From Crocinitomicaceae bacterium (lineage in GTDB: Bacteria; Bacteroidota; Bacteroidia; Flavobacteriales_D; Crocinitomicaceae), in assembly GCA_030727405.1 (NCBI GenBank), contig JANRBR010000039.1, positions 1 to 64,000 of the forward strand: a stretch of 64,000 nucleotides of DNA, given 5' to 3'. Shown piece after piece: positions 1-64,000 of this stretch (positions are counted from its first letter, which is position 1; the number at the start of each line of letters is the position of its first letter). Under the pieces are notes generated by a model. That model did not search any database and had not been told where the DNA came from. It was given only the letters and a program-made list of their open reading frames with translations. The position numbers were made by a program, and so were the translations under genes.

Positions 1-42
1 TTCTAAATAACCCGTTGTTGTGATGCTTCCTTTTCTACTCAT
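1..42 (-). CDS. Possible 5' end of a truncated gene
   Basis: On the minus strand an ATG at 42 opens a frame that runs off the left edge of the window (14 codons, beginning MSRKGS). Nothing can be said about function. It lies downstream of, and in the same direction as, the small membrane-protein gene that follows. The call rests only on an open frame with an ATG. Confidence 0.35.
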   Translation of the reverse strand, partial: MSRKGSITTTGYLE

Positions 43-153
43 ATTATACTTTTATTTCAAGGATAACGGGAGTATAAGTTAAAAGCTACATTATATTATT
101 ATACGTCTGTTTTTCAGTGAATTATATCTTATACTTTCTACAAAAGTGTAAGG

Positions 154-495
154 TTATGGGAGTTGTTTTTTGATTGGGGTTGGAACCTCGTACACATATT
201 TTTTAAGATATGCACTGAATACTGTTTTTTTTTCATTCCTTACGAAAGCACTAATATCACCCTTAGGTATTGAATACAAGAATCCACCACTTACAAAATA
301 TACATTGTCATCAACAATCACACCGTTCACACTTAATGGTGAATTTGTATTTTGAGTTGAAGGGATTTCTACCTTATTCTCGTTGTTGTTTGAATATGCC
401 GGACTAATCGCATAAATCATAAAACCAAAGGATGCCATCATCATAGATGAACCCACCATCAGTTTGTACCAATTTTCTTTTACAAAATTTTTCAT
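154..495 (-). CDS. Small single-span membrane-anchored protein, unknown function
   Basis: A 113-residue protein I do not recognise. Residues about 10-32 form one hydrophobic stretch (an uncleaved signal anchor or signal peptide). An Asn-rich linker and a compact soluble tail with a VYFVSGGFLYSIPKGD-like segment follow. The N-terminal anchor suggests the soluble part faces the periplasm. The nearest gene upstream on the same strand is the GIY-YIG ORF, but a terminator-like hairpin at 541-572 separates them, so it is probably its own transcript. It is probably a real gene given the coherent signal-anchor start, but no family can be named. Confidence 0.55.
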   Translation of the reverse strand: MKNFVKENWYKLMVGSSMMMASFGFMIYAISPAYSNNNENKVEIPSTQNTNSPLSVNGVIVDDNVYFVSGGFLYSIPKGDISAFVRNEKKTVFSAYLKKYVYEVPTPIKKQLP

Positions 496-540
496 TCTTT
501 TAAAATTTAAATGTTTTGGATAAATGTAAGAAATAATAAA

Positions 541-572
541 AAGAAGTCCTGACGTTTCCGTCAGGACTTCTT
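541..572 (-). terminator. Intrinsic terminator, copy 1 of repeat
   Basis: Near-perfect 14-bp stem around a TTTC loop (arms 541-554 and 559-572). On the minus strand it is followed by a T-rich run (the A-rich stretch 529-542 on the plus strand). It is a duplicate of the hairpin that follows the intact tRNA-Phe at 867-898 and would end the GIY-YIG transcript. Confidence 0.75.
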
Positions 573-618
573 GCTAGTGGTGCCTCCAGGAATCTCCGCC
601 GCGGCGGACCAGGGACAC
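544..618. repeat. Direct repeat copy 1: terminator plus tRNA-Phe 3' remnant
   Basis: Positions 544-594 are identical to 873-923 (51 bp), covering the terminator hairpin and the acceptor/T-arm end of tRNA-Phe. After a 13-bp block (595-607) that replaces two tRNA bases, homology resumes for 11 bp (608-618, matching 926-936) and stops at the stop codon of the GIY-YIG ORF. This is therefore a partial, non-functional tRNA 3' end. Confidence 0.9.
595..608. repeat. 14-bp GC-rich perfect palindrome in the tRNA remnant
   Basis: The sequence tccgccgcggcgga reads the same on both strands and sits inside the T-loop position of the duplicated tRNA-Phe end. The intact tRNA has only the two bases 'ga' (924-925) at that place. 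The composition (12 of 14 G/C) contrasts sharply with the AT-rich surroundings. It could be an element end, a nuclease recognition site or an RNA hairpin. Confidence 0.85.
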
Positions 619-863
619 TAATATCCAGTCTTTTTCTTGATGAAATCTCGACCTTTTCCCGTTTTAAGTTCCTTTTCTCGAATGATCGCTTCTTTCTTGG
701 TTGTAAATTCTTCTTGGTGTATCAAAACCCATGGACCTTTTCCTTTTGTGAACTTACCTAATAATCCCTGATTGTGTTCACTTAATCGACGCATGAGATC
801 TTCAGTATATCCAGTATACTTATACTTGGCTTTTTCAGAATACAATACATATACAAAATACAT
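618..863 (-). CDS. GIY-YIG nuclease domain protein (UPF0213-like)
   Basis: An 81-residue protein made almost entirely of a GIY-YIG domain. The family's paired motifs appear as YVLYS (residues 5-9) and YTGYT (16-20), followed by the conserved Arg/His region (DLMRRLSEHN) and the basic KEAIIREKELK segment carrying the catalytic Glu. GIY-YIG domains cut DNA or RNA using a metal ion; the role of free-standing mini versions is unclear. The TAG stop abuts a duplicated tRNA-Phe 3' end. The ORF lies just downstream of tRNA-Phe and its terminator on the same strand. Family call is firm, function is not. Confidence 0.85.
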   Translation of the reverse strand: MYFVYVLYSEKAKYKYTGYTEDLMRRLSEHNQGLLGKFTKGKGPWVLIHQEEFTTKKEAIIREKELKTGKGRDFIKKKTGY

Positions 864-866
864 CTC

Positions 867-898
867 AAAAAAAAGTCCTGACGTTTCCGTCAGGACTT
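867..898 (-). terminator. Intrinsic terminator of tRNA-Phe (repeat copy 2)
   Basis: An 11-bp stem (873-883 with 888-898) around a TTTC loop, followed on the minus strand by an 8-nt U run (A tract 867-874 on the plus strand). It lies 8 nt beyond the tRNA 3' end. It also overlaps the region just upstream of the GIY-YIG ATG at 863. Confidence 0.85.
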
Positions 899-936
899 CT
901 TGCTAGTGGTGCCTCCAGGAATCGAACCAGGGACAC
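873..936. repeat. Direct repeat copy 2, overlapping intact tRNA-Phe
   Basis: Partner of the repeat at 544-618. It contains the terminator and the last 30 nt of the intact tRNA-Phe (T-arm, acceptor 3' strand and part of the variable loop). Confidence 0.9.
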
Positions 937-979
937 AAGGATTTTCAGTCCTTTGCTCTACCAACTGAGCTAAGGCACC
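907..979 (-). tRNA. tRNA-Phe (GAA)
   Basis: A 73-nt cloverleaf with a 7-bp acceptor stem (ggtgcct/aggcacc), D-arm gctc...gagc, anticodon stem aagga/tcctt with loop ctgaaaa giving anticodon GAA, and T-loop ttcgatt. CCA is not encoded. Both T-stem strands read cctgg, so positions 51 and 63 form a U-U mismatch rather than a pair, which is unusual. Its 3' portion lies inside a direct repeat shared with the remnant at 578-618. Confidence 0.93.
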
Positions 980-1055
980 AGCTATTGGTGGGGCAAATTT
1001 AACACTTTTTTTTATTTCTATTCAAAAAGTCAGGTAAATTTCTTTGAAAGCTACT

Positions 1056-1063
1056 TAACTTTG
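1056..1063 (+). promoter_or_regulatory. -7 box (TAACTTTG) of coaX
   Basis: Matches the Bacteroidota sigma-A -7 consensus TAnnTTTG. It ends 4 nt before the coaX ATG, so transcription would begin at or next to the start codon. No clear TTG -33 element is seen at 19-23 nt. Confidence 0.5.
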
Positions 1064-1067
1064 TTTT

Positions 1068-1796
1068 ATGAATCATGCAACGACCGCCTATTTACTGGAT
1101 GCTGGAAACACGCAAGTGAAACTCGCGGAAGTAAAGAATGACTTGATTTCGAGTGTTAAACGCTTCAATTTAAACACCTTCCCTTGGTCAGATCTCAACA
1201 GTAACATTCCTATTTTGATTTCGTCTGTACTTTCTGATGAATGGAAAAATTCCATCGAAGATTTCTTTCGAAACAAGATATACATAAACGTTAACATGAA
1301 ACTGCCATTTCAACTTGCTTACGAAACGCCGGAAACATTAGGAATGGATCGTTTATGCAATATGGCAGGTGTCGCTCAAAAAAATCCAAATAAACCTAAA
1401 TTGGTAGTTGACTTAGGGACTTGCATAAAATGCGATTTCATGAATGATCAGCAGGTTTATGAGGGTGGCTCCATATCTCCTGGTTTAAACATGCGCGCTA
1501 AAGCGTTGCATTCTTTCACGGCCAAACTTCCAAACATTCCCGTTGATGCGCATGCCAAACTGATTGGAAAAAACACTCGGGAATCCATCACAAGTGGTGT
1601 TTTCAATGGCTGGGAAGCTGAAATAAAGGGACTCATTCAAGCATATAAATTGACCTACCCTGATTTAGTTGTTTACCTTTGTGGTGGAGATGCGAGGCAT
1701 TTTGATTTCGATCAAAAAAGTAACATCTTTGTACTCGAACATTTAACCCTAGAAGGAATTCTAGAAATTTACCGCCTGAATGAAAATTCTCTTTAG
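1068..1796 (+). CDS. coaX: Type III pantothenate kinase
   Basis: Phosphorylates pantothenate with ATP, the first step of coenzyme A synthesis, in the cytoplasm. The 242-residue length fits the family. Visible motifs of the ASKHA fold are DAGNT (residues 11-15; phosphate 1, normally DxGNT), GMDR (92-95), VVDLGTC (113-119; phosphate 2, where most families have GTA), GGSISPG (133-139) and CGGDA near 210. Type III enzymes need a monovalent cation and are not inhibited by CoA. The end overlaps the next gene by 17 bp, which suggests co-transcription with the outer-membrane and LptC genes. Confidence 0.95.
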   Translation: MNHATTAYLLDAGNTQVKLAEVKNDLISSVKRFNLNTFPWSDLNSNIPILISSVLSDEWKNSIEDFFRNKIYINVNMKLPFQLAYETPETLGMDRLCNMAGVAQKNPNKPKLVVDLGTCIKCDFMNDQQVYEGGSISPGLNMRAKALHSFTAKLPNIPVDAHAKLIGKNTRESITSGVFNGWEAEIKGLIQAYKLTYPDLVVYLCGGDARHFDFDQKSNIFVLEHLTLEGILEIYRLNENSL

Positions 1797-3120
1797 TTTC
1801 CTAAGCCTTTTTTCGTGTGCATCGATCTGGTCACAATCTACCACCAATCAACCTGCGTCTTTTTACGGATTGGGGGAAAGCGCGGCTCAAAATCATGGGA
1901 TATTTGATGCACTTGGTAAAAATACCATCAACATCTTTGATTCCACTGTATTGAATTTCTACAATCCTGCCACTTACAATACCATGAGCAAAGGAAATAC
2001 CTTGTACTCTTTTGGAATCCAAAGTCGACTGTCACAATACGGTGAACAAGGGAATTCTCAAGTTGATTTTGCCGGAATGTTGGACCACATTGCTCTGGGC
2101 ATGCGCATCAAGAAAAACATGGGCCTTGCTTTTGGTTTGCGGCCATATGCAGCCAAAGGTTATCAAATCATCGATAAAACGTTTACTGGATTTGATTCCA
2201 TTCAATACACCTACAAAGGCACCGGGGCGATTCAAAACCTATTCGCAGGTTATTCTTACGGGATTGTTTACCGTCCAAAAACAAAGTTGTCTATTGGAGC
2301 AAATGCTTCCTACTTATTTGGTACAGTTTGTAATGAACGTCAGTCTCAGCTCGTTGCTTCCGGTTCCACTCAAGGCGGATTAAATAAACAATCCATCATC
2401 CTTCGCTCTTTTCATTATGAACTTGGCGCTTACTTTCAACAACAAATTGGGAAAAATCATACCATTAGCTTAAGTGGTGTTTTTACACCGAATCAAAAAT
2501 ATACGGGACACTACCAAGATGAGTTTTACACGGCAACGAACATCAATACGAGTTCAACCTACGACACACTTGCTTTCAGTCATAGTCCGATAAACATTCT
2601 TCAAAGTTCATCGCTGCAACTCGGATTTAACTACAGCCTTTTGCTGCCAAAAATGAAACGTCAAACGAGAGAGTTACATCCGCGTTTGAACATCATGGCT
2701 TCGTATTCCCAATTTGGCGCAACGAGTCACAATGCACTCGATTTGATTCCTGATTTCGGTTTGAATTCCTTCCAACGCATGTCCTTCGGCGCTCAATATT
2801 GTCCAGAAACAAAGATGCTTGAAAACGTATCTACCTTAAAAGGATTAGAGAAAATCTCCTATCGTGTAGGTTATTATACTCAAACTCTTCCCTATTCTAA
2901 AAACGGCATTCAATATGAAGAATCTGCCCTTACTTTCGGACTTGGATTGCCCATTTTGGCACAAATGTCGGCCTCATCGGTTAATTTTGGTATTTGTTTA
3001 GGAAACCGAACGAGCAACCAAAGTACTGGATTGCAAGAACAATTCATTTCGTTTAATATTGGCCTGATTTTAGCGCCATCCAATTTTGACAAGTGGTTCA
3101 GACAACGAAAATTGGATTAA
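1780..3120 (+). CDS. Outer-membrane beta-barrel protein, unknown function
   Basis: A 446-residue protein starting with a signal peptide (MKILFSFLSLFSCASIWSQ, cut after Gln19). The rest is rich in alternating hydrophobic/aromatic strands and YNPA/Gly motifs, typical of an outer-membrane barrel distantly like the FadL/OmpP1 group. It is wedged between coaX (17-bp overlap) and lptC (28-bp overlap), so it is translated from the same message. A link to outer-membrane biogenesis is suggested only by position. The barrel assignment rests on composition and signal peptide, not on a diagnostic motif. Confidence 0.75.
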   Translation: MKILFSFLSLFSCASIWSQSTTNQPASFYGLGESAAQNHGIFDALGKNTINIFDSTVLNFYNPATYNTMSKGNTLYSFGIQSRLSQYGEQGNSQVDFAGMLDHIALGMRIKKNMGLAFGLRPYAAKGYQIIDKTFTGFDSIQYTYKGTGAIQNLFAGYSYGIVYRPKTKLSIGANASYLFGTVCNERQSQLVASGSTQGGLNKQSIILRSFHYELGAYFQQQIGKNHTISLSGVFTPNQKYTGHYQDEFYTATNINTSSTYDTLAFSHSPINILQSSSLQLGFNYSLLLPKMKRQTRELHPRLNIMASYSQFGATSHNALDLIPDFGLNSFQRMSFGAQYCPETKMLENVSTLKGLEKISYRVGYYTQTLPYSKNGIQYEESALTFGLGLPILAQMSASSVNFGICLGNRTSNQSTGLQEQFISFNIGLILAPSNFDKWFRQRKLD

Positions 3121-3662
3121 GCATTCTTTTAAGTTTCGTTCTCATCGGAATCAGTTCCTGTGAAAATGACTTAGAGGAAATCGAACGCATCAGTTTTGAT
3201 GCGAAATCTCCTGATGAGACAACAAAAAACCTGAAAATGATTTATTCTGATGACGGTTATGCTCGTGTGGAAATTTTTGCAAGCCTTGCCGAAACATTCC
3301 GAGGGAAAGAGGAAATTACGAAAATTAAGGATAGCTTAAAGGTTAACTTTTTCAATGAAAAAGGGGACATCGTTTCAAGATTGACCGCACTCTATGGAGA
3401 AATTAATTATACCAAAGGCCTTCTGATGGTGAAAGACTCCGTTCGACTTTACAATTTCGAAAAGAAACAAACCCTAGAAACAGAAGCTTTGTTTTGGAAT
3501 CAAAAGGACAGCATGATCTATTCGAAATCATCGGTGATTGTCCGTTCACCAAAAGGCACTATCTTCGGCGAAGGTATTCGAACAAAGCAAGATTTCAGCA
3601 GGTATGAATTAATTAAACCTGTAGGAAAATTTCAAATGGATAATGAATTAGAATTCAATTAA
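3093..3662 (+). CDS. lptC: LPS export periplasmic protein LptC
   Basis: A 189-residue lipoprotein/anchored protein with a GTG start at 3093. The hydrophobic leader ends in the lipobox-like GISSC (Cys23). The remainder is a beta-jellyroll of the OstA/LptC type: repeated strands such as YARVEIFASL, VNFFNEKGDIVSRLTALYG and LETEALFWNQKDSMIYS. LptC receives lipopolysaccharide from the LptB2FG transporter and passes it to LptA. The Bacteroidota form differs from the enterobacterial one by its lipobox. It overlaps the barrel gene upstream and is followed by a 2-nt gap. Confidence 0.88.
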   Translation: MVQTTKIGLSILLSFVLIGISSCENDLEEIERISFDAKSPDETTKNLKMIYSDDGYARVEIFASLAETFRGKEEITKIKDSLKVNFFNEKGDIVSRLTALYGEINYTKGLLMVKDSVRLYNFEKKQTLETEALFWNQKDSMIYSKSSVIVRSPKGTIFGEGIRTKQDFSRYELIKPVGKFQMDNELEFN

Positions 3663-3663
3663 T

Positions 3664-3891
3664 ATGAAGATTTACAACACCATCATGAGTTACTTCTGGT
3701 TAGCGGTTGCCACTGTTTCCTTTGTTTCGGTAACGTATTTGTGTTTCACAGAAGGATTTGACAAATATGTGTCAAATTATGTATTTACGGTTGTCGCATT
3801 AGCCACATTTTTTGTAAAGCGCTGGATGATGAAGCGCGTGGGTAAGCATACCCAATTCATGCAGGAGCAAGCCAAGGAAAAGGATGCGTAA
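3664..3891 (+). CDS. Small two-span membrane protein
   Basis: A 75-residue protein with two hydrophobic helices (about residues 8-27 and 38-52) and a basic, polar C-terminal tail (KRWMMKRVGKHTQ). Small proteins of this kind often follow lptC in Bacteroidota, but I cannot name a function. It starts 1 nt after the lptC stop and its end overlaps the longest possible frame of the next gene, so it sits in the coaX-lptC operon. Confidence 0.7.
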   Translation: MKIYNTIMSYFWLAVATVSFVSVTYLCFTEGFDKYVSNYVFTVVALATFFVKRWMMKRVGKHTQFMQEQAKEKDA

Positions 3892-3940
3892 AACACCAAA
3901 AAGTGTAACTTTTTACGGTTTCACTTGTATTCTAACTTGT

Positions 3941-6433
3941 ATGAAATCGGTCTTCCTCCTTTTTTTAATTCTTTTATTCAGTTTTGGCATAAATGCACAG
4001 AATTTCGTGCGCGGTAAAATCATTGACGAACGAAAAACACCGATTCCTTTCGCAAAAATCTTTGTTAAAAATAGCGCTGACCAACGAACAGTTGCCGATG
4101 CGGACGGAAAATACGAATTGTCTTTGATGCCTGGTGAGTACTTTTTGGTGTTTTCCGCATTAGGATACCAAGACAGGGAATCTTATGTATCCATTTCAAA
4201 CATTGATCTTCAGCGAGACATTCAATTATTTCCAGAGAAGGAACAGGATTACCAAGAAATTGTGGTCAACACGAAAAAAGGAAACATCGGACGAGAAATC
4301 ATGCTTGAAGTGGTCAAGAGACGTGATCAAATGAACCCATGGAATTATCCCCATTCCACCGATGTATACATTAAGTCAACGGAACAAAAAGACGTCAAAA
4401 TAAAAACACCGAAAAACAAAAACCAAGAAAAAACTACACAAGAGGAAGCATCAAATACAGCGGAAGACCCCTTGGAATCAAGTGAACCAAAAGCTCCTGC
4501 TTGGGTAGATAAAATGAATTTACTGGAGGTTCAATCAACACGGCATTATGCTCCGGGAAATAAAGTAAAAGAAATAAGAAACGCCTATACACTGCATGGT
4601 TCCGATCAATCGTTTTACTACAAAACGACGGTGAAATCAAATTTTAATTTCTTTGAGAATTTATTGCACTTGGACGACCTTCATCAAACACCTGTAAGTT
4701 CACCTATTTCGGTCCCTGGAATTCTCTCCTACAAATACAAATTGGAAGAAACATATGTCGAAAATGGTTTGACTATTTGCAAAATCAAAATTTCGCCAAG
4801 AAATACGGCTACCACCACATTGGAAGGATACATCTATGTCATCGACTCCTTATTTCTAATACAAAAATTGCAATTGACGATGAACAAAGGAAATTTGCTC
4901 ATTTATGACCATTTTGAAATAGATCAAACTTTTTCTGTCGTAGGAGACACGATGTGTGTTCTTGACAAACAAGTGTTAAATTATGGCGTTAAGTACAAAA
5001 CAGAGTCTTCTGCTTGTCAAACCACCGCATTATTTACACATTACAACTTTGACCCTGAGTTCAGTAAAAAGTTTTTCAGCACAGAGGTGGCCGTAACAAC
5101 GCAGGAAGCATATGAAAGGGATACGAACTACTGGTCTAATACGAGACAAACAAGTTTGAGTCCTGAAGAGCAGCGATTTATCATCATCAAAGACAGCATC
5201 CGCGATTTTTATAATCGGAAAGAGTATTTGGATTCCGTTGATGCCATCTTTAATAAGATTAACGCCCTGAAAATCCTTTGGTTTGGAGTGGACCACCGTA
5301 ATCGAGAGTTGAGGTACCAATGGTCTTTGGGGTCACTGGCATCCCTTATCCAACCATTTGGACTTGGCGGACCACGCTTAAACCCAAGTTTTGACTATTT
5401 TAAAAAATGGAAAGATGAACGATCTTTGGAATGTTATTCACGCATTTCTTATGGATTTTTAAACAAAGACGTCAAAGGTGATACATGGTGGCGCTACCGC
5501 TTCGACCCCTTTCATTTTGGATTTGTGCGCTTTGCCATCAACCATGATTTTGATGTCATTCGTGGGTATGATGCGATCACGCAAATTTACAAACGAGACA
5601 ATTTCATTGAGGCTACAAAAATGACTTTATCCGCAGATTATGAGGTTTTCAATGGGTTTTATGCCTATTCATCCCTTGGATTTTCTGAGAGAAGAAGCCT
5701 TTCTGATTTTAAATTTTTAAACACCATTGACAACATCATTCCAAATAACGATCCAACAGAATTTAATCCTTACCAAGCGCTTATCGCTTACCTAGGATTT
5801 AGTTATACTCCAGGACAAAAATACATGCGAGAACCTTACCGTAAAGTGGTGTTGGGATCAGCATGGCCAACTTTCAGTGTAAACTACGAACGTGGCATTC
5901 CTAAATTATTTGGAAGCGATGTTGACCATGAATACCTACAGGTCGATGTTATGCAATCGTTTAAAATCGCCACTTTAGGAACCATGAATTACCGGCTTTC
6001 AGTCGGAAAGTTTTTAAGCGCAAGGCAATTGTACAACCCAGATTATAAATTCCAACGTAGAAGTGACCCTATTTGGTTTTCGAATCCACTTTACTCCTTT
6101 CAAGGACTTGACACCACATTACCAACAATTGACTATGTGTTCCGAGCACACGTCGTTCACCATGACAATGGAGCTATCCTAAATAAAATTCCTTATTTCA
6201 AGAAAACAAGAATTGGATTGGTAGCCGGAGCAGGTGCCATGTACGTCAAAGAATACAATTGGCAACATTACGAAGTTCTTGGTGGACTGGAACGCAACTT
6301 CAAGATGTCCAAAAGAAGATTAAGGGTTGGAATCTATGGCGTAATTTCAGATGGAAATAACATCAAACCTACCTTCGACTGGAAGGTTTCCTTTGCGCTA
6401 TTGGACGATCGAAACATGAAGTGGAATTTCTAG
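3941..6433 (+). CDS. DUF5686/carboxypeptidase-regulatory-like outer-membrane protein
   Basis: An 830-residue protein when started at the ATG of 3941, which begins a clear signal peptide (MKSVFLLFLILLFSFGINAQ). An upstream in-frame start at 3884 would add an unlikely 19-residue leader. After the signal peptide comes a carboxypeptidase-like regulatory (CarbopepD_reg) domain (about residues 22-95: VRGKIIDERKTPIPFAKIFV...DADGKYEL). A charged Lys/Glu/Gln linker follows, then a long region with DUF5686 character ending in barrel-type strands. Such proteins sit in the outer membrane; their role is unknown. It ends convergently, overlapping lspA by 4 bp. Confidence 0.8.
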   Translation: MKSVFLLFLILLFSFGINAQNFVRGKIIDERKTPIPFAKIFVKNSADQRTVADADGKYELSLMPGEYFLVFSALGYQDRESYVSISNIDLQRDIQLFPEKEQDYQEIVVNTKKGNIGREIMLEVVKRRDQMNPWNYPHSTDVYIKSTEQKDVKIKTPKNKNQEKTTQEEASNTAEDPLESSEPKAPAWVDKMNLLEVQSTRHYAPGNKVKEIRNAYTLHGSDQSFYYKTTVKSNFNFFENLLHLDDLHQTPVSSPISVPGILSYKYKLEETYVENGLTICKIKISPRNTATTTLEGYIYVIDSLFLIQKLQLTMNKGNLLIYDHFEIDQTFSVVGDTMCVLDKQVLNYGVKYKTESSACQTTALFTHYNFDPEFSKKFFSTEVAVTTQEAYERDTNYWSNTRQTSLSPEEQRFIIIKDSIRDFYNRKEYLDSVDAIFNKINALKILWFGVDHRNRELRYQWSLGSLASLIQPFGLGGPRLNPSFDYFKKWKDERSLECYSRISYGFLNKDVKGDTWWRYRFDPFHFGFVRFAINHDFDVIRGYDAITQIYKRDNFIEATKMTLSADYEVFNGFYAYSSLGFSERRSLSDFKFLNTIDNIIPNNDPTEFNPYQALIAYLGFSYTPGQKYMREPYRKVVLGSAWPTFSVNYERGIPKLFGSDVDHEYLQVDVMQSFKIATLGTMNYRLSVGKFLSARQLYNPDYKFQRRSDPIWFSNPLYSFQGLDTTLPTIDYVFRAHVVHHDNGAILNKIPYFKKTRIGLVAGAGAMYVKEYNWQHYEVLGGLERNFKMSKRRLRVGIYGVISDGNNIKPTFDWKVSFALLDDRNMKWNF

Positions 6434-7098
6434 CCTTCTGATTCGGAGGATTCTTTTTTCTTTGGGAAATACCTTCTTTGTCGAATTAAAATCAAAATAA
6501 CACCGGTTGAAATGCTGGCGTCTGCAATGTTCCAAATTGCTGGAAAAATTTGTTCGCCGCCGACTGCCGGTACCCATTTAGGCCAGTTCACATTGAATTG
6601 AAACATGTCCACAACACTTCCCAACATGAATCCTTGGTGTCGTAATTCTACCGGATAGTTAAACCCATAATCGGAGCATACACCTTTAATTCCAGATCCT
6701 GGAAGCTGATTAAATGAATCACATGGATTTAAGGGGAAGAAAAAATCGTAGCACATGGAATCAATTAAATTCCCTGTTGCACCAGCTAAAATCAATCCAA
6801 ATACGAGCAAAAACTCCAATGATGCGCCTTTCTTCGCTTGCTTGATTAAATAATACACAATGAATCCAATAGCAATTAAGCGGAAAATGCTCAAAGCTAG
6901 TTTGTGCCAAACACCAGATCCAAACGTTGTACCGAAGGCCATTCCTGGATTCTCAATGTAATGGAGCACAAACCAATCACCAAACAGTGCTTGTGTTTCA
7001 CCTGGTTCAAAACTTGATTTTATGTGTACCTTCATCAACTGATCAAGGATCAACAAAACCAAAACAAATAAAAAGACGTAACTCAGCTTTTTCCTCAC
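6430..7098 (-). CDS. lspA: Lipoprotein signal peptidase (signal peptidase II)
   Basis: Inner-membrane aspartyl protease that removes the signal peptide of prolipoproteins ahead of the lipidated Cys. At 222 residues it is longer than the usual 155-170. Motifs seen: NPGMAFG (50-56), AGATGNLID (105-113), SVVDMF with catalytic Asp164, and NIADASI with catalytic Asp193. The extra length comes from an insertion at about residues 116-158 that holds three Cys (116, 126, 141). Membrane spans are predicted at about 5-20, 66-84, 94-110 and 186-205. It overlaps the DksA-family gene by 1 bp and is transcribed after it. Confidence 0.95.
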   Translation of the reverse strand: MRKKLSYVFLFVLVLLILDQLMKVHIKSSFEPGETQALFGDWFVLHYIENPGMAFGTTFGSGVWHKLALSIFRLIAIGFIVYYLIKQAKKGASLEFLLVFGLILAGATGNLIDSMCYDFFFPLNPCDSFNQLPGSGIKGVCSDYGFNYPVELRHQGFMLGSVVDMFQFNVNWPKWVPAVGGEQIFPAIWNIADASISTGVILILIRQRRYFPKKKESSESEG

Positions 7099-7478
7099 TA
7101 TTTTTGCGCGTTTTTCGCGTCAATACTCATGGTTGCATGCGGAACGAGGCGAAGCCTTTCTTTTGGAATTAATGTACCATTCACTCGACAAATTCCGTAT
7201 GTTTTGTTTTCAATGCGCATCAAAGCAGCTTGTAAACTCTGAATGAATTTCTCCTGACGTGCTGCCAATTGAGCAACCTCCTCGCGGGACAAGGTCTCGG
7301 ATCCGTCTTCCATCATGTTAAAGGTACGTCCTGTATCGTCTGTACCGTGATCATCGTTGTGTGACAAAGAGCCAATTAACAAGGTGTAGTCTTCTTGAGC
7401 CTCTTTTAATTTATTTAAAATCAAATCTTTGAACTCCTCAAGATCTGCATCTGAATACCTATTTCTTTCTTTATTCAT
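7098..7478 (-). CDS. DksA/TraR-family regulator with degenerate zinc finger
   Basis: A 126-residue protein with the N-terminal coiled coil (about residues 8-95) and C-terminal globular knob of the DksA/TraR family, which binds the RNA polymerase secondary channel and adjusts transcription with ppGpp. The knob segment YGICRVNGTLIPKERLRLVPHAT keeps only Cys97; the other three zinc-binding cysteines are absent. This degenerate form is common in Bacteroidota. It precedes lspA with a 1-bp overlap, so the two form an operon, and a good promoter lies upstream (7519-7549). Confidence 0.88.
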   Translation of the reverse strand: MNKERNRYSDADLEEFKDLILNKLKEAQEDYTLLIGSLSHNDDHGTDDTGRTFNMMEDGSETLSREEVAQLAARQEKFIQSLQAALMRIENKTYGICRVNGTLIPKERLRLVPHATMSIDAKNAQK

Positions 7479-7518
7479 AACCTAATTCTTACAATTCGTC
7501 CCTGAAAATCAAGGAAAG

Positions 7519-7549
7519 CAAATATATCATTTTTACCTAAAAACCTCAA
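7519..7549 (-). promoter_or_regulatory. Promoter of the dksA-like/lspA operon
   Basis: On the minus strand TTG (7549-7547), a 20-nt spacer, then TATATTTG (7526-7519). This is a full match to the Bacteroidota housekeeping promoter TTG-N19..23-TAnnTTTG. The ATG is 40 nt further. Confidence 0.7.
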
Positions 7550-7652
7550 CCAAATTAGAATTAATTTCATGTTAATTCGGTCATTTTGAACAAATGCAGC
7601 GAGTTATTCACAATCATACTATGTACCCGTGAGAAAAAAGTAACTTCGTACT

Positions 7653-8615
7653 ATGATTCGTCTGTTCTTAGACAACCGAACTGCGGTTTTATTATTGCTG
7701 CCTTTTATCATTGGCCTCTACGTGATTGGAACCGTGTTTAGCGTGGACCAAGAACACTTGCAGCGTGCCAATGGTATGTTTTTTTACCCGACTGAAACGG
7801 GTGGTTTCTGGACGTATTTCATTCAATCTTTTCTGATTCTTTCCAATGCGGTTTTATTGAATGCTGTATTCAATAGCCACGAATTTTTGGACAAAAACAC
7901 CTACATCATCAGCTTGATCTATGTCGTCATGACTCCGATGTTTGTTCCACTCAATCAGTTCAGTCCGGTGCTGTTTGCCCATTTTTTCATAATTGCCACC
8001 TTAAGTGTTATTTTTCACCTGAAACAAAACACCGATGGAAAAATGACCGTTTTTAATGCCGGTGTGCTCATCAGTTTTGCCATCATTGCCCTACCTTACC
8101 TTTTGATTTTAATTCCGTTTATCCTAATCATGAATGTCATCATACGTCCCTTTTTGTGGCGAGAGTTATTCTTGTGCCTAGCAGGGATGAGCATTCCATT
8201 GATTTACTATTTCAGTTACTTATTTCTATTCAATCAATTTCAGTTTCATTGGTCTTTTCCAAACTGGTCTTTTCACCAATACAGCAAAGCATGGAATGAA
8301 TACCCAATGGCTATTTTGTTCTTTATCCTACTTTTAATTAGCCTTTTCAGTTTGGGTGCGCGCATGTTGAAATCATCACTGAGGTTGAAGAAACAAATTC
8401 AGATGTTGGGACTACTATTTACGGCCTTAATCATCATTGGAAGCCTTGATTTTTATTTAAGCGGAACCTTGACTTACTTATCGTTAGCCATAATACCACT
8501 AAGTTATTTCCTTACCTATGCCTTTTTAAGTAAACGTTCGGGTATCCTTGCAAATATTTTTTTCTATTTAACTGCTTTGTATTCCTTTGTGAAATTTTTT
8601 ATAAGCTTCACGTGA
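7653..8615 (+). CDS. Polytopic inner-membrane protein (DUF6427-like)
   Basis: A 320-residue, strongly hydrophobic protein with about 8-10 membrane helices (for example residues 11-28, 50-68, 84-100, 106-122, 130-160, 168-188, 220-238, 250-270, 275-300). The order and length resemble the DUF6427 membrane family of Flavobacteriales, but I see no motif that fixes it or gives a function. It stands alone ahead of purQ with a 44-nt gap that contains its own -7 box. Confidence 0.7.
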   Translation: MIRLFLDNRTAVLLLLPFIIGLYVIGTVFSVDQEHLQRANGMFFYPTETGGFWTYFIQSFLILSNAVLLNAVFNSHEFLDKNTYIISLIYVVMTPMFVPLNQFSPVLFAHFFIIATLSVIFHLKQNTDGKMTVFNAGVLISFAIIALPYLLILIPFILIMNVIIRPFLWRELFLCLAGMSIPLIYYFSYLFLFNQFQFHWSFPNWSFHQYSKAWNEYPMAILFFILLLISLFSLGARMLKSSLRLKKQIQMLGLLFTALIIIGSLDFYLSGTLTYLSLAIIPLSYFLTYAFLSKRSGILANIFFYLTALYSFVKFFISFT

Positions 8616-8631
8616 AAGCAGTTTAATTGAT

Positions 8632-8639
8632 TAATTTTG
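8632..8639 (+). promoter_or_regulatory. -7 box (TAATTTTG) upstream of purQ
   Basis: TAnnTTTG match 20 nt before the purQ ATG; no convincing -33 TTG. Confidence 0.4.
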
Positions 8640-8659
8640 AACCATAATTAAAGATAAAG

Positions 8660-9349
8660 ATGAAATTTGGAGTAGTAACGTTTCCTGGCTCAAATTGCGA
8701 TCAAGACATGGTCTATGTTTTGAAAGACATGTTAGGACAACAAGTAGAGCAATTGTGGCATAAGGATACAGACCTTAAAAATGTAGACATGGTGATCATT
8801 CCCGGTGGATTTTCCTACGGAGATTACTTGCGCTCAGGTGCCATCGCGAAATTTTCACCCATCATGACTGAGGTCATTCGACATGCGGAAAAAGGTGGTT
8901 ACGTAATGGGGGTGTGCAATGGATTCCAAATTTTAACCGAATCCGGACTATTGGAAGGCGCACTTCTTCACAATAACACACAGAAATTCATCTGTAAAAA
9001 CGTATTTTTAACTCCTGCCAGCTCAAGCGCCGCTCCTAGTCAGGATTTAATCAAGACACAAGCATACAAAATTCCAATTGCACACGGCGAAGGTCGTTTC
9101 TTTGCAAGCGATGATACCATCAAATCCATTCAGGACAATGATCAAATTTTGTTTCATTATTCTGATGAAAATGGACTCGTATCAGATGCTGCAAATCCAA
9201 ACGGGTCGTTGCATTCCATTGCTGGAATAAGCAATAAAGGTAAAAACGTTTTCGGAATGATGCCGCACCCTGAAAGAGCTGCAGACATGCACCTTGGCAA
9301 CAAAGATGGCGTTGCTATTTTTGAATCGATTTTAAATCATTGTTCATGA
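8660..9349 (+). CDS. purQ: Phosphoribosylformylglycinamidine synthase subunit I
   Basis: Glutamine amidotransferase subunit that supplies ammonia for the fourth step of de novo purine synthesis (FGAR to FGAM). The 229-residue class-I GATase has the nucleophile Cys86 in GVCNGFQIL and the His203/Glu205 pair in PHPERA. A separate PurQ implies that this organism uses the small PurL with PurQ and PurS, rather than the single large PurL of many relatives. It overlaps purD in an ATGA arrangement, so the two are co-translated. Confidence 0.96.
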   Translation: MKFGVVTFPGSNCDQDMVYVLKDMLGQQVEQLWHKDTDLKNVDMVIIPGGFSYGDYLRSGAIAKFSPIMTEVIRHAEKGGYVMGVCNGFQILTESGLLEGALLHNNTQKFICKNVFLTPASSSAAPSQDLIKTQAYKIPIAHGEGRFFASDDTIKSIQDNDQILFHYSDENGLVSDAANPNGSLHSIAGISNKGKNVFGMMPHPERAADMHLGNKDGVAIFESILNHCS

Positions 9350-10620
9350 AAGTTCTACTATTAGGATCCGGTGGACGCGAACATGCGCTTGCATGGAAAA
9401 TTGCACAAAGCTCCATTTTAGATGAGTTATTCATTGCACCTGGAAATGCCGGAACCAAAAAACATGGTAAAAACATCGATTTATCGACAACAGATTTTGA
9501 AGGGATAAAAATATTTGTCATTGAAAATCAAATCGATATGGTCATCGTTGGACCTGAAGAACCCCTTGTCAAAGGAATCTACGATTTCTTTCAAGCAGAT
9601 GAACAATTAAAAAAAGTTGGTGTCATTGGACCGAGTCAATTTGGTGCTCAACTAGAAGGCAGTAAAGATTTCGCGAAAGCATTCATGTCTCGTCATGCCA
9701 TTCCAACGGCGAAATACGGAACATTTACGGCTGAAACAATCAACCAAGGACTTGCTTTCTTAAGTGCGATGAAAGGTCCATATGTGTTGAAAGCGGATGG
9801 ATTAGCAGCTGGAAAAGGTGTACTAATTCTCTCTGATCTCGAAGAAGCCAAAAACGAACTAAAGAGCATGTTGCTGGATGAGAAATTTGGCGAAGCAAGT
9901 AGCAAAGTGGTCATTGAACAATTTTTAGACGGAATAGAATTATCCGTTTTCGTGTTAACCGATGGTGAATCGTTTAAATTACTCCCGGAGGCAAAAGATT
10001 ACAAAAGAATTGGAGAGGGTGATACAGGATTGAACACTGGTGGTATGGGAGCAATTTCACCCGTTCCTTTTGCCGACGCAAGTTTCATGGACAAAGTTCA
10101 CAACCGAATCATCGTACCAACAATAAAAGGCCTTAAAACCGAGAAAATTACGTACAAAGGATTTGTGTTTTTTGGCTTGATCAACGTCAAGGGTGATCCC
10201 TACGTGATTGAATACAATTGCCGCATGGGTGACCCTGAAACAGAAGTGGTTATACCGAGGTTAAAGTCAGATATCCTTGATTTATTCGAAGGCGTTGCGA
10301 GCAACACACTTTCCGAAAGAGACATTCAATTCATTGATAAAAGTGCCGCGACGGTTATGATGGTTTCTGGAGGGTACCCCGGCGATTACGTGAAAGGGAA
10401 ATCGATTTTTGGCTTGAACAGCATTGTTGACAGCATCGTTTTCCATGCTGGAACAAGTGCTGATGGTCCTTCTGTATTGACAGCGGGTGGAAGGGTATTG
10501 GCAGTGACTTCTTACGGTAAAAACTTGGAGGCAGCACTTGATAAATCGTATGATTCCATTTCCAAAATCAATTACGACGGTGCATATTACCGCAAGGACA
10601 TCGGCCAAGATGTACTGTAA
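9346..10620 (+). CDS. purD: Phosphoribosylamine-glycine ligase
   Basis: ATP-grasp enzyme that joins glycine to phosphoribosylamine, the second step of purine synthesis. The 424-residue length is standard. Motifs: KVLLLGSGGREHALAWK at the N terminus, GPEEPLVKGI, YVLKADGLAAGKGV in the ATP-grasp domain, and NTGGMGAISP. The start is placed at ATG 9346, overlapping the purQ TGA (ATGA), rather than the in-frame TTG at 9340. Confidence 0.96.
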   Translation: MKVLLLGSGGREHALAWKIAQSSILDELFIAPGNAGTKKHGKNIDLSTTDFEGIKIFVIENQIDMVIVGPEEPLVKGIYDFFQADEQLKKVGVIGPSQFGAQLEGSKDFAKAFMSRHAIPTAKYGTFTAETINQGLAFLSAMKGPYVLKADGLAAGKGVLILSDLEEAKNELKSMLLDEKFGEASSKVVIEQFLDGIELSVFVLTDGESFKLLPEAKDYKRIGEGDTGLNTGGMGAISPVPFADASFMDKVHNRIIVPTIKGLKTEKITYKGFVFFGLINVKGDPYVIEYNCRMGDPETEVVIPRLKSDILDLFEGVASNTLSERDIQFIDKSAATVMMVSGGYPGDYVKGKSIFGLNSIVDSIVFHAGTSADGPSVLTAGGRVLAVTSYGKNLEAALDKSYDSISKINYDGAYYRKDIGQDVL

Positions 10621-10644
10621 AAATCGGATTCTAATCCCTAAATT

Positions 10645-11901
10645 ATGAGTGTAGATTTCATCATCATTCTAATTTCCATTCTCGCTTCCGCTTTCTTTTC
10701 AGCAATGGAGCTAGCATTTATTTCATCGAATCGACTTCGAATTGAAGTAATGAAAAAAAACCGCTCCCTCAAAAGCCGAATTATTGGCTTGTTTTTCCAC
10801 CGCGAATCTACCATGATTGCTTCGCTTTTAATGGGGAACAACATTGCACTAGTTATGTACGGTATCGCCGCTGCCCGTGTGCTCAATCCATTCTTTGTAA
10901 ACCTGGGCGTGACAGATGAAATCATTCTATTGATTCTGCAAACCATCACATCGACAATCATTGTGTTGGTCACAGCCGAATTTCTACCAAAAGCGTTGGT
11001 TCAATTGAATCCAAATCGATTCTTAGACATCACCCTTGCACCGATGTTGATTTTGTACATTCTGTTATATGTTCCAACTCAAATTATTTTATTTTTCAGT
11101 TACATCATTCTTAAATTATTTGGTTCCAGTCAAGAGCAATCAGCGAGGGTGTTTTCGAAAGTTGACCTAGAACATTATGTGGAAGAGCTAAGTTCGCGAA
11201 TCAAAGATGAAGAGGAATTTAGCAATGAAATGCTGATCCTCCGGAACGCACTTGATTTTTCCAATATCAAAGCTAGGGACTGCATGATTCCAAGAACCGA
11301 AATCATCGGAGTGGAAATCGAAGAAAGCATCGATGAGGCGAAAAAGTTATTAATCGATAAAGGACTCTCTAAACTGATCGTTTATCGAGATGACATTGAC
11401 AACATCATTGGCTATATCCATTCTTTTGATTTATTTTCACAACCCAAATCCATCAAGCAAATATTAAAACCCATCAGTTTTGTTCCAACCGTTATTTCGG
11501 GCAAAGAACTGTTGGAGAAGTTTACCAAACAAGCGGGAAATTTTGCAGTAGTCACAGATGAATATGGAGGGACAGCCGGAATCATCACATTGGAAGATGT
11601 CATCGAAGAAATATTTGGTGAAATTGAAGACGAACACGACAAGGAAATTTGGTTAGAAGAAAAAATCAATGAATCTGAATTTTTATTTTACGCAAGAATC
11701 GACATTGATTATTTAAATGAAACCTTTAAACTTTCACTGGAAGAATCTGAAGAATACGACACCTTAGCTGGACTTATTATTCATCACATTGAATCCATTC
11801 CAACCCAAGGAGATAGCGTTCAACTCGAAAAATACCGCCTAGTGGTAGAAAAGGTTTCAGATCGGAAAATTGAAACCGTTCGACTTTTCATTGAATCCTA
11901 A
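10645..11901 (+). CDS. Hemolysin-C/CorC-like protein (CNNM, CBS pair)
   Basis: A 418-residue inner-membrane protein. An N-terminal CNNM (DUF21) domain with three to four helices (residues 4-22, 54-75, 84-105, 125-150) is followed by a CBS pair (about 200-320; motifs CMIPRTEI and FAVVTDEYGGTAGIITLEDVIEEIFGEI). A C-terminal CorC_HlyC transporter-associated domain covers about 335-415. Relatives take part in magnesium/cobalt efflux or tolerance; the 'hemolysin' name is historical. The gliding protein GldE is a paralogue, but nothing here points to it specifically. Followed without a gap by the HAD gene. Confidence 0.88.
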   Translation: MSVDFIIILISILASAFFSAMELAFISSNRLRIEVMKKNRSLKSRIIGLFFHRESTMIASLLMGNNIALVMYGIAAARVLNPFFVNLGVTDEIILLILQTITSTIIVLVTAEFLPKALVQLNPNRFLDITLAPMLILYILLYVPTQIILFFSYIILKLFGSSQEQSARVFSKVDLEHYVEELSSRIKDEEEFSNEMLILRNALDFSNIKARDCMIPRTEIIGVEIEESIDEAKKLLIDKGLSKLIVYRDDIDNIIGYIHSFDLFSQPKSIKQILKPISFVPTVISGKELLEKFTKQAGNFAVVTDEYGGTAGIITLEDVIEEIFGEIEDEHDKEIWLEEKINESEFLFYARIDIDYLNETFKLSLEESEEYDTLAGLIIHHIESIPTQGDSVQLEKYRLVVEKVSDRKIETVRLFIES

Positions 11902-11913
11902 TTGCCTGCTGAA

Positions 11914-12576
11914 ATGATTGAAATCAAGGAATACGATGCGGTTATTTTTGACATGGATGGGGTACTGATCGACTCAGAACCTCTTTGGAAAATTGCGATG
12001 GAAGAAGTGTTTCATGCGCTTGGCTCCACATTGAAAAAAGAAGATTTTCAAAAAACCGTTGGCTTGCGAATTGATGAAGTTGTGCATTTTTGGAATCACC
12101 ATGAAAATTGGGGAATCTCAAATGAATCCGAAATCGAAGAAGCCATCATTGTTAAAATGATTGAACTCATTTCAAAAAACGCTCAACCATTGAGCGGTGT
12201 CATTGAAACCTTGACTTTCCTAAAAAATAAAGGACTAAAAATTGGCCTGGCAACTTCCTCCTCAAGCAGGTTAATCAAGGTCGTGTTGGCCGAATTGAAC
12301 ATTGCTCGTTTTTTTGACTTTGTGCATTCCGCTGAAAACGAAGCATATGGCAAACCTCATCCTGCGGTATACGTAAAAGTTGCAGAGGTATTAAACGTTT
12401 CTCCAACGAAATGCTTGGTGATCGAGGATTCATTTAACGGCGTCATCGCTGGAATTGCTGCAAAAATGAAAGTTGTTTGCATTCCCGAAAAAACACACTT
12501 CCCAAATCAACGATTGGCAGTAGCCGATTTTCATTTTGAAACTATGAACGACTTCTTGTTGGAAATACAAGATTAG
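11914..12576 (+). CDS. HAD-family phosphatase (HxpB/beta-phosphoglucomutase-like)
   Basis: A 220-residue haloacid-dehalogenase hydrolase. Motif I is FDMDGVLIDSE with nucleophile Asp13 and Asp15, motif II is LATSSSS, and motif IV is VIEDSFNGVIAG. The EPLW segment after motif I and a small helical cap resemble sugar-phosphate phosphatases such as HxpB (YniC) and beta-phosphoglucomutases. The substrate cannot be told from sequence. The start is taken as ATG 11914; a TTG at 11902 would add four residues and abut the upstream gene. Confidence 0.85.
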   Translation: MIEIKEYDAVIFDMDGVLIDSEPLWKIAMEEVFHALGSTLKKEDFQKTVGLRIDEVVHFWNHHENWGISNESEIEEAIIVKMIELISKNAQPLSGVIETLTFLKNKGLKIGLATSSSSRLIKVVLAELNIARFFDFVHSAENEAYGKPHPAVYVKVAEVLNVSPTKCLVIEDSFNGVIAGIAAKMKVVCIPEKTHFPNQRLAVADFHFETMNDFLLEIQD

Positions 12577-12603
12577 AACACACGTCCATTTGGATTGCTT
12601 TTG

Positions 12604-12611
12604 TATTTTTG
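12604..12611 (+). promoter_or_regulatory. -7 box (TATTTTTG) of ruvB
   Basis: TAnnTTTG ending 6 nt before the ruvB ATG, implying a near-leaderless transcript. No -33 TTG at the expected distance. Confidence 0.4.
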
Positions 12612-12617
12612 TAAGGC

Positions 12618-13640
12618 ATGGAAGATTCATTTGATTACCGAGACGAGGCTGAAAACAACGGCGAACAGGAAATTGATAAAGTCCTGCGCCCAAAATCGTT
12701 GAGCGACTTTGCTGGACAACCATCTGTTGTTGAAAATTTGGAAGTCTTTGTTCGGGCTGCTCAATTGCGAAATGAACCCCTTGATCACGTTCTTCTTCAC
12801 GGTCCACCAGGGTTGGGAAAAACTACCCTTGCAAACATTATTGCGAATGAATTGGGTGTTGGTTTCAAAGTTACCTCAGGACCCGTTCTGGATAAAGCAG
12901 GAGATTTAGCAGGATTGTTGACCAACCTCGGAGTTGGTGATGTTTTGTTCATTGATGAAATCCATCGCTTGAGTCCGGTCATTGAGGAATATTTATATTC
13001 AGCCATGGAGGATTATGTCATCGACATCATGCTCGACTCTGGAGCAAATGCGCGAAGCATCCAAATCAACCTAAATCCATTCACCCTAATTGGCGCAACA
13101 ACACGCTCGGGACTTCTCACCTCTCCCCTACGTGCACGATTCGGAATCAACTCACGCTTGGAATATTACGATTCCAAAACACTTACATCAATCGTTGAAC
13201 GCTCCGCTCACCTCCTTCACATAGAAATTGATGAATCCGCTGCCTTTAAAATTGCAAGTCGGAGCCGTGGAACACCGAGAATTGCCAACGCATTACTGAG
13301 ACGTGTTCGAGATTTCGCCCAAATCAAAGGAAGCGGGAAAATCGACGAAGAAATCACAGAGTTTGCTCTAAAAGCATTGAATGTCGATGAAAATGGACTG
13401 GATGAAATGGACATCAGGATATTAAAAGTGATCATCGACAAATTTGGCGGTGGTCCGGTTGGACTCAGCACCATCGCTACGGCGATTGGTGAAAATGCAG
13501 GCACCTTGGAGGAAGTCTACGAACCATTTTTAATTCAAGAAGGATTCTTGATGAGAACCCCTCGTGGCCGAAAAGCCACGGAAAAAACATACCGCCATCT
13601 CGGAAAGGACATCGGATGGACGCAAGGTGGACTTTTCTAA
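12618..13640 (+). CDS. ruvB: Holliday junction branch migration ATPase RuvB
   Basis: Hexameric AAA+ motor that, with RuvA, moves Holliday junctions during recombination and repair. 340 residues, normal length. Walker [10 protein letters not shown] (62-70), Walker B with DEIH (113-116), sensor 1 GATTRSG, the arginine-finger region with LRARFGI, and the C-terminal winged helix ([17 protein letters not shown]). It ends directly at the start of queG, with no gap, and is probably co-transcribed with it. Confidence 0.98.
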
Positions 13641-14573
13641 ATGATTGCAAAGCACCAGTATAAACATTTCATTTCAACCAAAGCAAAAGAACTTGGGTTT
13701 TTCCACATTGGTTTTTCAAAAGCAGATTTTTTAGAAGAAGAGGCGCCTCGTTTGGAGAACTGGTTGGACCAAAATTACCATGGGGAAATGGCCTATATGG
13801 CCAATCACTTTGATAAACGCTTAGACCCAAGGCTACTGGTTGATGATGCAAAAACGGTGATTTCCCTGCTTTTCAATTATTACACGAACGAAGAACAAGT
13901 CGATCCCGAAGCACCAAAGATTTCAAAATATGCCTATGGCGATGACTACCACGATGTCATAAAAGCAAAATTAAAAGAACTGATCGCCTACATTCAAGAT
14001 GAAATAGGTGAAGTGAATGGACGAGGATTTGTAGATTCCGCACCGGTGATGGATAAAGCGTGGGCAAAAAAAGCAGGGATTGGCTGGCTTGGAAAAAATA
14101 GCAATTTAATTCACCCAAAAAAAGGTAGTTTTTTCTTTATAGCCGATTTAATCATCGATTTGGAAATCGAAGCCGATGGTCCCATCAAAGATTACTGTGG
14201 CACATGTACGCGTTGCATCGATGCTTGTCCGACAGATGCCATTATTCAACCCTACGTTGTGAACGGCTCAAAATGCATTTCTTATTTAACCATTGAACTC
14301 AAGGACGAATTATTGCCCTCCGAATTCAAAGGGAAAATGGATAATTGGATGTTTGGTTGCGACATTTGTCAGGATGTTTGTCCCTGGAATCGCTTCTCTG
14401 TTTTGCATCAAGAAGAACGTTTTCAAGCAAAGCCATCGCTGCTAGAATTAAGTAAAAAAGATTGGCTTGATCTTCAAGAGGAAGGGTTTCAAATCCTTTT
14501 TAAAGGAAGTCCAGTGAAACGAACGAAATTTTCTGGGTTAAAAAGAAACATTACCTTCCTAAATTTACCCTAG
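13641..14573 (+). CDS. queG: Epoxyqueuosine reductase
   Basis: Cobalamin- and iron-sulfur-dependent enzyme that reduces epoxyqueuosine to queuosine in the tRNA wobble position. 310 residues. The catalytic-type Asp132 lies in [11 protein letters not shown]. Two 4Fe-4S sites are ligated by Cys186, 189, 192, 196 and by Cys212, 240, 243, 247 ([11 protein letters not shown]). Like many QueG outside enterobacteria it lacks the extra C-terminal HEAT repeat. Its pathway partner Tgt is encoded at 53.5-54.7 kb. Confidence 0.96.
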
Positions 14574-14608
14574 GACGTGTAGATTAAATGTTGAAATTTC
14601 TGCTTAGT

Positions 14609-14642
14609 TTGCTCCGTTCATTCATTGAAGTTTTTAACTTTG
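14609..14642 (+). promoter_or_regulatory. Promoter of kmo
   Basis: TTG (14609-14611), a 23-nt spacer and TAACTTTG (14635-14642), a good Bacteroidota promoter match. It predicts a leader of about 45 nt before the kmo ATG at 14693. Confidence 0.6.
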
Positions 14643-14692
14643 TTCAGAGTCAACTTAGACGATTTATACAACGCATACCTTAAGAAATAGAA

Positions 14693-16054
14693 ATGGAACA
14701 GAAAAAAGAAGTCGTCATTATTGGAGCCGGTTTGGTTGGATCACTTTGGGCAGTTTACATGTCTAAAGCGGGCTATAACGTAACCATTTATGAAAGACGT
14801 TCAGACATTCGTAAAGCTGAAATAAGTGCGGGTAAATCAATCAATCTTGCCCTTTCCGTACGCGGATGGACTGCACTCGATGCCGTAGGTATCGGTGATG
14901 AAATTCGCAAAATCGGAATTCCAATGTATGGAAGAATGATGCATGATATACAGGGTAATTTAACGTATCAACCATACGGAAAAGAAGGTCAAGCTATTTA
15001 TTCCATTTCAAGAGGACGCACGAATGCCGTTATGATGGACATGGCCGAAAAACACGGAGATGCCACTATTCATTACAACCACGAATGCAAAAAGGTAGAC
15101 CTGAAAGCGGGTATCGTAACCCTCACCAATACGCTGACAAACGAAGAGTTTACCGTACAAGCGGACCTCGTTTTTGGTGTGGATGGTGCCTTTTCTGCAG
15201 TGCGGTATAATTCCTTTCAAAAAATCAATCGCTTCAATTACAGTCAAAACTTTGTGTCCGATGGATACCGCGAGATTTTATTGCCTGCAAATGAAGATGG
15301 ATCCTATAAATTAGATAAAAATGCCTTGCACATTTGGCCAAGAGGGCGCTTTATGCTCATGGCGATGGCGAATGAAGACGGATCCTTTACGTGTACCTTA
15401 TTCATGCCCCATGAAGGTGGAGAAAATGCGTTTGACAAGCTGACTTCACTTGAGGCAGTAAACAATTTCTTTCAAACAACTTTCCCGGATTTCTATGAAA
15501 TGATGCCGAATATTGCGGACGCCTGGGAGGATCATCCATTATCGAATTTAGCTATTATCCGCTGTTATCCTTGGAGCCATGGTAAAGTTGCTTTGATGGG
15601 AGATGCTGCACACGCCACTGTACCGTTCTACGGACAAGGAATGAATGCAGGATTTGAAGATTGTACGGTAATGAATCGCCTCATGAACAAACATAAGCAC
15701 GATTGGACTGCTATCTTTGAAGAATACAGCATCGAACGCAAACCTGATGGCGATGCTTTGCAAGATTTGTCTTTGGATAATTACTTCGTGATGCGCGACT
15801 ACGTGGCAGATCCAGCTTTTATCCTGCGTAAGAAAATCGAAGCAAAATTCAGCGAACTACACCCAGAACGCTGGTTGCCATTATACTCCCAAGTGACGTT
15901 TAGCAACATCCGCTACAGCGATGCGTATCGACAAGGGAACATCCAAAATGAAATCATGGACGAAATCATGTCCTTACCAAACATCGAATCTGAGTGGGAT
16001 TCAAAAATCGTCATGGATATTTTGCTTGAAAAAAGTGCTGACTTTAAATTTTAA
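14693..16054 (+). CDS. kmo: Kynurenine 3-monooxygenase
   Basis: FAD/NADPH hydroxylase converting L-kynurenine to 3-hydroxykynurenine in tryptophan degradation and quinolinate/NAD synthesis. 453 residues. The FAD-binding GAGLVGS lies at 11-17. The KMO-type segment SAGKSINLALSVRG is at about 43-56, DGAFSAVR contacts FAD/NADPH, and GDAAHATVPFYGQGMNAGFED is the second FAD motif. It starts a short unit with the barrel protein that follows 2 nt later. The next shared pathway enzyme in the window is 3-hydroxyanthranilate dioxygenase at 42.9 kb. Confidence 0.95.
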   Translation: MEQKKEVVIIGAGLVGSLWAVYMSKAGYNVTIYERRSDIRKAEISAGKSINLALSVRGWTALDAVGIGDEIRKIGIPMYGRMMHDIQGNLTYQPYGKEGQAIYSISRGRTNAVMMDMAEKHGDATIHYNHECKKVDLKAGIVTLTNTLTNEEFTVQADLVFGVDGAFSAVRYNSFQKINRFNYSQNFVSDGYREILLPANEDGSYKLDKNALHIWPRGRFMLMAMANEDGSFTCTLFMPHEGGENAFDKLTSLEAVNNFFQTTFPDFYEMMPNIADAWEDHPLSNLAIIRCYPWSHGKVALMGDAAHATVPFYGQGMNAGFEDCTVMNRLMNKHKHDWTAIFEEYSIERKPDGDALQDLSLDNYFVMRDYVADPAFILRKKIEAKFSELHPERWLPLYSQVTFSNIRYSDAYRQGNIQNEIMDEIMSLPNIESEWDSKIVMDILLEKSADFKF

Positions 16055-16056
16055 CT

Positions 16057-16959
16057 ATGAGTAAATACCTGTTCGCATGGTTCATTTTCACCAGTGCCCT
16101 TAGCTTCGCACAAGGTGGATTTGAAAAATCCAAGAAAAAAGGAAATGATTACATGGTTGTAAGCAATCATGGCATACAATTCTCCATTGGACCAACCTAT
16201 AATTTTCACACGAAACCTATTCTAGGAGAATTAACAGCTTCCAATGGTGCGCGAGGAAATTATAGCATCACTCCAAAAAGTCAATTAGGTTTTTATGCTG
16301 AATTCGGAATGGTGCATTTTCCAAAATGGAAAGGGACTCCCATCAAAGCGTTGAAAAAAAGCCGCATCATTGATTATTTCGATTGGGGACTTGGTTATAG
16401 CCTTTATCGAGGAACGGAACAAACAGAAATTACCTATAAAAACGCATTTGGCGAGGTGATTAATACGATGAAAGGAACGGGACAATTTAACAACGGTTAT
16501 TTATACGGCCGATATAGTGCACATACACTGGTTTACTTCGGAAAGAAAAAAATTGTCAAAGTAAGAAAACACTTTGTGGACAATAGCATCGGAATTAATT
16601 TCAATTATTGCATTTCCCCTGGCGACTCCTTGTACAAGGATGGATTCACGAGTTACATGTCCCCGCAAGTTTTCCAAGGAAATACCGATCAGAAATTACG
16701 CATTCAATTCGATTACAGCCTAGGGATTGGTATCCGTTTGAACAAAGCATGGATGTTCGTACCGAGCGTTACGATCCCAATTGTGGCCGTGAAAAATTGG
16801 TATGGATTTAATTCTTATTTGCACTGGTATTCCTCAGGTTATTGGCCCATTCAAGGTCAAATAAAGTTCATCAAACTTTTCGAAAAACCTAATAAGTGTG
16901 GTGTTTACAGTACGCCTGAAGATAAGGATATGCAAAAACAATATGAAATGCAGAACTAA
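16057..16959 (+). CDS. Secreted/outer-membrane protein, unknown function
   Basis: A 300-residue protein with a signal peptide (MSKYLFAWFIFTSALSFAQ) and alternating aromatic strands suggestive of a small outer-membrane barrel (for example FSIGPTYNFHTKP, GFYAEFGMVHFP, GYLYGRYSAHTLVYFG, FDYSLGIGIRL). I recognise no named family. It follows kmo by 2 nt, probably on the same transcript, although no metabolic link is evident. It ends 4 bp short of the convergent gene. Confidence 0.65.
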   Translation: MSKYLFAWFIFTSALSFAQGGFEKSKKKGNDYMVVSNHGIQFSIGPTYNFHTKPILGELTASNGARGNYSITPKSQLGFYAEFGMVHFPKWKGTPIKALKKSRIIDYFDWGLGYSLYRGTEQTEITYKNAFGEVINTMKGTGQFNNGYLYGRYSAHTLVYFGKKKIVKVRKHFVDNSIGINFNYCISPGDSLYKDGFTSYMSPQVFQGNTDQKLRIQFDYSLGIGIRLNKAWMFVPSVTIPIVAVKNWYGFNSYLHWYSSGYWPIQGQIKFIKLFEKPNKCGVYSTPEDKDMQKQYEMQN

Positions 16960-16963
16960 ACTG

Positions 16964-17497
16964 CTATGATTTCCATTCCTTTAAAATCATTTTTGGAAGT
17001 TTTTTTCGAAACCGTTTCATGACGGAATCTCGATCGGATACATTGCCACATTTCAATAGGCTTCGTCCAATAATCTGATGATTCAGGTCATAAATGGTAA
17101 ATTCGAAGGTCACCGAAGTAGCTTCATCTCGGTAAATGTGATAGATACTCGACATTTCTAACATTTCCTTTATTGGAATGTTCGATTCTGAAGCTTTGAA
17201 TCGACGGTCATATCCCCTCACATTTAATACTATAATTGCATCAATGCCTTTCGATTGAATGATTTTACGAATGGAATCATTTAACAAGTCAACCATGGCT
17301 TCTCCTTGTTTCAAAACATTGAATGAAGGCATTGCTTTGTAACCATTTTGCTGAAGCAATTCAACTAAATTTAGTTCCATTGCGTAGCGGTCTTCATTTT
17401 TTTCAAACTGTCCAACAACAAGCGCATTTTTAAACTTGATTTGTTGTCCATACGAAAAGGAGGAGACAATCAAAAATAGAGATAGAAGAACTTTCAT
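16964..17497 (-). CDS. Periplasmic protein of unknown function
   Basis: 177 residues from the ATG at 17497, which opens a signal peptide (MKVLLSLFLIVSSFSYGQ). An upstream in-frame start inside metF is less likely. The mature part has the pattern of a small alpha/beta fold (KFKNALVVGQFEKNEDRYAMELNLVELLQQNGYKAMPS; GIDAIIVLNVRGYDRRF) that recalls CsgG/TolB-N-like or DUF4136-like periplasmic folds, but that is only an impression. It lies 10 nt after metF in the same direction. Confidence 0.65.
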   Translation of the reverse strand: MKVLLSLFLIVSSFSYGQQIKFKNALVVGQFEKNEDRYAMELNLVELLQQNGYKAMPSFNVLKQGEAMVDLLNDSIRKIIQSKGIDAIIVLNVRGYDRRFKASESNIPIKEMLEMSSIYHIYRDEATSVTFEFTIYDLNHQIIGRSLLKCGNVSDRDSVMKRFRKKLPKMILKEWKS

Positions 17498-17507
17498 CTT
17501 AGTTAAA

Positions 17508-18458
17508 TTAAAAAACCTCGCGTGCAATTTCTTGCACAGAAGTTGAATTAGACATGGTATAATAGTGGATGCATGGTACTCCATACGCCTTTAATTCTTT
17601 TGATTGTTGAATTCCCCACTCAATGCCTACTTGTTCAACGGCTTTATTATCCTTACATTTAAGCAATTCGTTAGATAATTCAATCGGGTAATCGATGTGA
17701 AAGAATTTAGGCAAAAAAGAAATATGAGCCAAGGTTTTTACTGGCTTAACCCCTGGAATAATTGGCACCGTAATCCCTATTGCTCGACACGCATCAACAA
17801 AACGAAAAAACTTTGAATTGTCAAAAAACATTTGAGTCACAATATAGGAAGCGCCTGCATCTACTTTCCTTTTGACGTTTAATAAATCCGTATCCAAATT
17901 CATCGCCTCAAAGTGCTTTTCCGGGTAACCGGCCGCTCCAATACAAAAATTGGTAGGTTCCAATTGAACATCGTCCATCATATAATTTCCTTTGTTCATG
18001 TCACTTATTTGATGTATCAAATCAACAGCAAATGCATGACCCTCTTTGTGCGGACGAAAATTACTTTCTGTTTTAATGGAATCACCTCGTAAGGCCAAAA
18101 CATTGTCAATCCCTAAAAATTGCAAATCTATTAAGGCATTTTCCGTTTCTTCCTTGCTAAATCCACCACATATTAAATGAGGAATGGCATCCACATCGTA
18201 TTTATTCATAATGGCTGCACAAATCCCTACTGTACCTGGTCGCTTGCGAATGGCGATTTTTTCTAATAAACCATTCTCCCGTTCCTTGTAAATAAATTCC
18301 TCACGATGGTAGGTCACGTTGATGAATTTCGGCTTAAATTCCATTAACGGGTCGATTCCTTCATAGATCGATTGAATGCTTTTTCCCTTTAAAGGAGGAA
18401 GTATTTCAAAAGAGAAAAGAGTGTCCTTAGCGTTTTGTATGTGATCTGTTACCTTCAT
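17508..18458 (-). CDS. metF: Methylenetetrahydrofolate reductase
   Basis: FAD-dependent reduction of 5,10-methylene-THF to 5-methyl-THF, supplying methionine synthase. A 316-residue TIM barrel. Seen: SFEILPPLKGKS near residue 17 (the catalytic Glu, EIxPP), VTYHRE in the ThrXXXArg-type region, LALRGDS around 120, and the flavin/folate segment IVTQMFFDN. It lies between the aminotransferase (45-nt gap) and a periplasmic protein gene. A -7 box sits 17 nt before the ATG. Confidence 0.95.
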   Translation of the reverse strand: MKVTDHIQNAKDTLFSFEILPPLKGKSIQSIYEGIDPLMEFKPKFINVTYHREEFIYKERENGLLEKIAIRKRPGTVGICAAIMNKYDVDAIPHLICGGFSKEETENALIDLQFLGIDNVLALRGDSIKTESNFRPHKEGHAFAVDLIHQISDMNKGNYMMDDVQLEPTNFCIGAAGYPEKHFEAMNLDTDLLNVKRKVDAGASYIVTQMFFDNSKFFRFVDACRAIGITVPIIPGVKPVKTLAHISFLPKFFHIDYPIELSNELLKCKDNKAVEQVGIEWGIQQSKELKAYGVPCIHYYTMSNSTSVQEIAREVF

Positions 18459-18475
18459 AATTTTATTAGCGTCTG

Positions 18476-18483
18476 CAAAGATA
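18476..18483 (-). promoter_or_regulatory. -7 box (TATCTTTG) of metF
   Basis: On the minus strand, 17 nt before the metF ATG; TAnnTTTG match without a visible -33 TTG. Confidence 0.45.
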
Positions 18484-18503
18484 GTGCTTTCAGCAGTTCC
18501 CCG

Positions 18504-19700
18504 CTAATTCTCCTGCGTTTCTTCAATGGCAGCAAGAATCAAATCCGCTGCTTTGTTTAATTCTTCCTCTGTGATGTTCAATGGTGGTGACAAACGAAAG
18601 CTATAGGGATGTGATAAAAACCAAAAAGTTAAAAGTCCCTTTTCCATGCATTTAGCTACCACTTTTTCTACTCGTTCCGCACTCACCATGTCGAAAGCAA
18701 ACATCATCCCAACCCTGCGGATTTCGATTAATTCAGCGTGATTAGCAAATCTGCGCTCAAACCTTGCTGCTTTCGCTTCTATTTCTTGCCAATTCAATTC
18801 CGTTTTCATGACTTGTACTGCCGCTGCTGCCGCTGCACAAATAACGGGATGACCACCAAAGGTCGTGATGTGTCCAAGCATCGGTGAATGGGTGAATTCC
18901 ATTAATTTTTTCTGTGAGGAAACCAATGCGCCAATGGGCATCCCTCCTCCCAATGCTTTTCCTAGGGTTAGGATATCAGGTACTATGCCGAAATGTTCAA
19001 AAGCAAATAACTTTCCAGTTCTTCCCATTCCACATTGAATTTCATCTAAAATCAATAAGGCTCCTACCTCATCACATCTTTGACGCAGTGCTTTCATAAA
19101 CGTTACACTTGGCTTTCGAACACCTGCATCTCCTTGAATCGTTTCAAGTATGACCCCGGCCGTTTTGGATGTGATGCGCTCTAATTCAATGATTTGATTG
19201 TGTTGAAGAAATTGCACATCAGGCAATAAAGGACGAAACGCTTGTTTTTTAAGCTCGTTTCCAGAGACACTCATGGAACCATGTGTACTTCCATGATATG
19301 ATCCTCGAAAAGAAATGAATTCCGTTCTTCCTGTATACCTTTTAGCCAATTTTAGTGCCGCTTCAATAGCTTCTGTTCCTGAATTTACGACATACACTCC
19401 ATCCAAGGAACTTGGTAAAACTTCCATTAATTCCTTGACCAATAATTGCTGTGCATCTTGAATGAATTCTCCATACACCATCACATGCAAATACTTGTCA
19501 ATCTGAGATTTCAATGCTTCAACGACCTTTGGGTGACGATGACCAATGTTATTTACGGCGACACCAGAAATCATGTCCATATAAGCTTTTCCGCTCTTGT
19601 CGTATATGTAGATTCCTTCCGCTCGCTCTACTTCAATGAGAAAAGGGAATGGTGTGGTTTGACCAAGATGATTAAGGAAAAATGCGCGTTCTGACATCAT
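18504..19700 (-). CDS. Class-III pyridoxal-phosphate aminotransferase
   Basis: 398 residues, fold type I, class III (the ornithine/acetylornithine/4-aminobutyrate aminotransferase group). Markers: NSGTEAIEAALKLAKRYTGR (106-125), SYHGSTHGS, LILDEIQCG with Asp219/Glu220, and the PLP Lys248 in TLGKALGGGMPIG. The exact substrate cannot be read from sequence; the general 'aspartate aminotransferase family' label is appropriate. Its ATG overlaps the stop of the upstream phosphatase gene, so the two are translated from one message. Confidence 0.88.
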   Translation of the reverse strand: MMSERAFFLNHLGQTTPFPFLIEVERAEGIYIYDKSGKAYMDMISGVAVNNIGHRHPKVVEALKSQIDKYLHVMVYGEFIQDAQQLLVKELMEVLPSSLDGVYVVNSGTEAIEAALKLAKRYTGRTEFISFRGSYHGSTHGSMSVSGNELKKQAFRPLLPDVQFLQHNQIIELERITSKTAGVILETIQGDAGVRKPSVTFMKALRQRCDEVGALLILDEIQCGMGRTGKLFAFEHFGIVPDILTLGKALGGGMPIGALVSSQKKLMEFTHSPMLGHITTFGGHPVICAAAAAAVQVMKTELNWQEIEAKAARFERRFANHAELIEIRRVGMMFAFDMVSAERVEKVVAKCMEKGLLTFWFLSHPYSFRLSPPLNITEEELNKAADLILAAIEETQEN

Positions 19701-21334
19701 TTGTCTAAAATTTCTAAAATTGGTGTACCTGTCATTGCTCCAGATCGTTGCAAATTCAATAGATGAATCAACGTTGGCGCGATATCCACAATTTGAATGG
19801 GACGGAAACAGTCCTTGGCTGATATATTTGCACCATACCAGAGTAAGGGCACATGTGTATCATAATTAAAAGCGGAGCCGTGACTTGTTCCTGTATGGGC
19901 TTTTGGTTCATCTGTTTCTTGCGCTAAATAACCCGGTTGCAGCATAAAGATAAGGTCCCCACTTCGTTCCAAATCAAATCCTTTTTGGATCATTTGTCCC
20001 CATTCATCCAAGGTCACGTTTCCGGAAATGAGCGCTGATTTCGTTATAGCTAATTTTACTTCAGGCCATTGCCTAATGTACTCGACCATTACTTCTGAAA
20101 CGTTTTTAGCATTCAATTTCAGTGAGTCCATCAGTGTTCGGTTCAAATAGATGTTTTGATTTTCTTCCTTTTCAATGAGGTCAGCACCAAATTGACTGAC
20201 TAATACAGAACGCAACGATGCCATGCGCTCATTTAAAAATAGATACCCACCTGGCATTTTTAAATCCACCAACATTTGCGGTACCGGAACAACGGCATGA
20301 TCAGCCGTTAAAAACACAACGAAACCATCTTTTCCAAACTGGGATTCCAAATGTGAAAGTAATTTTTCCAATTGACGATCCAGCCGCGCATACATGTCTT
20401 CCATCTCTAATGAATAGGGTCCGAATGCATGTCCAGCAATGTCCGGAGTTGAATACGAAATACATAACATATCCGGTTTATGATCCGCACCTAATTTTTC
20501 CCGAGCAATGGCCTCTATTGCCAAGTCCGTTAATAACTCGTTAGCGAATGGTGAAACCGTAAACAATTTATTGGCATCGTTCGAAACCAACGCCATTTCA
20601 TTGAAATCATAGGGAAAAGTCGCCGTTTTTTTACCTCCCAAAATCACTTCGTAAGGACTTTCATCAATGGATTTATAGTTTGTTTTTGGATACAATAAAT
20701 CCCATTTTTTCAAATATTTATCCGCATTTTTTGACTCATTAAACTGACTTAACCACTTCGGTAATTCTGACTTATAATAGGTGCTTGTGATGAATTTCCC
20801 GCTGGAATAATCATACCAATAAGAACCGTCACTTAAATGTCCACCTGGCAAAATAGCACTACGATCCTTTATCGAAACGGAAATTACCTTCGATTCTGGA
20901 GAAGACATTTTCAATTGATCTGTAACGGTATACGTTCTTAAGTTTTTGGGCGAGGATTGGCCTTCCGAAGAAATGCTTCCTATCGTTTGAACGCTTGGAT
21001 CGAACACGCAATTGACCATAGTCTTAGTTTGACGTTGGTACCAATCATTTGCGACAATACCATGATTCGAAGGCGTTGTTCCAGTGTAAATCGAGGCGTG
21101 TCCGGGTCCTGTATAGGTTGGGACATAATTGTAAAGAGTGTTCCGGCAATTAAGTCCCTTATTTAAAAAACGATTGAATCCACCCGAGCCAAAATGATGC
21201 TGAAAACGATATAAATAATCGTAGCACATTTGATCAATGACGATTCCAACAATGATTTTTGGTTGTTTTTGCGCCGTTACTTGTCCACCAAACGAACATA
21301 AAACGAGTATAATGCTTAGCCCCATGTTTTTCAT
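19697..21334 (-). CDS. pafA: PafA-type alkaline phosphatase
   Basis: 545-residue secreted phosphatase with a signal peptide (MKNMGLSIILVLCSFGGQVTAQ), of the alkaline phosphatase superfamily. The residues that define PafA of Elizabethkingia are all here by pattern: Thr75 nucleophile in PTYTGPGHA, Asn96 in GIVANDWY, and Lys156/Arg158 in SIKDRSAILPGGH. Metal ligands appear in IVIDQ (Asp34), SYSTPDIAGHAFG, TADHAV and the late THGSA/GTSHGS region. It should hydrolyse phosphate monoesters in the periplasm to release phosphate. It stands divergent from a T9SS cargo gene. Confidence 0.92.
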   Translation of the reverse strand: MKNMGLSIILVLCSFGGQVTAQKQPKIIVGIVIDQMCYDYLYRFQHHFGSGGFNRFLNKGLNCRNTLYNYVPTYTGPGHASIYTGTTPSNHGIVANDWYQRQTKTMVNCVFDPSVQTIGSISSEGQSSPKNLRTYTVTDQLKMSSPESKVISVSIKDRSAILPGGHLSDGSYWYDYSSGKFITSTYYKSELPKWLSQFNESKNADKYLKKWDLLYPKTNYKSIDESPYEVILGGKKTATFPYDFNEMALVSNDANKLFTVSPFANELLTDLAIEAIAREKLGADHKPDMLCISYSTPDIAGHAFGPYSLEMEDMYARLDRQLEKLLSHLESQFGKDGFVVFLTADHAVVPVPQMLVDLKMPGGYLFLNERMASLRSVLVSQFGADLIEKEENQNIYLNRTLMDSLKLNAKNVSEVMVEYIRQWPEVKLAITKSALISGNVTLDEWGQMIQKGFDLERSGDLIFMLQPGYLAQETDEPKAHTGTSHGSAFNYDTHVPLLWYGANISAKDCFRPIQIVDIAPTLIHLLNLQRSGAMTGTPILEILDK

Positions 21335-21338
21335 GACT

Positions 21339-21372
21339 CAAATTTAAGCAATACACAAGGATTTATAAGCAA
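21339..21372 (-). promoter_or_regulatory. Promoter of pafA
   Basis: On the minus strand TTG (21372-21370), a 23-nt spacer and TAAATTTG (21346-21339). The -7 box ends 4 nt before the ATG at 21334, so the message would be leaderless or nearly so. Confidence 0.55.
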
Positions 21373-21414
21373 CCTTTTGTAACTTCGGCTCGTCTAAAAA
21401 CAAAATTTTTAATT

Positions 21415-22791
21415 ATGAAACAAATTTTATTCATTGGTTTACTTTTAACAAGTTTGATTTCTTTCGAAGTCAAATCCCAAATAGTTGTAAATGTTACGAA
21501 TGTGAGCGCACCCGGACTATGTGATGGAGTGGCTTATGTTGATACAAACAATTTGGTTGCCACTTCAAGCTTGACATGGATGCAAGGAAACACCGTTATC
21601 CAAAATGGTGGTTACATGATCTCTAATTTGTGTGCTGGACAATACAACCTCATCTTTACGGGTGGTGGATTTACTTCAACTTCACAGTTCACTATTGATA
21701 CAAATGTTACTAATCCTTGTTCTGGTTTCGCGATTTTCTGCAGCAGTACTCCGACATCTGGAGCAACTATTTGCGATGGTTCGGTGTCAGTTACAGCAGT
21801 GGGGGGATCAGCACCTTATACTTATCAATGGTCAAATGGCGGAATGATTACAACCCCTACAGTGAATAATTTATGTATTGGAACATATTCGGTAATGGTT
21901 GTTGATGCGAATGGTTGTTCTGCAACTTCAGCCGCTACAGTGGTAGTAGATTCAACAATCGCAAATCCATGTGCAGGGTTTTATGTTAACTGTTCAAGTA
22001 TCGACGCAACAAGTTCTTCCGCTTGTGATGGTTCAGCAACCATTAATATTGTTGGTGGTACAAATCCGTACACTGTACAGTGGTCAAATGGATCTACTTC
22101 TCTAAGTATTGGAAATTTATGTGTTGGAAACTACACTGTTATGGTACAAGACAATAATCAATGTACATTCAATTGGTCTTGTACGATTGGTAATTCTTCT
22201 CCAAACATTGATTCGGTAACCGTTATTGGCAACCTTGCAACAGGATCAAATGTCATCGGAACAATGAGTTCAGGTTGGATTTACAATTGCACGATTGATT
22301 TAGCGGCACTAGATACTGCATACATGGTTTCTGCAACATTCGGTAATACAATGTTTACGCAAGATTCTTTGTACACAACTTGGTATTTGGTTGATACGAA
22401 TGGAAACAGCATGTTTGTGAATTACAACTACTCAGTTCCTTTTGGAACCACTGGTTTGTATAATTTAATTTTACAACTGTATTGTCCAATCAAATCTCAA
22501 CCTGTTTACTACAGCATCATTTCTGTACTTAACATTGAAGAAGCTGGAATTGAAGCCAACAGCTTATCAGGATTAAACATTTTCCCAATGCCTGTTCAAA
22601 ACAGCTTAAGCATTGGAAACATTCAAGAATGCGCTGATTTCATGCTCATTAACATGGAAGGAAAAACATTGCTTGAAGGAAAATTGACACCAGGAAACGT
22701 TAGCATCGACATGAACAACGTTGCGAAAGGAACGTACATCCTTCAAGTGAAAAATACTCAAAACGCGTTTACCTACCGAGTAATCAAATAA
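21415..22791 (+). CDS. T9SS-secreted protein with SprB-type repeats
   Basis: 458-residue extracellular protein. It has a signal peptide (about 1-21), then Cys-containing SprB/PKD-like repeats of the pattern CDGS..V..GG..PYTYQWSNG....NLC.GTYSVMVVDANGC (about residues 117-180 and 197-255), plus an earlier divergent copy. A C-terminal type IX sorting domain (about 382-458, NIFPMPVQNSLSI...GTYILQVKN...YRVIK) follows. It should be exported by T9SS, have the CTD removed by PorU and be held at the cell surface. SprB-like repeats occur in gliding adhesins, but this protein is far smaller. Ends at a strong terminator. Confidence 0.9.
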   Translation: MKQILFIGLLLTSLISFEVKSQIVVNVTNVSAPGLCDGVAYVDTNNLVATSSLTWMQGNTVIQNGGYMISNLCAGQYNLIFTGGGFTSTSQFTIDTNVTNPCSGFAIFCSSTPTSGATICDGSVSVTAVGGSAPYTYQWSNGGMITTPTVNNLCIGTYSVMVVDANGCSATSAATVVVDSTIANPCAGFYVNCSSIDATSSSACDGSATINIVGGTNPYTVQWSNGSTSLSIGNLCVGNYTVMVQDNNQCTFNWSCTIGNSSPNIDSVTVIGNLATGSNVIGTMSSGWIYNCTIDLAALDTAYMVSATFGNTMFTQDSLYTTWYLVDTNGNSMFVNYNYSVPFGTTGLYNLILQLYCPIKSQPVYYSIISVLNIEEAGIEANSLSGLNIFPMPVQNSLSIGNIQECADFMLINMEGKTLLEGKLTPGNVSIDMNNVAKGTYILQVKNTQNAFTYRVIK

Positions 22792-22814
22792 TCGGGTAAA
22801 CTCTTATCAAAATG

Positions 22815-22842
22815 GGCTGGAAGAAATTCCAGCCTTTTTTTT
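22815..22842 (+). terminator. Intrinsic terminator of the T9SS cargo gene
   Basis: 8-bp stem ggctggaa/ttccagcc with a GAAA loop, followed by eight T. Confidence 0.9.
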
Positions 22843-22886
22843 GAGTCAATGTTTTACGAAGGAGTATACTAGGAAAGTTATCCCAC

Positions 22887-22910
22887 AAAAAAAGGGAACC
22901 AAAGTTCCCT
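22887..22910 (-). terminator. Intrinsic terminator of the VWD-domain gene
   Basis: On the minus strand a 7-bp stem (agggaac/gttccct) with a 4-nt loop is followed by seven T (A tract 22887-22893). It sits 23 nt beyond the stop codon at 22934. Confidence 0.8.
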
Positions 22911-22933
22911 CTAAAATGTGTTTCTAATTAACC

Positions 22934-24499
22934 TTACCCTTTACCTGACTTCACAGCTGGAACACTTGGTTTTGATGGACTAGTTGGTGTCGGTGTTTGT
23001 ATTGGCTTCGAGGGAGCCGGCAATGTAACAGATGGTCGAACTGGATTTACCTGAACTGGATTTGTGATAGATGGTCTGCTGACAGGTGTTTTCGGTGTCG
23101 AATTAAACCTGTTTGGTTCTGAGTTTGGTCTGCTTATGGAAGGATTTTCTTCTCGATTCATGTTGGGTTTTTGAGGCTCCATTGGCAAGGGAGTATTTCC
23201 CGAAGCGGGTGCCAAATTTTGCTCAGGAAAAATCAACTCATTCGTATGTAATGCCGGTCTGTTAATCGTACCTAATACCGTTTCTCTGGGATTCGGCCTC
23301 GAAGGTGTTGGAACTTGATTTGGAGCAATGTTCAAATAACCTTGATCAAAAATACAGCCGCCCATTTCATCTGCAGGAATGCCCATTGATTGACATTTTG
23401 AACGTGCATTGTCGCGTTGTGTTGGATTTAAATCAGCCACAGTAAGGTGAACCATTGGAAAACGACGATCTGTATAATATTCCGTAGAGGTTCCTGGAGC
23501 ATAGTCGAAAAGCGTTGTTTGACCCGTCACGCGCCAATCCTCCGCGAAATCCTTTGCTAAAAATGCCAAATATTCTTTTTCTGCTATGTTAGATGCCTGC
23601 TGCAAGGAAGAATTTCCGAAGGTCGAAAAAGCCATATAGTTGGGTCTTTGTCGGTCCATGTTTCTTCCTTGAAAATCATCATCCGCAATGCCATTTGCGT
23701 TTCCAAGTAGGCCTTGAAAATTGGAACGATCACATTCAAAAACGTGAACCGTCGTATTGACAAAACCAAAAGCACCGGAGGAACGTACATCAAGAATGAC
23801 CATTTCACCAGTTGGCCATGAAATCGTATAATTCCTACCTTCAAATCGAATTACGCCACCATTTGGCAAGAAATAGGTTCTGCCTTGAAGTTGAAGTGGC
23901 ATTCCATTCAAACGTAAATTCCCGTTAAACTGATCAGGCTTGGTACTGGCGTAATAGCAAACGCGGTCACCCGAAACATTCATTGCAACGGCCGCGTTTA
24001 AGGAGAAATTATCGGATTGGGCTTGTTGCCTTGTCTGCACTTCAAAAAGAGAACGATCTGATTTTGATAAAACAAATTCGCCCACTGTTTGAAAGGAGTA
24101 CGTCGCATTATCAAATGATTTCAAATGCGGATCACCATAACTTCTACCGATGATTTGCGAACACATGGAATGATTTACCAGTAAAGAAATGAGGTCCCAT
24201 TGATTGGTAGAAAAGTTGCCATTTGGCAGTCTGTTTTGTTGAACCATGGACTCGATGTCCCTTCGGTCAGACTGTGGAACCATCGTTAGCATTTCATAAG
24301 GCGTGAAATCCTCCGGAAAAGTTCGATCTGGAATGGTTTTGTTTTCGGAAAGTGCTACCATAGATTGAGCCAACCAAGCTCCCCTAACTGGGTCCCAATT
24401 CTCGAGTTTTGTGCGAACCGGTTTAAATTGCTCTTCAAATGTTTGTGCGCTTGCGGTACCAAACACCAGGATGCTGATTAATAAGTAGAATGTTTTCAT
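22934..24499 (-). CDS. Secreted von Willebrand factor type D domain protein
   Basis: 521 residues from ATG 24499; the in-frame upstream start is a TTG. Signal peptide MKTFYLLISILVFGTASAQ. A helical N-terminal region (20-115) is followed by a VWFD domain: GDPHLKSFDNATYSFQTVGEFVL (about 122-144) at its start, a beta-sandwich, and GLLGNANGIADDDF (about 263-276), the calcium-site-like end. The last 110 residues are a Pro/Asn/Thr/Ser-rich low-complexity tail with repeated 'PxxP' and 'KP' runs, ending in PAVKSGKG without a T9SS sorting domain. Extracellular or surface-adhesive roles fit VWFD proteins; no function is proven. Confidence 0.85.
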   Translation of the reverse strand: MKTFYLLISILVFGTASAQTFEEQFKPVRTKLENWDPVRGAWLAQSMVALSENKTIPDRTFPEDFTPYEMLTMVPQSDRRDIESMVQQNRLPNGNFSTNQWDLISLLVNHSMCSQIIGRSYGDPHLKSFDNATYSFQTVGEFVLSKSDRSLFEVQTRQQAQSDNFSLNAAVAMNVSGDRVCYYASTKPDQFNGNLRLNGMPLQLQGRTYFLPNGGVIRFEGRNYTISWPTGEMVILDVRSSGAFGFVNTTVHVFECDRSNFQGLLGNANGIADDDFQGRNMDRQRPNYMAFSTFGNSSLQQASNIAEKEYLAFLAKDFAEDWRVTGQTTLFDYAPGTSTEYYTDRRFPMVHLTVADLNPTQRDNARSKCQSMGIPADEMGGCIFDQGYLNIAPNQVPTPSRPNPRETVLGTINRPALHTNELIFPEQNLAPASGNTPLPMEPQKPNMNREENPSISRPNSEPNRFNSTPKTPVSRPSITNPVQVNPVRPSVTLPAPSKPIQTPTPTSPSKPSVPAVKSGKG

Positions 24500-24538
24500 G
24501 CAGTTGTTTTTTTTCAATCTAACAAAAACTGAACCAAA

Positions 24539-25204
24539 TTAGCGATTGAATTTATATCCGATGCCTTTAACGGTTGAAATGTACTGCTCTCCAATCTTTT
24601 CTCGTAGTTTTCGAATGTGCACATCGATTGTTCGGTCACCAACAACGATGTCTGTTCCCCAAACTTGTTCCAAGATTACTTCACGTTTGAAAACAAAATC
24701 TGGACGAGAAACCAATAAGGCCAATAATTCAAATTCTTTTCTGGGTAATTGAATTTCTTCCCCATCTTTTTCCACTAAATATTTTTCGCGGTTGATTTTG
24801 AGTTCTTGTGAAATAAGATCCTTAGCGTCTGCTTTCATTTTTCTTCTGAGAAGTGCATGAATTCGGCTCATTAAAACCTTCGGCTTAATCGGCTTAGCGA
24901 TGTAATCATCTCCCCCAGCTTCGAGTCCGGCGATTTGACTATAATCCTCGCTTCTTGCCGTTAAAAAGCATATAAGAATGTCCTCGTTCTCTGGATTATT
25001 TTTAATTGCTTCACAAACCTCGATTCCATCCATGCTTGGCATCATCACATCGAGTAGCATTAAGTCTGGCTTTTCTTTCTGAATAGCAGCTAGACACAAA
25101 CTACCATTTTCAAACGTCGCAACACGGTGTCCGTCTTGCACTAAATTATATTTGAGTAATTCTCGAATGTCCTCTTCGTCGTCAACGACAAAAATATAAG
25201 CCAT
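24539..25204 (-). CDS. OmpR/PhoB-family response regulator
   Basis: 221 residues from ATG 25204 (MAYIFVVDDEED); longer in-frame starts run through the promoter region and were rejected. Receiver domain 1-118 with acidic pair Asp8/Asp9, phospho-acceptor Asp52 (LLDVMMP), Thr82 and Lys104. A winged-helix DNA-binding domain (about 128-221) has FELLALLVSRPDFVFKREVILEQVWG and RTIDVHIRKLREKIG. No histidine kinase adjoins it. It is divergent from another response regulator gene, with 209 bp between. Confidence 0.93.
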   Translation of the reverse strand: MAYIFVVDDEEDIRELLKYNLVQDGHRVATFENGSLCLAAIQKEKPDLMLLDVMMPSMDGIEVCEAIKNNPENEDILICFLTARSEDYSQIAGLEAGGDDYIAKPIKPKVLMSRIHALLRRKMKADAKDLISQELKINREKYLVEKDGEEIQLPRKEFELLALLVSRPDFVFKREVILEQVWGTDIVVGDRTIDVHIRKLREKIGEQYISTVKGIGYKFNR

Positions 25205-25222
25205 ATCTTGTGTTTTATAGGT

Positions 25223-25230
25223 CAAATATA
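25223..25230 (-). promoter_or_regulatory. -7 box (TATATTTG) of the minus-strand response regulator
   Basis: On the minus strand, 18 nt before the ATG at 25204; TAnnTTTG match. Confidence 0.45.
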
Positions 25231-25327
25231 CACTATAGTTGGAAGTAAAAATTTGAAAGAAAGAGCGATTTTGATTTTTTATGAAAAAATTAACATATGA
25301 TGTGTAACCAAACAGGTGAATTTGCAT

Positions 25328-25335
25328 TATCTTTG
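25328..25335 (+). promoter_or_regulatory. -7 box (TATCTTTG) for the plus-strand leader
   Basis: TAnnTTTG match 78 nt before the response regulator ATG. A transcript from here would pass through the hairpin at 25368-25402 before reaching the gene. Confidence 0.45.
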
Positions 25336-25367
25336 CAGGACTAGTAGTAGGTTTAGGTTAATAGTTG

Positions 25368-25402
25368 AGAGCTTTGGTTTTATCCAAGGCTCTTGGCTTT
25401 TT
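25368..25402 (+). terminator. Terminator-like hairpin in the leader of the response regulator
   Basis: 10-bp stem (25368-25377 with 25384-25393, one G-U pair) and a TTTTAT loop, followed by TGGC and a T run (25398-25402). It ends 11 nt before the ATG at 25414. It could be an attenuator or end a short leader RNA of about 60 nt. The spacing before the T run makes it weaker than a classic terminator. Confidence 0.5.
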
Positions 25403-25413
25403 AAGACGTTTCC

Positions 25414-26106
25414 ATGAAAATAAAAATCCTCATTGTAGAAGACGATATCAATTTAGGAATCGTTATTTCCGATCAACTGCGAACCGATGGTTATGCTGTT
25501 ACCCTATGTGAAAATGGATCCGAAGGACTCAGGAGATTCAACGAAGAACCTTATCACCTGTGTATTTTCGATGTCATGCTTCCAATTAAAGATGGGTTTA
25601 CTCTAGCACGAGACATTCGAAAGGTAAATACGGATATTCCCATTCTTTTTCTATCGGCGAAATCCATGACCGAAGACAAAATAGAAGGATTCAATGCTGG
25701 CGGTGATGACTACCTAACGAAACCATTTAGTGTGGAAGAACTGCAATTAAGGGTTCGAGCTCTATTGAAACGCGTCAAAGTACAGGTGATTCAGCCTGAA
25801 GAGAAAGTAGTTAAGCTTGGAATTTACACCTTTGACACAGACAATTTTACTTTGAATTCACCCAATACCAAACAAACACTTACCAAGAAAGAAGCGATGA
25901 TTTTACGCACGTTGTTTCGCTTTAAAAATCAATTAATTGCGCGCGACATCATTTTAAATACGGTTTGGGGACAGGATGATTATTTTGTCGGACGAAGCCT
26001 GGATGTATTCATTACCAAACTAAGAAAATACCTTAAAGAAGATCCGAAAATTCAAATCACCAATGTTCATGGTGTTGGATTTAAATTTGAAATCGGAGAT
26101 GAGTAA
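25414..26106 (+). CDS. OmpR-family response regulator (RprY-like)
   Basis: 230 residues. Receiver domain with Asp10/Asp11, phospho-acceptor Asp53 (IFDVMLP), Ser81 and Lys103, then a winged helix (about 130-228) ending VHGVGFKFE. The shape and length resemble Bacteroidota RprY, whose kinase partner RprX would be elsewhere; this identity is tentative. The end overlaps tsaB by 8 bp. Confidence 0.9.
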   Translation: MKIKILIVEDDINLGIVISDQLRTDGYAVTLCENGSEGLRRFNEEPYHLCIFDVMLPIKDGFTLARDIRKVNTDIPILFLSAKSMTEDKIEGFNAGGDDYLTKPFSVEELQLRVRALLKRVKVQVIQPEEKVVKLGIYTFDTDNFTLNSPNTKQTLTKKEAMILRTLFRFKNQLIARDIILNTVWGQDDYFVGRSLDVFITKLRKYLKEDPKIQITNVHGVGFKFEIGDE

Positions 26107-26767
26107 TTACCTCCTTCACATTGAAACCGCGACGAAAGTTTGCAGTGTCGCAATTTCCGATAACGGAGTGGTCCTTTCTTTGAAGGAAGCATCCGAAGAT
26201 GCTTACATACACAGCGAATCATTGACCTTATTTATTGAGGCGGTTTTGGTAGAGGCTGGAATCACCTTAAATGACTTATCTGCCATAAGCGTCTCCGCTG
26301 GACCAGGTTCTTACACAGGATTGCGTATTGGTTTATCCACTGCAAAGGGGCTTTGTTTTGCGCTAAACATTCCCCTCATTTCCATTGATACATTGGATGC
26401 GCTTTACCATTTGATAGAAAACAATGCATTGAACATTATTCCGTTGTTAGACGCTAGACGAATGGAAGTTTACGCGAAGGTCTATGCAAGCAATGGTGAA
26501 ATTCTGGAAGAATTAGACGCTGTTATTTTAAATGAAACAAGTTTTTCATCCTTTGAACCATTTATTGTTCTCGGCGATGGCGCAAGTAAATGCAAAGAAT
26601 TATGGCAGGGAAGAAACATCGTTTGGAAAGAAACGCTGCTTTCAAGTGCGGCCGGACAAGCAAAACTTGCCTATCAAAAATTCAACGAAAAAGCATTTGA
26701 AAACCTAGCTTATTTTGTTCCCATTTACCTGAAAGATGCCAATGGAGTAAGGCGAAACGCTTCTTAA
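26099..26767 (+). CDS. tsaB: tRNA threonylcarbamoyladenosine synthesis protein TsaB
   Basis: 222-residue pseudo-enzyme of the ASKHA fold that partners TsaD and TsaE in making t6A37 of ANN-reading tRNAs. Seen: LLHIETATKVCSVAIS at the N terminus, AGPGSYTGLRIGLSTAKGLCFALNIPLISIDTLDAL (about 63-100), and PLLDARRMEVYA. The start is ATG 26099, overlapping the response regulator stop; the longer frame from 26063 runs within that gene. After it, 26768-26953 holds no gene or RNA that I can see. Confidence 0.94.
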   Translation: MSNYLLHIETATKVCSVAISDNGVVLSLKEASEDAYIHSESLTLFIEAVLVEAGITLNDLSAISVSAGPGSYTGLRIGLSTAKGLCFALNIPLISIDTLDALYHLIENNALNIIPLLDARRMEVYAKVYASNGEILEELDAVILNETSFSSFEPFIVLGDGASKCKELWQGRNIVWKETLLSSAAGQAKLAYQKFNEKAFENLAYFVPIYLKDANGVRRNAS

Positions 26768-26929
26768 AGGCATTCAATCTGTATTAAGCCCTAAATTACT
26801 TGTTGTTTTCTTTTGGAAAGGGGATGCGATTATTCGAAAAACACCTGTCCATTTATCCATTTGTGCAGGAGCGAAGAAAAAAAAAGTAAAATAGATGGGG
26901 AAAAATGTGCAATGTAATCGAATGCTTGT

Positions 26930-26945
26930 TAACTTTGTACAAAGT
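26930..26945 (+). promoter_or_regulatory. -7 box with overlapping 14-bp palindrome before the zap genes
   Basis: TAACTTTG (26930-26937) overlaps the perfect palindrome actttgtacaaagt (26932-26945), 8 nt ahead of the ATG at 26954. A dimeric repressor could bind here and block transcription start. No protein is known to do so; the palindrome itself is certain. Confidence 0.5.
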
Positions 26946-26953
26946 CAAAAGTA

Positions 26954-27268
26954 ATGACTGAAAAGATTCAAGACACCATACAAAAGATAAGTCGAAACAT
27001 TGTGCGAGTTGGGGAAGGCCTTCGCATGGAACGTTCGAAAAACGAGATTTTACAAGAAGAAATCGATCGTAAAAATGAGCAATTGACTGCGGAAGCAAGT
27101 GCCATTGGACTTTTAAAGGAAGAAATTGAATCACTTAAGTCGGCTTTACATTTGGCTGAAAATAAAGTCGTTGAAGTTCCTGTACCAGTGAAAGGTAAAA
27201 ATGAACAGGAAATTGATGAACTAGTTAAAGAAATTGAATTCTGTATTGAACAGTTGAAGCAATCATAA
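26954..27268 (+). CDS. Coiled-coil protein upstream of zapA (ZapB-like)
   Basis: 104 residues, almost wholly heptad-patterned (residues 10-60 and 80-104), with no membrane span. It overlaps zapA by 1 bp. Small coiled-coil proteins paired with ZapA suggest a role at the division ring, as for ZapB, but there is no sequence signature to prove it. Confidence 0.75.
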   Translation: MTEKIQDTIQKISRNIVRVGEGLRMERSKNEILQEEIDRKNEQLTAEASAIGLLKEEIESLKSALHLAENKVVEVPVPVKGKNEQEIDELVKEIEFCIEQLKQS

Positions 27269-27561
27269 TGAGCAAAGTATCACTTAAAATTACCATTGCT
27301 GGTCGAACTTACCCACTGAATGTGCCGGTAAGTGATGAGGGAAAGGTGACAAAAGCAGCTGCGGACATCAACAAAGCAGTGGAAATGCTTCGTAAGAACT
27401 ATGCTGTGAATGATAACCAAGATTTGATCGCTATGTCTGCCTTGCAATTATTGGCAAAAGCAACAAGTGAGCAAGCGCCAATTGTTCAAACTCCGGTAGA
27501 TTATACTGAATTGGAAGAAGCTTTGAACAGCTTATCCACTGATTTAGATGGAATTCAATAA
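27268..27561 (+). CDS. zapA: Cell division protein ZapA
   Basis: 97 residues. N-terminal globular part (SLKITIAGRTYPLNVPVSDEGKVTKAAADINKAV) and a C-terminal helix with the family's D-L-IAMSALQLLA segment. ZapA cross-links FtsZ protofilaments at midcell. The ATG overlaps the coiled-coil gene stop, and rny follows after 46 nt. Confidence 0.9.
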   Translation: MSKVSLKITIAGRTYPLNVPVSDEGKVTKAAADINKAVEMLRKNYAVNDNQDLIAMSALQLLAKATSEQAPIVQTPVDYTELEEALNSLSTDLDGIQ

Positions 27562-27607
27562 TTAACGTTCGTTTCAACGACCAATATTCATTCATAACTA
27601 AAAGAAT

Positions 27608-29137
27608 ATGTGGTCAGTAGGATTATTAATAGGTTTGTTTGGAGGTGCTGGTGCTACCTTTATTGCGCAACGCTTCTTCATCAAATCTAAAAGTCAAGAA
27701 ATCATCAAAAATGCCGAAATCGAGGCTGAAAACATTCGTAAAGAACGCGCACTTCAATCAAAAGAGAAATTTTTAAAACAAAAAGAAGAACACGAAGAGT
27801 CGATTCGCGAGCGAGAAAAACGCATGCAATCGAACGAAGATCGTGTTAAAGCGAAAGAAAAAACCATCAACCAGAAGTTAGAGGAGCTTAACCGCAAAGA
27901 AAAAGAAGCTGAAAAAGCAAAAACAGATTACGATGCGAAAGTTCAAGCTCTAGAGATTCGCCAACAAGAATTGGATAAAATCCAACAAAAACAAGTGGCT
28001 GAATTATCGAAAATCAGCAACCTATCTGCCGAAGATGCAAAGAACCATTTAATGCTGGCTCTAACAGATGAAGCACGTACTGCAGCAATGGCAACGATTA
28101 AAGAAATCACTGAAGAAGCGAAATTAAATGCGAACAAAGAGGCGCGTAAAATCGTCATTCAATCCATTCAACGTGTAGCGACAGAGCAAGCAGTCGAAAA
28201 TGCAGTATCTGTTTTCAACATTGAATCAGACGAAGTTAAAGGAAGAATTATTGGTCGTGAAGGACGAAACATTCGTGCATTAGAAGCTGCCACAGGAGTT
28301 GAAATCATTGTAGACGATACACCTGAAGCAATCATCCTTTCTTGTTTTGACCCAGTAAGAAGAGAAATTGCTCGTTTATCCTTGCATCAACTTGTTTCCG
28401 ACGGTAGAATTCACCCAGCTCGTATTGAAGAAGTTGTAGGTAAAACACGCAAGCAACTTGATGAGGAGATTGCTGAAACGGGCCGACGTACATGCATCGA
28501 TCTTGGTATTCACGGTCTACATCCTGAATTGATGCGCATGGTTGGACGAATGAAATACCGTTCATCTTATGGACAAAACCTATTGCAACACTCGAGGGAA
28601 GTTGCCAACTTGTGCGCTATTATGGCAGCCGAATTAGGACTAAACGTTAAACTAGCAAAACGTGCAGGATTACTGCATGACATCGGTAAAGTTCCGGACG
28701 AAGAGCCAGAATTGCCTCACGCAATCCTTGGTATGAAAATCGCAGAGAAATTTGGCGAAAAAGGAGATGTTTTGAATGCCATTGGAGCTCACCACGATGA
28801 AATTGAAATGACCACCTTGATTTCACCTATTGTGCAGGTTTGTGATGCCATTTCAGGAGCTCGACCAGGTGCACGACGTGAAATCGTTGAAGCGTACATC
28901 AAACGAATCAAAGAATTAGAAAACTTGGCCCTTTCTTACGAAGGAGTTTCAAGTGCATACGCGATTCAAGCGGGAAGAGAACTTCGTGTTTTAGTGGAAG
29001 CTGAAAAGGTAACCGATCAACGTTCAGAAGAACTTTCATTTACCATTTCTCAGCGCATTCAAACCGAAATGACGTATCCAGGACAAGTCAAGGTAACCGT
29101 CATTCGAGAAAAAAGAGCCGTTAGTTACGCAAAATAA
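27608..29137 (+). CDS. rny: Ribonuclease Y
   Basis: Membrane-anchored endoribonuclease that starts mRNA decay. 509 residues: an N-terminal helix (about 1-22), a long Lys/Glu-rich coiled coil (25-150), a KH domain (about 200-260, [32 protein letters not shown]) and an HD domain (about 318-420, [20 protein letters not shown]). The first 20 residues ([20 protein letters not shown]) fit the membrane anchor. Terminated by a UUCG-loop hairpin. Confidence 0.97.
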
Positions 29138-29144
29138 TAGATAC

Positions 29145-29167
29145 AGGGGAATTCGTTCCCCTTTTTT
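29145..29167 (+). terminator. Intrinsic terminator of rny
   Basis: 7-bp stem aggggaa/ttcccct closed by a TTCG tetraloop and followed by six T. It ends 15 nt before the next gene's ATG. Confidence 0.88.
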
Positions 29168-29181
29168 GTACCTTTAAACCA

Positions 29182-30228
29182 ATGTTGCCTGCAAATTCTA
29201 CCATCATCTCTGGTCCGTGCAGTGCGGAAACCCGGGAGCAAGTTCTTGAAACTGCTCGTGGCTTATCCAACATTGGCATTGATTTTTTCAGAGCAGGTAT
29301 TTGGAAGCCCAGAACACGTCCCGGAGAATTTGAAGGAATCGGAAACGAAGGAATCTCTTGGCTCTGTGAAGCACGTGAAACCTACGGCTTAAAAATTGCG
29401 ACTGAAGTAGCGAAAACAGAACATGTTGAACTTGCACTCAAAAACAATTTTGACATGATTTGGATTGGTGCACGATCTACCGTTAATCCCTTCACCGTTC
29501 AAGAAATTGCCGAATCATTGATGGGGACAAACATCAAAGTGATGGTAAAAAATCCTGTCAACCCGGACCTTAAATTATGGGTCGGAGCCATTGAGCGCAT
29601 CATAAAAGCTGGGATAACGGATGTTTCTGCCATACATAGAGGATTCTCTGTTTATGAAAAAACACTTTATCGCAATGATCCAAACTGGCAAATACCCATC
29701 GATTTAAGGCAAGAATTACCTCATATTCCGTTGATTTGTGATCCGTCACACATTGGAGGACGCGCACACTTACTTTTGCCTTTGGCACAAAAAGCAATGG
29801 ACTTGCATTACGATGGATTAATGATTGAATCCCATTGCGATCCAAAACATGCATGGACCGATGCCAAGCAGCAGATTACACCTTTGGAATTAAAATCTTT
29901 ATTGAATTCACTCACGATTCGAAACCGTGCTGAAATTGATGAAGACGTGATCTTGAGGCTACGCGATCAAATCAATCAAACAGATGATCAATTAATCCAA
30001 TTATTGCGAAATCGCATGCGCATTTCTGAAGAAATCGGCGTTTTCAAAAAGGACAAAAACCACGTGATTTTGCAGAAAAATCAATGGGAAGAAGCATTAA
30101 AAAGAAATGTAATAAACGCGCGTAAAGTTGGTTTATCAGAAGAATTTGTTACCCAACTTTTTAAGCTCATTCACCAAGACTCCATACGCATTCAATCTGA
30201 AATTCTGTCAAAAAATGAAAACGATTAA
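29182..30228 (+). CDS. Bifunctional DAHP synthase / chorismate mutase
   Basis: 348-residue fusion. Residues 1-250 are a KDO8P-type (class I beta) DAHP synthase that condenses PEP with erythrose-4-phosphate: SGPCSAE (10-16), GIWKPRTRPG, VMVKNP, CDPSHIGGR and ESHCDP. Residues 255-345 are an AroQ chorismate mutase: LRDQINQTDDQLIQLLRNRMRISEEIGVFKKDKN. This fusion is typical of Bacteroidota and lets phenylalanine/tyrosine signals act on the first shikimate step. It overlaps aroA by 14 bp. Confidence 0.94.
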   Translation: MLPANSTIISGPCSAETREQVLETARGLSNIGIDFFRAGIWKPRTRPGEFEGIGNEGISWLCEARETYGLKIATEVAKTEHVELALKNNFDMIWIGARSTVNPFTVQEIAESLMGTNIKVMVKNPVNPDLKLWVGAIERIIKAGITDVSAIHRGFSVYEKTLYRNDPNWQIPIDLRQELPHIPLICDPSHIGGRAHLLLPLAQKAMDLHYDGLMIESHCDPKHAWTDAKQQITPLELKSLLNSLTIRNRAEIDEDVILRLRDQINQTDDQLIQLLRNRMRISEEIGVFKKDKNHVILQKNQWEEALKRNVINARKVGLSEEFVTQLFKLIHQDSIRIQSEILSKNEND

Positions 30229-31447
30229 GCCGTTTCATTTTAAACATTCCATTCAAGCAAACGCTTCAAAAAGCGATGCGCAGCGCTGTTTAATTCTCGC
30301 CGCTTTATCGAATTCCACAACCATTATTCATGGACTTGATGGTTCCGATGATGTGCGCGCAATGTTGTCTTGCATTGAAAGACTAGGTGCAACGTTCCTT
30401 CCAAAAGAGGGCGTGATTGAACCAATTTCCGAAAGAAACAAAGATTCGATTGATCTGAATGTCGGCGAAAGTGGCTTTGCCCTCCGTTCCCTCTCATTTG
30501 TGGGAATGGCTTTAACGAAAAAACTCAATATTCAAGGTTCCGGAACCTTATTGAAACGTGATCAAACTCAATTATGTCAGTTACTTGAACAAGCAGGATT
30601 GAGTATTCAATCAAACTCAGAAAAATTACCCCTAAAAATAGAAGGTCAAGTCACTCTTGATCGCATAACTGTAAATGGAGAAGACGGATCGCAAGCCATA
30701 AGCGGTTTGTTTTTACTCGCTCCATTTTTAACAAAAGGGATCCACATTTCCATTGAAGCCCTTAAAAGTCGGCCATACCTTGAAATGACCATTCAACGCA
30801 TGCGCGATTTTGGAATTACACTAGAAGAAAAGGATCCTAATTCCTATTTCATCCCTGGAAGTCAAATATGCAATGGACAAGAAATACACATTGAAGGTGA
30901 TTGGAGTGGCGCTGCAAACCATCTGGTAAGCGCAGCGATTTCAGGAGAACTAACAATCGATGGATTAAAAAAAGACTCGCTTCAAGCCGATCGTAAAATC
31001 TTAGAAGTCCTACAAGACTTTGGAGCAAAGTTCCATTGGGAGGGAAATCGATTGAAAATGAGTAAATCAGAGACAAAAACACCCTTTGAAACAGACATCC
31101 GCGATTGTCCGGACTTATTTCCCATACTAGTTGTATTAGCTTGTGCCGCTCGAGGGAAATCCAGAATTGTTGGCGTTGACCGTTTAAAGAATAAAGAGTC
31201 GGACCGACTTTCAGTCATGTGTGAAATCCTAGAAACGTTTGATGTTCCATTCAAATTAGAATCGAACGCCATTGTTATTTCTGGAAAAGAAACCGTTTCA
31301 GGAGGAATCATCAATACACATCAGGATCACCGAATTGCCATGGCATCTACCATAGCGGCATGCATTGCAAGTTCCTCTATCGTGCTAACGGAAGAACACT
31401 GCGTAACAAAATCCTATCCGTCGTTTTTTACAGATTTGTTCGAATAA
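30215..31447 (+). CDS. aroA: 3-Phosphoshikimate 1-carboxyvinyltransferase (EPSP synthase)
   Basis: 410 residues from ATG 30215, inside the end of the DAHP synthase gene; longer in-frame starts fall within that gene. Adds PEP to shikimate-3-phosphate. Seen: SKSDAQRCLILAALS (about 19-33), the LNVGESGFALRSL region (short form of the usual GNSGT(T/A)xR), and the late KESDRLSVMCE and DHRIAMA motifs. It is on the short side (usual 420-450), as is common in this phylum. Confidence 0.93.
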   Translation: MKTIKPFHFKHSIQANASKSDAQRCLILAALSNSTTIIHGLDGSDDVRAMLSCIERLGATFLPKEGVIEPISERNKDSIDLNVGESGFALRSLSFVGMALTKKLNIQGSGTLLKRDQTQLCQLLEQAGLSIQSNSEKLPLKIEGQVTLDRITVNGEDGSQAISGLFLLAPFLTKGIHISIEALKSRPYLEMTIQRMRDFGITLEEKDPNSYFIPGSQICNGQEIHIEGDWSGAANHLVSAAISGELTIDGLKKDSLQADRKILEVLQDFGAKFHWEGNRLKMSKSETKTPFETDIRDCPDLFPILVVLACAARGKSRIVGVDRLKNKESDRLSVMCEILETFDVPFKLESNAIVISGKETVSGGIINTHQDHRIAMASTIAACIASSSIVLTEEHCVTKSYPSFFTDLFE

Positions 31448-31456
31448 AGGAAAGAA

Positions 31457-31999
31457 TTAGTTCAGCCGTTGAATGTATTCTTCAAAAGGCATATCCACAT
31501 ATTTCAATCTATTTTCCAAATCTTTTCTTTTTGCCTTATCTAATTTTTCATTTAAAAGTAGGCTGTAGTAGAACTTTACTTTCTCTGCATTACGAGGTTT
31601 AATTAACACATCGTAAGTACTAGCAATACTTTCCAACACATAGTCTCTATTCACATACTTCGGGAATAGTTGAAGCAAGGTGTCTCCATAAGCAACTGAA
31701 AGATCGTAGGCTTCTAAATCGCTGTATTTCATGTGAACTTTAAATAAGCACTCCGAGGAAAATGTATCCTCCGGAAAAGCATGGTAATAAGCCAATAAGC
31801 GATTGATTAATTCGATGTTGGTCAAGCTGGGAATTTTAGCAGCCTTCATTGGATCACTTTCAATGTTCGTGAGGGAGTCTTCCATGTCCTTGATCGCAGT
31901 CTTTAGTTCTGTTTTTTTATCAGCGTTCGCTGGTGATCCACAGGATTGCACGGCAAGCACAAACAATCCGAGTGTTAAAAGGGATAAAAAAGTTCTCAT
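31457..31999 (-). CDS. Lipoprotein with TPR-like helices
   Basis: 180 residues. Signal peptide with lipobox AVQSC (Cys20), then an all-helical region with TPR-like phrasing (LLAYYHAFPEDTFSSECLFKVHMKYSDLEAYDLSVAYGDTLLQLFP). Unknown function. Its ATG overlaps the def stop, so it is co-transcribed with def. It ends 10 nt from the convergent aroA. Confidence 0.8.
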   Translation of the reverse strand: MRTFLSLLTLGLFVLAVQSCGSPANADKKTELKTAIKDMEDSLTNIESDPMKAAKIPSLTNIELINRLLAYYHAFPEDTFSSECLFKVHMKYSDLEAYDLSVAYGDTLLQLFPKYVNRDYVLESIASTYDVLIKPRNAEKVKFYYSLLLNEKLDKAKRKDLENRLKYVDMPFEEYIQRLN

Positions 32000-32595
32000 A
32001 TCATTTTAGGTTTTTTCGCATCCGGAAAAGACATTTTATAATCGATGTCTATTTTTCCAGATGAAATATTTTGCAATCGTTTCGTTAACATTTTCTTTTT
32101 CAAAGGGGATAAATGATCGGTAAAAAGAATCCCTTCAATGTGATCGTATTCGTGCTGAATGATTCGTGCAGCGTACCCATCAAACGTTTCTTCGTGAAAT
32201 TCCCAGTTTTCATCAAAATACGTAATCAGGACCTTTTCTTTTCGGTGCACATTTTCTCGAATCTTAGGAATTGAAAGACACCCTTCTTGAAATGCCCATT
32301 TCTCACCCGTTTCCTCTTCAATGATTGGATTAATGAATACTTTCTTAAAATCTTCTATTCCTACTGCTCTCGGATCTGGTTCATCGTCTTCCTCATCGGC
32401 AAATGGACTGCCATCTACAATAAATAAACGAATGCTTCGACCAATTTGAGGTGCAGCCAGTCCGACTCCTTTCGCATGATACATGGTATCAAACATATCC
32501 GAAATCAACTTGGATAAATCTGGGTATTTTTCATCAATTTCCTCAGCTTCCTTTTTTAAAACCGGGTCTCCGTAAGCGACAATTGGTAAAATCAT
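31996..32595 (-). CDS. def: Peptide deformylase
   Basis: 199-residue metalloenzyme that removes the formyl group from nascent proteins. The three motifs are GVGLAAPQIG (43-52), EGCLSIP (104-110; Cys106 metal ligand) and QHEYDHIEG (His148, Glu149, His152). An acidic insertion (about 66-76, ADEEDDEPDP) is typical for Bacteroidota. A TAATTTTG box lies 4 nt before the ATG. Confidence 0.97.
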   Translation of the reverse strand: MILPIVAYGDPVLKKEAEEIDEKYPDLSKLISDMFDTMYHAKGVGLAAPQIGRSIRLFIVDGSPFADEEDDEPDPRAVGIEDFKKVFINPIIEEETGEKWAFQEGCLSIPKIRENVHRKEKVLITYFDENWEFHEETFDGYAARIIQHEYDHIEGILFTDHLSPLKKKMLTKRLQNISSGKIDIDYKMSFPDAKKPKMI

Positions 32596-32599
32596 AGTG

Positions 32600-32607
32600 C
32601 AAAATTA
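32600..32607 (-). promoter_or_regulatory. -7 box (TAATTTTG) of def
   Basis: On the minus strand, ending 4 nt before the def ATG, so the transcript would have almost no leader. No -33 TTG found. Confidence 0.45.
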
Positions 32608-32624
32608 GTGATTTCCTGTTGACT

Positions 32625-33032
32625 TTATTGTTGGTCTAAGTAATCTTGTAAGATCAAAGTTGCTGCGAGCTTATCTACAAGTGATTTTTGCTTCATTTGT
32701 TTTTTCTTTCCCGCCAGGTGTATTGTTTCCATTGCCCGAGAGGAACTAAACCGTTCATCTTGAAGCATCACTTGAATCTGCGGGAATTGTTTTTCTAGTG
32801 CCTCCTTCAACAAACGTACATTCTCCGTAATGTGGGTATCTGAGCCATCAAGCCTCGTTGGAAAACCCAGTACAAAAGTAACAATCGACTCACGTAAAAT
32901 TAATTGAGTCAAGTATTCTAAAAGATTTGATGAATCTACTGTTGTCAAAGGACTCGCAATGATGTTGTGATCATCGGTTATGGCAAGACCTGTTCGTTTT
33001 AGGCCGAAGTCAATGGCTACTATTTTGGGCAT
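32625..33032 (-). CDS. ruvX: Putative Holliday junction resolvase / pre-16S rRNA nuclease YqgF
   Basis: 135 residues from ATG 33032 (a TTG at 33038 would add two). RNase H-like fold: IVAIDFGLKRTGLAI (catalytic Asp7), GFPTRLDGSDT, and QDERFSS. The late DKLAATLILQDYL carries the last acidic residue. YqgF matures the 16S rRNA 5' end and has been proposed as a resolvase. It is divergent from a lipoprotein gene. Confidence 0.93.
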   Translation of the reverse strand: MPKIVAIDFGLKRTGLAITDDHNIIASPLTTVDSSNLLEYLTQLILRESIVTFVLGFPTRLDGSDTHITENVRLLKEALEKQFPQIQVMLQDERFSSSRAMETIHLAGKKKQMKQKSLVDKLAATLILQDYLDQQ

Positions 33033-33035
33033 GAA

Positions 33036-33043
33036 CAAAAGTA
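33036..33043 (-). promoter_or_regulatory. -7 box (TACTTTTG) of ruvX
   Basis: On the minus strand, ending 3 nt before the ruvX ATG at 33032; TAnnTTTG match, no -33 TTG seen. Confidence 0.4.
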
Positions 33044-33138
33044 AGAAACTAAGTGGAAAAAGTAAAGAATTTACCTTGACCAGTCCAAAAATTGGAGATG
33101 ATTGCTTAACTTCACGTTACTATTTCTTCAAGTCAACC

Positions 33139-33939
33139 ATGAAAGTTAAGCTGTCAAGTTCCATTCTTTTATTCTTTGTCATCATTGGGTGTATTTCGTG
33201 TACACAAAATGAAACGAATCCAGACCCAAAACCAATCAAAAAACGAATAGAATTCTCGAAGGAATACAAAAAACTTGAGGTTTTCGAGGATTATGTAAAA
33301 AAAATCGATCAGAACAAAACATTAGAACAGGTGGAAAGCTTGTTTTATACAGACTCCAAAGGAAATACTGTTGAAGCCATTGCCTGGATAAATGAGAAAC
33401 TGGAAATTGTTAAATTGAAAGAAACCCTTTCATTGACCAACGGTAAAAAAAAGGAGCATACCTTTTATTTCTTAAATGGCCTAATAACGGTTAGTCAAGA
33501 AGTCATTTCACATTATGAATTAACGAACCCCTATTTTACGGAGGAACGCGTTTATTACAGTCAAACTGGTTCAGTCATTGAAACGTTTGGTCGCTATGCG
33601 AAATCCAGTGACTTGTCCTCCATTGCCCTAACGGTGAAGCCAAAAAGTAGTCATGGTGGGCACGACCATCAAAATGCGTTGAACATCATAAAAAGAATGG
33701 GTGATTATGAAACCCGATTCAGAGGCTTTGACGAAGCGTATGAACGAAAATTTGTTGTTTTTGGCACCGAGAATCAAACCACCACGATTGCCTTCAATGT
33801 GGAAACACCCATCATCAAACAACTTATGAGCAACGAAAAGAAGTATTTTAACCAATCGATAGACGTTCAATTCTCTTCTATTACAGAACCGGATGGATTC
33901 ATGTTTCAGGCCTTAATTGACTTGAAATTTCCTTCTTAA
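33139..33939 (+). CDS. Lipoprotein of unknown function
   Basis: 266 residues from ATG 33139, where a signal peptide with lipobox GCISC begins (MKVKLSSSILLFFVIIGCISC). The longer open frame overlaps ruvX and was rejected. The mature part is beta-rich, with a His-rich patch SSHGGHDH near residue 175 that might bind metal. No family recognised. Precedes the TonB-receptor-like gene by 61 nt. Confidence 0.75.
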   Translation: MKVKLSSSILLFFVIIGCISCTQNETNPDPKPIKKRIEFSKEYKKLEVFEDYVKKIDQNKTLEQVESLFYTDSKGNTVEAIAWINEKLEIVKLKETLSLTNGKKKEHTFYFLNGLITVSQEVISHYELTNPYFTEERVYYSQTGSVIETFGRYAKSSDLSSIALTVKPKSSHGGHDHQNALNIIKRMGDYETRFRGFDEAYERKFVVFGTENQTTTIAFNVETPIIKQLMSNEKKYFNQSIDVQFSSITEPDGFMFQALIDLKFPS

Positions 33940-34000
33940 GGTTCCGAACGAACTTTTTCCTGATTCATTCGTATCTACCTAGTATTAAATTAGATTCATT

Positions 34001-36775
34001 TTGATAAAACAAATTTTCTCTCCCACTGAACATATTAAGTTGCTTACTGCAGTGTTGTTCTTTTTACTCATAGGAAACCAATCAAGTTGGGCACAGCAAA
34101 TGAAATTAAGCGGATCCATTTACGACACGTCGAATGTTGTTCCAATTAAAAACGTCTCTGTTATGGCCCTTCGATTGAAGGATTCTGTATTGCTCAATTT
34201 TACACGAACGAATCAGCAAGGTGAATTCACATTAACGGGATTTCCTATTGATACATTTCAACTTATTATTGAACACCCAAAATTAGAGACCAAAACATTC
34301 TACATCATTGGAAGCAAAGATAATTTCGACATAAAAGTTCCGCGCATTCAACTTTTACAAAAGACCCAGAATATTAGAGAAGTAACGGTGATCACCAATA
34401 AAAACGCGATTTACTTCCGTGGAGATACCCTTGTCTATGTTGCTGATTCATTTAAGGTTGGCCAAAATGCTGTGGTGGAAGATTTATTAAAAAAACTCCC
34501 GGGAATTAAAGTCAATGACGATGGAAGCATCACTTCTCAAGGAAAAGAAATCAGTAAAGTATTGGTTGATGGAGATGAATTTTTCGGTTCGGATCCAACG
34601 ATAGCCACCAGAAACTTAGGAGCAAATGGAGTTGCCTCCGTTCAAGTCTACGAGAAGAAAAACGAAGATGCTGCCATTGGTGAAGACGATAAAATCCAAG
34701 TCCTGGATTTAAAATTAAAAGACAATGCCAAAAAGGGTTATTTTGGTAAAATTTCAGGAGCCACGGACTTTGGACTCGTTCGAGACAATCCTTTCTATGA
34801 ATCAGAAGTTCTATTGAACAATTTCAACAAAAAGCAAAAAATTTCCGTTTTCATGCTGACCTCCAATACACCGAAGTCGAACTTTGGGTTTGGTGACATG
34901 AATAAATTTGGATTGGACAACGAGCGCAACAACAGCGGCATGTCGATGTGGGACCAATCCAGCAGAAACAATACTTCAGGCATACCTCAAACCATGAAAG
35001 CGGGTATTTACTACAGCGATAAAATTGGCAAAACGGGCAAGATTGGTTTCAACTACTCTTACTATGAAAATAAATTAAATGCTGTTTCGAGCAGCCAATC
35101 ACAATATTTCCTTCAAGACAGTTCTTACTTCACAAGGGATTCCGCTGCAAACATCTCCACGAATAAGTCACACAGGATAAACCTCACCTATTCAACAAAG
35201 TTAGATTCCTTAACCTACCTTGAGTTACGCCCTAACTTACATGTTGATTTTGGCGAATCGGATAATTTAAGTCAAAATAATTTCTTAGATGAATCCTTTA
35301 ATTCCTACCTAAACACAAGTATTCGGAATCAAAATACCTCGAAAGGAATGAGTAGTAATTCGAATGCCATCTTAAGACGTAAGTTTAAAAAGGTAAACCG
35401 TGAAATCGAATTGAAGTACATTTTAAGCAGTAATTCGAATGAATCTGATGGAAACTTGTACACGACCAACGGAGGTGTGCAAAACGACACGATTGACCAA
35501 CAAAAAATCAACGACAATGGAAGTTCTACACATTATGGAATATTGACGTACACTGAACCCATCGCTAAAAAATTCAAACTTCAATTGGAATACTACCTAG
35601 AATCAGGTAAATCGAACCAAACCAAACAGGCTTTTGAAAAAGATGCGACAGGGAATTACACTCAGCCAGTATCACTTTTCACCAATGCATTTGACAATTC
35701 ACGTTTTCAACAACGCGGGACGGGAATGCTTATTTTTGAGCACCGCCAGCACACCATAACTGGAGGACTAGGTTTTAGAAACATCAACGTGGAAAGCACC
35801 AACCTCATCTCCACACTTACTACAATACAGGACATCAATAACTTTTTACCGAAGTTCTCCTATCAATTTAAACCAGGAATGAGCAAGCGAATCAATTTGA
35901 ACTACTCTACGAATTCATCGCCTGCAGCCATTAATGATTTGCAACCTGTTCAAGACAACACAAACCCCAACAGAATTCAAATTGGAAATCCAGATTTAAA
36001 ACCAAACTACGTTCACAATTTGCGTTTAAATGCCAATGTTTGGCAAGCATTAACGGGGCGTTATTTTTGGGGAGGAGGTAATGCATCCCTTACGAATAAT
36101 GCATTTGCAACATCAACGGAATTTGATCAATTTGGTAGAACGATTGCGAAAACGGTAAACGTAGATGGGAATATTTTTGCCAATGTATATGCCGGAGGAG
36201 GTTTTCCTATTCTCAACCGTAAAATTGAATTTGCACCCAACTTAAATGGATCTTACAATAAATACACGAACTACATCAACGATCAAGAAAACGTAACCAA
36301 AACAACTGCTATTACAGCCGGATTGGACATTGAATTAAAATTGGATTCATTGGATGTTACGATTGGGAATTCTTACAGCTACAACAATCCTGTGAGCTCC
36401 TTATCTAGCGTGTCGAATCAACCATTCGCAACACAGAAATACTTTATTGAAGGTGAATGGAGATTGCCAAAGCATTTTGAGCTTAAGACGAATGCCACCT
36501 ACACCTTAAATACCGGAAGAGCGGCTGACTTTAACCGAAACATCTTCATTGTCAATGTGGAAATCAGTAAAGCCTTCTTGAGCACAGAAAACATCATTTT
36601 AACCCTTTCAGCGAACGATTTACTGAATCAAAACCTTAATTTACAACGCCAAATCAATGGAAACGTTATTACCGATAATTACACCCAAATTATCTCACGG
36701 TATTTTCTAATGAAATTAACATTTAAATTCAACAACAATAAAACAAAAGAAGATGACTTTAAAGGCTGGCATTAA
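34001..36775 (+). CDS. TonB-receptor-like outer-membrane barrel with CarbopepD_reg domain
   Basis: 924 residues from a TTG start. The segment after it gives a signal peptide ending SSWAQ, and no ATG lies upstream of the signal sequence. Order: carboxypeptidase-regulatory-like domain (about 36-110, GSIYDTSNVVPIKNVSV...GEFTLTGFP), a plug-like region (about 125-240, VVEDLLKKLPGIKVNDDGSITSQGK...VLVDGDEFFG), and a C-terminal barrel (OMP_b-brl_3 type). Such proteins resemble TonB-dependent receptors without a standard TonB box. Overlaps the GLPGLI gene by 23 bp. Confidence 0.85.
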   Translation: MIKQIFSPTEHIKLLTAVLFFLLIGNQSSWAQQMKLSGSIYDTSNVVPIKNVSVMALRLKDSVLLNFTRTNQQGEFTLTGFPIDTFQLIIEHPKLETKTFYIIGSKDNFDIKVPRIQLLQKTQNIREVTVITNKNAIYFRGDTLVYVADSFKVGQNAVVEDLLKKLPGIKVNDDGSITSQGKEISKVLVDGDEFFGSDPTIATRNLGANGVASVQVYEKKNEDAAIGEDDKIQVLDLKLKDNAKKGYFGKISGATDFGLVRDNPFYESEVLLNNFNKKQKISVFMLTSNTPKSNFGFGDMNKFGLDNERNNSGMSMWDQSSRNNTSGIPQTMKAGIYYSDKIGKTGKIGFNYSYYENKLNAVSSSQSQYFLQDSSYFTRDSAANISTNKSHRINLTYSTKLDSLTYLELRPNLHVDFGESDNLSQNNFLDESFNSYLNTSIRNQNTSKGMSSNSNAILRRKFKKVNREIELKYILSSNSNESDGNLYTTNGGVQNDTIDQQKINDNGSSTHYGILTYTEPIAKKFKLQLEYYLESGKSNQTKQAFEKDATGNYTQPVSLFTNAFDNSRFQQRGTGMLIFEHRQHTITGGLGFRNINVESTNLISTLTTIQDINNFLPKFSYQFKPGMSKRINLNYSTNSSPAAINDLQPVQDNTNPNRIQIGNPDLKPNYVHNLRLNANVWQALTGRYFWGGGNASLTNNAFATSTEFDQFGRTIAKTVNVDGNIFANVYAGGGFPILNRKIEFAPNLNGSYNKYTNYINDQENVTKTTAITAGLDIELKLDSLDVTIGNSYSYNNPVSSLSSVSNQPFATQKYFIEGEWRLPKHFELKTNATYTLNTGRAADFNRNIFIVNVEISKAFLSTENIILTLSANDLLNQNLNLQRQINGNVITDNYTQIISRYFLMKLTFKFNNNKTKEDDFKGWH

Positions 36776-37481
36776 CTTAATCGTTCTGATTCTTTGCGTT
36801 GGATTCCAAGCAAATGGTCAATACATCCTCTCTGGTAAGGTCACCTTTGAGCGCCGTACGAATTTGGAAAAGAAATTCACGGATCAACGCATGCGTCGCA
36901 TGATTACCGAGGAGAATAAAATCAAAAATGAATTGTTTACCCTTTACTTCAATGACACTGCTTCCGTTTTCAAGGCGATTCCAACGGATAAAATAGATGA
37001 CATGGCATGGATGACGACCAAAAACAGCTATTATCAAAGCCTAAGTTCTCAAAAACAACTTACCGTTCTTGGTTTGATGGGACAAAACGTATATGTTTCT
37101 GATAGCCTTCCTACTCGAACATGGAAAATCACGGATGGCAAACGCAGTATTTGTGGCTATGAATGCCGAAAAGCTGTTTACCAAAAAAACGATAGTACGC
37201 GTATTTATGCATGGTACACCACAGCATTGGTACCATCCGTTGGTCCAGAAGGATTCTGCGGTCTACCAGGAACCATTCTTGGCTTAGCTACGGAAGATGG
37301 GGGAATTATTTACTTCGCAAAAAAAGTGGAGGAAATGGAACCAAGCAAAGAAGACATGACCATTGAAGCAGGTAAAAACAAAGTATTCACTTTGAATGAA
37401 CTTCGGATTAAAATCGAAAAGGACTATGGAAACATGCCTTGGGGTAAACGCATGTTTGAAGACCTATTTAGGTGGCTATAA
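36753..37481 (+). CDS. GLPGLI family secreted protein
   Basis: 242 residues with a signal peptide (about 1-22, ending FQANGQ) and the family's name-giving motif as CGLPGTILGL (about 170-179). The family is Bacteroidota-specific with unknown function, and members usually sit beside a CarbopepD_reg barrel protein, as here (23-bp overlap). This strongly suggests joint function at the outer membrane. Confidence 0.9.
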   Translation: MTLKAGINLIVLILCVGFQANGQYILSGKVTFERRTNLEKKFTDQRMRRMITEENKIKNELFTLYFNDTASVFKAIPTDKIDDMAWMTTKNSYYQSLSSQKQLTVLGLMGQNVYVSDSLPTRTWKITDGKRSICGYECRKAVYQKNDSTRIYAWYTTALVPSVGPEGFCGLPGTILGLATEDGGIIYFAKKVEEMEPSKEDMTIEAGKNKVFTLNELRIKIEKDYGNMPWGKRMFEDLFRWL

Positions 37482-37493
37482 CACGAGGATAAT

Positions 37494-38360
37494 ATGAAAG
37501 GAATCATTTTAGCAGGAGGATCAGGAACCCGACTTCACCCCTTGACTTTGGCGGTAAGCAAGCAGTTAATGCCTGTTTTTGACAAACCCATGATTTATTA
37601 TCCCCTTTCCATTCTTATGAGTGCAGGGATCAAAGATATTTTAATCATTTCCACACCCCACGATTTGCCGCATTTCCAGAAATTGCTGGGAAATGGAGAA
37701 CAATTAGGCTGTCAATTTTCTTATGCCGTGCAAGAAGTTCCAAATGGATTGGCACAAGCTTTTGTCATCGGTAAATCCTTCATCGGGAAGGACAAAGTTG
37801 CACTTATACTTGGTGATAATATTTTTTACGGTGTTGGAATGGACGCATTGTTAAAAGAAAACAATGACCCTGAAGGCGGAGTGGTTTATGCGTATCACGT
37901 GAGCGATCCTGAACGCTATGGAGTCGTTGAATTTGATGACAACATGAACGCAGTATCGATTGAAGAAAAACCCAAAAATCCAAAATCAAATTTTGCCGTT
38001 CCAGGACTCTATTTTTATGACAACAGCGTGGTACATATTGCCGAAAACTTAAAGCCATCTGCCAGAGGAGAATATGAAATCACCGATGTCAATGCCGCCT
38101 ATTTAAAACAGGGAAAGCTCAAAGTTGCTGTTTTGGATAGAGGTACTGCATGGTTAGATACCGGTACTTTTGCTTCACTGATGCAAGCAGGACAATTTGT
38201 TCAAGTCATCGAAGAACGACAAGGATTAAAAATTGGGTGCATAGAAGAAGTGGCCTATCGAAACGGATTTATTTCGAAAGATCAATTGAAACAAATTGCT
38301 GAACCACTTGTTAAAAGCGGATATGGGTCCTATTTGCTACAATTGTTAAAACGCCGATGA
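37494..38360 (+). CDS. rfbA: Glucose-1-phosphate thymidylyltransferase
   Basis: 288 residues. Makes dTDP-glucose, the first step to dTDP-rhamnose for surface polysaccharide. [11 protein letters not shown] (8-18), [24 protein letters not shown] and [20 protein letters not shown] are clear. The partners rfbB, rfbC and rfbD are not in the window. The stop overlaps the next ATG by 4 bp. Confidence 0.96.
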
Positions 38361-39322
38361 ATATGCTAGAAACGTATGGTCAACGCATTGAAAAGGAAAT
38401 TAATTCGTATTCTTTCCCATTAAAACCATCCAATTTATACGATCCACTTAGGTATTTTATGACCCTAGGAGGAAAACGGATGAGACCCATGTTGACCCTC
38501 ATGTCTGCTAAACTTTTCGGAAAAACCATGGAGGATGCCATTCATGCTGCGATGACCGTGGAATTATTTCACAATTTCTCATTGATACATGATGATATTA
38601 TGGATGAGGCTCCGTTACGAAGGGCGCAACAAACCGTGCACGAAAAATGGAATACAAATATCGCCATTCTTTCTGGAGATGTACTTTTCGTTAAAGCGTA
38701 CGAAGAACTCAGTAAAAGTCCTGGCCACTTAATTCCTGAACTATTGGTTTTGTTCAATCGGACTGCTATTGAAGTATGCGAAGGACAGCAAATGGACATG
38801 GACTTTGAAACACGGGATGATGTTTCCAGCGAGGAATACATCGAAATGATTCGTTTAAAAACTTCGGTTTTATTAGGTTGTGCATTGGAAATGGGAGCCA
38901 TTATCGGTGAAACCAATCCTGAAAACAGAAGTTCCTTATATTCCTTTGGCGTACATTTAGGTATTGCCTTTCAAATTCAAGATGACTTATTGGATCTATA
39001 TGGAAATCCTGAAAAGGTAGGAAAACAAGTTGGTGGAGATGTGCTCGCGAATAAAAAAACGCTCCTTTCTATTTTAGCGAAAACCCATGCCAATTCTTCT
39101 CAACTAGAAACATTAAGCAAACTTCAAGTCGAATTGAATGATTCCTATAAAATTTCGGAAACGAAACTTATCTTCGAACAACTTCAAATTGAATCCCTTT
39201 GCAAGCAAGAAATGAAAAGACATTACACCCTTGCAATGAAAGCTTTAAACCAAATTGAAACGCAAGAATCTGCTTTTGAATTAGAACAATTAGCAGAATT
39301 TCTTTTTCACCGGGAATATTAG
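38357..39322 (+). CDS. Polyprenyl diphosphate synthase
   Basis: 321-residue trans-prenyltransferase. First aspartate-rich motif DDIMDEA (about 78-84) after LIH, second motif DDLLDLYG near 207; GGKRMRP near the N terminus binds isopentenyl diphosphate. It makes a longer-chain isoprenoid, probably for quinone or lipid carrier; chain length is not certain (residues before DDxxD would need modelling). Overlaps rfbA by 4 bp. Confidence 0.92.
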
Positions 39323-39385
39323 GCAAAACTATTTGTTCTAATAAGATTTTTCATTAAATTCGCCTTACCTATAAATTAATTAATT

Positions 39386-41203
39386 ATGAAAAAAGTCTAC
39401 TTATTAACTGCCTTGGCCTTCGCTAGTCTTGGCGTTTCTGCTCAGAAACAAAAAATGACGGCTAAAGAAATGAATGCTGAAGTCATTCAAAAATCTAGCT
39501 TAAAACCAGTTGCTACACAAAAAGTAACGGTTTGGTCTAATGATTTCTCAAACGCCACTAACTGGTCGTTTGCGAATGCAACAAATGATAATCAAGATTG
39601 GATTATCTCTACAAGTACTTCTACTACCTTAGGGTACGGTACAGGTGCTTTTCTCGATCCAAACAGCACCATTTCAAATGAAAATGGATATGCATTGTTT
39701 GATTCTGATGCCGTTGGTATGGACGGTGGAAACCAAGATGCAACGATGACCTTAACTGGTTCCATCGATTGTTCAGCTTATCCAAACGTGATTTTAGAGT
39801 TTACTCAACGTGTGCGTATGTGGCAAACTACGGAGACTATCTTTGAAGTAAGTAACGATAACGGTGCTACTTGGGTTCAGTTTCCTGTGAACTTAGACAA
39901 AGCAACAAGTACCCTTTACCAAGAGACTTCTCAGGTGAATATTTCTTCAGCTGCAGGTGGACAAGCAAACGTAAAAATCCGTCTTCGATACATCGGAGCT
40001 TGGGATTACGCGTGGTTAGTAGATGATTTAAAAATCATTGAGCAACCAGCATATGACTTACGTTCATTGTCTCCATTCGTAGCGGGAACGAACAACGAAG
40101 GTTTAGAATATGGTAAAACACCAGTTGCTCACCTTGATGCGTCATACGATGTTGGTGGTAGCGTGATAAACTTCGGAGCTGCAGCAAATACAAACACGAT
40201 TGCTAATGTAAGCTTTGGTTCTGGTTTAGTATACAACTATAATGTTGGATCAATCAATTCAGGTGATACTTTATCTTACGGAGCTACTGAAACACCTAAC
40301 CTTTCTGTTGGAATGTATAACGGTGTTTATACTGTTTCTTCAACAGAGGAAGCTGCAGGTAGTGCTTTGTTTGCAAACAACGTTGGAAACAGAAATTTCG
40401 AAGTAACGAACAATGTATACGCATTGGACGGTATTGGTGTGAATCCAGCTTCATTGCAAACAACAACTACTTTGGGTTCTAACTCATTTACAACAACTAC
40501 AGGTACCATTTTCGCTAACATGTACCACCTACGTGGCGGAAACACAAACAACGTTGTAGTATCATTGGAAATTGGTATCGCTAGTACAACTACGGCTGGA
40601 ACTCAAATCCAAGTTGCTATGATTGACACAATGGAAATGATTACAAATGATGGTTTCCAATCATTGACTGATTTAAATAGTAACGTTGCAGAAAGTGATT
40701 ATTACGCAGTTACTGCAGCAGACATCGCAGCAGGTAAAATCACTGTATTCTTCCCTCAACCAGTTGCATTAGGTGACGGAGCTTACTACGCGGCTGTGTT
40801 AACAGAAGTTTCTACTACGAACATCATTCGTATCTTAAACGACGAAACAGTTCTTCAACCTTGGTATGCATCTGTTATTCACTTAATCAATGACGGTGGA
40901 ACATACTCAAATGGAAACGCATTAGCGATTCGCATGAACATGGGTGTTTTAGGATTGGATAACGAAACAGCAACAACTGTATCTGTTTACCCTAACCCAA
41001 CTTCAGAAGTTGTAACCATTGAAAGCAACATGACAGAAGGTTCTATCCAAATCATGGACTTAACTGGTAAAGTAATTGCAAATGAAATGATTAATGGTGT
41101 TTCTACATCATTCAATACATCTGCATTAACAAACGGAATGTACACAGTGATCCTTACAAACGGTTCAACTGTTGAAACACGTAAATTCATTGTTCAACAC
41201 TAA
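39386..41203 (+). CDS. T9SS-secreted protein with C-terminal sorting domain
   Basis: 605 residues. Signal peptide MKKVYLLTALAFASLGVSAQ, then a beta-jellyroll region (about 45-215, NDFSNATNWSFANATNDNQDWII...AWLVDDLKI) resembling the choice-of-anchor-J/MAM-like domains of this group. A long Thr/Asn/Gly-rich beta region follows, then a type A T9SS sorting domain (about 525-605, VSVYPNPTSEVVTIES...GMYTVILTNG...RKFIVQH). No catalytic motif seen; binding or adhesion is a guess. Ends in a strong terminator. Confidence 0.9.
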   Translation: MKKVYLLTALAFASLGVSAQKQKMTAKEMNAEVIQKSSLKPVATQKVTVWSNDFSNATNWSFANATNDNQDWIISTSTSTTLGYGTGAFLDPNSTISNENGYALFDSDAVGMDGGNQDATMTLTGSIDCSAYPNVILEFTQRVRMWQTTETIFEVSNDNGATWVQFPVNLDKATSTLYQETSQVNISSAAGGQANVKIRLRYIGAWDYAWLVDDLKIIEQPAYDLRSLSPFVAGTNNEGLEYGKTPVAHLDASYDVGGSVINFGAAANTNTIANVSFGSGLVYNYNVGSINSGDTLSYGATETPNLSVGMYNGVYTVSSTEEAAGSALFANNVGNRNFEVTNNVYALDGIGVNPASLQTTTTLGSNSFTTTTGTIFANMYHLRGGNTNNVVVSLEIGIASTTTAGTQIQVAMIDTMEMITNDGFQSLTDLNSNVAESDYYAVTAADIAAGKITVFFPQPVALGDGAYYAAVLTEVSTTNIIRILNDETVLQPWYASVIHLINDGGTYSNGNALAIRMNMGVLGLDNETATTVSVYPNPTSEVVTIESNMTEGSIQIMDLTGKVIANEMINGVSTSFNTSALTNGMYTVILTNGSTVETRKFIVQH

Positions 41204-41223
41204 GAACAAATAAATAGAATTAG

Positions 41224-41253
41224 AAAACCGCTCAGAAATGGGCGGTTTTTTTT
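41224..41253 (+). terminator. Bidirectional terminator between T9SS cargo and hydrolase genes
   Basis: 10-bp stem (41224-41233 with 41240-41249, one G-T pair), T-run after it on the plus strand and A-run before it, so it can work from both sides of this convergent pair. Confidence 0.88.
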
Positions 41254-42013
41254 ATCTCAAACAAAATCCAAGGACACAATCTACAAAGGCATCTGGCGCC
41301 TCCGCATGGACCCAATGTCCAGCTTGTTCAATGCTGTTCAATTGAGAATCTGGAAAGTAGTTTTCCAAAACAGGAATGTCTTCGTCCAAAATATAATTGG
41401 ACAATGTACCACGAATGAACAAGGTAGGCACTAAAACTTCTTCCTCCGGCAAAGCACTCAAAATTTCGGTCATCGAGGCCTCTAGAACGGGGAAATTAAC
41501 CCTCCAGGATAATCTTCCTTTCTCTATCCAATACAAGTTCTTTAAAAGAAATTGTCTGACGCCTTCTGAATCAATGAATTGTTTCAAAATCGACTCCGCT
41601 TCACTTCGAGCACTAAGTTGATTCAAGTCAATGTTATTAAATGCCACCAAAATATGCTGGTGATGCAAGGGATAGGTTTTTACTCCCATGTCGACCACAA
41701 TAAGTTTGGACAACAAGGAGGCGTTTTTTTGCGCAAAATGCATGGCAACCTTCCCTCCCATCGAATGACCAAGTAAAATCACTTCTTTCAAATCCAACTT
41801 GAGGAATAAAGCTTCTAAGTCCTGAACCATCAATGCATAGGAAAACTTGTCTGACCATGGGGAATGACCATGATTTCTTAAATCGACTAAAATAACGCGG
41901 TAGTATTCTGCAAATTTCTTTGCTTGGCTCTGCCAATTATCTGAAAAACCGAATAAACCATGAAGGATAACGAGGGGCTTCCCCTCACCCATTTCTCGGT
42001 AAAACAATTCCAT
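41252..42013 (-). CDS. Alpha/beta hydrolase (YbfF-like esterase)
   Basis: 253 residues. LHGLFG near 18, DLRNHGHS (44-51), nucleophile Ser84 in GHSMGGKVA, and catalytic His in AGHWVHAEAP near 234. Pattern and length match YbfF-type carboxyl esterases (acyl-CoA and short ester hydrolysis reported for the family). The ATG abuts (1-bp overlap) the upstream metal-binding lipoprotein gene. Confidence 0.9.
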   Translation of the reverse strand: MELFYREMGEGKPLVILHGLFGFSDNWQSQAKKFAEYYRVILVDLRNHGHSPWSDKFSYALMVQDLEALFLKLDLKEVILLGHSMGGKVAMHFAQKNASLLSKLIVVDMGVKTYPLHHQHILVAFNNIDLNQLSARSEAESILKQFIDSEGVRQFLLKNLYWIEKGRLSWRVNFPVLEASMTEILSALPEEEVLVPTLFIRGTLSNYILDEDIPVLENYFPDSQLNSIEQAGHWVHAEAPDAFVDCVLGFCLR

Positions 42014-42378
42014 TAAATGGATTTTTTAGAAACGACTTTTGCTGTAAATTGTTTGTCGTTGATCGTATTTAATATAGAAGCTATTTTGTTAGATGAAATC
42101 AACAAACTGTCGTAAGAAACTTGCACTAATTGGGTTTTCTCACCTTCGACAAAATTCACTTCAACACGTTCTACTCCGCCTGCATTTTTTAATTCCTTGC
42201 GCATCGAACCACCACAGGCCATTTGACAAACCATCCCCTCCACGTTCAAATCGATTTGAGCATTTGCTTTAACTGGAATGGATGTAGTAATTTTTGTTAC
42301 TTGCTTTTTTTCTGTAGTTTTCGCTTCTTGACAAGAAAATATCAAACCAAGAACCAAGAAGAATGGAATTTTTTTCAT
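42013..42378 (-). CDS. HMA-domain lipoprotein (heavy-metal binding)
   Basis: 121 residues. Lipoprotein signal with lipobox LIFSC (Cys16), then a heavy-metal-associated fold (about 40-115). The metal site reads GMVCQMACGGSM: Cys51 and Cys55 are spaced CxxxC instead of the standard CxxC, a spacing known in Bacteroidota. It probably binds copper or another soft metal in the periplasm. Co-transcribed with the downstream hydrolase. Confidence 0.85.
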   Translation of the reverse strand: MKKIPFFLVLGLIFSCQEAKTTEKKQVTKITTSIPVKANAQIDLNVEGMVCQMACGGSMRKELKNAGGVERVEVNFVEGEKTQLVQVSYDSLLISSNKIASILNTINDKQFTAKVVSKKSI

Positions 42379-42382
42379 ACCA

Positions 42383-42390
42383 CAAAATTA
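42383..42390 (-). promoter_or_regulatory. -7 box (TAATTTTG) of the HMA lipoprotein gene
   Basis: On the minus strand, ending 4 nt before the ATG at 42378. No -33 TTG at the expected distance. Confidence 0.4.
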
Positions 42391-42423
42391 CAATGTTTGT
42401 GCTGAAAATTGATGTTTGTTTAG

Positions 42424-42431
42424 TACATTTG
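42424..42431 (+). promoter_or_regulatory. -7 box (TACATTTG) of the small lipoprotein gene
   Basis: TAnnTTTG with a TTG (42397-42399) 24 nt upstream, slightly wider than consensus. 15 nt before the ATG at 42447. Confidence 0.45.
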
Positions 42432-42446
42432 AAAAAAAACTTAATT

Positions 42447-42878
42447 ATGAGAATCGCATTTGCAGCCCTTTTTATTTCCACATTGTTTCTTTCTGCGTGT
42501 AATAAATACAGTGAAGGTCCAAATTTCTCCGCTTTAACAAGAAAAGCACGCATTTGTAATGATTGGGAATTAACCGCCTACTCAGTAGATGGAGATAATG
42601 CCTTCGACGCGAGCAATACGACTAAATTAAGCATTGATAAAGATGGTACCTACTCGATTTCGGTTACGTCAAATGAACTTGGTCAAATTCAAGGAGAATA
42701 CTCCAATGGTCGTTGGGAATTTGCAGATAAAGATGAAGTTCTTTATTTTTATGAAGATTCAACGGCTAAGCCAACACGCGAATTCAGCATTAGAGAGTTA
42801 CGCAATAAACAATTAGTAATCGTTGAGGACTTATTTCAGACAGGTGAGTCTCATCGCTTTACCTACCAGCCTCAATAA
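42447..42878 (+). CDS. Small lipocalin-like lipoprotein
   Basis: 143 residues from ATG 42447 (the longer frame has no signal peptide at its start). Lipobox LFLSAC (Cys18). The mature part has the W-E-L-T...Y-S-V strand pattern of lipocalin-like Bacteroidota proteins (NDWELTAYSVDGDN, GRWEFADKDEVLYFYED). No named function. Confidence 0.8.
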   Translation: MRIAFAALFISTLFLSACNKYSEGPNFSALTRKARICNDWELTAYSVDGDNAFDASNTTKLSIDKDGTYSISVTSNELGQIQGEYSNGRWEFADKDEVLYFYEDSTAKPTREFSIRELRNKQLVIVEDLFQTGESHRFTYQPQ

Positions 42879-42889
42879 GAAATCACTAC

Positions 42890-43414
42890 CTAAACAAAGT
42901 TAGGATCGACTTCCATCCTGTGGCCACATTGCTGACACGTTCGCATTTCTTCAGAACCATAAAATTCCTTGAACCGAGGAATGAAATCTTTTTCGATGTT
43001 TTCCAATGGAAAGCGATAGGTTTTTAAGTGATTGTTGCATTTTTCGCAAAACCACATGAGACCATCTTGCAAATCAGTTCCTTTGCGTACGCGCTCGATG
43101 ACAAGCCCAATGGTGTTTTCACCCCTAGATGGTGAATGAGGTGTATTCGCTGGAAGCAAAAATAATTCACCTTCTTTAACGACAACATCCTTTGCTTGAC
43201 CATTTTCTTGAATACGCACTAATATGTCGCCTTCGATTTGATAAAATAGCTCCTCACTTTCATTAAAATGGTAATCTTTTCTGGCATTCGGTCCAGCAAC
43301 GACCATCACAATAAAATCTCCAGCCTCCTTGTATAAATTTTTATTCGATACAGGCGGCTTCAGTAAATCTCTGTTTTCATCGATCCACTTTTTTAGGTTA
43401 AAAGGAGCTAACAT
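42890..43414 (-). CDS. nbaC: 3-Hydroxyanthranilate 3,4-dioxygenase
   Basis: 174-residue cupin that opens the ring of 3-hydroxyanthranilate towards quinolinate (NAD synthesis). Fe ligands His49, Glu55 and His93 fit the known HAAO pattern. A rubredoxin-like metal site is formed by Cys123, 126, 160 and 163 (bacterial HAAO trait). With kmo at 14.7 kb it supports tryptophan-to-NAD metabolism. It lies 15 nt beyond acyl-CoA dehydrogenase in the same direction. Confidence 0.96.
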   Translation of the reverse strand: MLAPFNLKKWIDENRDLLKPPVSNKNLYKEAGDFIVMVVAGPNARKDYHFNESEELFYQIEGDILVRIQENGQAKDVVVKEGELFLLPANTPHSPSRGENTIGLVIERVRKGTDLQDGLMWFCEKCNNHLKTYRFPLENIEKDFIPRFKEFYGSEEMRTCQQCGHRMEVDPNFV

Positions 43415-43429
43415 TTTTTCGATTTTAAA

Positions 43430-44572
43430 TTAATCCGCTAATAAACCCCTTGAAATAACGATTTTTTGAACTTCTGAAGTTCCTTCGTAAATCTGGGTGA
43501 TTTTAGCATCGCGCATCAAACGTTCCACGTGATATTCCTTAACGAATCCATATCCGCCATGAATCTGAACCGCTTCAACGGTTTGTTCCATCGCTACTTT
43601 AGACGCGTACAATTTCGCCATGGCACTTGATTGATCGTAATTTCTTCCTGCATCTTTATCAGCCGCAGATCTATACACCAATAGACGCGCAGCTTCAATC
43701 TCTGTAGCCATATCAGCTAACTTAAATGCTATTGCTTGGTGCTTGTAAATCTCCTTGCCAAATGCCTTGCGTTCCTTTGAATAAGCAAGTGCTAACTCAA
43801 ATCCTCCCGCAGCAATTCCTAAAGCTTGTGCGGCAATTCCGATTCGTCCACCACTTAATACTTTCATAGCGAAGGTAAAACCAAATCCATCTTCTCCGAT
43901 TCGGTTTGCTTTGGGAACTTTTACATCATTGAATAACAAAGTATGCGTGTCGCTTCCGCGAATTCCCATTTTATCTTCTTTCGCTCCTACAACAAATCCT
44001 TCCATTCCGCGCTCAACAATTAATGCGTTGATTCCTTTGTGGCCTAATTCTGTATTGGTCTGAGCTATCACTATATACGTCGAAGCAGAAGAACCATTGG
44101 TAATCCAGTTTTTTGTTCCGTTCAATAGGTAGTAATCCCCCATGTCAATCGCAGTAGTTCGCTGTGAAGTCGCATCGGAACCTGCTTCAGGCTCTGACAA
44201 ACAAAATGCACCGATTTTTTCTCCTGTTGCTAATGGAACTAGGAACTTTTGTTTTTGTTCTTCCGAACCATATTTTTCCAATCCCCAACAAACCAATGAA
44301 TTGTTCACAGACATACAAACAGATGCAGATGCATCTACTTTTGAAATTTCTTCCATTGCCAAAACATAAGAAAGGGTATCCATTCCGCTTCCACCGTATT
44401 TTGGGTCAACCATCATGCCCATAAAACCTAACTCTGCCAATTGCTTCATTTCCTCTGCAGGAAATCGTTGGTTATTATCACGATCGATTACCCCTGGTTT
44501 CAATACATTTTGAGCAAAATCCCTAGCTGCTTCCTTTACTGCAAGTTGCTCTTCTGTCAATTCAAAATTCAT
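43430..44572 (-). CDS. Acyl-CoA dehydrogenase
   Basis: 380 residues from ATG 44572 (MNFELTEEQ); the longer frame crosses the divergent gene and promoter. FAD flavoprotein with the CLSEPEAGSDA signature, WITNGSSAST, and the catalytic-base segment QIYEGTSEVQ near the C terminus. General chain-length class (short/medium/branched) cannot be fixed. It is divergent from anmK. Confidence 0.92.
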   Translation of the reverse strand: MNFELTEEQLAVKEAARDFAQNVLKPGVIDRDNNQRFPAEEMKQLAELGFMGMMVDPKYGGSGMDTLSYVLAMEEISKVDASASVCMSVNNSLVCWGLEKYGSEEQKQKFLVPLATGEKIGAFCLSEPEAGSDATSQRTTAIDMGDYYLLNGTKNWITNGSSASTYIVIAQTNTELGHKGINALIVERGMEGFVVGAKEDKMGIRGSDTHTLLFNDVKVPKANRIGEDGFGFTFAMKVLSGGRIGIAAQALGIAAGGFELALAYSKERKAFGKEIYKHQAIAFKLADMATEIEAARLLVYRSAADKDAGRNYDQSSAMAKLYASKVAMEQTVEAVQIHGGYGFVKEYHVERLMRDAKITQIYEGTSEVQKIVISRGLLAD

Positions 44573-44586
44573 GTTGATTGATTTTT

Positions 44587-44604
44587 TAATTTTGAACAAA
44601 AATA
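44587..44604. promoter_or_regulatory. Divergent back-to-back -7 boxes (acyl-CoA dehydrogenase / anmK)
   Basis: TAATTTTG on the plus strand (44587-44594) and TATTTTTG on the minus strand (44604-44597) lie 2 nt apart in the 49-bp divergent gap. No -33 TTG is clear for either. The two promoters would compete for polymerase. Confidence 0.4.
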
Positions 44605-44621
44605 AATGAATTCTGCCAAGC

Positions 44622-45707
44622 ATGAAAGAAATGAATAGGAATAAAATCGAGATTTTAGGACTGATGTCTGGAACCTCTCTTGATGGACTTGATATTGCAC
44701 ATGTTTCCTTTGATTTTTCAAGCGAGGAAACCACGTTTAAATTACTTCATAATCAAACTTTTACCTATCCATCGGAATTAGTGGATAAACTGAAAAATGC
44801 ATGCGATTTTTCCATTGTTGACTTTTTAAAATTGGACAAAGAATTAGGTGCTCATTTCGCTCAGTGCATCCTCCAGTTTATTCAATTGAATGACATCGAC
44901 AAGAAACAGCTTTCCGCGATTGCTTCGCATGGACACACCATTTTCCATCAACCAGAACAAGGATTTACCAGTCAAATAGCTTGCGGTTCAACCATCGCCT
45001 ATCTTTGTGGAATTCCCGTAATCAACGACTTTCGAAGCCTGGACGTGATTGCTGGTGGACAAGGTGCGCCTTTGGTGCCAATAGGTGATTTTCATTTATT
45101 TAAAAATGAGGCTGCTGCATTTTTGAATTTGGGGGGATTTGCCAACATAAGTTTTGAAAAGAGTCAACACGTTCATGCATTTGATGTTTCCCCCGCCAAT
45201 TTACCATCGAACATCCTTATGGAGCAACTTGGTAAATTATTCGATGAAAATGGAGCAATGGCACGATCAGGCGAATTAAATCAAACCTTATTAACTCAAT
45301 TGAATGCGCTAAGCTATTACCAAAAAATGGCACCAAAGTCCTTAGGTACGGAATGGTTAAATGCAGAGTATATGCCTTTGCTTAGCAGTGAATTGAAAAC
45401 CGAAGATTTACTTCGGACACATACGGAACATATCGCTATCCAGATTGCACTTGTGCTGAATGACGAACACCTTCCTTCCGTTCTGATAACAGGTGGTGGT
45501 GCAAAAAATGGTTTTCTACTCGAAAGAATTTCCGCACATTATTCAGGAAATTGCATTGTTCCTGAGAAAAACATCATCGATTTCAAAGAAGCCCTTGTTT
45601 TTGCATTCTTGGGTGCGCGTTATTTAAGAAATGAATCGACCAATGTACCGAGTGTGACAGGAGCTGAAATGTCTTTGTGCACAGGAGTACTGCATCTTGG
45701 TCAATAA
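44622..45707 (+). CDS. anmK: Anhydro-N-acetylmuramic acid kinase
   Basis: 361-residue ASKHA kinase that opens and phosphorylates anhMurNAc during peptidoglycan recycling. GLMSGTSLDGLDIA (13-26), SHGHTIFHQP, NDFRSLDVIAGGQGAPLVP and LNLGGFANIS are diagnostic; VLITGGGAKNGFLLE near the end binds nucleotide. The other recycling genes are not in the window. Confidence 0.95.
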   Translation: MKEMNRNKIEILGLMSGTSLDGLDIAHVSFDFSSEETTFKLLHNQTFTYPSELVDKLKNACDFSIVDFLKLDKELGAHFAQCILQFIQLNDIDKKQLSAIASHGHTIFHQPEQGFTSQIACGSTIAYLCGIPVINDFRSLDVIAGGQGAPLVPIGDFHLFKNEAAAFLNLGGFANISFEKSQHVHAFDVSPANLPSNILMEQLGKLFDENGAMARSGELNQTLLTQLNALSYYQKMAPKSLGTEWLNAEYMPLLSSELKTEDLLRTHTEHIAIQIALVLNDEHLPSVLITGGGAKNGFLLERISAHYSGNCIVPEKNIIDFKEALVFAFLGARYLRNESTNVPSVTGAEMSLCTGVLHLGQ

Positions 45708-45776
45708 ATGTTACCTTGTAAGCACCAAACTGTTTGAAAATAATTCTTAAAAAACGAAAAGAACTGTCCAATTTCC

Positions 45777-45784
45777 TAATTTTG
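45777..45784 (+). promoter_or_regulatory. -7 box (TAATTTTG) of the Glu/Leu dehydrogenase gene
   Basis: TAnnTTTG 20 nt before the ATG at 45805; -33 not evident. Confidence 0.4.
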
Positions 45785-45804
45785 CAGTCAACACAACAAA
45801 AAAA

Positions 45805-47034
45805 ATGAAAGATTTACTCCAAAAATTTGAAAACAAACGACCTGAAATCGTTTTTGAGTGGAAAGATGCTGAAACGGAAGCAGAAGGATGGGTGGTAATT
45901 AACTCCCTACGTGGAGGTGCCGCTGGCGGTGGAACGCGCATGCGCGCTGGACTAGATAAACGCGAAGTTGAATCACTCGCAAAGACAATGGAAGTGAAAT
46001 TCACGGTAGCAGGACCTGCGATCGGTGGAGCAAAATCTGGAATTAATTTTGACCCCAAAGACCCTAGAAAAGAAGGTGTCTTAAAACGTTGGTTTGCAGC
46101 GGTTAGTCCCTTGTTAAAAAATTACTACGGAACGGGAGGGGATTTAAATGTGGACGAAATACATGAGGTCATTCCGATTACCGAATCTTGTGGTGTATGG
46201 CATCCTCAAGAAGGTGTGTTTAATGGCCACTTTCAACCGAAAGAAGCACAGAAAATGAACCGCATCGGTCAATTGCAACGAGGCGTACTCAAAGTAATTG
46301 AAGAGGAGCAATTAACACCTGATGCAAGTCGAAAATTTGTTGTTGCTGATATGATTACTGGATACGGAGTTTCTGAATCCATTCGCCATTACTATTCCCT
46401 TTGGGGAGGGGAGCTTACTGGAAAAAAAGTCATTGTTCAAGGTTGGGGAAATGTTGGTTCCGCAGCAGCCTATTACTTAGCTTTGAATGGCGCTAAAATA
46501 GTAGGAATTATTGATCGAGTTGGTGGAATCATCCAAGAAGACGGATTGAGTTTTGAGGAAGTTAAAGCATTATTTCTATCGAAAAATGGAAATGAATTAA
46601 AAAGCGACAAAATGCTTTCTTTTAAGGAGGTCAATGAGCGAATTTGGAGCATTTCAGCGGATGTTTTCATTCCTTGTGCAGGAAGTCGCATGATTTCTGA
46701 AGATAACCTGAATCAATTAATGAACGCTGGACTTAAAGTCATCTCTTCGGGTGCAAACGTACCTTTTGCCGATCAAGAAATTTTCTTTGGACCCATTGCT
46801 GAAAAAGCAGATGCCAATTTAGCACTCATACCCGATTTCATTGCAAACTGTGGCATGGCTCGTGTCTTTGCTTATTTAATGAGCAATGATTTAGAATCGA
46901 TTGAAGATCAATTGATTTTTGAGGATACAAGCACCATTATTTACCAGGCGCTAAAGAAAACGCATGACTTGAATCCTTATCACAACAATATTGCTAAAAC
47001 AGCATTTGAAATCGCCTTGAAACAATTAATATAA
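45805..47034 (+). CDS. Glu/Leu/Phe/Val dehydrogenase family amino-acid dehydrogenase
   Basis: 409 residues. GGxxGGTR-type start (GGAAGGGTRMR), the catalytic-region GPAIGGAKSGI with the active-site Lys, then a Rossmann fold (VQGWGNVGSAAAYYLALNGAKIVGIID). Catalyses NAD(P)-linked oxidative deamination of an amino acid to a 2-oxo acid. The substrate (Glu, Leu or Phe) cannot be told without modelling the pocket. nhaD follows after 2 nt. Confidence 0.92.
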   Translation: MKDLLQKFENKRPEIVFEWKDAETEAEGWVVINSLRGGAAGGGTRMRAGLDKREVESLAKTMEVKFTVAGPAIGGAKSGINFDPKDPRKEGVLKRWFAAVSPLLKNYYGTGGDLNVDEIHEVIPITESCGVWHPQEGVFNGHFQPKEAQKMNRIGQLQRGVLKVIEEEQLTPDASRKFVVADMITGYGVSESIRHYYSLWGGELTGKKVIVQGWGNVGSAAAYYLALNGAKIVGIIDRVGGIIQEDGLSFEEVKALFLSKNGNELKSDKMLSFKEVNERIWSISADVFIPCAGSRMISEDNLNQLMNAGLKVISSGANVPFADQEIFFGPIAEKADANLALIPDFIANCGMARVFAYLMSNDLESIEDQLIFEDTSTIIYQALKKTHDLNPYHNNIAKTAFEIALKQLI

Positions 47035-47036
47035 CT

Positions 47037-48404
47037 ATGATATATTCCTCCATACTCGCTTTATTTATTCTAGGATATGTGGCCATCACCATGGAGCACA
47101 AACTGAGGGTAGATAAATTAGTTCCGGCCTTGTTGATGATGGTATTATCATGGGCGATCATTTACATTGGATTGCCCAATTTGATTCTTTGGCTTGATCC
47201 TGCCAATGGATTATTTCTAGATCCCAAATGCGGTCAATTAAGTATCCCAGAATTAAGCGGAACTTTGGAACAGAAAAGGGAACTAATTGATGAAAGCTTA
47301 TTACATCATTTTGGCAAAACGAGTGAAATACTGATTTTCCTGATAGGCGCCATGACGATTGTGGAAATCATGGATCATTTCGATGGCTTTCAAGTCTTCA
47401 AATCTCTTATCAAGACAAAACGAAGAATAACGCTGCTTTGGATCATTTGCACATTGGCCTTTCTACTATCAGCACTGATTGATAATTTAACGGCAACAAT
47501 CGTTCTTATCAGTATTCTAAGAAAAATTGTTTCGGAAGCTGAACTAAGAAAATGGTATGCCGGGTTCATTATCATTGCCGCAAATTCTGGAGGAGCTTGG
47601 TCACCAATCGGCGACGTGACAACCACCATGCTTTGGATGAACCACAAAGTCAATACAAGCGGACTAGTCACACATTTATTGTTGCCCTCGCTAGTATCCA
47701 TCCTTTTACCACTTTTGATCGCAAGCAGATTAACCGTTTTTAAAGGAACTATTTCTGCAATGGAATCAAAACAAACCTTAAGTAAACAAAGTGTTTGGGT
47801 CCTCATTCTTGGTTTGGTTCTCATTTTATTAGTTCCCATCATTAAAATCACTACCCACCTCCCACCCTACATGGGGATGATGTTCTCCTTGGGAATTCTT
47901 TCCATCATTGCTGAAATTTTGAGCAAACGACATTTTTCACTAACGGACATCACAGGAACCAATTCACATAATAGTCCGACCTTCAAAGCGCTTACGAAAA
48001 TTGAACTTCCAAGCATTTTATTTTTTTTAGGAATCTTAATGACCATTGCCGCAATGGAATCGTTGGGTATGATTTATGGATTTGGCGTTCAAATTCAAGA
48101 AACAATGGATGTAAATCTTTTTGTTTCGTTACTAGGAATAGCATCCGCCATCATTGACAATGTTCCGATCGTAGCCGCATCAATGGGCATGTTTCAATAC
48201 GGTGTAGACCACGAAGTTTGGCACTTCATTGCTTACGCTGCTGGTACAGGTGGATCGATGTTAATCATTGGGTCTGCTGCAGGTGTGGTTGCCATGGGTA
48301 TGGAGAAAATTTCATTTTTCTGGTACTTAAAACGTATAACTTTATTGGCAGCAATAGGATATTTTGCTGGGATCGGAATGTTCTTTTTGCAACAGCAATT
48401 CTAA
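47037..48404 (+). CDS. nhaD: Na+/H+ antiporter NhaD
   Basis: 455 residues with 11-13 membrane helices, ArsB/NhaD family of the ion transporter superfamily. Characteristic segments are LIGAMTIVEIMDHFDGFQVF, LLSALIDNLTATIVL (about 142-156) and SAIIDNVPIVAASMGMF (about 362-378). It exports Na+ in exchange for protons. The start lies 2 nt after the dehydrogenase stop, and folC begins 1 nt after its end. Confidence 0.93.
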   Translation: MIYSSILALFILGYVAITMEHKLRVDKLVPALLMMVLSWAIIYIGLPNLILWLDPANGLFLDPKCGQLSIPELSGTLEQKRELIDESLLHHFGKTSEILIFLIGAMTIVEIMDHFDGFQVFKSLIKTKRRITLLWIICTLAFLLSALIDNLTATIVLISILRKIVSEAELRKWYAGFIIIAANSGGAWSPIGDVTTTMLWMNHKVNTSGLVTHLLLPSLVSILLPLLIASRLTVFKGTISAMESKQTLSKQSVWVLILGLVLILLVPIIKITTHLPPYMGMMFSLGILSIIAEILSKRHFSLTDITGTNSHNSPTFKALTKIELPSILFFLGILMTIAAMESLGMIYGFGVQIQETMDVNLFVSLLGIASAIIDNVPIVAASMGMFQYGVDHEVWHFIAYAAGTGGSMLIIGSAAGVVAMGMEKISFFWYLKRITLLAAIGYFAGIGMFFLQQQF

Positions 48405-48405
48405 G

Positions 48406-49626
48406 ATGAAGTTTGCATCATACAAGGATTCTATTTATTGGTTGTTTCAGCAATTTCCATCCTATCAAATGATCGGAGCAGGTGCATACAAGCCAGGACT
48501 TCAACAAACAAAAGATTTATTAAACGCCTTGGGGATTCAATCCACTGCATCAAAAATCATTCATGTTGCAGGTACCAACGGAAAAGGTTCTACTTGCTCC
48601 TACATAAGTTCCATCCTTACAGAAAAAGGAGAACGCGTCGGATTATTTACTTCTCCACACATCTACGATTTTCGAGAACGCATCCGAATCAACGGAGAAC
48701 AAATAAACGAAAGTGCCGTAATCAATTTTTGTCAAAAAATTCTTGACTTAAACCTTGAATTTGAACCGAGTTTTTTCGAGATTACATTTGCCATGGCACT
48801 CGACTATTTTGAACAAAATCAATGTTCTTACCTTGTCATTGAAACAGGAATGGGTGGAAGATTGGATGCTACAAACGTTTTAAATTCCGACATTTCCATC
48901 ATCACCAATATTGGCTTGGACCACACCCAATTCCTCGGAGAAACACTGGGTGAAATAGCCGGTGAAAAAGCCGGGATCATGAAGCCTAACAAACCAGTAA
49001 TCATTGGTCAAACACAGTTTGAAATCGCTCCACTTTTCAAGCAAATTTCAAACGAACTAGATGCTCCTTTATTTTTTGCGGATCAAGAAACGATGGAAAT
49101 CCCCGAAACGATAAAATTACCTTCACTACAAGGGATGAACCTTCGTACCGCACTTTGTGCACTGAATAAATTAGGCGTAGCTATTTCAGAACATGCGCTA
49201 ATCCAATCCATCGATCACCTGTCGAAAAATACCGGATTATATGGACGTCTGACCAAAATTAGCGAGCACCCACAACTAGTTGTCGATGTATCTCATAACA
49301 AAGAGGGCGTTAGCGCAACAATGAAGGCCCTAAACGATTTTTCGTTTGAGCGATTGCATATTATTTATGGCGCTTCACAAGATAAAAACGTCGAAGAAAT
49401 AGTAGGGGTATTTCCGGAAGACGCACAGATATACCTCGTGACTTTTTCCAATAATAGAAGCATGGAAGAACAACAGTTGATGGAATTTATGAAGAAAGAT
49501 GCGCGCATTCAAAGCGTTTCTACCAATGTAAACACCATACTTGAATCCCTGCGCTCAAGCGTTTCTCCAAAAGATTTCATCCTCGTCACTGGTAGTTTTT
49601 TCCTCTTATCAGACCTCAAACATTGA
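48406..49626 (+). CDS. folC: Dihydrofolate synthase / folylpolyglutamate synthase
   Basis: 406 residues from ATG 48406 (right after nhaD; earlier in-frame starts lie inside nhaD). Mur-ligase fold with VAGTNGKGSTCSYISSIL (P-loop, about 47-64), ETGMGGRLDATN, SIITNIGLDHTQFLGET and DVSHNKEG. Ligates glutamate to dihydropteroate and to folates. Confidence 0.95.
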   Translation: MKFASYKDSIYWLFQQFPSYQMIGAGAYKPGLQQTKDLLNALGIQSTASKIIHVAGTNGKGSTCSYISSILTEKGERVGLFTSPHIYDFRERIRINGEQINESAVINFCQKILDLNLEFEPSFFEITFAMALDYFEQNQCSYLVIETGMGGRLDATNVLNSDISIITNIGLDHTQFLGETLGEIAGEKAGIMKPNKPVIIGQTQFEIAPLFKQISNELDAPLFFADQETMEIPETIKLPSLQGMNLRTALCALNKLGVAISEHALIQSIDHLSKNTGLYGRLTKISEHPQLVVDVSHNKEGVSATMKALNDFSFERLHIIYGASQDKNVEEIVGVFPEDAQIYLVTFSNNRSMEEQQLMEFMKKDARIQSVSTNVNTILESLRSSVSPKDFILVTGSFFLLSDLKH

Positions 49627-49678
49627 TCAATCATGGATAAATTATCCAACACTCCTTCATTCGAACGTAAATATCCCT

Positions 49679-49686
49679 TATCTTTG
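49679..49686 (+). promoter_or_regulatory. -7 box (TATCTTTG) of pyrR
   Basis: TAnnTTTG ending 5 nt before the pyrR ATG, so there is no room for an attenuator leader. A 6-bp inverted repeat (49634-49648) lies upstream. Confidence 0.45.
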
Positions 49687-49691
49687 CTGTA

Positions 49692-50240
49692 ATGGAAAAG
49701 CAAATCATCTTGAATCCAACGCATTTGGACCTCACGTTGAAACGTCTTTCCCATGAATTAATTGAATCCCACAACGACTTTTCGAATACTGTTCTCGTTG
49801 GTTTACAACCAAGGGGCATTCATGTTGTGACTAGACTTAAGTCTTATTTGGAAACGATTCTTGGAAAAGAAATTCAATGCGGAAATTTGGATATTACGTT
49901 TTACCGCGATGATTTTCGTCGCAGAGAAAAACCAATCATCCCTAGCATTACAAACATCGATTTTAGCATCGAAAACAAGCGCGTTATTCTAGTAGATGAC
50001 GTACTGTATACTGGAAGAACCATTCGGTCAGGCTTGGATGCACTATTGACGTTCGGTCGACCATCAAAAGTAGAATTACTGGTGTTAATAGACCGTCGCT
50101 TTAGTCGGGATTTACCTATCCAACCAGATTACGTTGGAAAAACAGTCGATACGCTCATTTCGGAACGCGTTTCGGTCGAATGGAAAGAAACAGAAGGAGA
50201 AGATAAAGTGGTTTTGTTTACAAAAGAAAGCAATGAATAA
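49692..50240 (+). CDS. pyrR: PyrR uracil phosphoribosyltransferase / pyrimidine regulator
   Basis: 182 residues. PRPP motif VILVDDVLYTGRTI (about 97-110) and the family's GLQPRGIHVVTRL region. In Firmicutes PyrR binds pyr leader RNA to cause attenuation and also makes UMP from uracil. Here the gene directly precedes pyrB (8-bp overlap), but its -7 box is 5 nt from the ATG, so attenuation in its own leader is unlikely. Confidence 0.93.
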   Translation: MEKQIILNPTHLDLTLKRLSHELIESHNDFSNTVLVGLQPRGIHVVTRLKSYLETILGKEIQCGNLDITFYRDDFRRREKPIIPSITNIDFSIENKRVILVDDVLYTGRTIRSGLDALLTFGRPSKVELLVLIDRRFSRDLPIQPDYVGKTVDTLISERVSVEWKETEGEDKVVLFTKESNE

Positions 50241-51162
50241 TTTAAGTGTTGATCACCTTACAGGAATAAAAGATTTAACGCGAGCGGACATCGAGTTGAT
50301 TTTTAAAACGGCTGATAGCTTCAAGGAGGTCATCAACCGTCCGATTAAAAAAGTACCATCCCTCAGAGATATTACGATTGCGAATATTTTCTTTGAAAAT
50401 TCCACTCGAACACGCCTGTCTTTTGAATTAGCTGAAAAGCGTTTATCAGCAGATACCGTAAATTTTAGCGCAGCAAGCAGTTCCGTAAAGAAAGGTGAAA
50501 CACTGATCGATACAGTGAACAATATTTTGGCCATGAAAGTAGACATGGTTGTCATGCGCCACCCTAATCCTGGCGCAGCTTTGTTTCTTTCCCAGAAGGT
50601 GAAGGCCCGTGTGATTAATGCTGGAGATGGCACACATGAGCACCCTACCCAAGCTTTACTCGATGCTTTTTCCATTCGGGAGCGACTTGGAAGCGTGGAA
50701 GGAAAAAAAGTGGTCATCGTTGGTGACATTTTACACTCCCGCGTTGCTCTTTCCAATATTTACTGCCTGAAAAAACTTGGCGCAGAAGTCATGGTTTGCG
50801 GTCCAACTACTTTAATACCAAAATACATCGGAGACCTTGGTGTCAAGGTGTCACATAACTTGAGAGAAGCACTTGATTGGTGCGATGTAGCCAACATGCT
50901 GCGCATACAATTAGAACGTCAAGACATAAAATACTTCCCTTCACTACGTGAATACACGATGCTTTTTGGATTGAACAAAGAAATATTGGATGGACTCTCC
51001 AAAGAAATCATCATCATGCACCCAGGACCCATCAATCGTGGGGTGGAAATATCCAGTGATGTTGCTGACTCTTGTCAAAGCATCATTTTAGATCAAGTGG
51101 AAAATGGCGTTGCGGTGAGAATGGCAGTAATTTATTTGCTCGCATCGAAAATTGAACGCTGA
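50233..51162 (+). CDS. pyrB: Aspartate carbamoyltransferase catalytic subunit
   Basis: 309 residues from ATG 50233, overlapping pyrR by 8 bp. Condenses carbamoyl phosphate with aspartate. FFENSTRTRLSFE (about 51-63), HPTQALLDAF and HPGPINRGVEI are signatures. No pyrI regulatory gene follows. Confidence 0.96.
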   Translation: MNNLSVDHLTGIKDLTRADIELIFKTADSFKEVINRPIKKVPSLRDITIANIFFENSTRTRLSFELAEKRLSADTVNFSAASSSVKKGETLIDTVNNILAMKVDMVVMRHPNPGAALFLSQKVKARVINAGDGTHEHPTQALLDAFSIRERLGSVEGKKVVIVGDILHSRVALSNIYCLKKLGAEVMVCGPTTLIPKYIGDLGVKVSHNLREALDWCDVANMLRIQLERQDIKYFPSLREYTMLFGLNKEILDGLSKEIIIMHPGPINRGVEISSDVADSCQSIILDQVENGVAVRMAVIYLLASKIER

Positions 51163-51169
51163 AAATTTT

Positions 51170-51177
51170 TACATTTG
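51170..51177 (+). promoter_or_regulatory. -7 box (TACATTTG) of the STAS gene
   Basis: TAnnTTTG 14 nt before the ATG at 51192; no -33 TTG at standard spacing. Confidence 0.4.
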
Positions 51178-51191
51178 ACAAAACGATTGTC

Positions 51192-51533
51192 ATGAACTTT
51201 TCATTAGATCCTCAAGGAAAAATAGTAGTTGTAACTACGAATGTTGAAAAATTGGATGCCAGCAATGCTCCTGAACTGAAAAGTCACTTCCTACAACTCA
51301 ACAAAATTGGCAGCAATTTTATCTTATTGAATTTATCAAACACAAAATATTGCGATTCATCAGGCTTAAGTGCCGTTCTAATCGCAAACAGACTTTGTAA
51401 AGACACCAATGGCAAATTCGCCTTATGCGGTCTTCAAAGCAATGTTCAAAAAATGGTGGAGATAGCGCAACTTGACAAAGTTCTCTCAATCAGCGACTCC
51501 ATAGAAAAAGGGATCGATTCCTTGAACGAGTGA
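51192..51533 (+). CDS. STAS-domain anti-sigma factor antagonist-like protein
   Basis: 113-residue single STAS domain with the phosphorylatable Ser region NTKYCDSSGLSAVLIANRLC (about 49-68). Relatives such as SpoIIAA are switched by an anti-sigma kinase; no such partner is adjacent. It overlaps RNase Z by 4 bp. Confidence 0.85.
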   Translation: MNFSLDPQGKIVVVTTNVEKLDASNAPELKSHFLQLNKIGSNFILLNLSNTKYCDSSGLSAVLIANRLCKDTNGKFALCGLQSNVQKMVEIAQLDKVLSISDSIEKGIDSLNE

Positions 51534-52456
51534 GTTTCTCTGTTTGTATTTTAGGCAGTGGGGCAGCCCTCCCGACAGGAAAACGCAATCCGACAGCGCA
51601 ATATGTAGAATGCAACAACCGGCATATTCTGATAGACTGTGGAGAAGGAACACAACTTCAACTTAGAAAATACGGCATCAAACTACAACGCATCACACAT
51701 ATTTTAATTTCTCATTTGCATGGAGATCATTTCTTTGGATTACCTGGACTCATTTCCACGATGCATTTATTGGGAAGAACACGTGGATTGACGGTATACG
51801 GTCCTCCACAACTTCAGCAATTAATCACTTCGTTTATTGAGGCAGGCGGACATAAACTATGTTTCGATGTGCAATTCATCGCACTTGAAAACAATTCCAT
51901 TCAAACCATTTTTGAGGACCGTTTGATTGAAATCAAATCCTTTGCTTTAAAACACCGCATCCCAACTTGGGGCTATCGCATTGAAGAGAAGCAGAAACAA
52001 CGGCATCTCATTCCTGACGCAATTAAAGAAGAAAATTTATTATTGGAGGATTTGCCGAAATTAAAAGCAGGTTTGGATTTGATCAAAAACGGAAAAACGC
52101 TTAAAAACGAACGTTTCACGAAAGCTCCCTCCCCTTCCCTTCAATACGTTTATTGCTCTGACACAAAGCCTTGGACAGGGTATGAACAAGCCATTGAAAA
52201 TGCACACCTGATGTACCACGAAGCAACTTTTACGGAGCAACATGCTTCTCGCGCAAAACAAACCTATCATAGTACCGCAAAACAAGCAGCTGAAATGGCA
52301 CAAAAAATGAAGGTCAAACATTTAATTATTGGACATTTTTCATCCCGATATGAATCAAGTGAACAGCACCTCATTGAGGCGAAAGCACACTTTGAGCAGG
52401 TGATGGCAGCGGAAGATGGACAATGGATTGATTTGGAGAAATTGCCTTATTTCTGA
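51530..52456 (+). CDS. rnz: Ribonuclease Z
   Basis: 308 residues from GTG 51530, overlapping the STAS stop. Metallo-beta-lactamase fold with SHLHGDHFFGLPG (His62, His64, Asp66, His67), other zinc ligands in CSDTKP and GHFSSRY. Processes the 3' end of tRNA precursors; relevant because tRNA-Phe here lacks an encoded CCA. Convergent with the LptF/G gene (10-bp overlap). Confidence 0.95.
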   Translation: MSFSVCILGSGAALPTGKRNPTAQYVECNNRHILIDCGEGTQLQLRKYGIKLQRITHILISHLHGDHFFGLPGLISTMHLLGRTRGLTVYGPPQLQQLITSFIEAGGHKLCFDVQFIALENNSIQTIFEDRLIEIKSFALKHRIPTWGYRIEEKQKQRHLIPDAIKEENLLLEDLPKLKAGLDLIKNGKTLKNERFTKAPSPSLQYVYCSDTKPWTGYEQAIENAHLMYHEATFTEQHASRAKQTYHSTAKQAAEMAQKMKVKHLIIGHFSSRYESSEQHLIEAKAHFEQVMAAEDGQWIDLEKLPYF

Positions 52457-53523
52457 GCGAATCGATACAGCACATATGCCGCAATAGCAAAAAGCGCATT
52501 TGGAATCCAAACAGCAACAACAGCTGGAAGTCCAACGTTGATGGATGCAACCGTAAGCATTTTCATAGAGAAAATATACACGAAGACAATCGTTAAGCCA
52601 ATGGCAACATTGACACCAATTCCACCACGTTTTTTTCTAGAAGAAACCGAAACACCCATGATTGTCAGGATATATGCGGCAAAAGGATAGGATGTTCGTT
52701 GATGCAATTCAATTTCATAACTTGGAACCAAGGAGGATCCCTTCAATTTCTCTCGTTCAATAAGTTGAGTTAACTCACTGTAAGTCATAGACTGCGCAAC
52801 ATTTTCACGCTGTGCCATTTCGTCTGCCGTAAACGTAAAAGTGGTGTCTTTTTGTGCGCGGTGAATTAATTTCCCCTTAGGAAAAGTATAATCTTTCTCG
52901 TAATAATCTTTGACACGCCAACGGTTTGTTCCAGGAATATTTTTCGCGGTTCTAGCCCTAAAAAAGTAAATCGGTTCATTTTCATCGTTCCATTTTTGAA
53001 TCGTCAAATCATGGATCTGATTTTCAACTGTCGTATAATTCGAAAAATAAACCAATTCATTTCCAGGATATTCCGCCTGATAATCTTCCACGGACAAAAC
53101 GTCTCGGTAATACTTCTCCTCAAATGCCAGTCTGACTTTGGAAGATCGTGGTACAATAAAATGATTCAGTGCAAACGATAAAATCATTAAGACCGTTGCT
53201 CCGATCATATAGGGACGTAGAAACCGAGTTACGGGCCTTCCACTAAACCAAATCGGAATGATTTCCGTATCCTGAGCCATTTTCGCCGTGAACCAAATCA
53301 CTGAAATAAAAATGATCATGGAGGAAAAGGTATTGCCGTAAAAAAGGATGAAATTCACATAATAATCAAAAATGATCTCCGACATTGGAGCCTTGTTTGA
53401 AATGAACTCACTTAATTTTTCCGAAACATCAAACACAATCGATAACAACATGATGATCCCCAACATAAAAAAGAATGTGGAAAGGAATTTCTTGATGATA
53501 TATCGGTCGATGATTTTCAACAT
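52447..53523 (-). CDS. LptF/LptG-family permease
   Basis: 358 residues from ATG 53523, 5 nt beyond the tgt stop. YjgP/YjgQ (LptF/G) fold: membrane helices at about 15-35, 50-75, 95-115, then a periplasmic beta-jellyroll (about 130-250) and three more helices (270-355). It forms half of the LptB2FG LPS-extraction transporter, and LptC is encoded at 3.1 kb. Whether it is LptF or LptG cannot be settled here. Confidence 0.9.
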   Translation of the reverse strand: MLKIIDRYIIKKFLSTFFFMLGIIMLLSIVFDVSEKLSEFISNKAPMSEIIFDYYVNFILFYGNTFSSMIIFISVIWFTAKMAQDTEIIPIWFSGRPVTRFLRPYMIGATVLMILSFALNHFIVPRSSKVRLAFEEKYYRDVLSVEDYQAEYPGNELVYFSNYTTVENQIHDLTIQKWNDENEPIYFFRARTAKNIPGTNRWRVKDYYEKDYTFPKGKLIHRAQKDTTFTFTADEMAQRENVAQSMTYSELTQLIEREKLKGSSLVPSYEIELHQRTSYPFAAYILTIMGVSVSSRKKRGGIGVNVAIGLTIVFVYIFSMKMLTVASINVGLPAVVAVWIPNALFAIAAYVLYRFAQK

Positions 53524-53528
53524 ATCGT

Positions 53529-54659
53529 TTAACGACGAATCGACAATTTTGGTGTTACTTGATTTTTCCAAGCGACGAAATCACCCGCTTGAATGTGCTC
53601 CCTTGCTTGTTTTACCAATTCTAAATAAAAGGCAAGGTTGTGTATGGTGGCAATTTGTATCCCTAAATACTCACCTGACTTCACTAGATGACGCAAATAC
53701 GCTTTCGTGTATACTTGATCCACCCAAACTCCACTGGTTTCATCAATCGGAGAAAAGTCTTTTGACCATTTTTCGTTTTTAATGTTGATGGTTCCTTCCC
53801 AGGTGTATAATAATCCATGTCGCGCATTTCGACTTGGCATGACACAATCAAACATATCAATCCCCAATGCAATGCATTCCAATATGTTCGTTGGTGTTCC
53901 AACTCCCATCAAATAACGTGGTTTATCTTTTGGTAAAATATCACAAACCAGTTCCGTCATCTCGTACAAATCTTCATCCGGTTCTCCAACTGATAATCCA
54001 CCAATAGCATTCCCAACCGCATCCCATGATGCGATGTTTTCAGCTGATTCTTTACGTAGATCTTTATAAACGCTTCCTTGCACAATTGGAAACAACGCTT
54101 GTTCGTATCCGTATTTCGGCTCGGTAGCATCCATGGCTTCAAAACAACGTTTTAACCAACGGTGGGTCATGTCCATCGAACGCTTCGCATAATTATATTC
54201 ACATGGATAGGGAGTACATTCATCAAATGCCATAATGATGTCTGCCCCAATGGAACGTTGAATTTCTATGGCTCTTTCCGGTGTGAAAAAATGATAGCTA
54301 CCATCAATGTGCGACTGGAATTTCACCCCTTCTTCAATGATTTTTCTACTCCCAGAAAGCGAATATACTTGATACCCGCCACTATCGGTCAGCATGGGTC
54401 TTTCCCATCCAATAAATTGATGCAATCCACCTGCGGCTTCTAAAACATCAATACCAGGCCTTAAAAACAAATGATATGTGTTCCCTAATATAATTTGCGC
54501 ATTAATATCATCGCGTAATTCTTGTTGATGAACTCCTTTTACAGAACCGACTGTTCCGACAGGCATAAATATCGGAGTTTCAATGGTACCGTGGTCTGTA
54601 TGAAGTCGACCCAAGCGCGCTTTTGAGTCATTATTTTGCGTCAGAAGTTCAAAGTGCAT
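53529..54659 (-). CDS. tgt: tRNA-guanine transglycosylase, zinc-ligand-less
   Basis: 376 residues from ATG 54659. Exchanges guanine for preQ1 at the wobble base of Asp/Asn/His/Tyr tRNAs. Asp92 in LTDSGGYQV and nucleophile Asp271 in FDCVMPSRNARHG are present. The usual C-terminal zinc site (CxCxxC...H) is missing: the segment DFSPIDETSGVWVDQVYTKAYLRHL (about 301-325) has no cysteine. This appears to be a Bacteroidota feature. Partner of QueG (13.6 kb). Confidence 0.96.
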   Translation of the reverse strand: MHFELLTQNNDSKARLGRLHTDHGTIETPIFMPVGTVGSVKGVHQQELRDDINAQIILGNTYHLFLRPGIDVLEAAGGLHQFIGWERPMLTDSGGYQVYSLSGSRKIIEEGVKFQSHIDGSYHFFTPERAIEIQRSIGADIIMAFDECTPYPCEYNYAKRSMDMTHRWLKRCFEAMDATEPKYGYEQALFPIVQGSVYKDLRKESAENIASWDAVGNAIGGLSVGEPDEDLYEMTELVCDILPKDKPRYLMGVGTPTNILECIALGIDMFDCVMPSRNARHGLLYTWEGTINIKNEKWSKDFSPIDETSGVWVDQVYTKAYLRHLVKSGEYLGIQIATIHNLAFYLELVKQAREHIQAGDFVAWKNQVTPKLSIRR

Positions 54660-54683
54660 AAAAATGTTGAAAAATAACTGCAA

Positions 54684-54691
54684 CAAAGATA
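54684..54691 (-). promoter_or_regulatory. -7 box (TATCTTTG) of tgt
   Basis: On the minus strand, 24 nt before the tgt ATG; no TTG at -33. Confidence 0.4.
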
Positions 54692-54735
54692 CGTGTATTT
54701 GATTTGAGAATTCATCTTTGTACTGAAGTTATCCT

Positions 54736-55872
54736 ATGAAGTTTTTACCTACGTTTGAAATGAATTATTTTACCATCGCATTCTTGGTGCTCACCTTGTT
54801 TGCTTTGATGCAAGTTTTATATGTCTTGTTTATCTATAGTAAGCTCGCTTTTCACAAAACGAAGCCAATTGATGAACATCAAAATTGGATGCCTGTAAGC
54901 GTTATTATTGCGGCTCGAAATGAATCAGATAACCTTTACGAAAACTTGCCAGCAATCCTCAGTCAAGATTATCCTGAATATGAGGTGATTGTTGTCAATA
55001 ATCAATCCATTGACGACAGTGGTTGGATTCTTACTGCCTTCGCAAGGCAATTTCCCAATTTGCGCGTAGTAGAATTAAGCAAAAACAAACACCTTCGTCC
55101 AGGTAAAAAACTTCCCATAACCCTAGCGATAAAATCGGCGAAATACGAACACTTTGTCTTAACCGATGCCGATTGCAAGCCCACAAACAACCAATGGATT
55201 AAACTAATGGCGAGTCAATATACCCGCTCCAAACAAATCGTTATTGGGTATGCGCCTTACTTAAAGGATAAAGGATTTTTAAATCGTTTAATTCGCTTCG
55301 ATACTGCTTGGATTGGTGTCAATTACCTTTCAATGGCTTTAGCAAAATTGCCGTATATGGGTGTTGGACGAAACCTAGCTTATACAAAAAGTGTGTTTCA
55401 TTCCGTAAATGGTTTTAAATCACATTACTCCGTTACGACTGGAGATGATGTCTTATTCATTCAAGAAGCTGCGAAAAAATCAAACTATGCGATTCAATTG
55501 AATCCAGAATCTTTTTGTCACTCACCGGCTCCAACCACGTGGACAAGATGGATGACGCAAAAAACACGACACTATGCCACATCCGTCAAATACCGCTTTA
55601 TTAAGAAACTCTTGTTAGGAATATATCCCCTATCCCTGATTTTCATGTGGGTTTCTTTTCTTTCTTTGTTGTTTAGTAAAGACTTTATATTGCTCAGTAG
55701 CAGTATTTTTGGCTTTGCAATTTTATTAAAGTGGTGGTTACAAGGTCGTTGCTTATCCCAATTAAAGGAAAAGAGTTTTATTCGCTTTTTGCCTTTATGG
55801 GATATTTTTTACGCGCTTTTGATGCCCATTTTATTTTACATTTCAGAACGACAAAAGTATTATAGATGGTAG
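54736..55872 (+). CDS. Family 2 glycosyltransferase (membrane)
   Basis: 378 residues. N-terminal helix (about 10-32), GT-A domain with VSVIIAARNESDNL (about 53-66), LTDADCKP (the DxD-like motif), then QxxRW-like TRWMTQKTRHYA, and three C-terminal helices (about 290-370). Probably adds sugars to a membrane lipid or polysaccharide. The stop overlaps the sigma factor ATG. Confidence 0.88.
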   Translation: MKFLPTFEMNYFTIAFLVLTLFALMQVLYVLFIYSKLAFHKTKPIDEHQNWMPVSVIIAARNESDNLYENLPAILSQDYPEYEVIVVNNQSIDDSGWILTAFARQFPNLRVVELSKNKHLRPGKKLPITLAIKSAKYEHFVLTDADCKPTNNQWIKLMASQYTRSKQIVIGYAPYLKDKGFLNRLIRFDTAWIGVNYLSMALAKLPYMGVGRNLAYTKSVFHSVNGFKSHYSVTTGDDVLFIQEAAKKSNYAIQLNPESFCHSPAPTTWTRWMTQKTRHYATSVKYRFIKKLLLGIYPLSLIFMWVSFLSLLFSKDFILLSSSIFGFAILLKWWLQGRCLSQLKEKSFIRFLPLWDIFYALLMPILFYISERQKYYRW

Positions 55873-56471
55873 ACAACGGACATTTATCGGATAAAGCCAA
55901 ACACGACTTAGTGTTGGTGGAAGCAGCCCGCAAAGGAAATCAAGCTGCGTATGCCGATTTAATGGAGCGCTATAGAGATTCCATTTATTTCATGATGTTG
56001 AAAATGGTTAAAAATTCGGATGATGCGGATGATTTGACCATTGAAGCATTCGGGAAAGCTTTTAGCCGACTGGAGCAATATTCACCAAGTTTTGCCTTCA
56101 GTACATGGCTTTTTAAAATTGCTTCCAATAACTGCATCGATTTTATCCGTAAAAAGCGCATTGAGTTTACCTCTATTGATAAAGGAATCATGACCGATGA
56201 TGGAGATCGCCTTCGCATTGATGCGCGTTCTACAGGGCTTAATCCGGAGGAAACAATCATTCATGGACAACGGATCATCCACATGCGACTTTTGGTGAGT
56301 AAATTGAAACCAAAATACAGAGAACTGGTTGAAAAACGCTATTTCGATGAGATGAGTTACGAAGAAATCGCCGAGGACATGAATTTACCATTAGGCACCG
56401 TTAAAGCTCAACTTTTCCGCGCAAGAGATTTTCTTGCTGCCATGATGGACAAAACAAAAGACACCATTTAG
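55866..56471 (+). CDS. ECF-type RNA polymerase sigma factor
   Basis: 201 residues. Region 2 (about 27-97: YADLMERYRDSIYFMMLKMVKNSDDADDLTIEAFGKAFSRL, FSTWLFKIASNNCIDFIRKKR) and region 4 (about 140-195: LVEKRYFDEMSYEEIAEDMNLPLGTVKAQLFRARDFL). No anti-sigma gene adjoins it. It overlaps the glycosyltransferase stop (7 bp) and lies 4 nt ahead of rsmG, so it is probably expressed with its neighbours. Confidence 0.93.
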   Translation: MVDNGHLSDKAKHDLVLVEAARKGNQAAYADLMERYRDSIYFMMLKMVKNSDDADDLTIEAFGKAFSRLEQYSPSFAFSTWLFKIASNNCIDFIRKKRIEFTSIDKGIMTDDGDRLRIDARSTGLNPEETIIHGQRIIHMRLLVSKLKPKYRELVEKRYFDEMSYEEIAEDMNLPLGTVKAQLFRARDFLAAMMDKTKDTI

Positions 56472-56475
56472 AACC

Positions 56476-57099
56476 GTGGAAATCATTCTTAAATACTTTC
56501 CGGATTTGAGTCCGGAGCAAACCAAACAATTTGAACAATTAGAAGCACTTTATACTTTTTGGAATACACAAATCAACGTGATATCCAGAAAAGATACGGA
56601 GAACTTTTACATCCACCATGCCTTGCATTCTCTTGGAATTGCTAAAGTGTGTTCCTTTGTTCCAGGGTCTTCCATTCTCGACATTGGCACTGGCGGGGGA
56701 TTCCCAGGCATTCCTTTGGCTATCTTATTTCCTGAAACTTCCTTTGTTCTGGTTGACTCCATTGGAAAGAAAATCAAGGTTGTCAAAGAAATAGCGAACG
56801 CTCTCGGATTAAAAAACGTTGAAGCGCACCATTGCAGAGCAGAAGAAATAAAGGGAGAATTTGATTTTATTGTTAGTCGAGCAGTTACCCAAATGCCCAT
56901 CTTCTTAAAATGGGTTCAAGGAAAAGTGAAGAAAAAATCTGCACACGATTTGGTGAACGGCATTCTTTACCTAAAAGGCGGTGATTTAAGTGAGGAAATG
57001 AAACCTGTAAAGCACCTGCACCGTGAATTTCTTTTGTCTGATATTTTTGATGAGCCCTTCTTTGAAACGAAGAAAGTAATTTACGTGAAATTAAGATAG
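56476..57099 (+). CDS. rsmG: 16S rRNA (guanine-N7) methyltransferase G
   Basis: 207 residues from GTG 56476. SAM-binding motif ILDIGTGGGFPGIPLAIL (about 66-83), VVKEIANALGLKNVEAHHCRAEE, and SRAVTQMP. Methylates G527 of 16S rRNA. Ends overlapping apaG by 9 bp (convergent). Confidence 0.95.
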   Translation: MEIILKYFPDLSPEQTKQFEQLEALYTFWNTQINVISRKDTENFYIHHALHSLGIAKVCSFVPGSSILDIGTGGGFPGIPLAILFPETSFVLVDSIGKKIKVVKEIANALGLKNVEAHHCRAEEIKGEFDFIVSRAVTQMPIFLKWVQGKVKKKSAHDLVNGILYLKGGDLSEEMKPVKHLHREFLLSDIFDEPFFETKKVIYVKLR

Positions 57100-57477
57100 T
57101 AAAGGAGGAAACTCAAGTGTAAAAAGTGGAATCGGAACAGAGAAAAGTTGCTCCGTTTCTAAATTTTGAAACGAATAAAATCCACTCATACGTCCAATGG
57201 GCATCCAAAATTCACATCCGCTAACGTATTCATAGCGCTCACCCGGATGAATGAGGGGTTGTTCGCCTACTACACCTGGACCATCGACGTGTTGAATACC
57301 ATAAATCAATTGTTCCACCATCCAATGACGATGAAGCAGCTGTATGGGCTCATTTCCTTTGTTTTCAATGTAGATTCTGTAATTATAAAAATACTGATTT
57401 TTCTCTGGATTGGATAAATCCGAACGGAACCACGTTTTCACATGAATTTTAACACTGGAAATGATTTTATTTCTCAT
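57091..57477 (-). CDS. apaG: ApaG protein
   Basis: 128-residue fibronectin-like single domain: VKTWFRSDLSNPEKNQYFYNYRIYIENKGNEPIQLLHRHW, then PGVVGEQPLIHPGERYEYVSGC and GRMSGFYSF. Linked to Co2+ resistance in enterobacteria; biochemical role unclear. Convergent with rsmG. Confidence 0.93.
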   Translation of the reverse strand: MRNKIISSVKIHVKTWFRSDLSNPEKNQYFYNYRIYIENKGNEPIQLLHRHWMVEQLIYGIQHVDGPGVVGEQPLIHPGERYEYVSGCEFWMPIGRMSGFYSFQNLETEQLFSVPIPLFTLEFPPLLS

Positions 57478-57532
57478 GAATCTTCTTATAACCTAAAGAT
57501 AGGCATTTCGTTACAATAAAGAAAGCGTTTAC

Positions 57533-58009
57533 TTATTTTTGAATCAAACAACTGGCGTAAGCCTTCACTGCTCTTCGCTCACCAAAGGAATCCACCAACT
57601 CATGTGTCGTTGCCTTAATCGATACCGCATCCAATTCAACTTGAAGCAGCGCTGCAATCACTGAACACATTTGAGGGATGTGAGGATTTAATTTGGGGCT
57701 TTCAAGAATGACCGTTGAATCCACATTCACCACGTGATAGCCTTTTTGTGTCAAAAGCAACATGACTTCGGCTAACAATATTTTAGAATCAATTCCTTTG
57801 TATTTTGGATCCTTATCAGAGAAATGGAAACCGATGTCCCGAAGATTAGCTGCTCCCAATAAAGCATCACAAATGGCGTGTAAAAGGACATCTGCATCTG
57901 AGTGTCCAACAGCTCCTAAATCAGATTCGATTTTCAATCCACCAATCCACAAATCATAACCCACATCCAAACGGTGTACGTCGACACCAAAGCCTGTTCG
58001 TATCTGCAT
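57533..58009 (-). CDS. ispF: 2-C-methyl-D-erythritol 2,4-cyclodiphosphate synthase
   Basis: 158 residues. Zn ligands Asp10 and His12 (GFGVDVHRL) and His44; GHSDADVLLHAICDALLGAANLRDIGFHF is diagnostic. MEP-pathway isoprenoid synthesis. It starts 1 nt after the porV stop, in the same direction, so it may be expressed with porU-porV. Confidence 0.96.
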   Translation of the reverse strand: MQIRTGFGVDVHRLDVGYDLWIGGLKIESDLGAVGHSDADVLLHAICDALLGAANLRDIGFHFSDKDPKYKGIDSKILLAEVMLLLTQKGYHVVNVDSTVILESPKLNPHIPQMCSVIAALLQVELDAVSIKATTHELVDSFGERRAVKAYASCLIQK

Positions 58010-58010
58010 G

Positions 58011-59285
58011 TTACAATCCTGAAATTGAGCCCCCTACTGTACGTCCAAGATTCAAACGCAAGGTAAATCGCAAGGTGTTTGCAAGTGGACTTTGTCTTCC
58101 ACTAATGGATGCTAGATAAGAGAAATCAATCGAGAACATGTTGTATTTTAAACTAGCACCGAAGTTTAAGAATTGCCTGTTACCCTTGTTTTTGTTTTCA
58201 TAGAAAATTCCTGTTCGCATAGCTAAAACGTCGTTGTACCACCACTCTGCTCCGGCTGCAATATTGATTTCCGCCAACTCTTCTTTCAACTTGGTGCCTT
58301 TTACTACTTCATAGGTTCCATCCGTATTTTGGATGTAATCCCCATTTTCATCCTTTGCAACAACACCTGGTGCATCGTAAAAAGATTGCATGATGCTGTT
58401 GATGATTCCGACATCACCATTCATTCCCGAAAGCATGGTGTAATCACCATCAATATTGGCATAAAAAGCAGGTGTTGGAACCAATAAACGTTGAAGATCC
58501 ACAGCGAAAGTAACTTTGTTGTAATCATCAAATTCTGCTTCAAAGGAATTTCCAATTTTCAAATTCATTGGGATAAAGTCACGCTTGGACAATTCTGAAT
58601 AGGCCACTTTATTCCCGAGATTATTGATCGTCGTGGCAAAAGAATAAATTCCACTTGTTCTTCCAATCTTAGCATCGTCGTTGCGATAAGTTATGGAAAA
58701 ATCTGCCGCCCCCACAACTCCCGCTTTCGTATTAACACCGCCAACGGTTAATCCACCCGTCAAATTTGAATAAGCAAACTTTCCATTGATTCCAATACTT
58801 AATCTTTTAGCCAAACGAAAAGCATACGCGCCTGTTAATTCAAATTCACTAGGTTTATCGTCTCTTAGAACATTTCCACTCACATCTGTAAAAGTGATCT
58901 CTCCGAGGCTAAAGTAACGCAATGATCCTCCAATGGTATGTATTTTATTTATTTTGTAATAAGCTGACAAATAAGACAAGCTGATGTCGTTCGTTAATTG
59001 ACGCAACCATGGAGTATAGGATAAACTCAATTCTGATTTATCCTCTGCAAAACTGAGCATCGAAGTATTCCAATAAACAGAGGTTGAAGTCGCACTCAAT
59101 GCCGTTCCCGCATCCCCCATTCCTCCTGCACGTGAGTCAGGTGTAATGGCCATAAACGGCAAGGCAGTTGTAATCGTATTCAACTGTAGATCATTGTCTG
59201 TCACACCAGAACCGCCTCCATTAGGTTGAGCAAAGGCTGGAATGGAAAATAGACAAAAGGAAAAAACGAATACAAGTTGCTTCAT
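58011..59285 (-). CDS. porV: Type IX secretion outer-membrane channel-associated protein PorV
   Basis: 424 residues, signal peptide MKQLVFVFSFCLFSIPAFAQ. Seen: TTALPFMAITPDSRAGGMGDAGTALSATSTSVYWN (about 38-72), the conserved PorV (LptO) beginning of the FadL-like barrel, then strands to the C terminus (TLRFTLRLNLGRTVGGSI). PorV binds cargo sorting domains and delivers them to PorU at the attachment complex. It lies 57 nt downstream of porU, on the same strand. Confidence 0.94.
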   Translation of the reverse strand: MKQLVFVFSFCLFSIPAFAQPNGGGSGVTDNDLQLNTITTALPFMAITPDSRAGGMGDAGTALSATSTSVYWNTSMLSFAEDKSELSLSYTPWLRQLTNDISLSYLSAYYKINKIHTIGGSLRYFSLGEITFTDVSGNVLRDDKPSEFELTGAYAFRLAKRLSIGINGKFAYSNLTGGLTVGGVNTKAGVVGAADFSITYRNDDAKIGRTSGIYSFATTINNLGNKVAYSELSKRDFIPMNLKIGNSFEAEFDDYNKVTFAVDLQRLLVPTPAFYANIDGDYTMLSGMNGDVGIINSIMQSFYDAPGVVAKDENGDYIQNTDGTYEVVKGTKLKEELAEINIAAGAEWWYNDVLAMRTGIFYENKNKGNRQFLNFGASLKYNMFSIDFSYLASISGRQSPLANTLRFTLRLNLGRTVGGSISGL

Positions 59286-59342
59286 AATTAGTTGGCTAAT
59301 TGGACCGTAAATATACGAAAAAGTAGGTTTTTTATTGTGGAC

Positions 59343-62300
59343 TTATTTCAAAATAACCAATTTCTCTGTTTTTTCCGCTGATTCACCATCCATATTCTTC
59401 ACCTTCAAGCGATAAACATACACTCCTTTAGCCAATTGGTCACCAAAATCGTCTTTTCCGTCCCACTCAATTCCTTCTGATCGAAATCCTTGCGTTGGGA
59501 CAAGTTGTTGAATGCTCTTAACCAATTTACCAGAAATCGTATAAATTTGAATTTGAACCTCTAGTTGGTTACACGATTGGTTGTGCTCAAACATAAACGA
59601 AGTGCGCGTTGTAAATGGATTTGGATAATTGTACACGTGTGCCAAAGTTGGCTCTGATTTTTCCTGCACCACAAAATCGATTTTTGTTGAGTTTGAATTA
59701 TTGTTCACGTCCCAAACCTTCAACTCGACCGTGTGTTTTCCATTTGAAAGTCCTTGAAACTGGTAACGAACTTGACCATTTTGGAAATCATCTAATCCAG
59801 CTGAATAAAAATCGTTCAGTACAAATGGGCTACTTGTTTCTCCGTCTAAGATTGCAACGATGTCATGACCTATCCCATTTCCAACAGTGTTAATGCCGTT
59901 TTCATCAAAAACCTTTGCGAATAGAACGGGATTTGCATCCGTGATGCTTCCGGAAATAAAAGCGTCATCATTCATGAACAATTGAATTTCTGGACCAACC
60001 ACATCATTCAAGCCATTCGGGTCGATTCCACCTATAACTAAGGCTGTGTCAAAGCCCTGCGCATCGGTCACCGAACTATTTCCATAGTAACTAATTTTAC
60101 CAAATCCATAGTTGAGGGAAATGTCTTTGGGAACAATAAAATCAAAATCAAAATAACCATTTACGATGCTTGCTTTCCCGCGGTATATTTTATTTCGTTG
60201 CTGCTTAAATGTAACCACAGAAGGTGGATCTTGTCCCAAGGTTTGTTGCGACTTAAACTTGTCATAGATTGTAGGAGTTAACACACCGTTCCAAGCGCTT
60301 AAAATGTTTCCATTCCAATCTTCCAAGTGTCCTTTTATGCGCACTTTTGTCAGTGCCTTAATCGTATCAATTTGAGTAGAAGGATTCAATCCATTGATGC
60401 TATCCGTAACAACACGGTAACGAGGCAAGGCTATGGTTAAGGCCGGATCACCAATCAAGGTAAAACTGCGTTTGTTGCCACTAGATCCAGAATTATTCTT
60501 AGTGAGCTTGGCAATCTCGCCAAAGGTTTTTGGTTTTCCGCTGGCATCACGTGTAAATACTTGCTCGTAAAATGCATCACCCGTGATTTCGTTCACCGTA
60601 ATGTAAACAGCACGTGTAGTTGTCAAGAGGGCAATGGAGGAGCCTGTTGGATTGAGAAAGGCCCATTCACCAGCAGATACTCTTTCTGGATCATCATACC
60701 TGGTAAACTCACAGGTAGCAGAAACAAAAAGATTAAGTGCATTAATGTTCGTCCAAGATTGAATTTGAGGAATGCTCACAATGCGTTCTTCCGCAAGTCC
60801 TTTTTCACCACCGTGTCCAACATAATTAATGAGTAAAATTCCACGTTGAACGCGGTCCGTTATGGCATCTTCCAAAGCTGGATAACGAATTCCACCCGTA
60901 GAAATAACCATTGGAAAAGCATCCATGTATAACTTTTCACCATTCATTTCACGGTGATTTGTGGTGACGTAGTTGAATTGAGGCTCCGTGTTATTTAAAA
61001 TAAATTGATTCCCTGGATCATTATCCGCAATTTGAACATATTTCAAGCGCCAATCACCAAAAGTAGAATTCAAATCAGCGCCCTCTAAACAACATGAAGC
61101 ATTGTTGGCATAAAGTGCGGAGCCATTTTTTAGGTAATGCTCTACTTTGTCCACCTGTTGTTTCGCTTGAATGTTGTCGCTAACAATAAATCGACCTACA
61201 CCGATATCCAACAAATCCGTATTCGAAAAAGCCTCGTTATCCCCTAGCAATCCATAGAAATCATCCGAAACTAGTGCACTAATGTGGTCCTCACTGGCTA
61301 GTGCTTGGTAGGTTGGAATGAAATTGTTGTTATTCTCCATTCTATCTTTCGGGTCATAAGTGCCATCCCCAAACAACAACAAATATTTCGGCATGGTGCT
61401 TGGATCCGTCTGTAAAGCACGATCATAAAACATTTTTGCAAACATGCGAATGGCGCCAGCATCCTGCATTCCAGAGCTAAACTCATTGTAAACCTGAAGA
61501 ACATTCACTACGTGAACGGTTATTCCTTCAGCCCGATGCAGGTCGGCAAGTCGATTGGCTTGGGCTAAGAAATCTGGATGTGAAACGATAAGATAATCAG
61601 CCTGCGGAAGACCGTGTAAATTTTGATTGCTTACAGAACCAACCTTGTCTGGCGTGAAAAATGCGGTTCCATTCGAGGCCACAAATTCCTTAAAGTCACC
61701 CGTTGACTTAAATGAACTAATGGCTCCGCTTGTTGTTAAGGCAACTTTTTTCGGGGCATGTCTATCCGATAAATCCCAAATAAACCCACTTGCAGGCAAG
61801 GAGGTCATTTCATATTTTACGAGTTGATTGGCGTTGGTGTTTTTCACTCTGAAACCAAGTTGTGTGCCGTAGAAAATCAATTTACGCTTGGTGCTTAACG
61901 TAATTCGATCAAGATAGGTTAGCGTGGTTGGATCTGTTCTCGTAACGGTCAATTTCAATGGAATGGACGTTGGTGGATTCTGCATGGAAAAAGAATAATC
62001 TCCTCGCGAAAAATCCGAGGAATTTATTGGTAAAATGTGGGTGTATATGGTTTGACCATTCACACTTGCTTTAATGGAATTCGACGGATTATTTGTCGGG
62101 CAATTAGCCGCTATTTCTAAACGAACTCCAAGAGCAACGGTATCTAGGTTCGGAATGGAAAAGTTAAACGTACGTTCCATTTCTACGTCGAATAATTCAC
62201 CATACCATCGTTGACCACCACCAACTAGGTTTACCAAGTCATTTTCGTACACATCGCGGTAATCATACGAGCGAATCAAGGTGTCTTCAAGGTTGTCGTT

Positions 62301-63173
62301 TTCCGCCATGTTTTGAATTCTCAACGGCGCTTGAGCGCTGTTGATGTTAATGAAATATGTGGAAACATCTGCATAATTATTTCGTTTTTGAACAAAAGTA
62401 TGGTTAGGGTCATTGCTCCACCACCTATGCGGGCCCCACGCATAAAAAAGGATGTAATCATTGTCATTAAACACACCATCTGCTTCACCTTGAATGAAAA
62501 TGGCATTTTCAGCTAAATCATCTGTTCTCGGAATGTTGTTTTTTTCCGGTAACATTCCATCACCATTCCCATAAATGTGAATGTGCGCAGGATTTAAACT
62601 ATTGGTGTTAATGCCACATGACGTTAAAAATGATTTATCGATTTTATAGATTCCATCCTTGGCTACAGAAATTTTATACCAGCTTCCCGAACCAGATTTG
62701 AGAACGGAATTTTGAACAAAATCCTTTGGTTTTGAGTCGTTATTCGCCTTCAATTCATAGGTGAAACTTGTGATGCGTTCGAAACGATTATTTTTAAATC
62801 GCATCGGAATGGTATGGACAACAATAAAGGGAAGGCCAGCTTCGTCATTGACAGAGGCCTCGATGTTAAATTCACTAGAAATTTGCTCTGATTTCGATAG
62901 ATAATAAGGCAAATCAGTACTTGGAATTTGTTCGAACTGAACATCCGAAATAAGCACCTCTTGTTGCAATGATTTTGCCTTTGATTTTGAATAATAATAA
63001 GGTAATCCATTGTCGATACCTTGTCCATCCACATATTGAATAGTGAAAGAATTCCCCTCTTCTTCAAAGGAGTGGGTCTTGTTCCACAACAATTCAACTT
63101 TTATCGATTGGGCAAACGACCATTGAAAGTTAAAAACACAAAGAAAAATAAAAAATATTCGGTACTTATTCAT
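59343..63173 (-). CDS. porU: Type IX secretion sortase/signal peptidase PorU
   Basis: 1276 residues, the gingipain-like C25 protease that cuts off cargo sorting domains and attaches them to A-LPS. Signal peptide about 1-22; N-terminal beta-rich region; C25 core with INYVGHGGEKG (His near 787) and SATCEFTRYD (Cys near 821) as the catalytic pair. Its own C-terminal domain is YPNPF...GDQLAKGVYVYRLKV...EKLVILK (about 1185-1276), which PorU keeps. It is divergent from the PorP/SprF gene. Confidence 0.95.
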   Translation of the reverse strand: MNKYRIFFIFLCVFNFQWSFAQSIKVELLWNKTHSFEEEGNSFTIQYVDGQGIDNGLPYYYSKSKAKSLQQEVLISDVQFEQIPSTDLPYYLSKSEQISSEFNIEASVNDEAGLPFIVVHTIPMRFKNNRFERITSFTYELKANNDSKPKDFVQNSVLKSGSGSWYKISVAKDGIYKIDKSFLTSCGINTNSLNPAHIHIYGNGDGMLPEKNNIPRTDDLAENAIFIQGEADGVFNDNDYILFYAWGPHRWWSNDPNHTFVQKRNNYADVSTYFININSAQAPLRIQNMAENDNLEDTLIRSYDYRDVYENDLVNLVGGGQRWYGELFDVEMERTFNFSIPNLDTVALGVRLEIAANCPTNNPSNSIKASVNGQTIYTHILPINSSDFSRGDYSFSMQNPPTSIPLKLTVTRTDPTTLTYLDRITLSTKRKLIFYGTQLGFRVKNTNANQLVKYEMTSLPASGFIWDLSDRHAPKKVALTTSGAISSFKSTGDFKEFVASNGTAFFTPDKVGSVSNQNLHGLPQADYLIVSHPDFLAQANRLADLHRAEGITVHVVNVLQVYNEFSSGMQDAGAIRMFAKMFYDRALQTDPSTMPKYLLLFGDGTYDPKDRMENNNNFIPTYQALASEDHISALVSDDFYGLLGDNEAFSNTDLLDIGVGRFIVSDNIQAKQQVDKVEHYLKNGSALYANNASCCLEGADLNSTFGDWRLKYVQIADNDPGNQFILNNTEPQFNYVTTNHREMNGEKLYMDAFPMVISTGGIRYPALEDAITDRVQRGILLINYVGHGGEKGLAEERIVSIPQIQSWTNINALNLFVSATCEFTRYDDPERVSAGEWAFLNPTGSSIALLTTTRAVYITVNEITGDAFYEQVFTRDASGKPKTFGEIAKLTKNNSGSSGNKRSFTLIGDPALTIALPRYRVVTDSINGLNPSTQIDTIKALTKVRIKGHLEDWNGNILSAWNGVLTPTIYDKFKSQQTLGQDPPSVVTFKQQRNKIYRGKASIVNGYFDFDFIVPKDISLNYGFGKISYYGNSSVTDAQGFDTALVIGGIDPNGLNDVVGPEIQLFMNDDAFISGSITDANPVLFAKVFDENGINTVGNGIGHDIVAILDGETSSPFVLNDFYSAGLDDFQNGQVRYQFQGLSNGKHTVELKVWDVNNNSNSTKIDFVVQEKSEPTLAHVYNYPNPFTTRTSFMFEHNQSCNQLEVQIQIYTISGKLVKSIQQLVPTQGFRSEGIEWDGKDDFGDQLAKGVYVYRLKVKNMDGESAEKTEKLVILK

Positions 63174-63279
63174 TCGATTTCGAATTAGAGTTGGAAGAAA
63201 AACGACAATTTATTTATTTTATTTGAATAAATGTTCGATATTTGTAACCTTTAAAACCTAAACTACGTTAAGATTGTTC

Positions 63280-64000
63280 GTGCTAAAACCAAAGTTTGTG
63301 AAAACATTCGGAACTCTCGTCATTGCCATAGCAACCTTTTTTGTTGTGTCAATGCTCAATACTGCTCGGTCTCAGGACCCAACCTTTACACAATTCTACT
63401 CGAATCCTGTGTATTTAAACCCTGCACTAGCTGGTGCTAGCGGTTGCCCAAGAATTGCCTTGAACTATCGAAATGAATGGCCTCAACTCACAGGGAATTA
63501 TGTGACTTACAGTGCGGCCTATGACACCTACGCTAAAAATGTTTCTGGCGGAATTGGTTTAATTGCGATGCACGACCAACAGGGACAGGGTACCATTCAA
63601 ACTTCGATGATCGGTGGGGTTTATTCCTACAACTTAAAAGTAAACCGAAAATTCTCTTTGATGTTTGGTGCGAGGGCAGCATACTTTCAAAAGTTCTTGG
63701 ATTGGGATAAGTTGACTTTTGGAGATATGATCGATCCACGCAGAGGATTTATTTATCAAACAGGCGATGTAATTCGTGGAAATGGCCGAAGAGGTTATTT
63801 TGACGTTTCAGCCGGAATGGTAGGATTTACTAAAAACTTCTATTTCGGTGTAGCGGCGCATCACTTAAATCGTCCGGACGAATCAATGATACTTGGTGAA
63901 TCTCGTTTACCGATGAGAATTACTGGTCACATGGGAGCTACCATTAAACTTGGTCAACGTGGTCGTTATTCAACAAGCACGATGCTCATGCCGAATATTA
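63280..64000 (+). CDS. PorP/SprF-family type IX secretion protein, cut by window end
   Basis: 240 codons seen. GTG starts at 63280 or 63298 (the second gives VKTFGTLVIAIATFFVVS as signal peptide); I give the longer. After the signal peptide comes the family hallmark DPTFTQFYSNPVYLNPALAGAS (PorP/SprF: QFY.NP...NPA.AG), then barrel strands (YFDVSAGMVGFTKNFYFGVAAHHLNRPDES). These outer-membrane proteins help T9SS and anchor surface proteins such as SprB. The gene continues past 64000 and is divergent from porU, with a 106-bp gap in which I see no clear -7 box. Confidence 0.9.
   Translation, partial: MLKPKFVKTFGTLVIAIATFFVVSMLNTARSQDPTFTQFYSNPVYLNPALAGASGCPRIALNYRNEWPQLTGNYVTYSAAYDTYAKNVSGGIGLIAMHDQQGQGTIQTSMIGGVYSYNLKVNRKFSLMFGARAAYFQKFLDWDKLTFGDMIDPRRGFIYQTGDVIRGNGRRGYFDVSAGMVGFTKNFYFGVAAHHLNRPDESMILGESRLPMRITGHMGATIKLGQRGRYSTSTMLMPNI

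Follow-up and report, generated by a model that had tools for sequence, protein, structure and literature searches.

Fungal mitochondria possess hybrid genes in which a mobile endonuclease reading frame, or mORF, has joined a resident gene; examples are atp6 of Allomyces and atp6, atp9, cox2 and nad3 of Glomus (PMC3630166). As that account describes it, the endonuclease ORF (of the GIY-YIG family in Glomus atp9) inserts together with a replacement for the 3' end of its host gene, and the native end lies downstream. The same account reports that the endonuclease of such hybrids was shown biochemically to be responsible for their mobility (PMC3630166).

Another GIY-YIG endonuclease is associated with tRNA genes. 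SegB of phages T4 and T6 is a free-standing homing endonuclease whose gene often lies beside tRNA genes, and it is implicated in cutting within tRNA-containing sequences (PMC13096335). According to the description given there, SegB promotes segmental amplification, probably between the tRNA 5' region and the segB 3' region. In bacteria, tRNA genes also house integrative elements, with examples in one account of about 9 to 121 kb (PMC9897764).

Has a bacterial unit that joins a nuclease gene to a tRNA end been described? None of such design appeared among the literature matches listed, which consist of titles and the start of abstracts and cover subscription journals thinly. In the available text of the 2006 survey of GIY-YIG proteins (PMC1564403), the word 'tRNA' occurs only for one methyltransferase fusion and twice in the reference list. 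The main text of a review of short palindromic elements (PMC10969869), as available, mentions neither 'tRNA' nor 'GIY-YIG'.

Here we analyse such a unit in a Crocinitomicaceae bacterium. The window, by which we mean the whole stretch of DNA analysed, comprises 64,000 nucleotides; its position 1 is the end of a contig (G000:C39:1) of a genome (G000) of 2.2 Mb. On the minus strand, an intact tRNA-Phe gene is followed by a terminator, an 81-aa GIY-YIG gene, a partial tRNA-Phe and a second terminator:

1068 to 1796, plus strand: coaX, type III pantothenate kinase (PF03309), a neighbour that serves as host marker and lies outside the element
906 to 979, minus strand: intact tRNA-Phe(GAA), the target gene (ARAGORN; Rfam RF00005 tRNA, 70.3 bits)
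870 to 901, minus strand: terminator-like hairpin, proximal copy, between tRNA-Phe and the ORF (inverted repeat I7 with a T-run)
867 to 923, unstranded: direct repeat (family D1), tRNA-proximal copy
618 to 863, minus strand: GIY-YIG ORF of 81 aa (ORF list; PF01541)
578 to 617, minus strand: partial tRNA-Phe copy from the T-arm to the 3' end, split by a palindrome (comparison with the intact tRNA-Phe)
595 to 608, unstranded: perfect 14-bp palindrome TCCGCCGCGGCGGA in the T-loop of the partial copy, at the junction
541 to 572, minus strand: terminator-like hairpin, distal (second) copy (inverted repeat I4)
538 to 594, unstranded: direct repeat (family D1), distal copy, 98% identical to the proximal copy at a spacing of 329
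154 to 495, minus strand: small ORF of 113 aa just downstream of the unit, with no Pfam match in the profile scan

An earlier note on this DNA, made from the letters alone, had described a lone 81-residue GIY-YIG ORF flanked by direct repeats (51 identical bp and a short one) that each contain the tRNA-Phe 3' end and a terminator, with no integrase or transposase. All of this is borne out. The ORF, read from 863 to 618, matches PF01541 with E=2.4e-17 (63.5 bits, cut-off 22.6). The direct repeat spans 57 nt and has a single mismatch, with an exact match over 51 bp, and its copies start 329 bp apart, the period of a unit of about 330 bases; such a pair is expected about 4e-26 times by chance in 3 kb (a rough union bound with equal base frequencies). 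A second, short match (605-618 and 923-936) covers 14 nt, also with one mismatch. By the positions of the direct and inverted repeats, both long copies consist of tRNA-Phe from T-loop to 3' end plus the terminator hairpin. The 3' end of the ORF, just before the partial copy, itself aligns with tRNA-Phe, as seen in the close relatives G045 and G047. This alignment, the palindrome in the partial copy and the contig end at position 1 go beyond what the earlier note had described.

The GIY-YIG gene is the only ORF of at least 40 aa on the unit's strand inside the unit; two 44-aa ORFs on the other strand lie outside the family scan. None of the five neighbouring ORFs scanned matches a recombinase family (two of them match no family), on a contig that ends at position 1, and no transposase family appears among the ORFs scanned, the unit being bounded by direct repeats. 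An att-like layout is present, with an intact and a partial tRNA copy on either side of the element. We set aside an integrase island or insertion sequence, as no such family occurs in the unit's gene or the neighbours scanned, and likewise a group I intron: the tRNA is uninterrupted, and window positions 1-1200 give no Rfam group I intron match at E up to 1.

How does this unit compare with the systems above? In anatomy it corresponds to a homing-like insertion bringing a tRNA end along with it, much as mORFs bring an end of their host genes. The mORFs enter protein genes of organelles, whereas here the host is a bacterial tRNA gene; the window's unit also differs in its junction hairpin, its 81-aa Slx1-like nuclease and its own terminator, and it is known here from sequence alone. 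The tandem growth of units reported below recalls, by description, the segmental amplification by phage tRNA genes. SegB differs in being a phage gene, and its description contains neither replacement of a tRNA 3' end nor a hairpin-split copy (PMC13096335). Integrative elements resemble the unit in having one intact and one partial tRNA copy as flanks (PMC9897764). By contrast, the unit measures about 330 bp, and its partial copy is split by a hairpin. It also has no integrase, the enzyme that integrative elements in tRNA genes are known to carry. In Escherichia coli, tandem units behind the tyrT gene repeat the tRNA-Tyr 3' end, much as the window's unit repeats that of tRNA-Phe; unlike it they are not known to have a nuclease gene, and the literature matches listed include nothing on these repeats. 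Finally, the Rickettsia palindromic elements, MITEs and REPs are likewise short palindromic units found at many places, some in frame in genes (PMC10969869), whereas the window's element is linked to a single nuclease family and to the loops of tRNAs. The unit has the look of mobile DNA of a little-known kind that lacks its own integrase.

The reading we favour, with moderate confidence, is that the unit is a minimal, integrase-less mobile element that behaves in a homing-like manner, targets one tRNA gene and brings a replacement for its 3' end. Such an element would consist of the replacement 3' end with its own terminator, the small GIY-YIG gene and a degenerate tRNA segment ending in the hairpin. 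Insertion would take place in one of the loops of the tRNA gene, the T-loop in the present case. The tRNA would be completed by the copy that the element brings, which leaves the host gene intact, and the original 3' end and terminator would be pushed downstream, behind the hairpin. The nuclease may cleave an empty tRNA locus, or a cruciform at that locus; the break would then be repaired from a donor copy, such as DNA that the cell has taken up, and the unit thereby copied in. As for the hairpin, we can only guess that it might mark the junction, protect the element's own copy or serve as the recognition structure; structure-selective action at hairpins would conceivably suit an Slx1-like fold.

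Evidence for insertion comes from filled and empty sites. In 86 genomes of the genus, ARAGORN places 74 tRNA-Phe loci, of which 70 are informative; one of the others has a different 3' end (L179) and three have less than 25 bp downstream (L007, L032, L034), and partial tRNA-Phe matches at four contig ends (G040:C2, G053:C192, G063:C114, G071:C127) are uncounted. The full GIY-YIG gene is present at 10 of the 70 loci, each time with the 3' repeat (10/10). Neither gene nor repeat is found at 56. At three loci (G002, G074 and G076; 3 of the 59 GIY-free loci) the repeat occurs but no full gene, and at one (G032) the gene is truncated and the repeat missing; these four count against the favoured reading. 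The association of gene and repeat, full gene versus no gene, gives a Fisher p of 8e-10. Remnants, sought by eye in 25 of the loci, are visible in G046 and G059, which retain the first bases of the gene.

The clearest case is the filled locus of G025 set against the empty one of G079. The two align from -360 to +5 and again from +319 against -18, with the stretch from T-loop to 3' end repeated and an inserted unit of about 337 bp. In G025 a foreign terminator adjoins the tRNA, and the native one, the terminator found in G070, G079, G080 and G081, stands behind the partial copy. Aligned in this way, the two sequences show an insertion that displaced the native terminator downstream; its boundary emerges from just the comparison of filled and empty sites in relatives that the earlier note had proposed. 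For G045 and G056, and for G028 and G072, the match breaks off after the tRNA terminator and picks up again at the partial copy. In two further pairs (G055 and G062, G064 and G011) the upstream sides are 94-96% identical and one member has the gene; downstream there is no alignment, and the two pairs therefore document presence and absence without placing a boundary.

Homing-type elements are judged by whether their one cognate site is occupied in some relatives and empty in others, and the 10 occupied loci in 70 and the filled and empty pairs display this pattern. On a coaX tree of 59 of the 70 loci, 9 of them filled, carriage changes 7 times, against a shuffled mean of 8.5 (36 of 500 shuffles are as low). 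For the other 11 loci, including the filled one of G015, no coaX was found, and G032, G046 and G059, which keep parts of the gene, were scored as empty. Because 7 changes lie near the shuffled mean, carriage appears, on this one gene tree, hardly more clustered than chance. The T-loop of the intact tRNA is identical in carriers and in empty genomes. A nuclease that cut only the T-loop sequence would thus cut its own host, a difficulty for the favoured reading, and protection must come from elsewhere.

Might the structure instead be an old local tandem duplication of the tRNA 3' end that enclosed a resident gene and was inherited vertically? The window's two repeats are nearly identical, and many genomes of the genus have coaX next to tRNA-Phe, as such a history would have it. 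Yet related species have empty and filled sites, a foreign terminator stands by the tRNA in G025, the unit is far more conserved than the neighbouring gene, and the same design recurs at other tRNAs. The comparison of G025 with G079 contradicts this history, to which we give next to no credence. The earlier note had named two findings that would speak for it: a structure invariant among close relatives, or an ORF mostly free of tRNA duplications. At this locus carriage varies (10/70) and the gene always accompanies a tRNA duplication (10/10). Its own proposal, an inserted element at a tRNA end, has stood up, given filled and empty sites, tandem copies and units at other tRNAs.

The similarity of units between genomes exceeds that of their surroundings. 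Between G000 and G045 the unit is 95.8% identical, against 70.4% on the coaX side; between G000 and G047 the GIY-YIG gene has a dS of 0.24, against 1.23 for the neighbouring coaX. With a single marker gene for reference, this points to lateral transfer as the probable cause of the high identity. Pointing the same way, window positions 32-546 match DNA beside tRNA-Phe in the distant species G002 (78% over 539 alignment columns, the first stretch nearly identical), whose coaX protein has only 42% identity to the window's. In G002 the shared DNA lies between a GIY-YIG 3'-end remnant with palindrome and another partial tRNA-Phe 3' end. DNA in and around the 113-aa ORF is common to other species behind tRNA-Phe (G002, and 133 bp in G042).

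The earlier note had also suggested looking for several copies per genome, and these exist. G020 carries two full units and a truncated third at a spacing of 329, and 12 further loci have at least two near-full copies within 900 bp (13 rows, with one locus appearing twice). Among the multi-copy loci are those of Flavobacterium orientale, F. lacus and three Algoriphagus strains; these are strains rather than MAGs, which argues against an assembly artefact. Mini-units without the gene, with a period of about 100 bp, are present in G076 and G048. tRNA-Met 5' fragments with the palindrome form arrays in G020, and similar repeats end a contig of the window's genome.

Units of this kind are not confined to tRNA-Phe. 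Within the genus, related genes adjoin Arg, Met, Asn, Leu and Asp tRNAs and tmRNA; beyond it they lie beside Met, Tyr, Asn, Pro, Ala and other tRNAs in other Bacteroidota, Ignavibacteria, Chlorobiota, Elusimicrobia and Patescibacteria. In the wide scan, a co-oriented tRNA lies within 450 bp at 49 of 79 loci, some of them on the same contigs as the genus set, and an opposite-strand tRNA at none of the 79; these shares are biased, since the proteins used to assemble the wide set by similarity were mostly tRNA-linked. When both sets are combined into 145 distinct near-full copies (182 matches before removal of duplicates), 84 have an intact co-oriented tRNA or tmRNA within 450 bp and one has such a gene on the other strand. 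Counting same-strand partial copies as well brings the number to 104 of 145, with minus-strand partial matches, a measure of noise, at 20 of 145. The remaining 41 copies lack both a co-oriented tRNA and a partial copy on their own strand, and only 5 of them have short flanks; copies without a tRNA link are a point against the favoured reading.

In most classes the gene stands behind the tRNA and is followed by a 3' fragment. The gene comes ahead of the tRNA in one Arg class, there with a 5' fragment before it, and in several further classes. Depending on the tRNA, the junction falls in the T-loop, the anticodon region, the variable region or the D-loop, and most junctions have an inserted hairpin. 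The suggestion in the earlier note that a tRNA end is used as target is therefore too narrow.

On a tree of the 145 rows (78 columns, many forks without resolution), 26 changes in the isotype of the nearest tRNA suffice; shuffled labels need 82.4 on average, and none of 200 shuffles gets down to 26. Clustering is strong for Met, Phe, Arg, Asn and Leu. It is absent for Pro, Ser and Ala, with 2-4 rows each, another point against the favoured reading. Judged from this tree, the larger GIY-YIG clades show fidelity to one isotype. At one Uhrbacteria locus (L245) a partial tRNA-Asn with a palindrome precedes the GIY-YIG gene, an intact tRNA-Asn and a partial tRNA-Asn with the same palindrome.

We also considered phage or plasmid cargo and rejected it. 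One viral contig was confirmed (L305), and the 12 plasmid and 9 phage records are all below 60% identity; the close relatives found are thus in bacterial genome assemblies. In L305, the only viral relative confirmed, the GIY-YIG match (16-264) overlaps the start of a tRNA-Cys (245-329).

What kind of nuclease does the unit encode? Among the residues invariant in an alignment of 15 sequences are Y5, Y16, G18, R26, H30 and E63, which we take to have catalytic roles. An AlphaFold2 model of the 81-aa protein has a pLDDT of 95.4. Its nearest solved structures are UPF0213 BH0048 (1zg2, E 4.3e-5) and then entries of Slx1, an enzyme that acts on branched DNA, with the I-TevI catalytic domain (1ln0) at E 0.46, and sequence profile comparison agrees in placing UPF0213 and Slx1 nearer than I-TevI. 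By nearest folds and sequence profile, rather than by phylogeny, the protein belongs in the Slx1/UPF0213-like branch. That the fold is of this type and not I-TevI-like is a further argument against the favoured reading. A length of 81 aa gives no room for a separate DNA-binding domain. Among the ten tRNA-Phe-linked genes, dN/dS is about 0.04-0.17 where computable, many pairs being saturated at synonymous sites; these values show, as far as substitution ratios can, a protein kept functional by strong purifying selection.

This selection bears on the idea that the unit is a passive passenger, spread by host homologous recombination of taken-up DNA with the tRNA end on one side and multiplied in tandem by unequal exchange between repeats, while the nuclease has some other role. 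We regard this as unlikely. Direct repeats and a highly conserved tRNA are well suited to recombination, gene-less mini-units and tRNA-fragment arrays exist (G076, G048, L096, L065), and the nuclease activity of the protein is a prediction. Purifying selection on the nuclease, the recurrent pairing of one gene family with many tRNA types and the isotype fidelity of larger clades nevertheless need a reason that ties the nuclease to the site. Under the favoured reading, and as the earlier note thought possible, the nuclease itself would cleave the site and drive the insertion.

Purifying selection would also suit a device that benefits the host, in which the nuclease and a decoy tRNA end guard the tRNA gene against integrating phages and islands, or in which RNA is the substrate of the nuclease. 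Integration into tRNA genes is common (PMC9897764), and read-through from the tRNA may express the ORF, which comes right after that gene and its terminator. The uneven carriage, the remnants of decay (G046, G059, G032) and the units without a gene suggest something selfish rather than useful, and we consider such a device very improbable.

We turn to the palindrome. Its 10-bp core occurs at only two places in the window's 2.2-Mb genome, the second lying at a contig end, within repeated sequence similar to the 5' end of a tRNA. Across units, the junction of 41 of 48 partial tRNA 3' copies bears a perfect inverted repeat of 6 bp or more, compared with 3.1 in shuffles and 1 of 48 in an ORF-interior control; 7 of the 48 have no perfect hairpin, and one of the 41 is plain TTTTAATTAAAA. 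The hairpin sequence varies by tRNA class, and its position in a tRNA loop or arm is constant. As single-stranded DNA the window's partial copy folds no better than shuffles (z -0.49), which leaves a special single-strand structure of the whole copy unsupported there. The centre of the palindrome, CCGCGG, is the recognition site of Eco29kI and SacII; we set it aside as the recognition site here, since hairpins of other classes are without CCGCGG.

The core CGCCGCGGCG is present in 54 of the 86 genomes, with a maximum of 34 in one; a reversed-pattern control gives 0 to 2. Outside units it is found in a terminator loop, in low-complexity arrays and in coding-like sequence. We therefore rejected the palindrome as an exclusive mark of the element: it is found elsewhere without a GIY-YIG gene, often enough to weigh against the favoured reading.

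Could the hairpin be the mobile thing, a palindromic REP- or MITE-like repeat that enters the loops of stem-loop DNA, with the GIY-YIG gene as helper or later passenger? The abundance of the core relative to its control points that way, as does its occurrence in D-loops of tRNA-Met and tRNA-Ala 5' fragments, in arrays without GIY-YIG and in a terminator loop; similar arms also flank several in-frame GIY-YIG segments in restriction genes. But hairpin sequences differ between tRNA classes while the junction position is kept, and the stretch inserted in G025 relative to G079 is the whole unit and not a hairpin alone. We judge this explanation distinctly unlikely.

A wider proposal, which we advance tentatively and with more doubt than belief, is that a widespread, undescribed class rests on a single Slx1-like, structure-selective nuclease acting at cruciforms. 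Autonomous units (nuclease, tRNA half and hairpin) and gene-less mini-units (tRNA fragment and hairpin) would insert into loops of a specific tRNA. Clades would stay with a single isotype even between species and phyla, and a related branch would lie in frame within restriction-modification genes.

If the unit is mobile as the favoured reading has it, it would in our judgement be among the smallest autonomous mobile elements in bacteria. It would illustrate a simple route into an essential gene without harm, namely to bring a replacement end, and would be a bacterial counterpart of the 3'-end-replacing endonuclease ORFs of fungal mitochondria. It would also account for some partial tRNA copies otherwise ascribed to phage integration and assign a target to a large group of small GIY-YIG genes. 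How a nuclease of about 80 residues chooses its site could be studied along the natural series that the tRNA-specific clades form.

Several observations concern relatives of the gene or of the palindrome. A clade of 16 short GIY-YIG genes in the genus (L196, L198, L203, L204, L206, L208, L210, L212-L215, L217, L220, L221, L223 and L225) has no intact tRNA nearby and one doubtful partial match (L206); it is an ordinary chromosomal relative, useful as a contrast. Another related clade without tRNA neighbours lies in frame inside larger open frames. There are 14 such frames, 8 of which were scanned (L264, L272, L273, L275, L290, L296, L300 and L303); L278, L283, L286, L289, L298 and L302 lie outside the scan. 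Seven of the 8 match restriction or methylase families (Methylase_S in 4, N6_Mtase, HsdR domains, N6_N4_Mtase) and one matches DUF1156. CCTGC/GCAGG-type arms flank several of the in-frame GIY-YIG segments in restriction genes.

tRNA 5' fragments with the same palindrome in the D-loop occur at L096 (G020:C10), L065 (the end of C18 in the window's genome), L111 and L092. L096, L111 and L092 adjoin an intact tRNA-Met or tRNA-Ala, L065 has no intact tRNA, and none of the four has a GIY-YIG match; they are possible gene-less relatives of the units. L099 (G020:C12:51000-63000) and L098 are low-complexity arrays in which degenerate gtgctaatgtgctagtt-like repeats are mixed with the CCGCCGCGGCGG palindrome.
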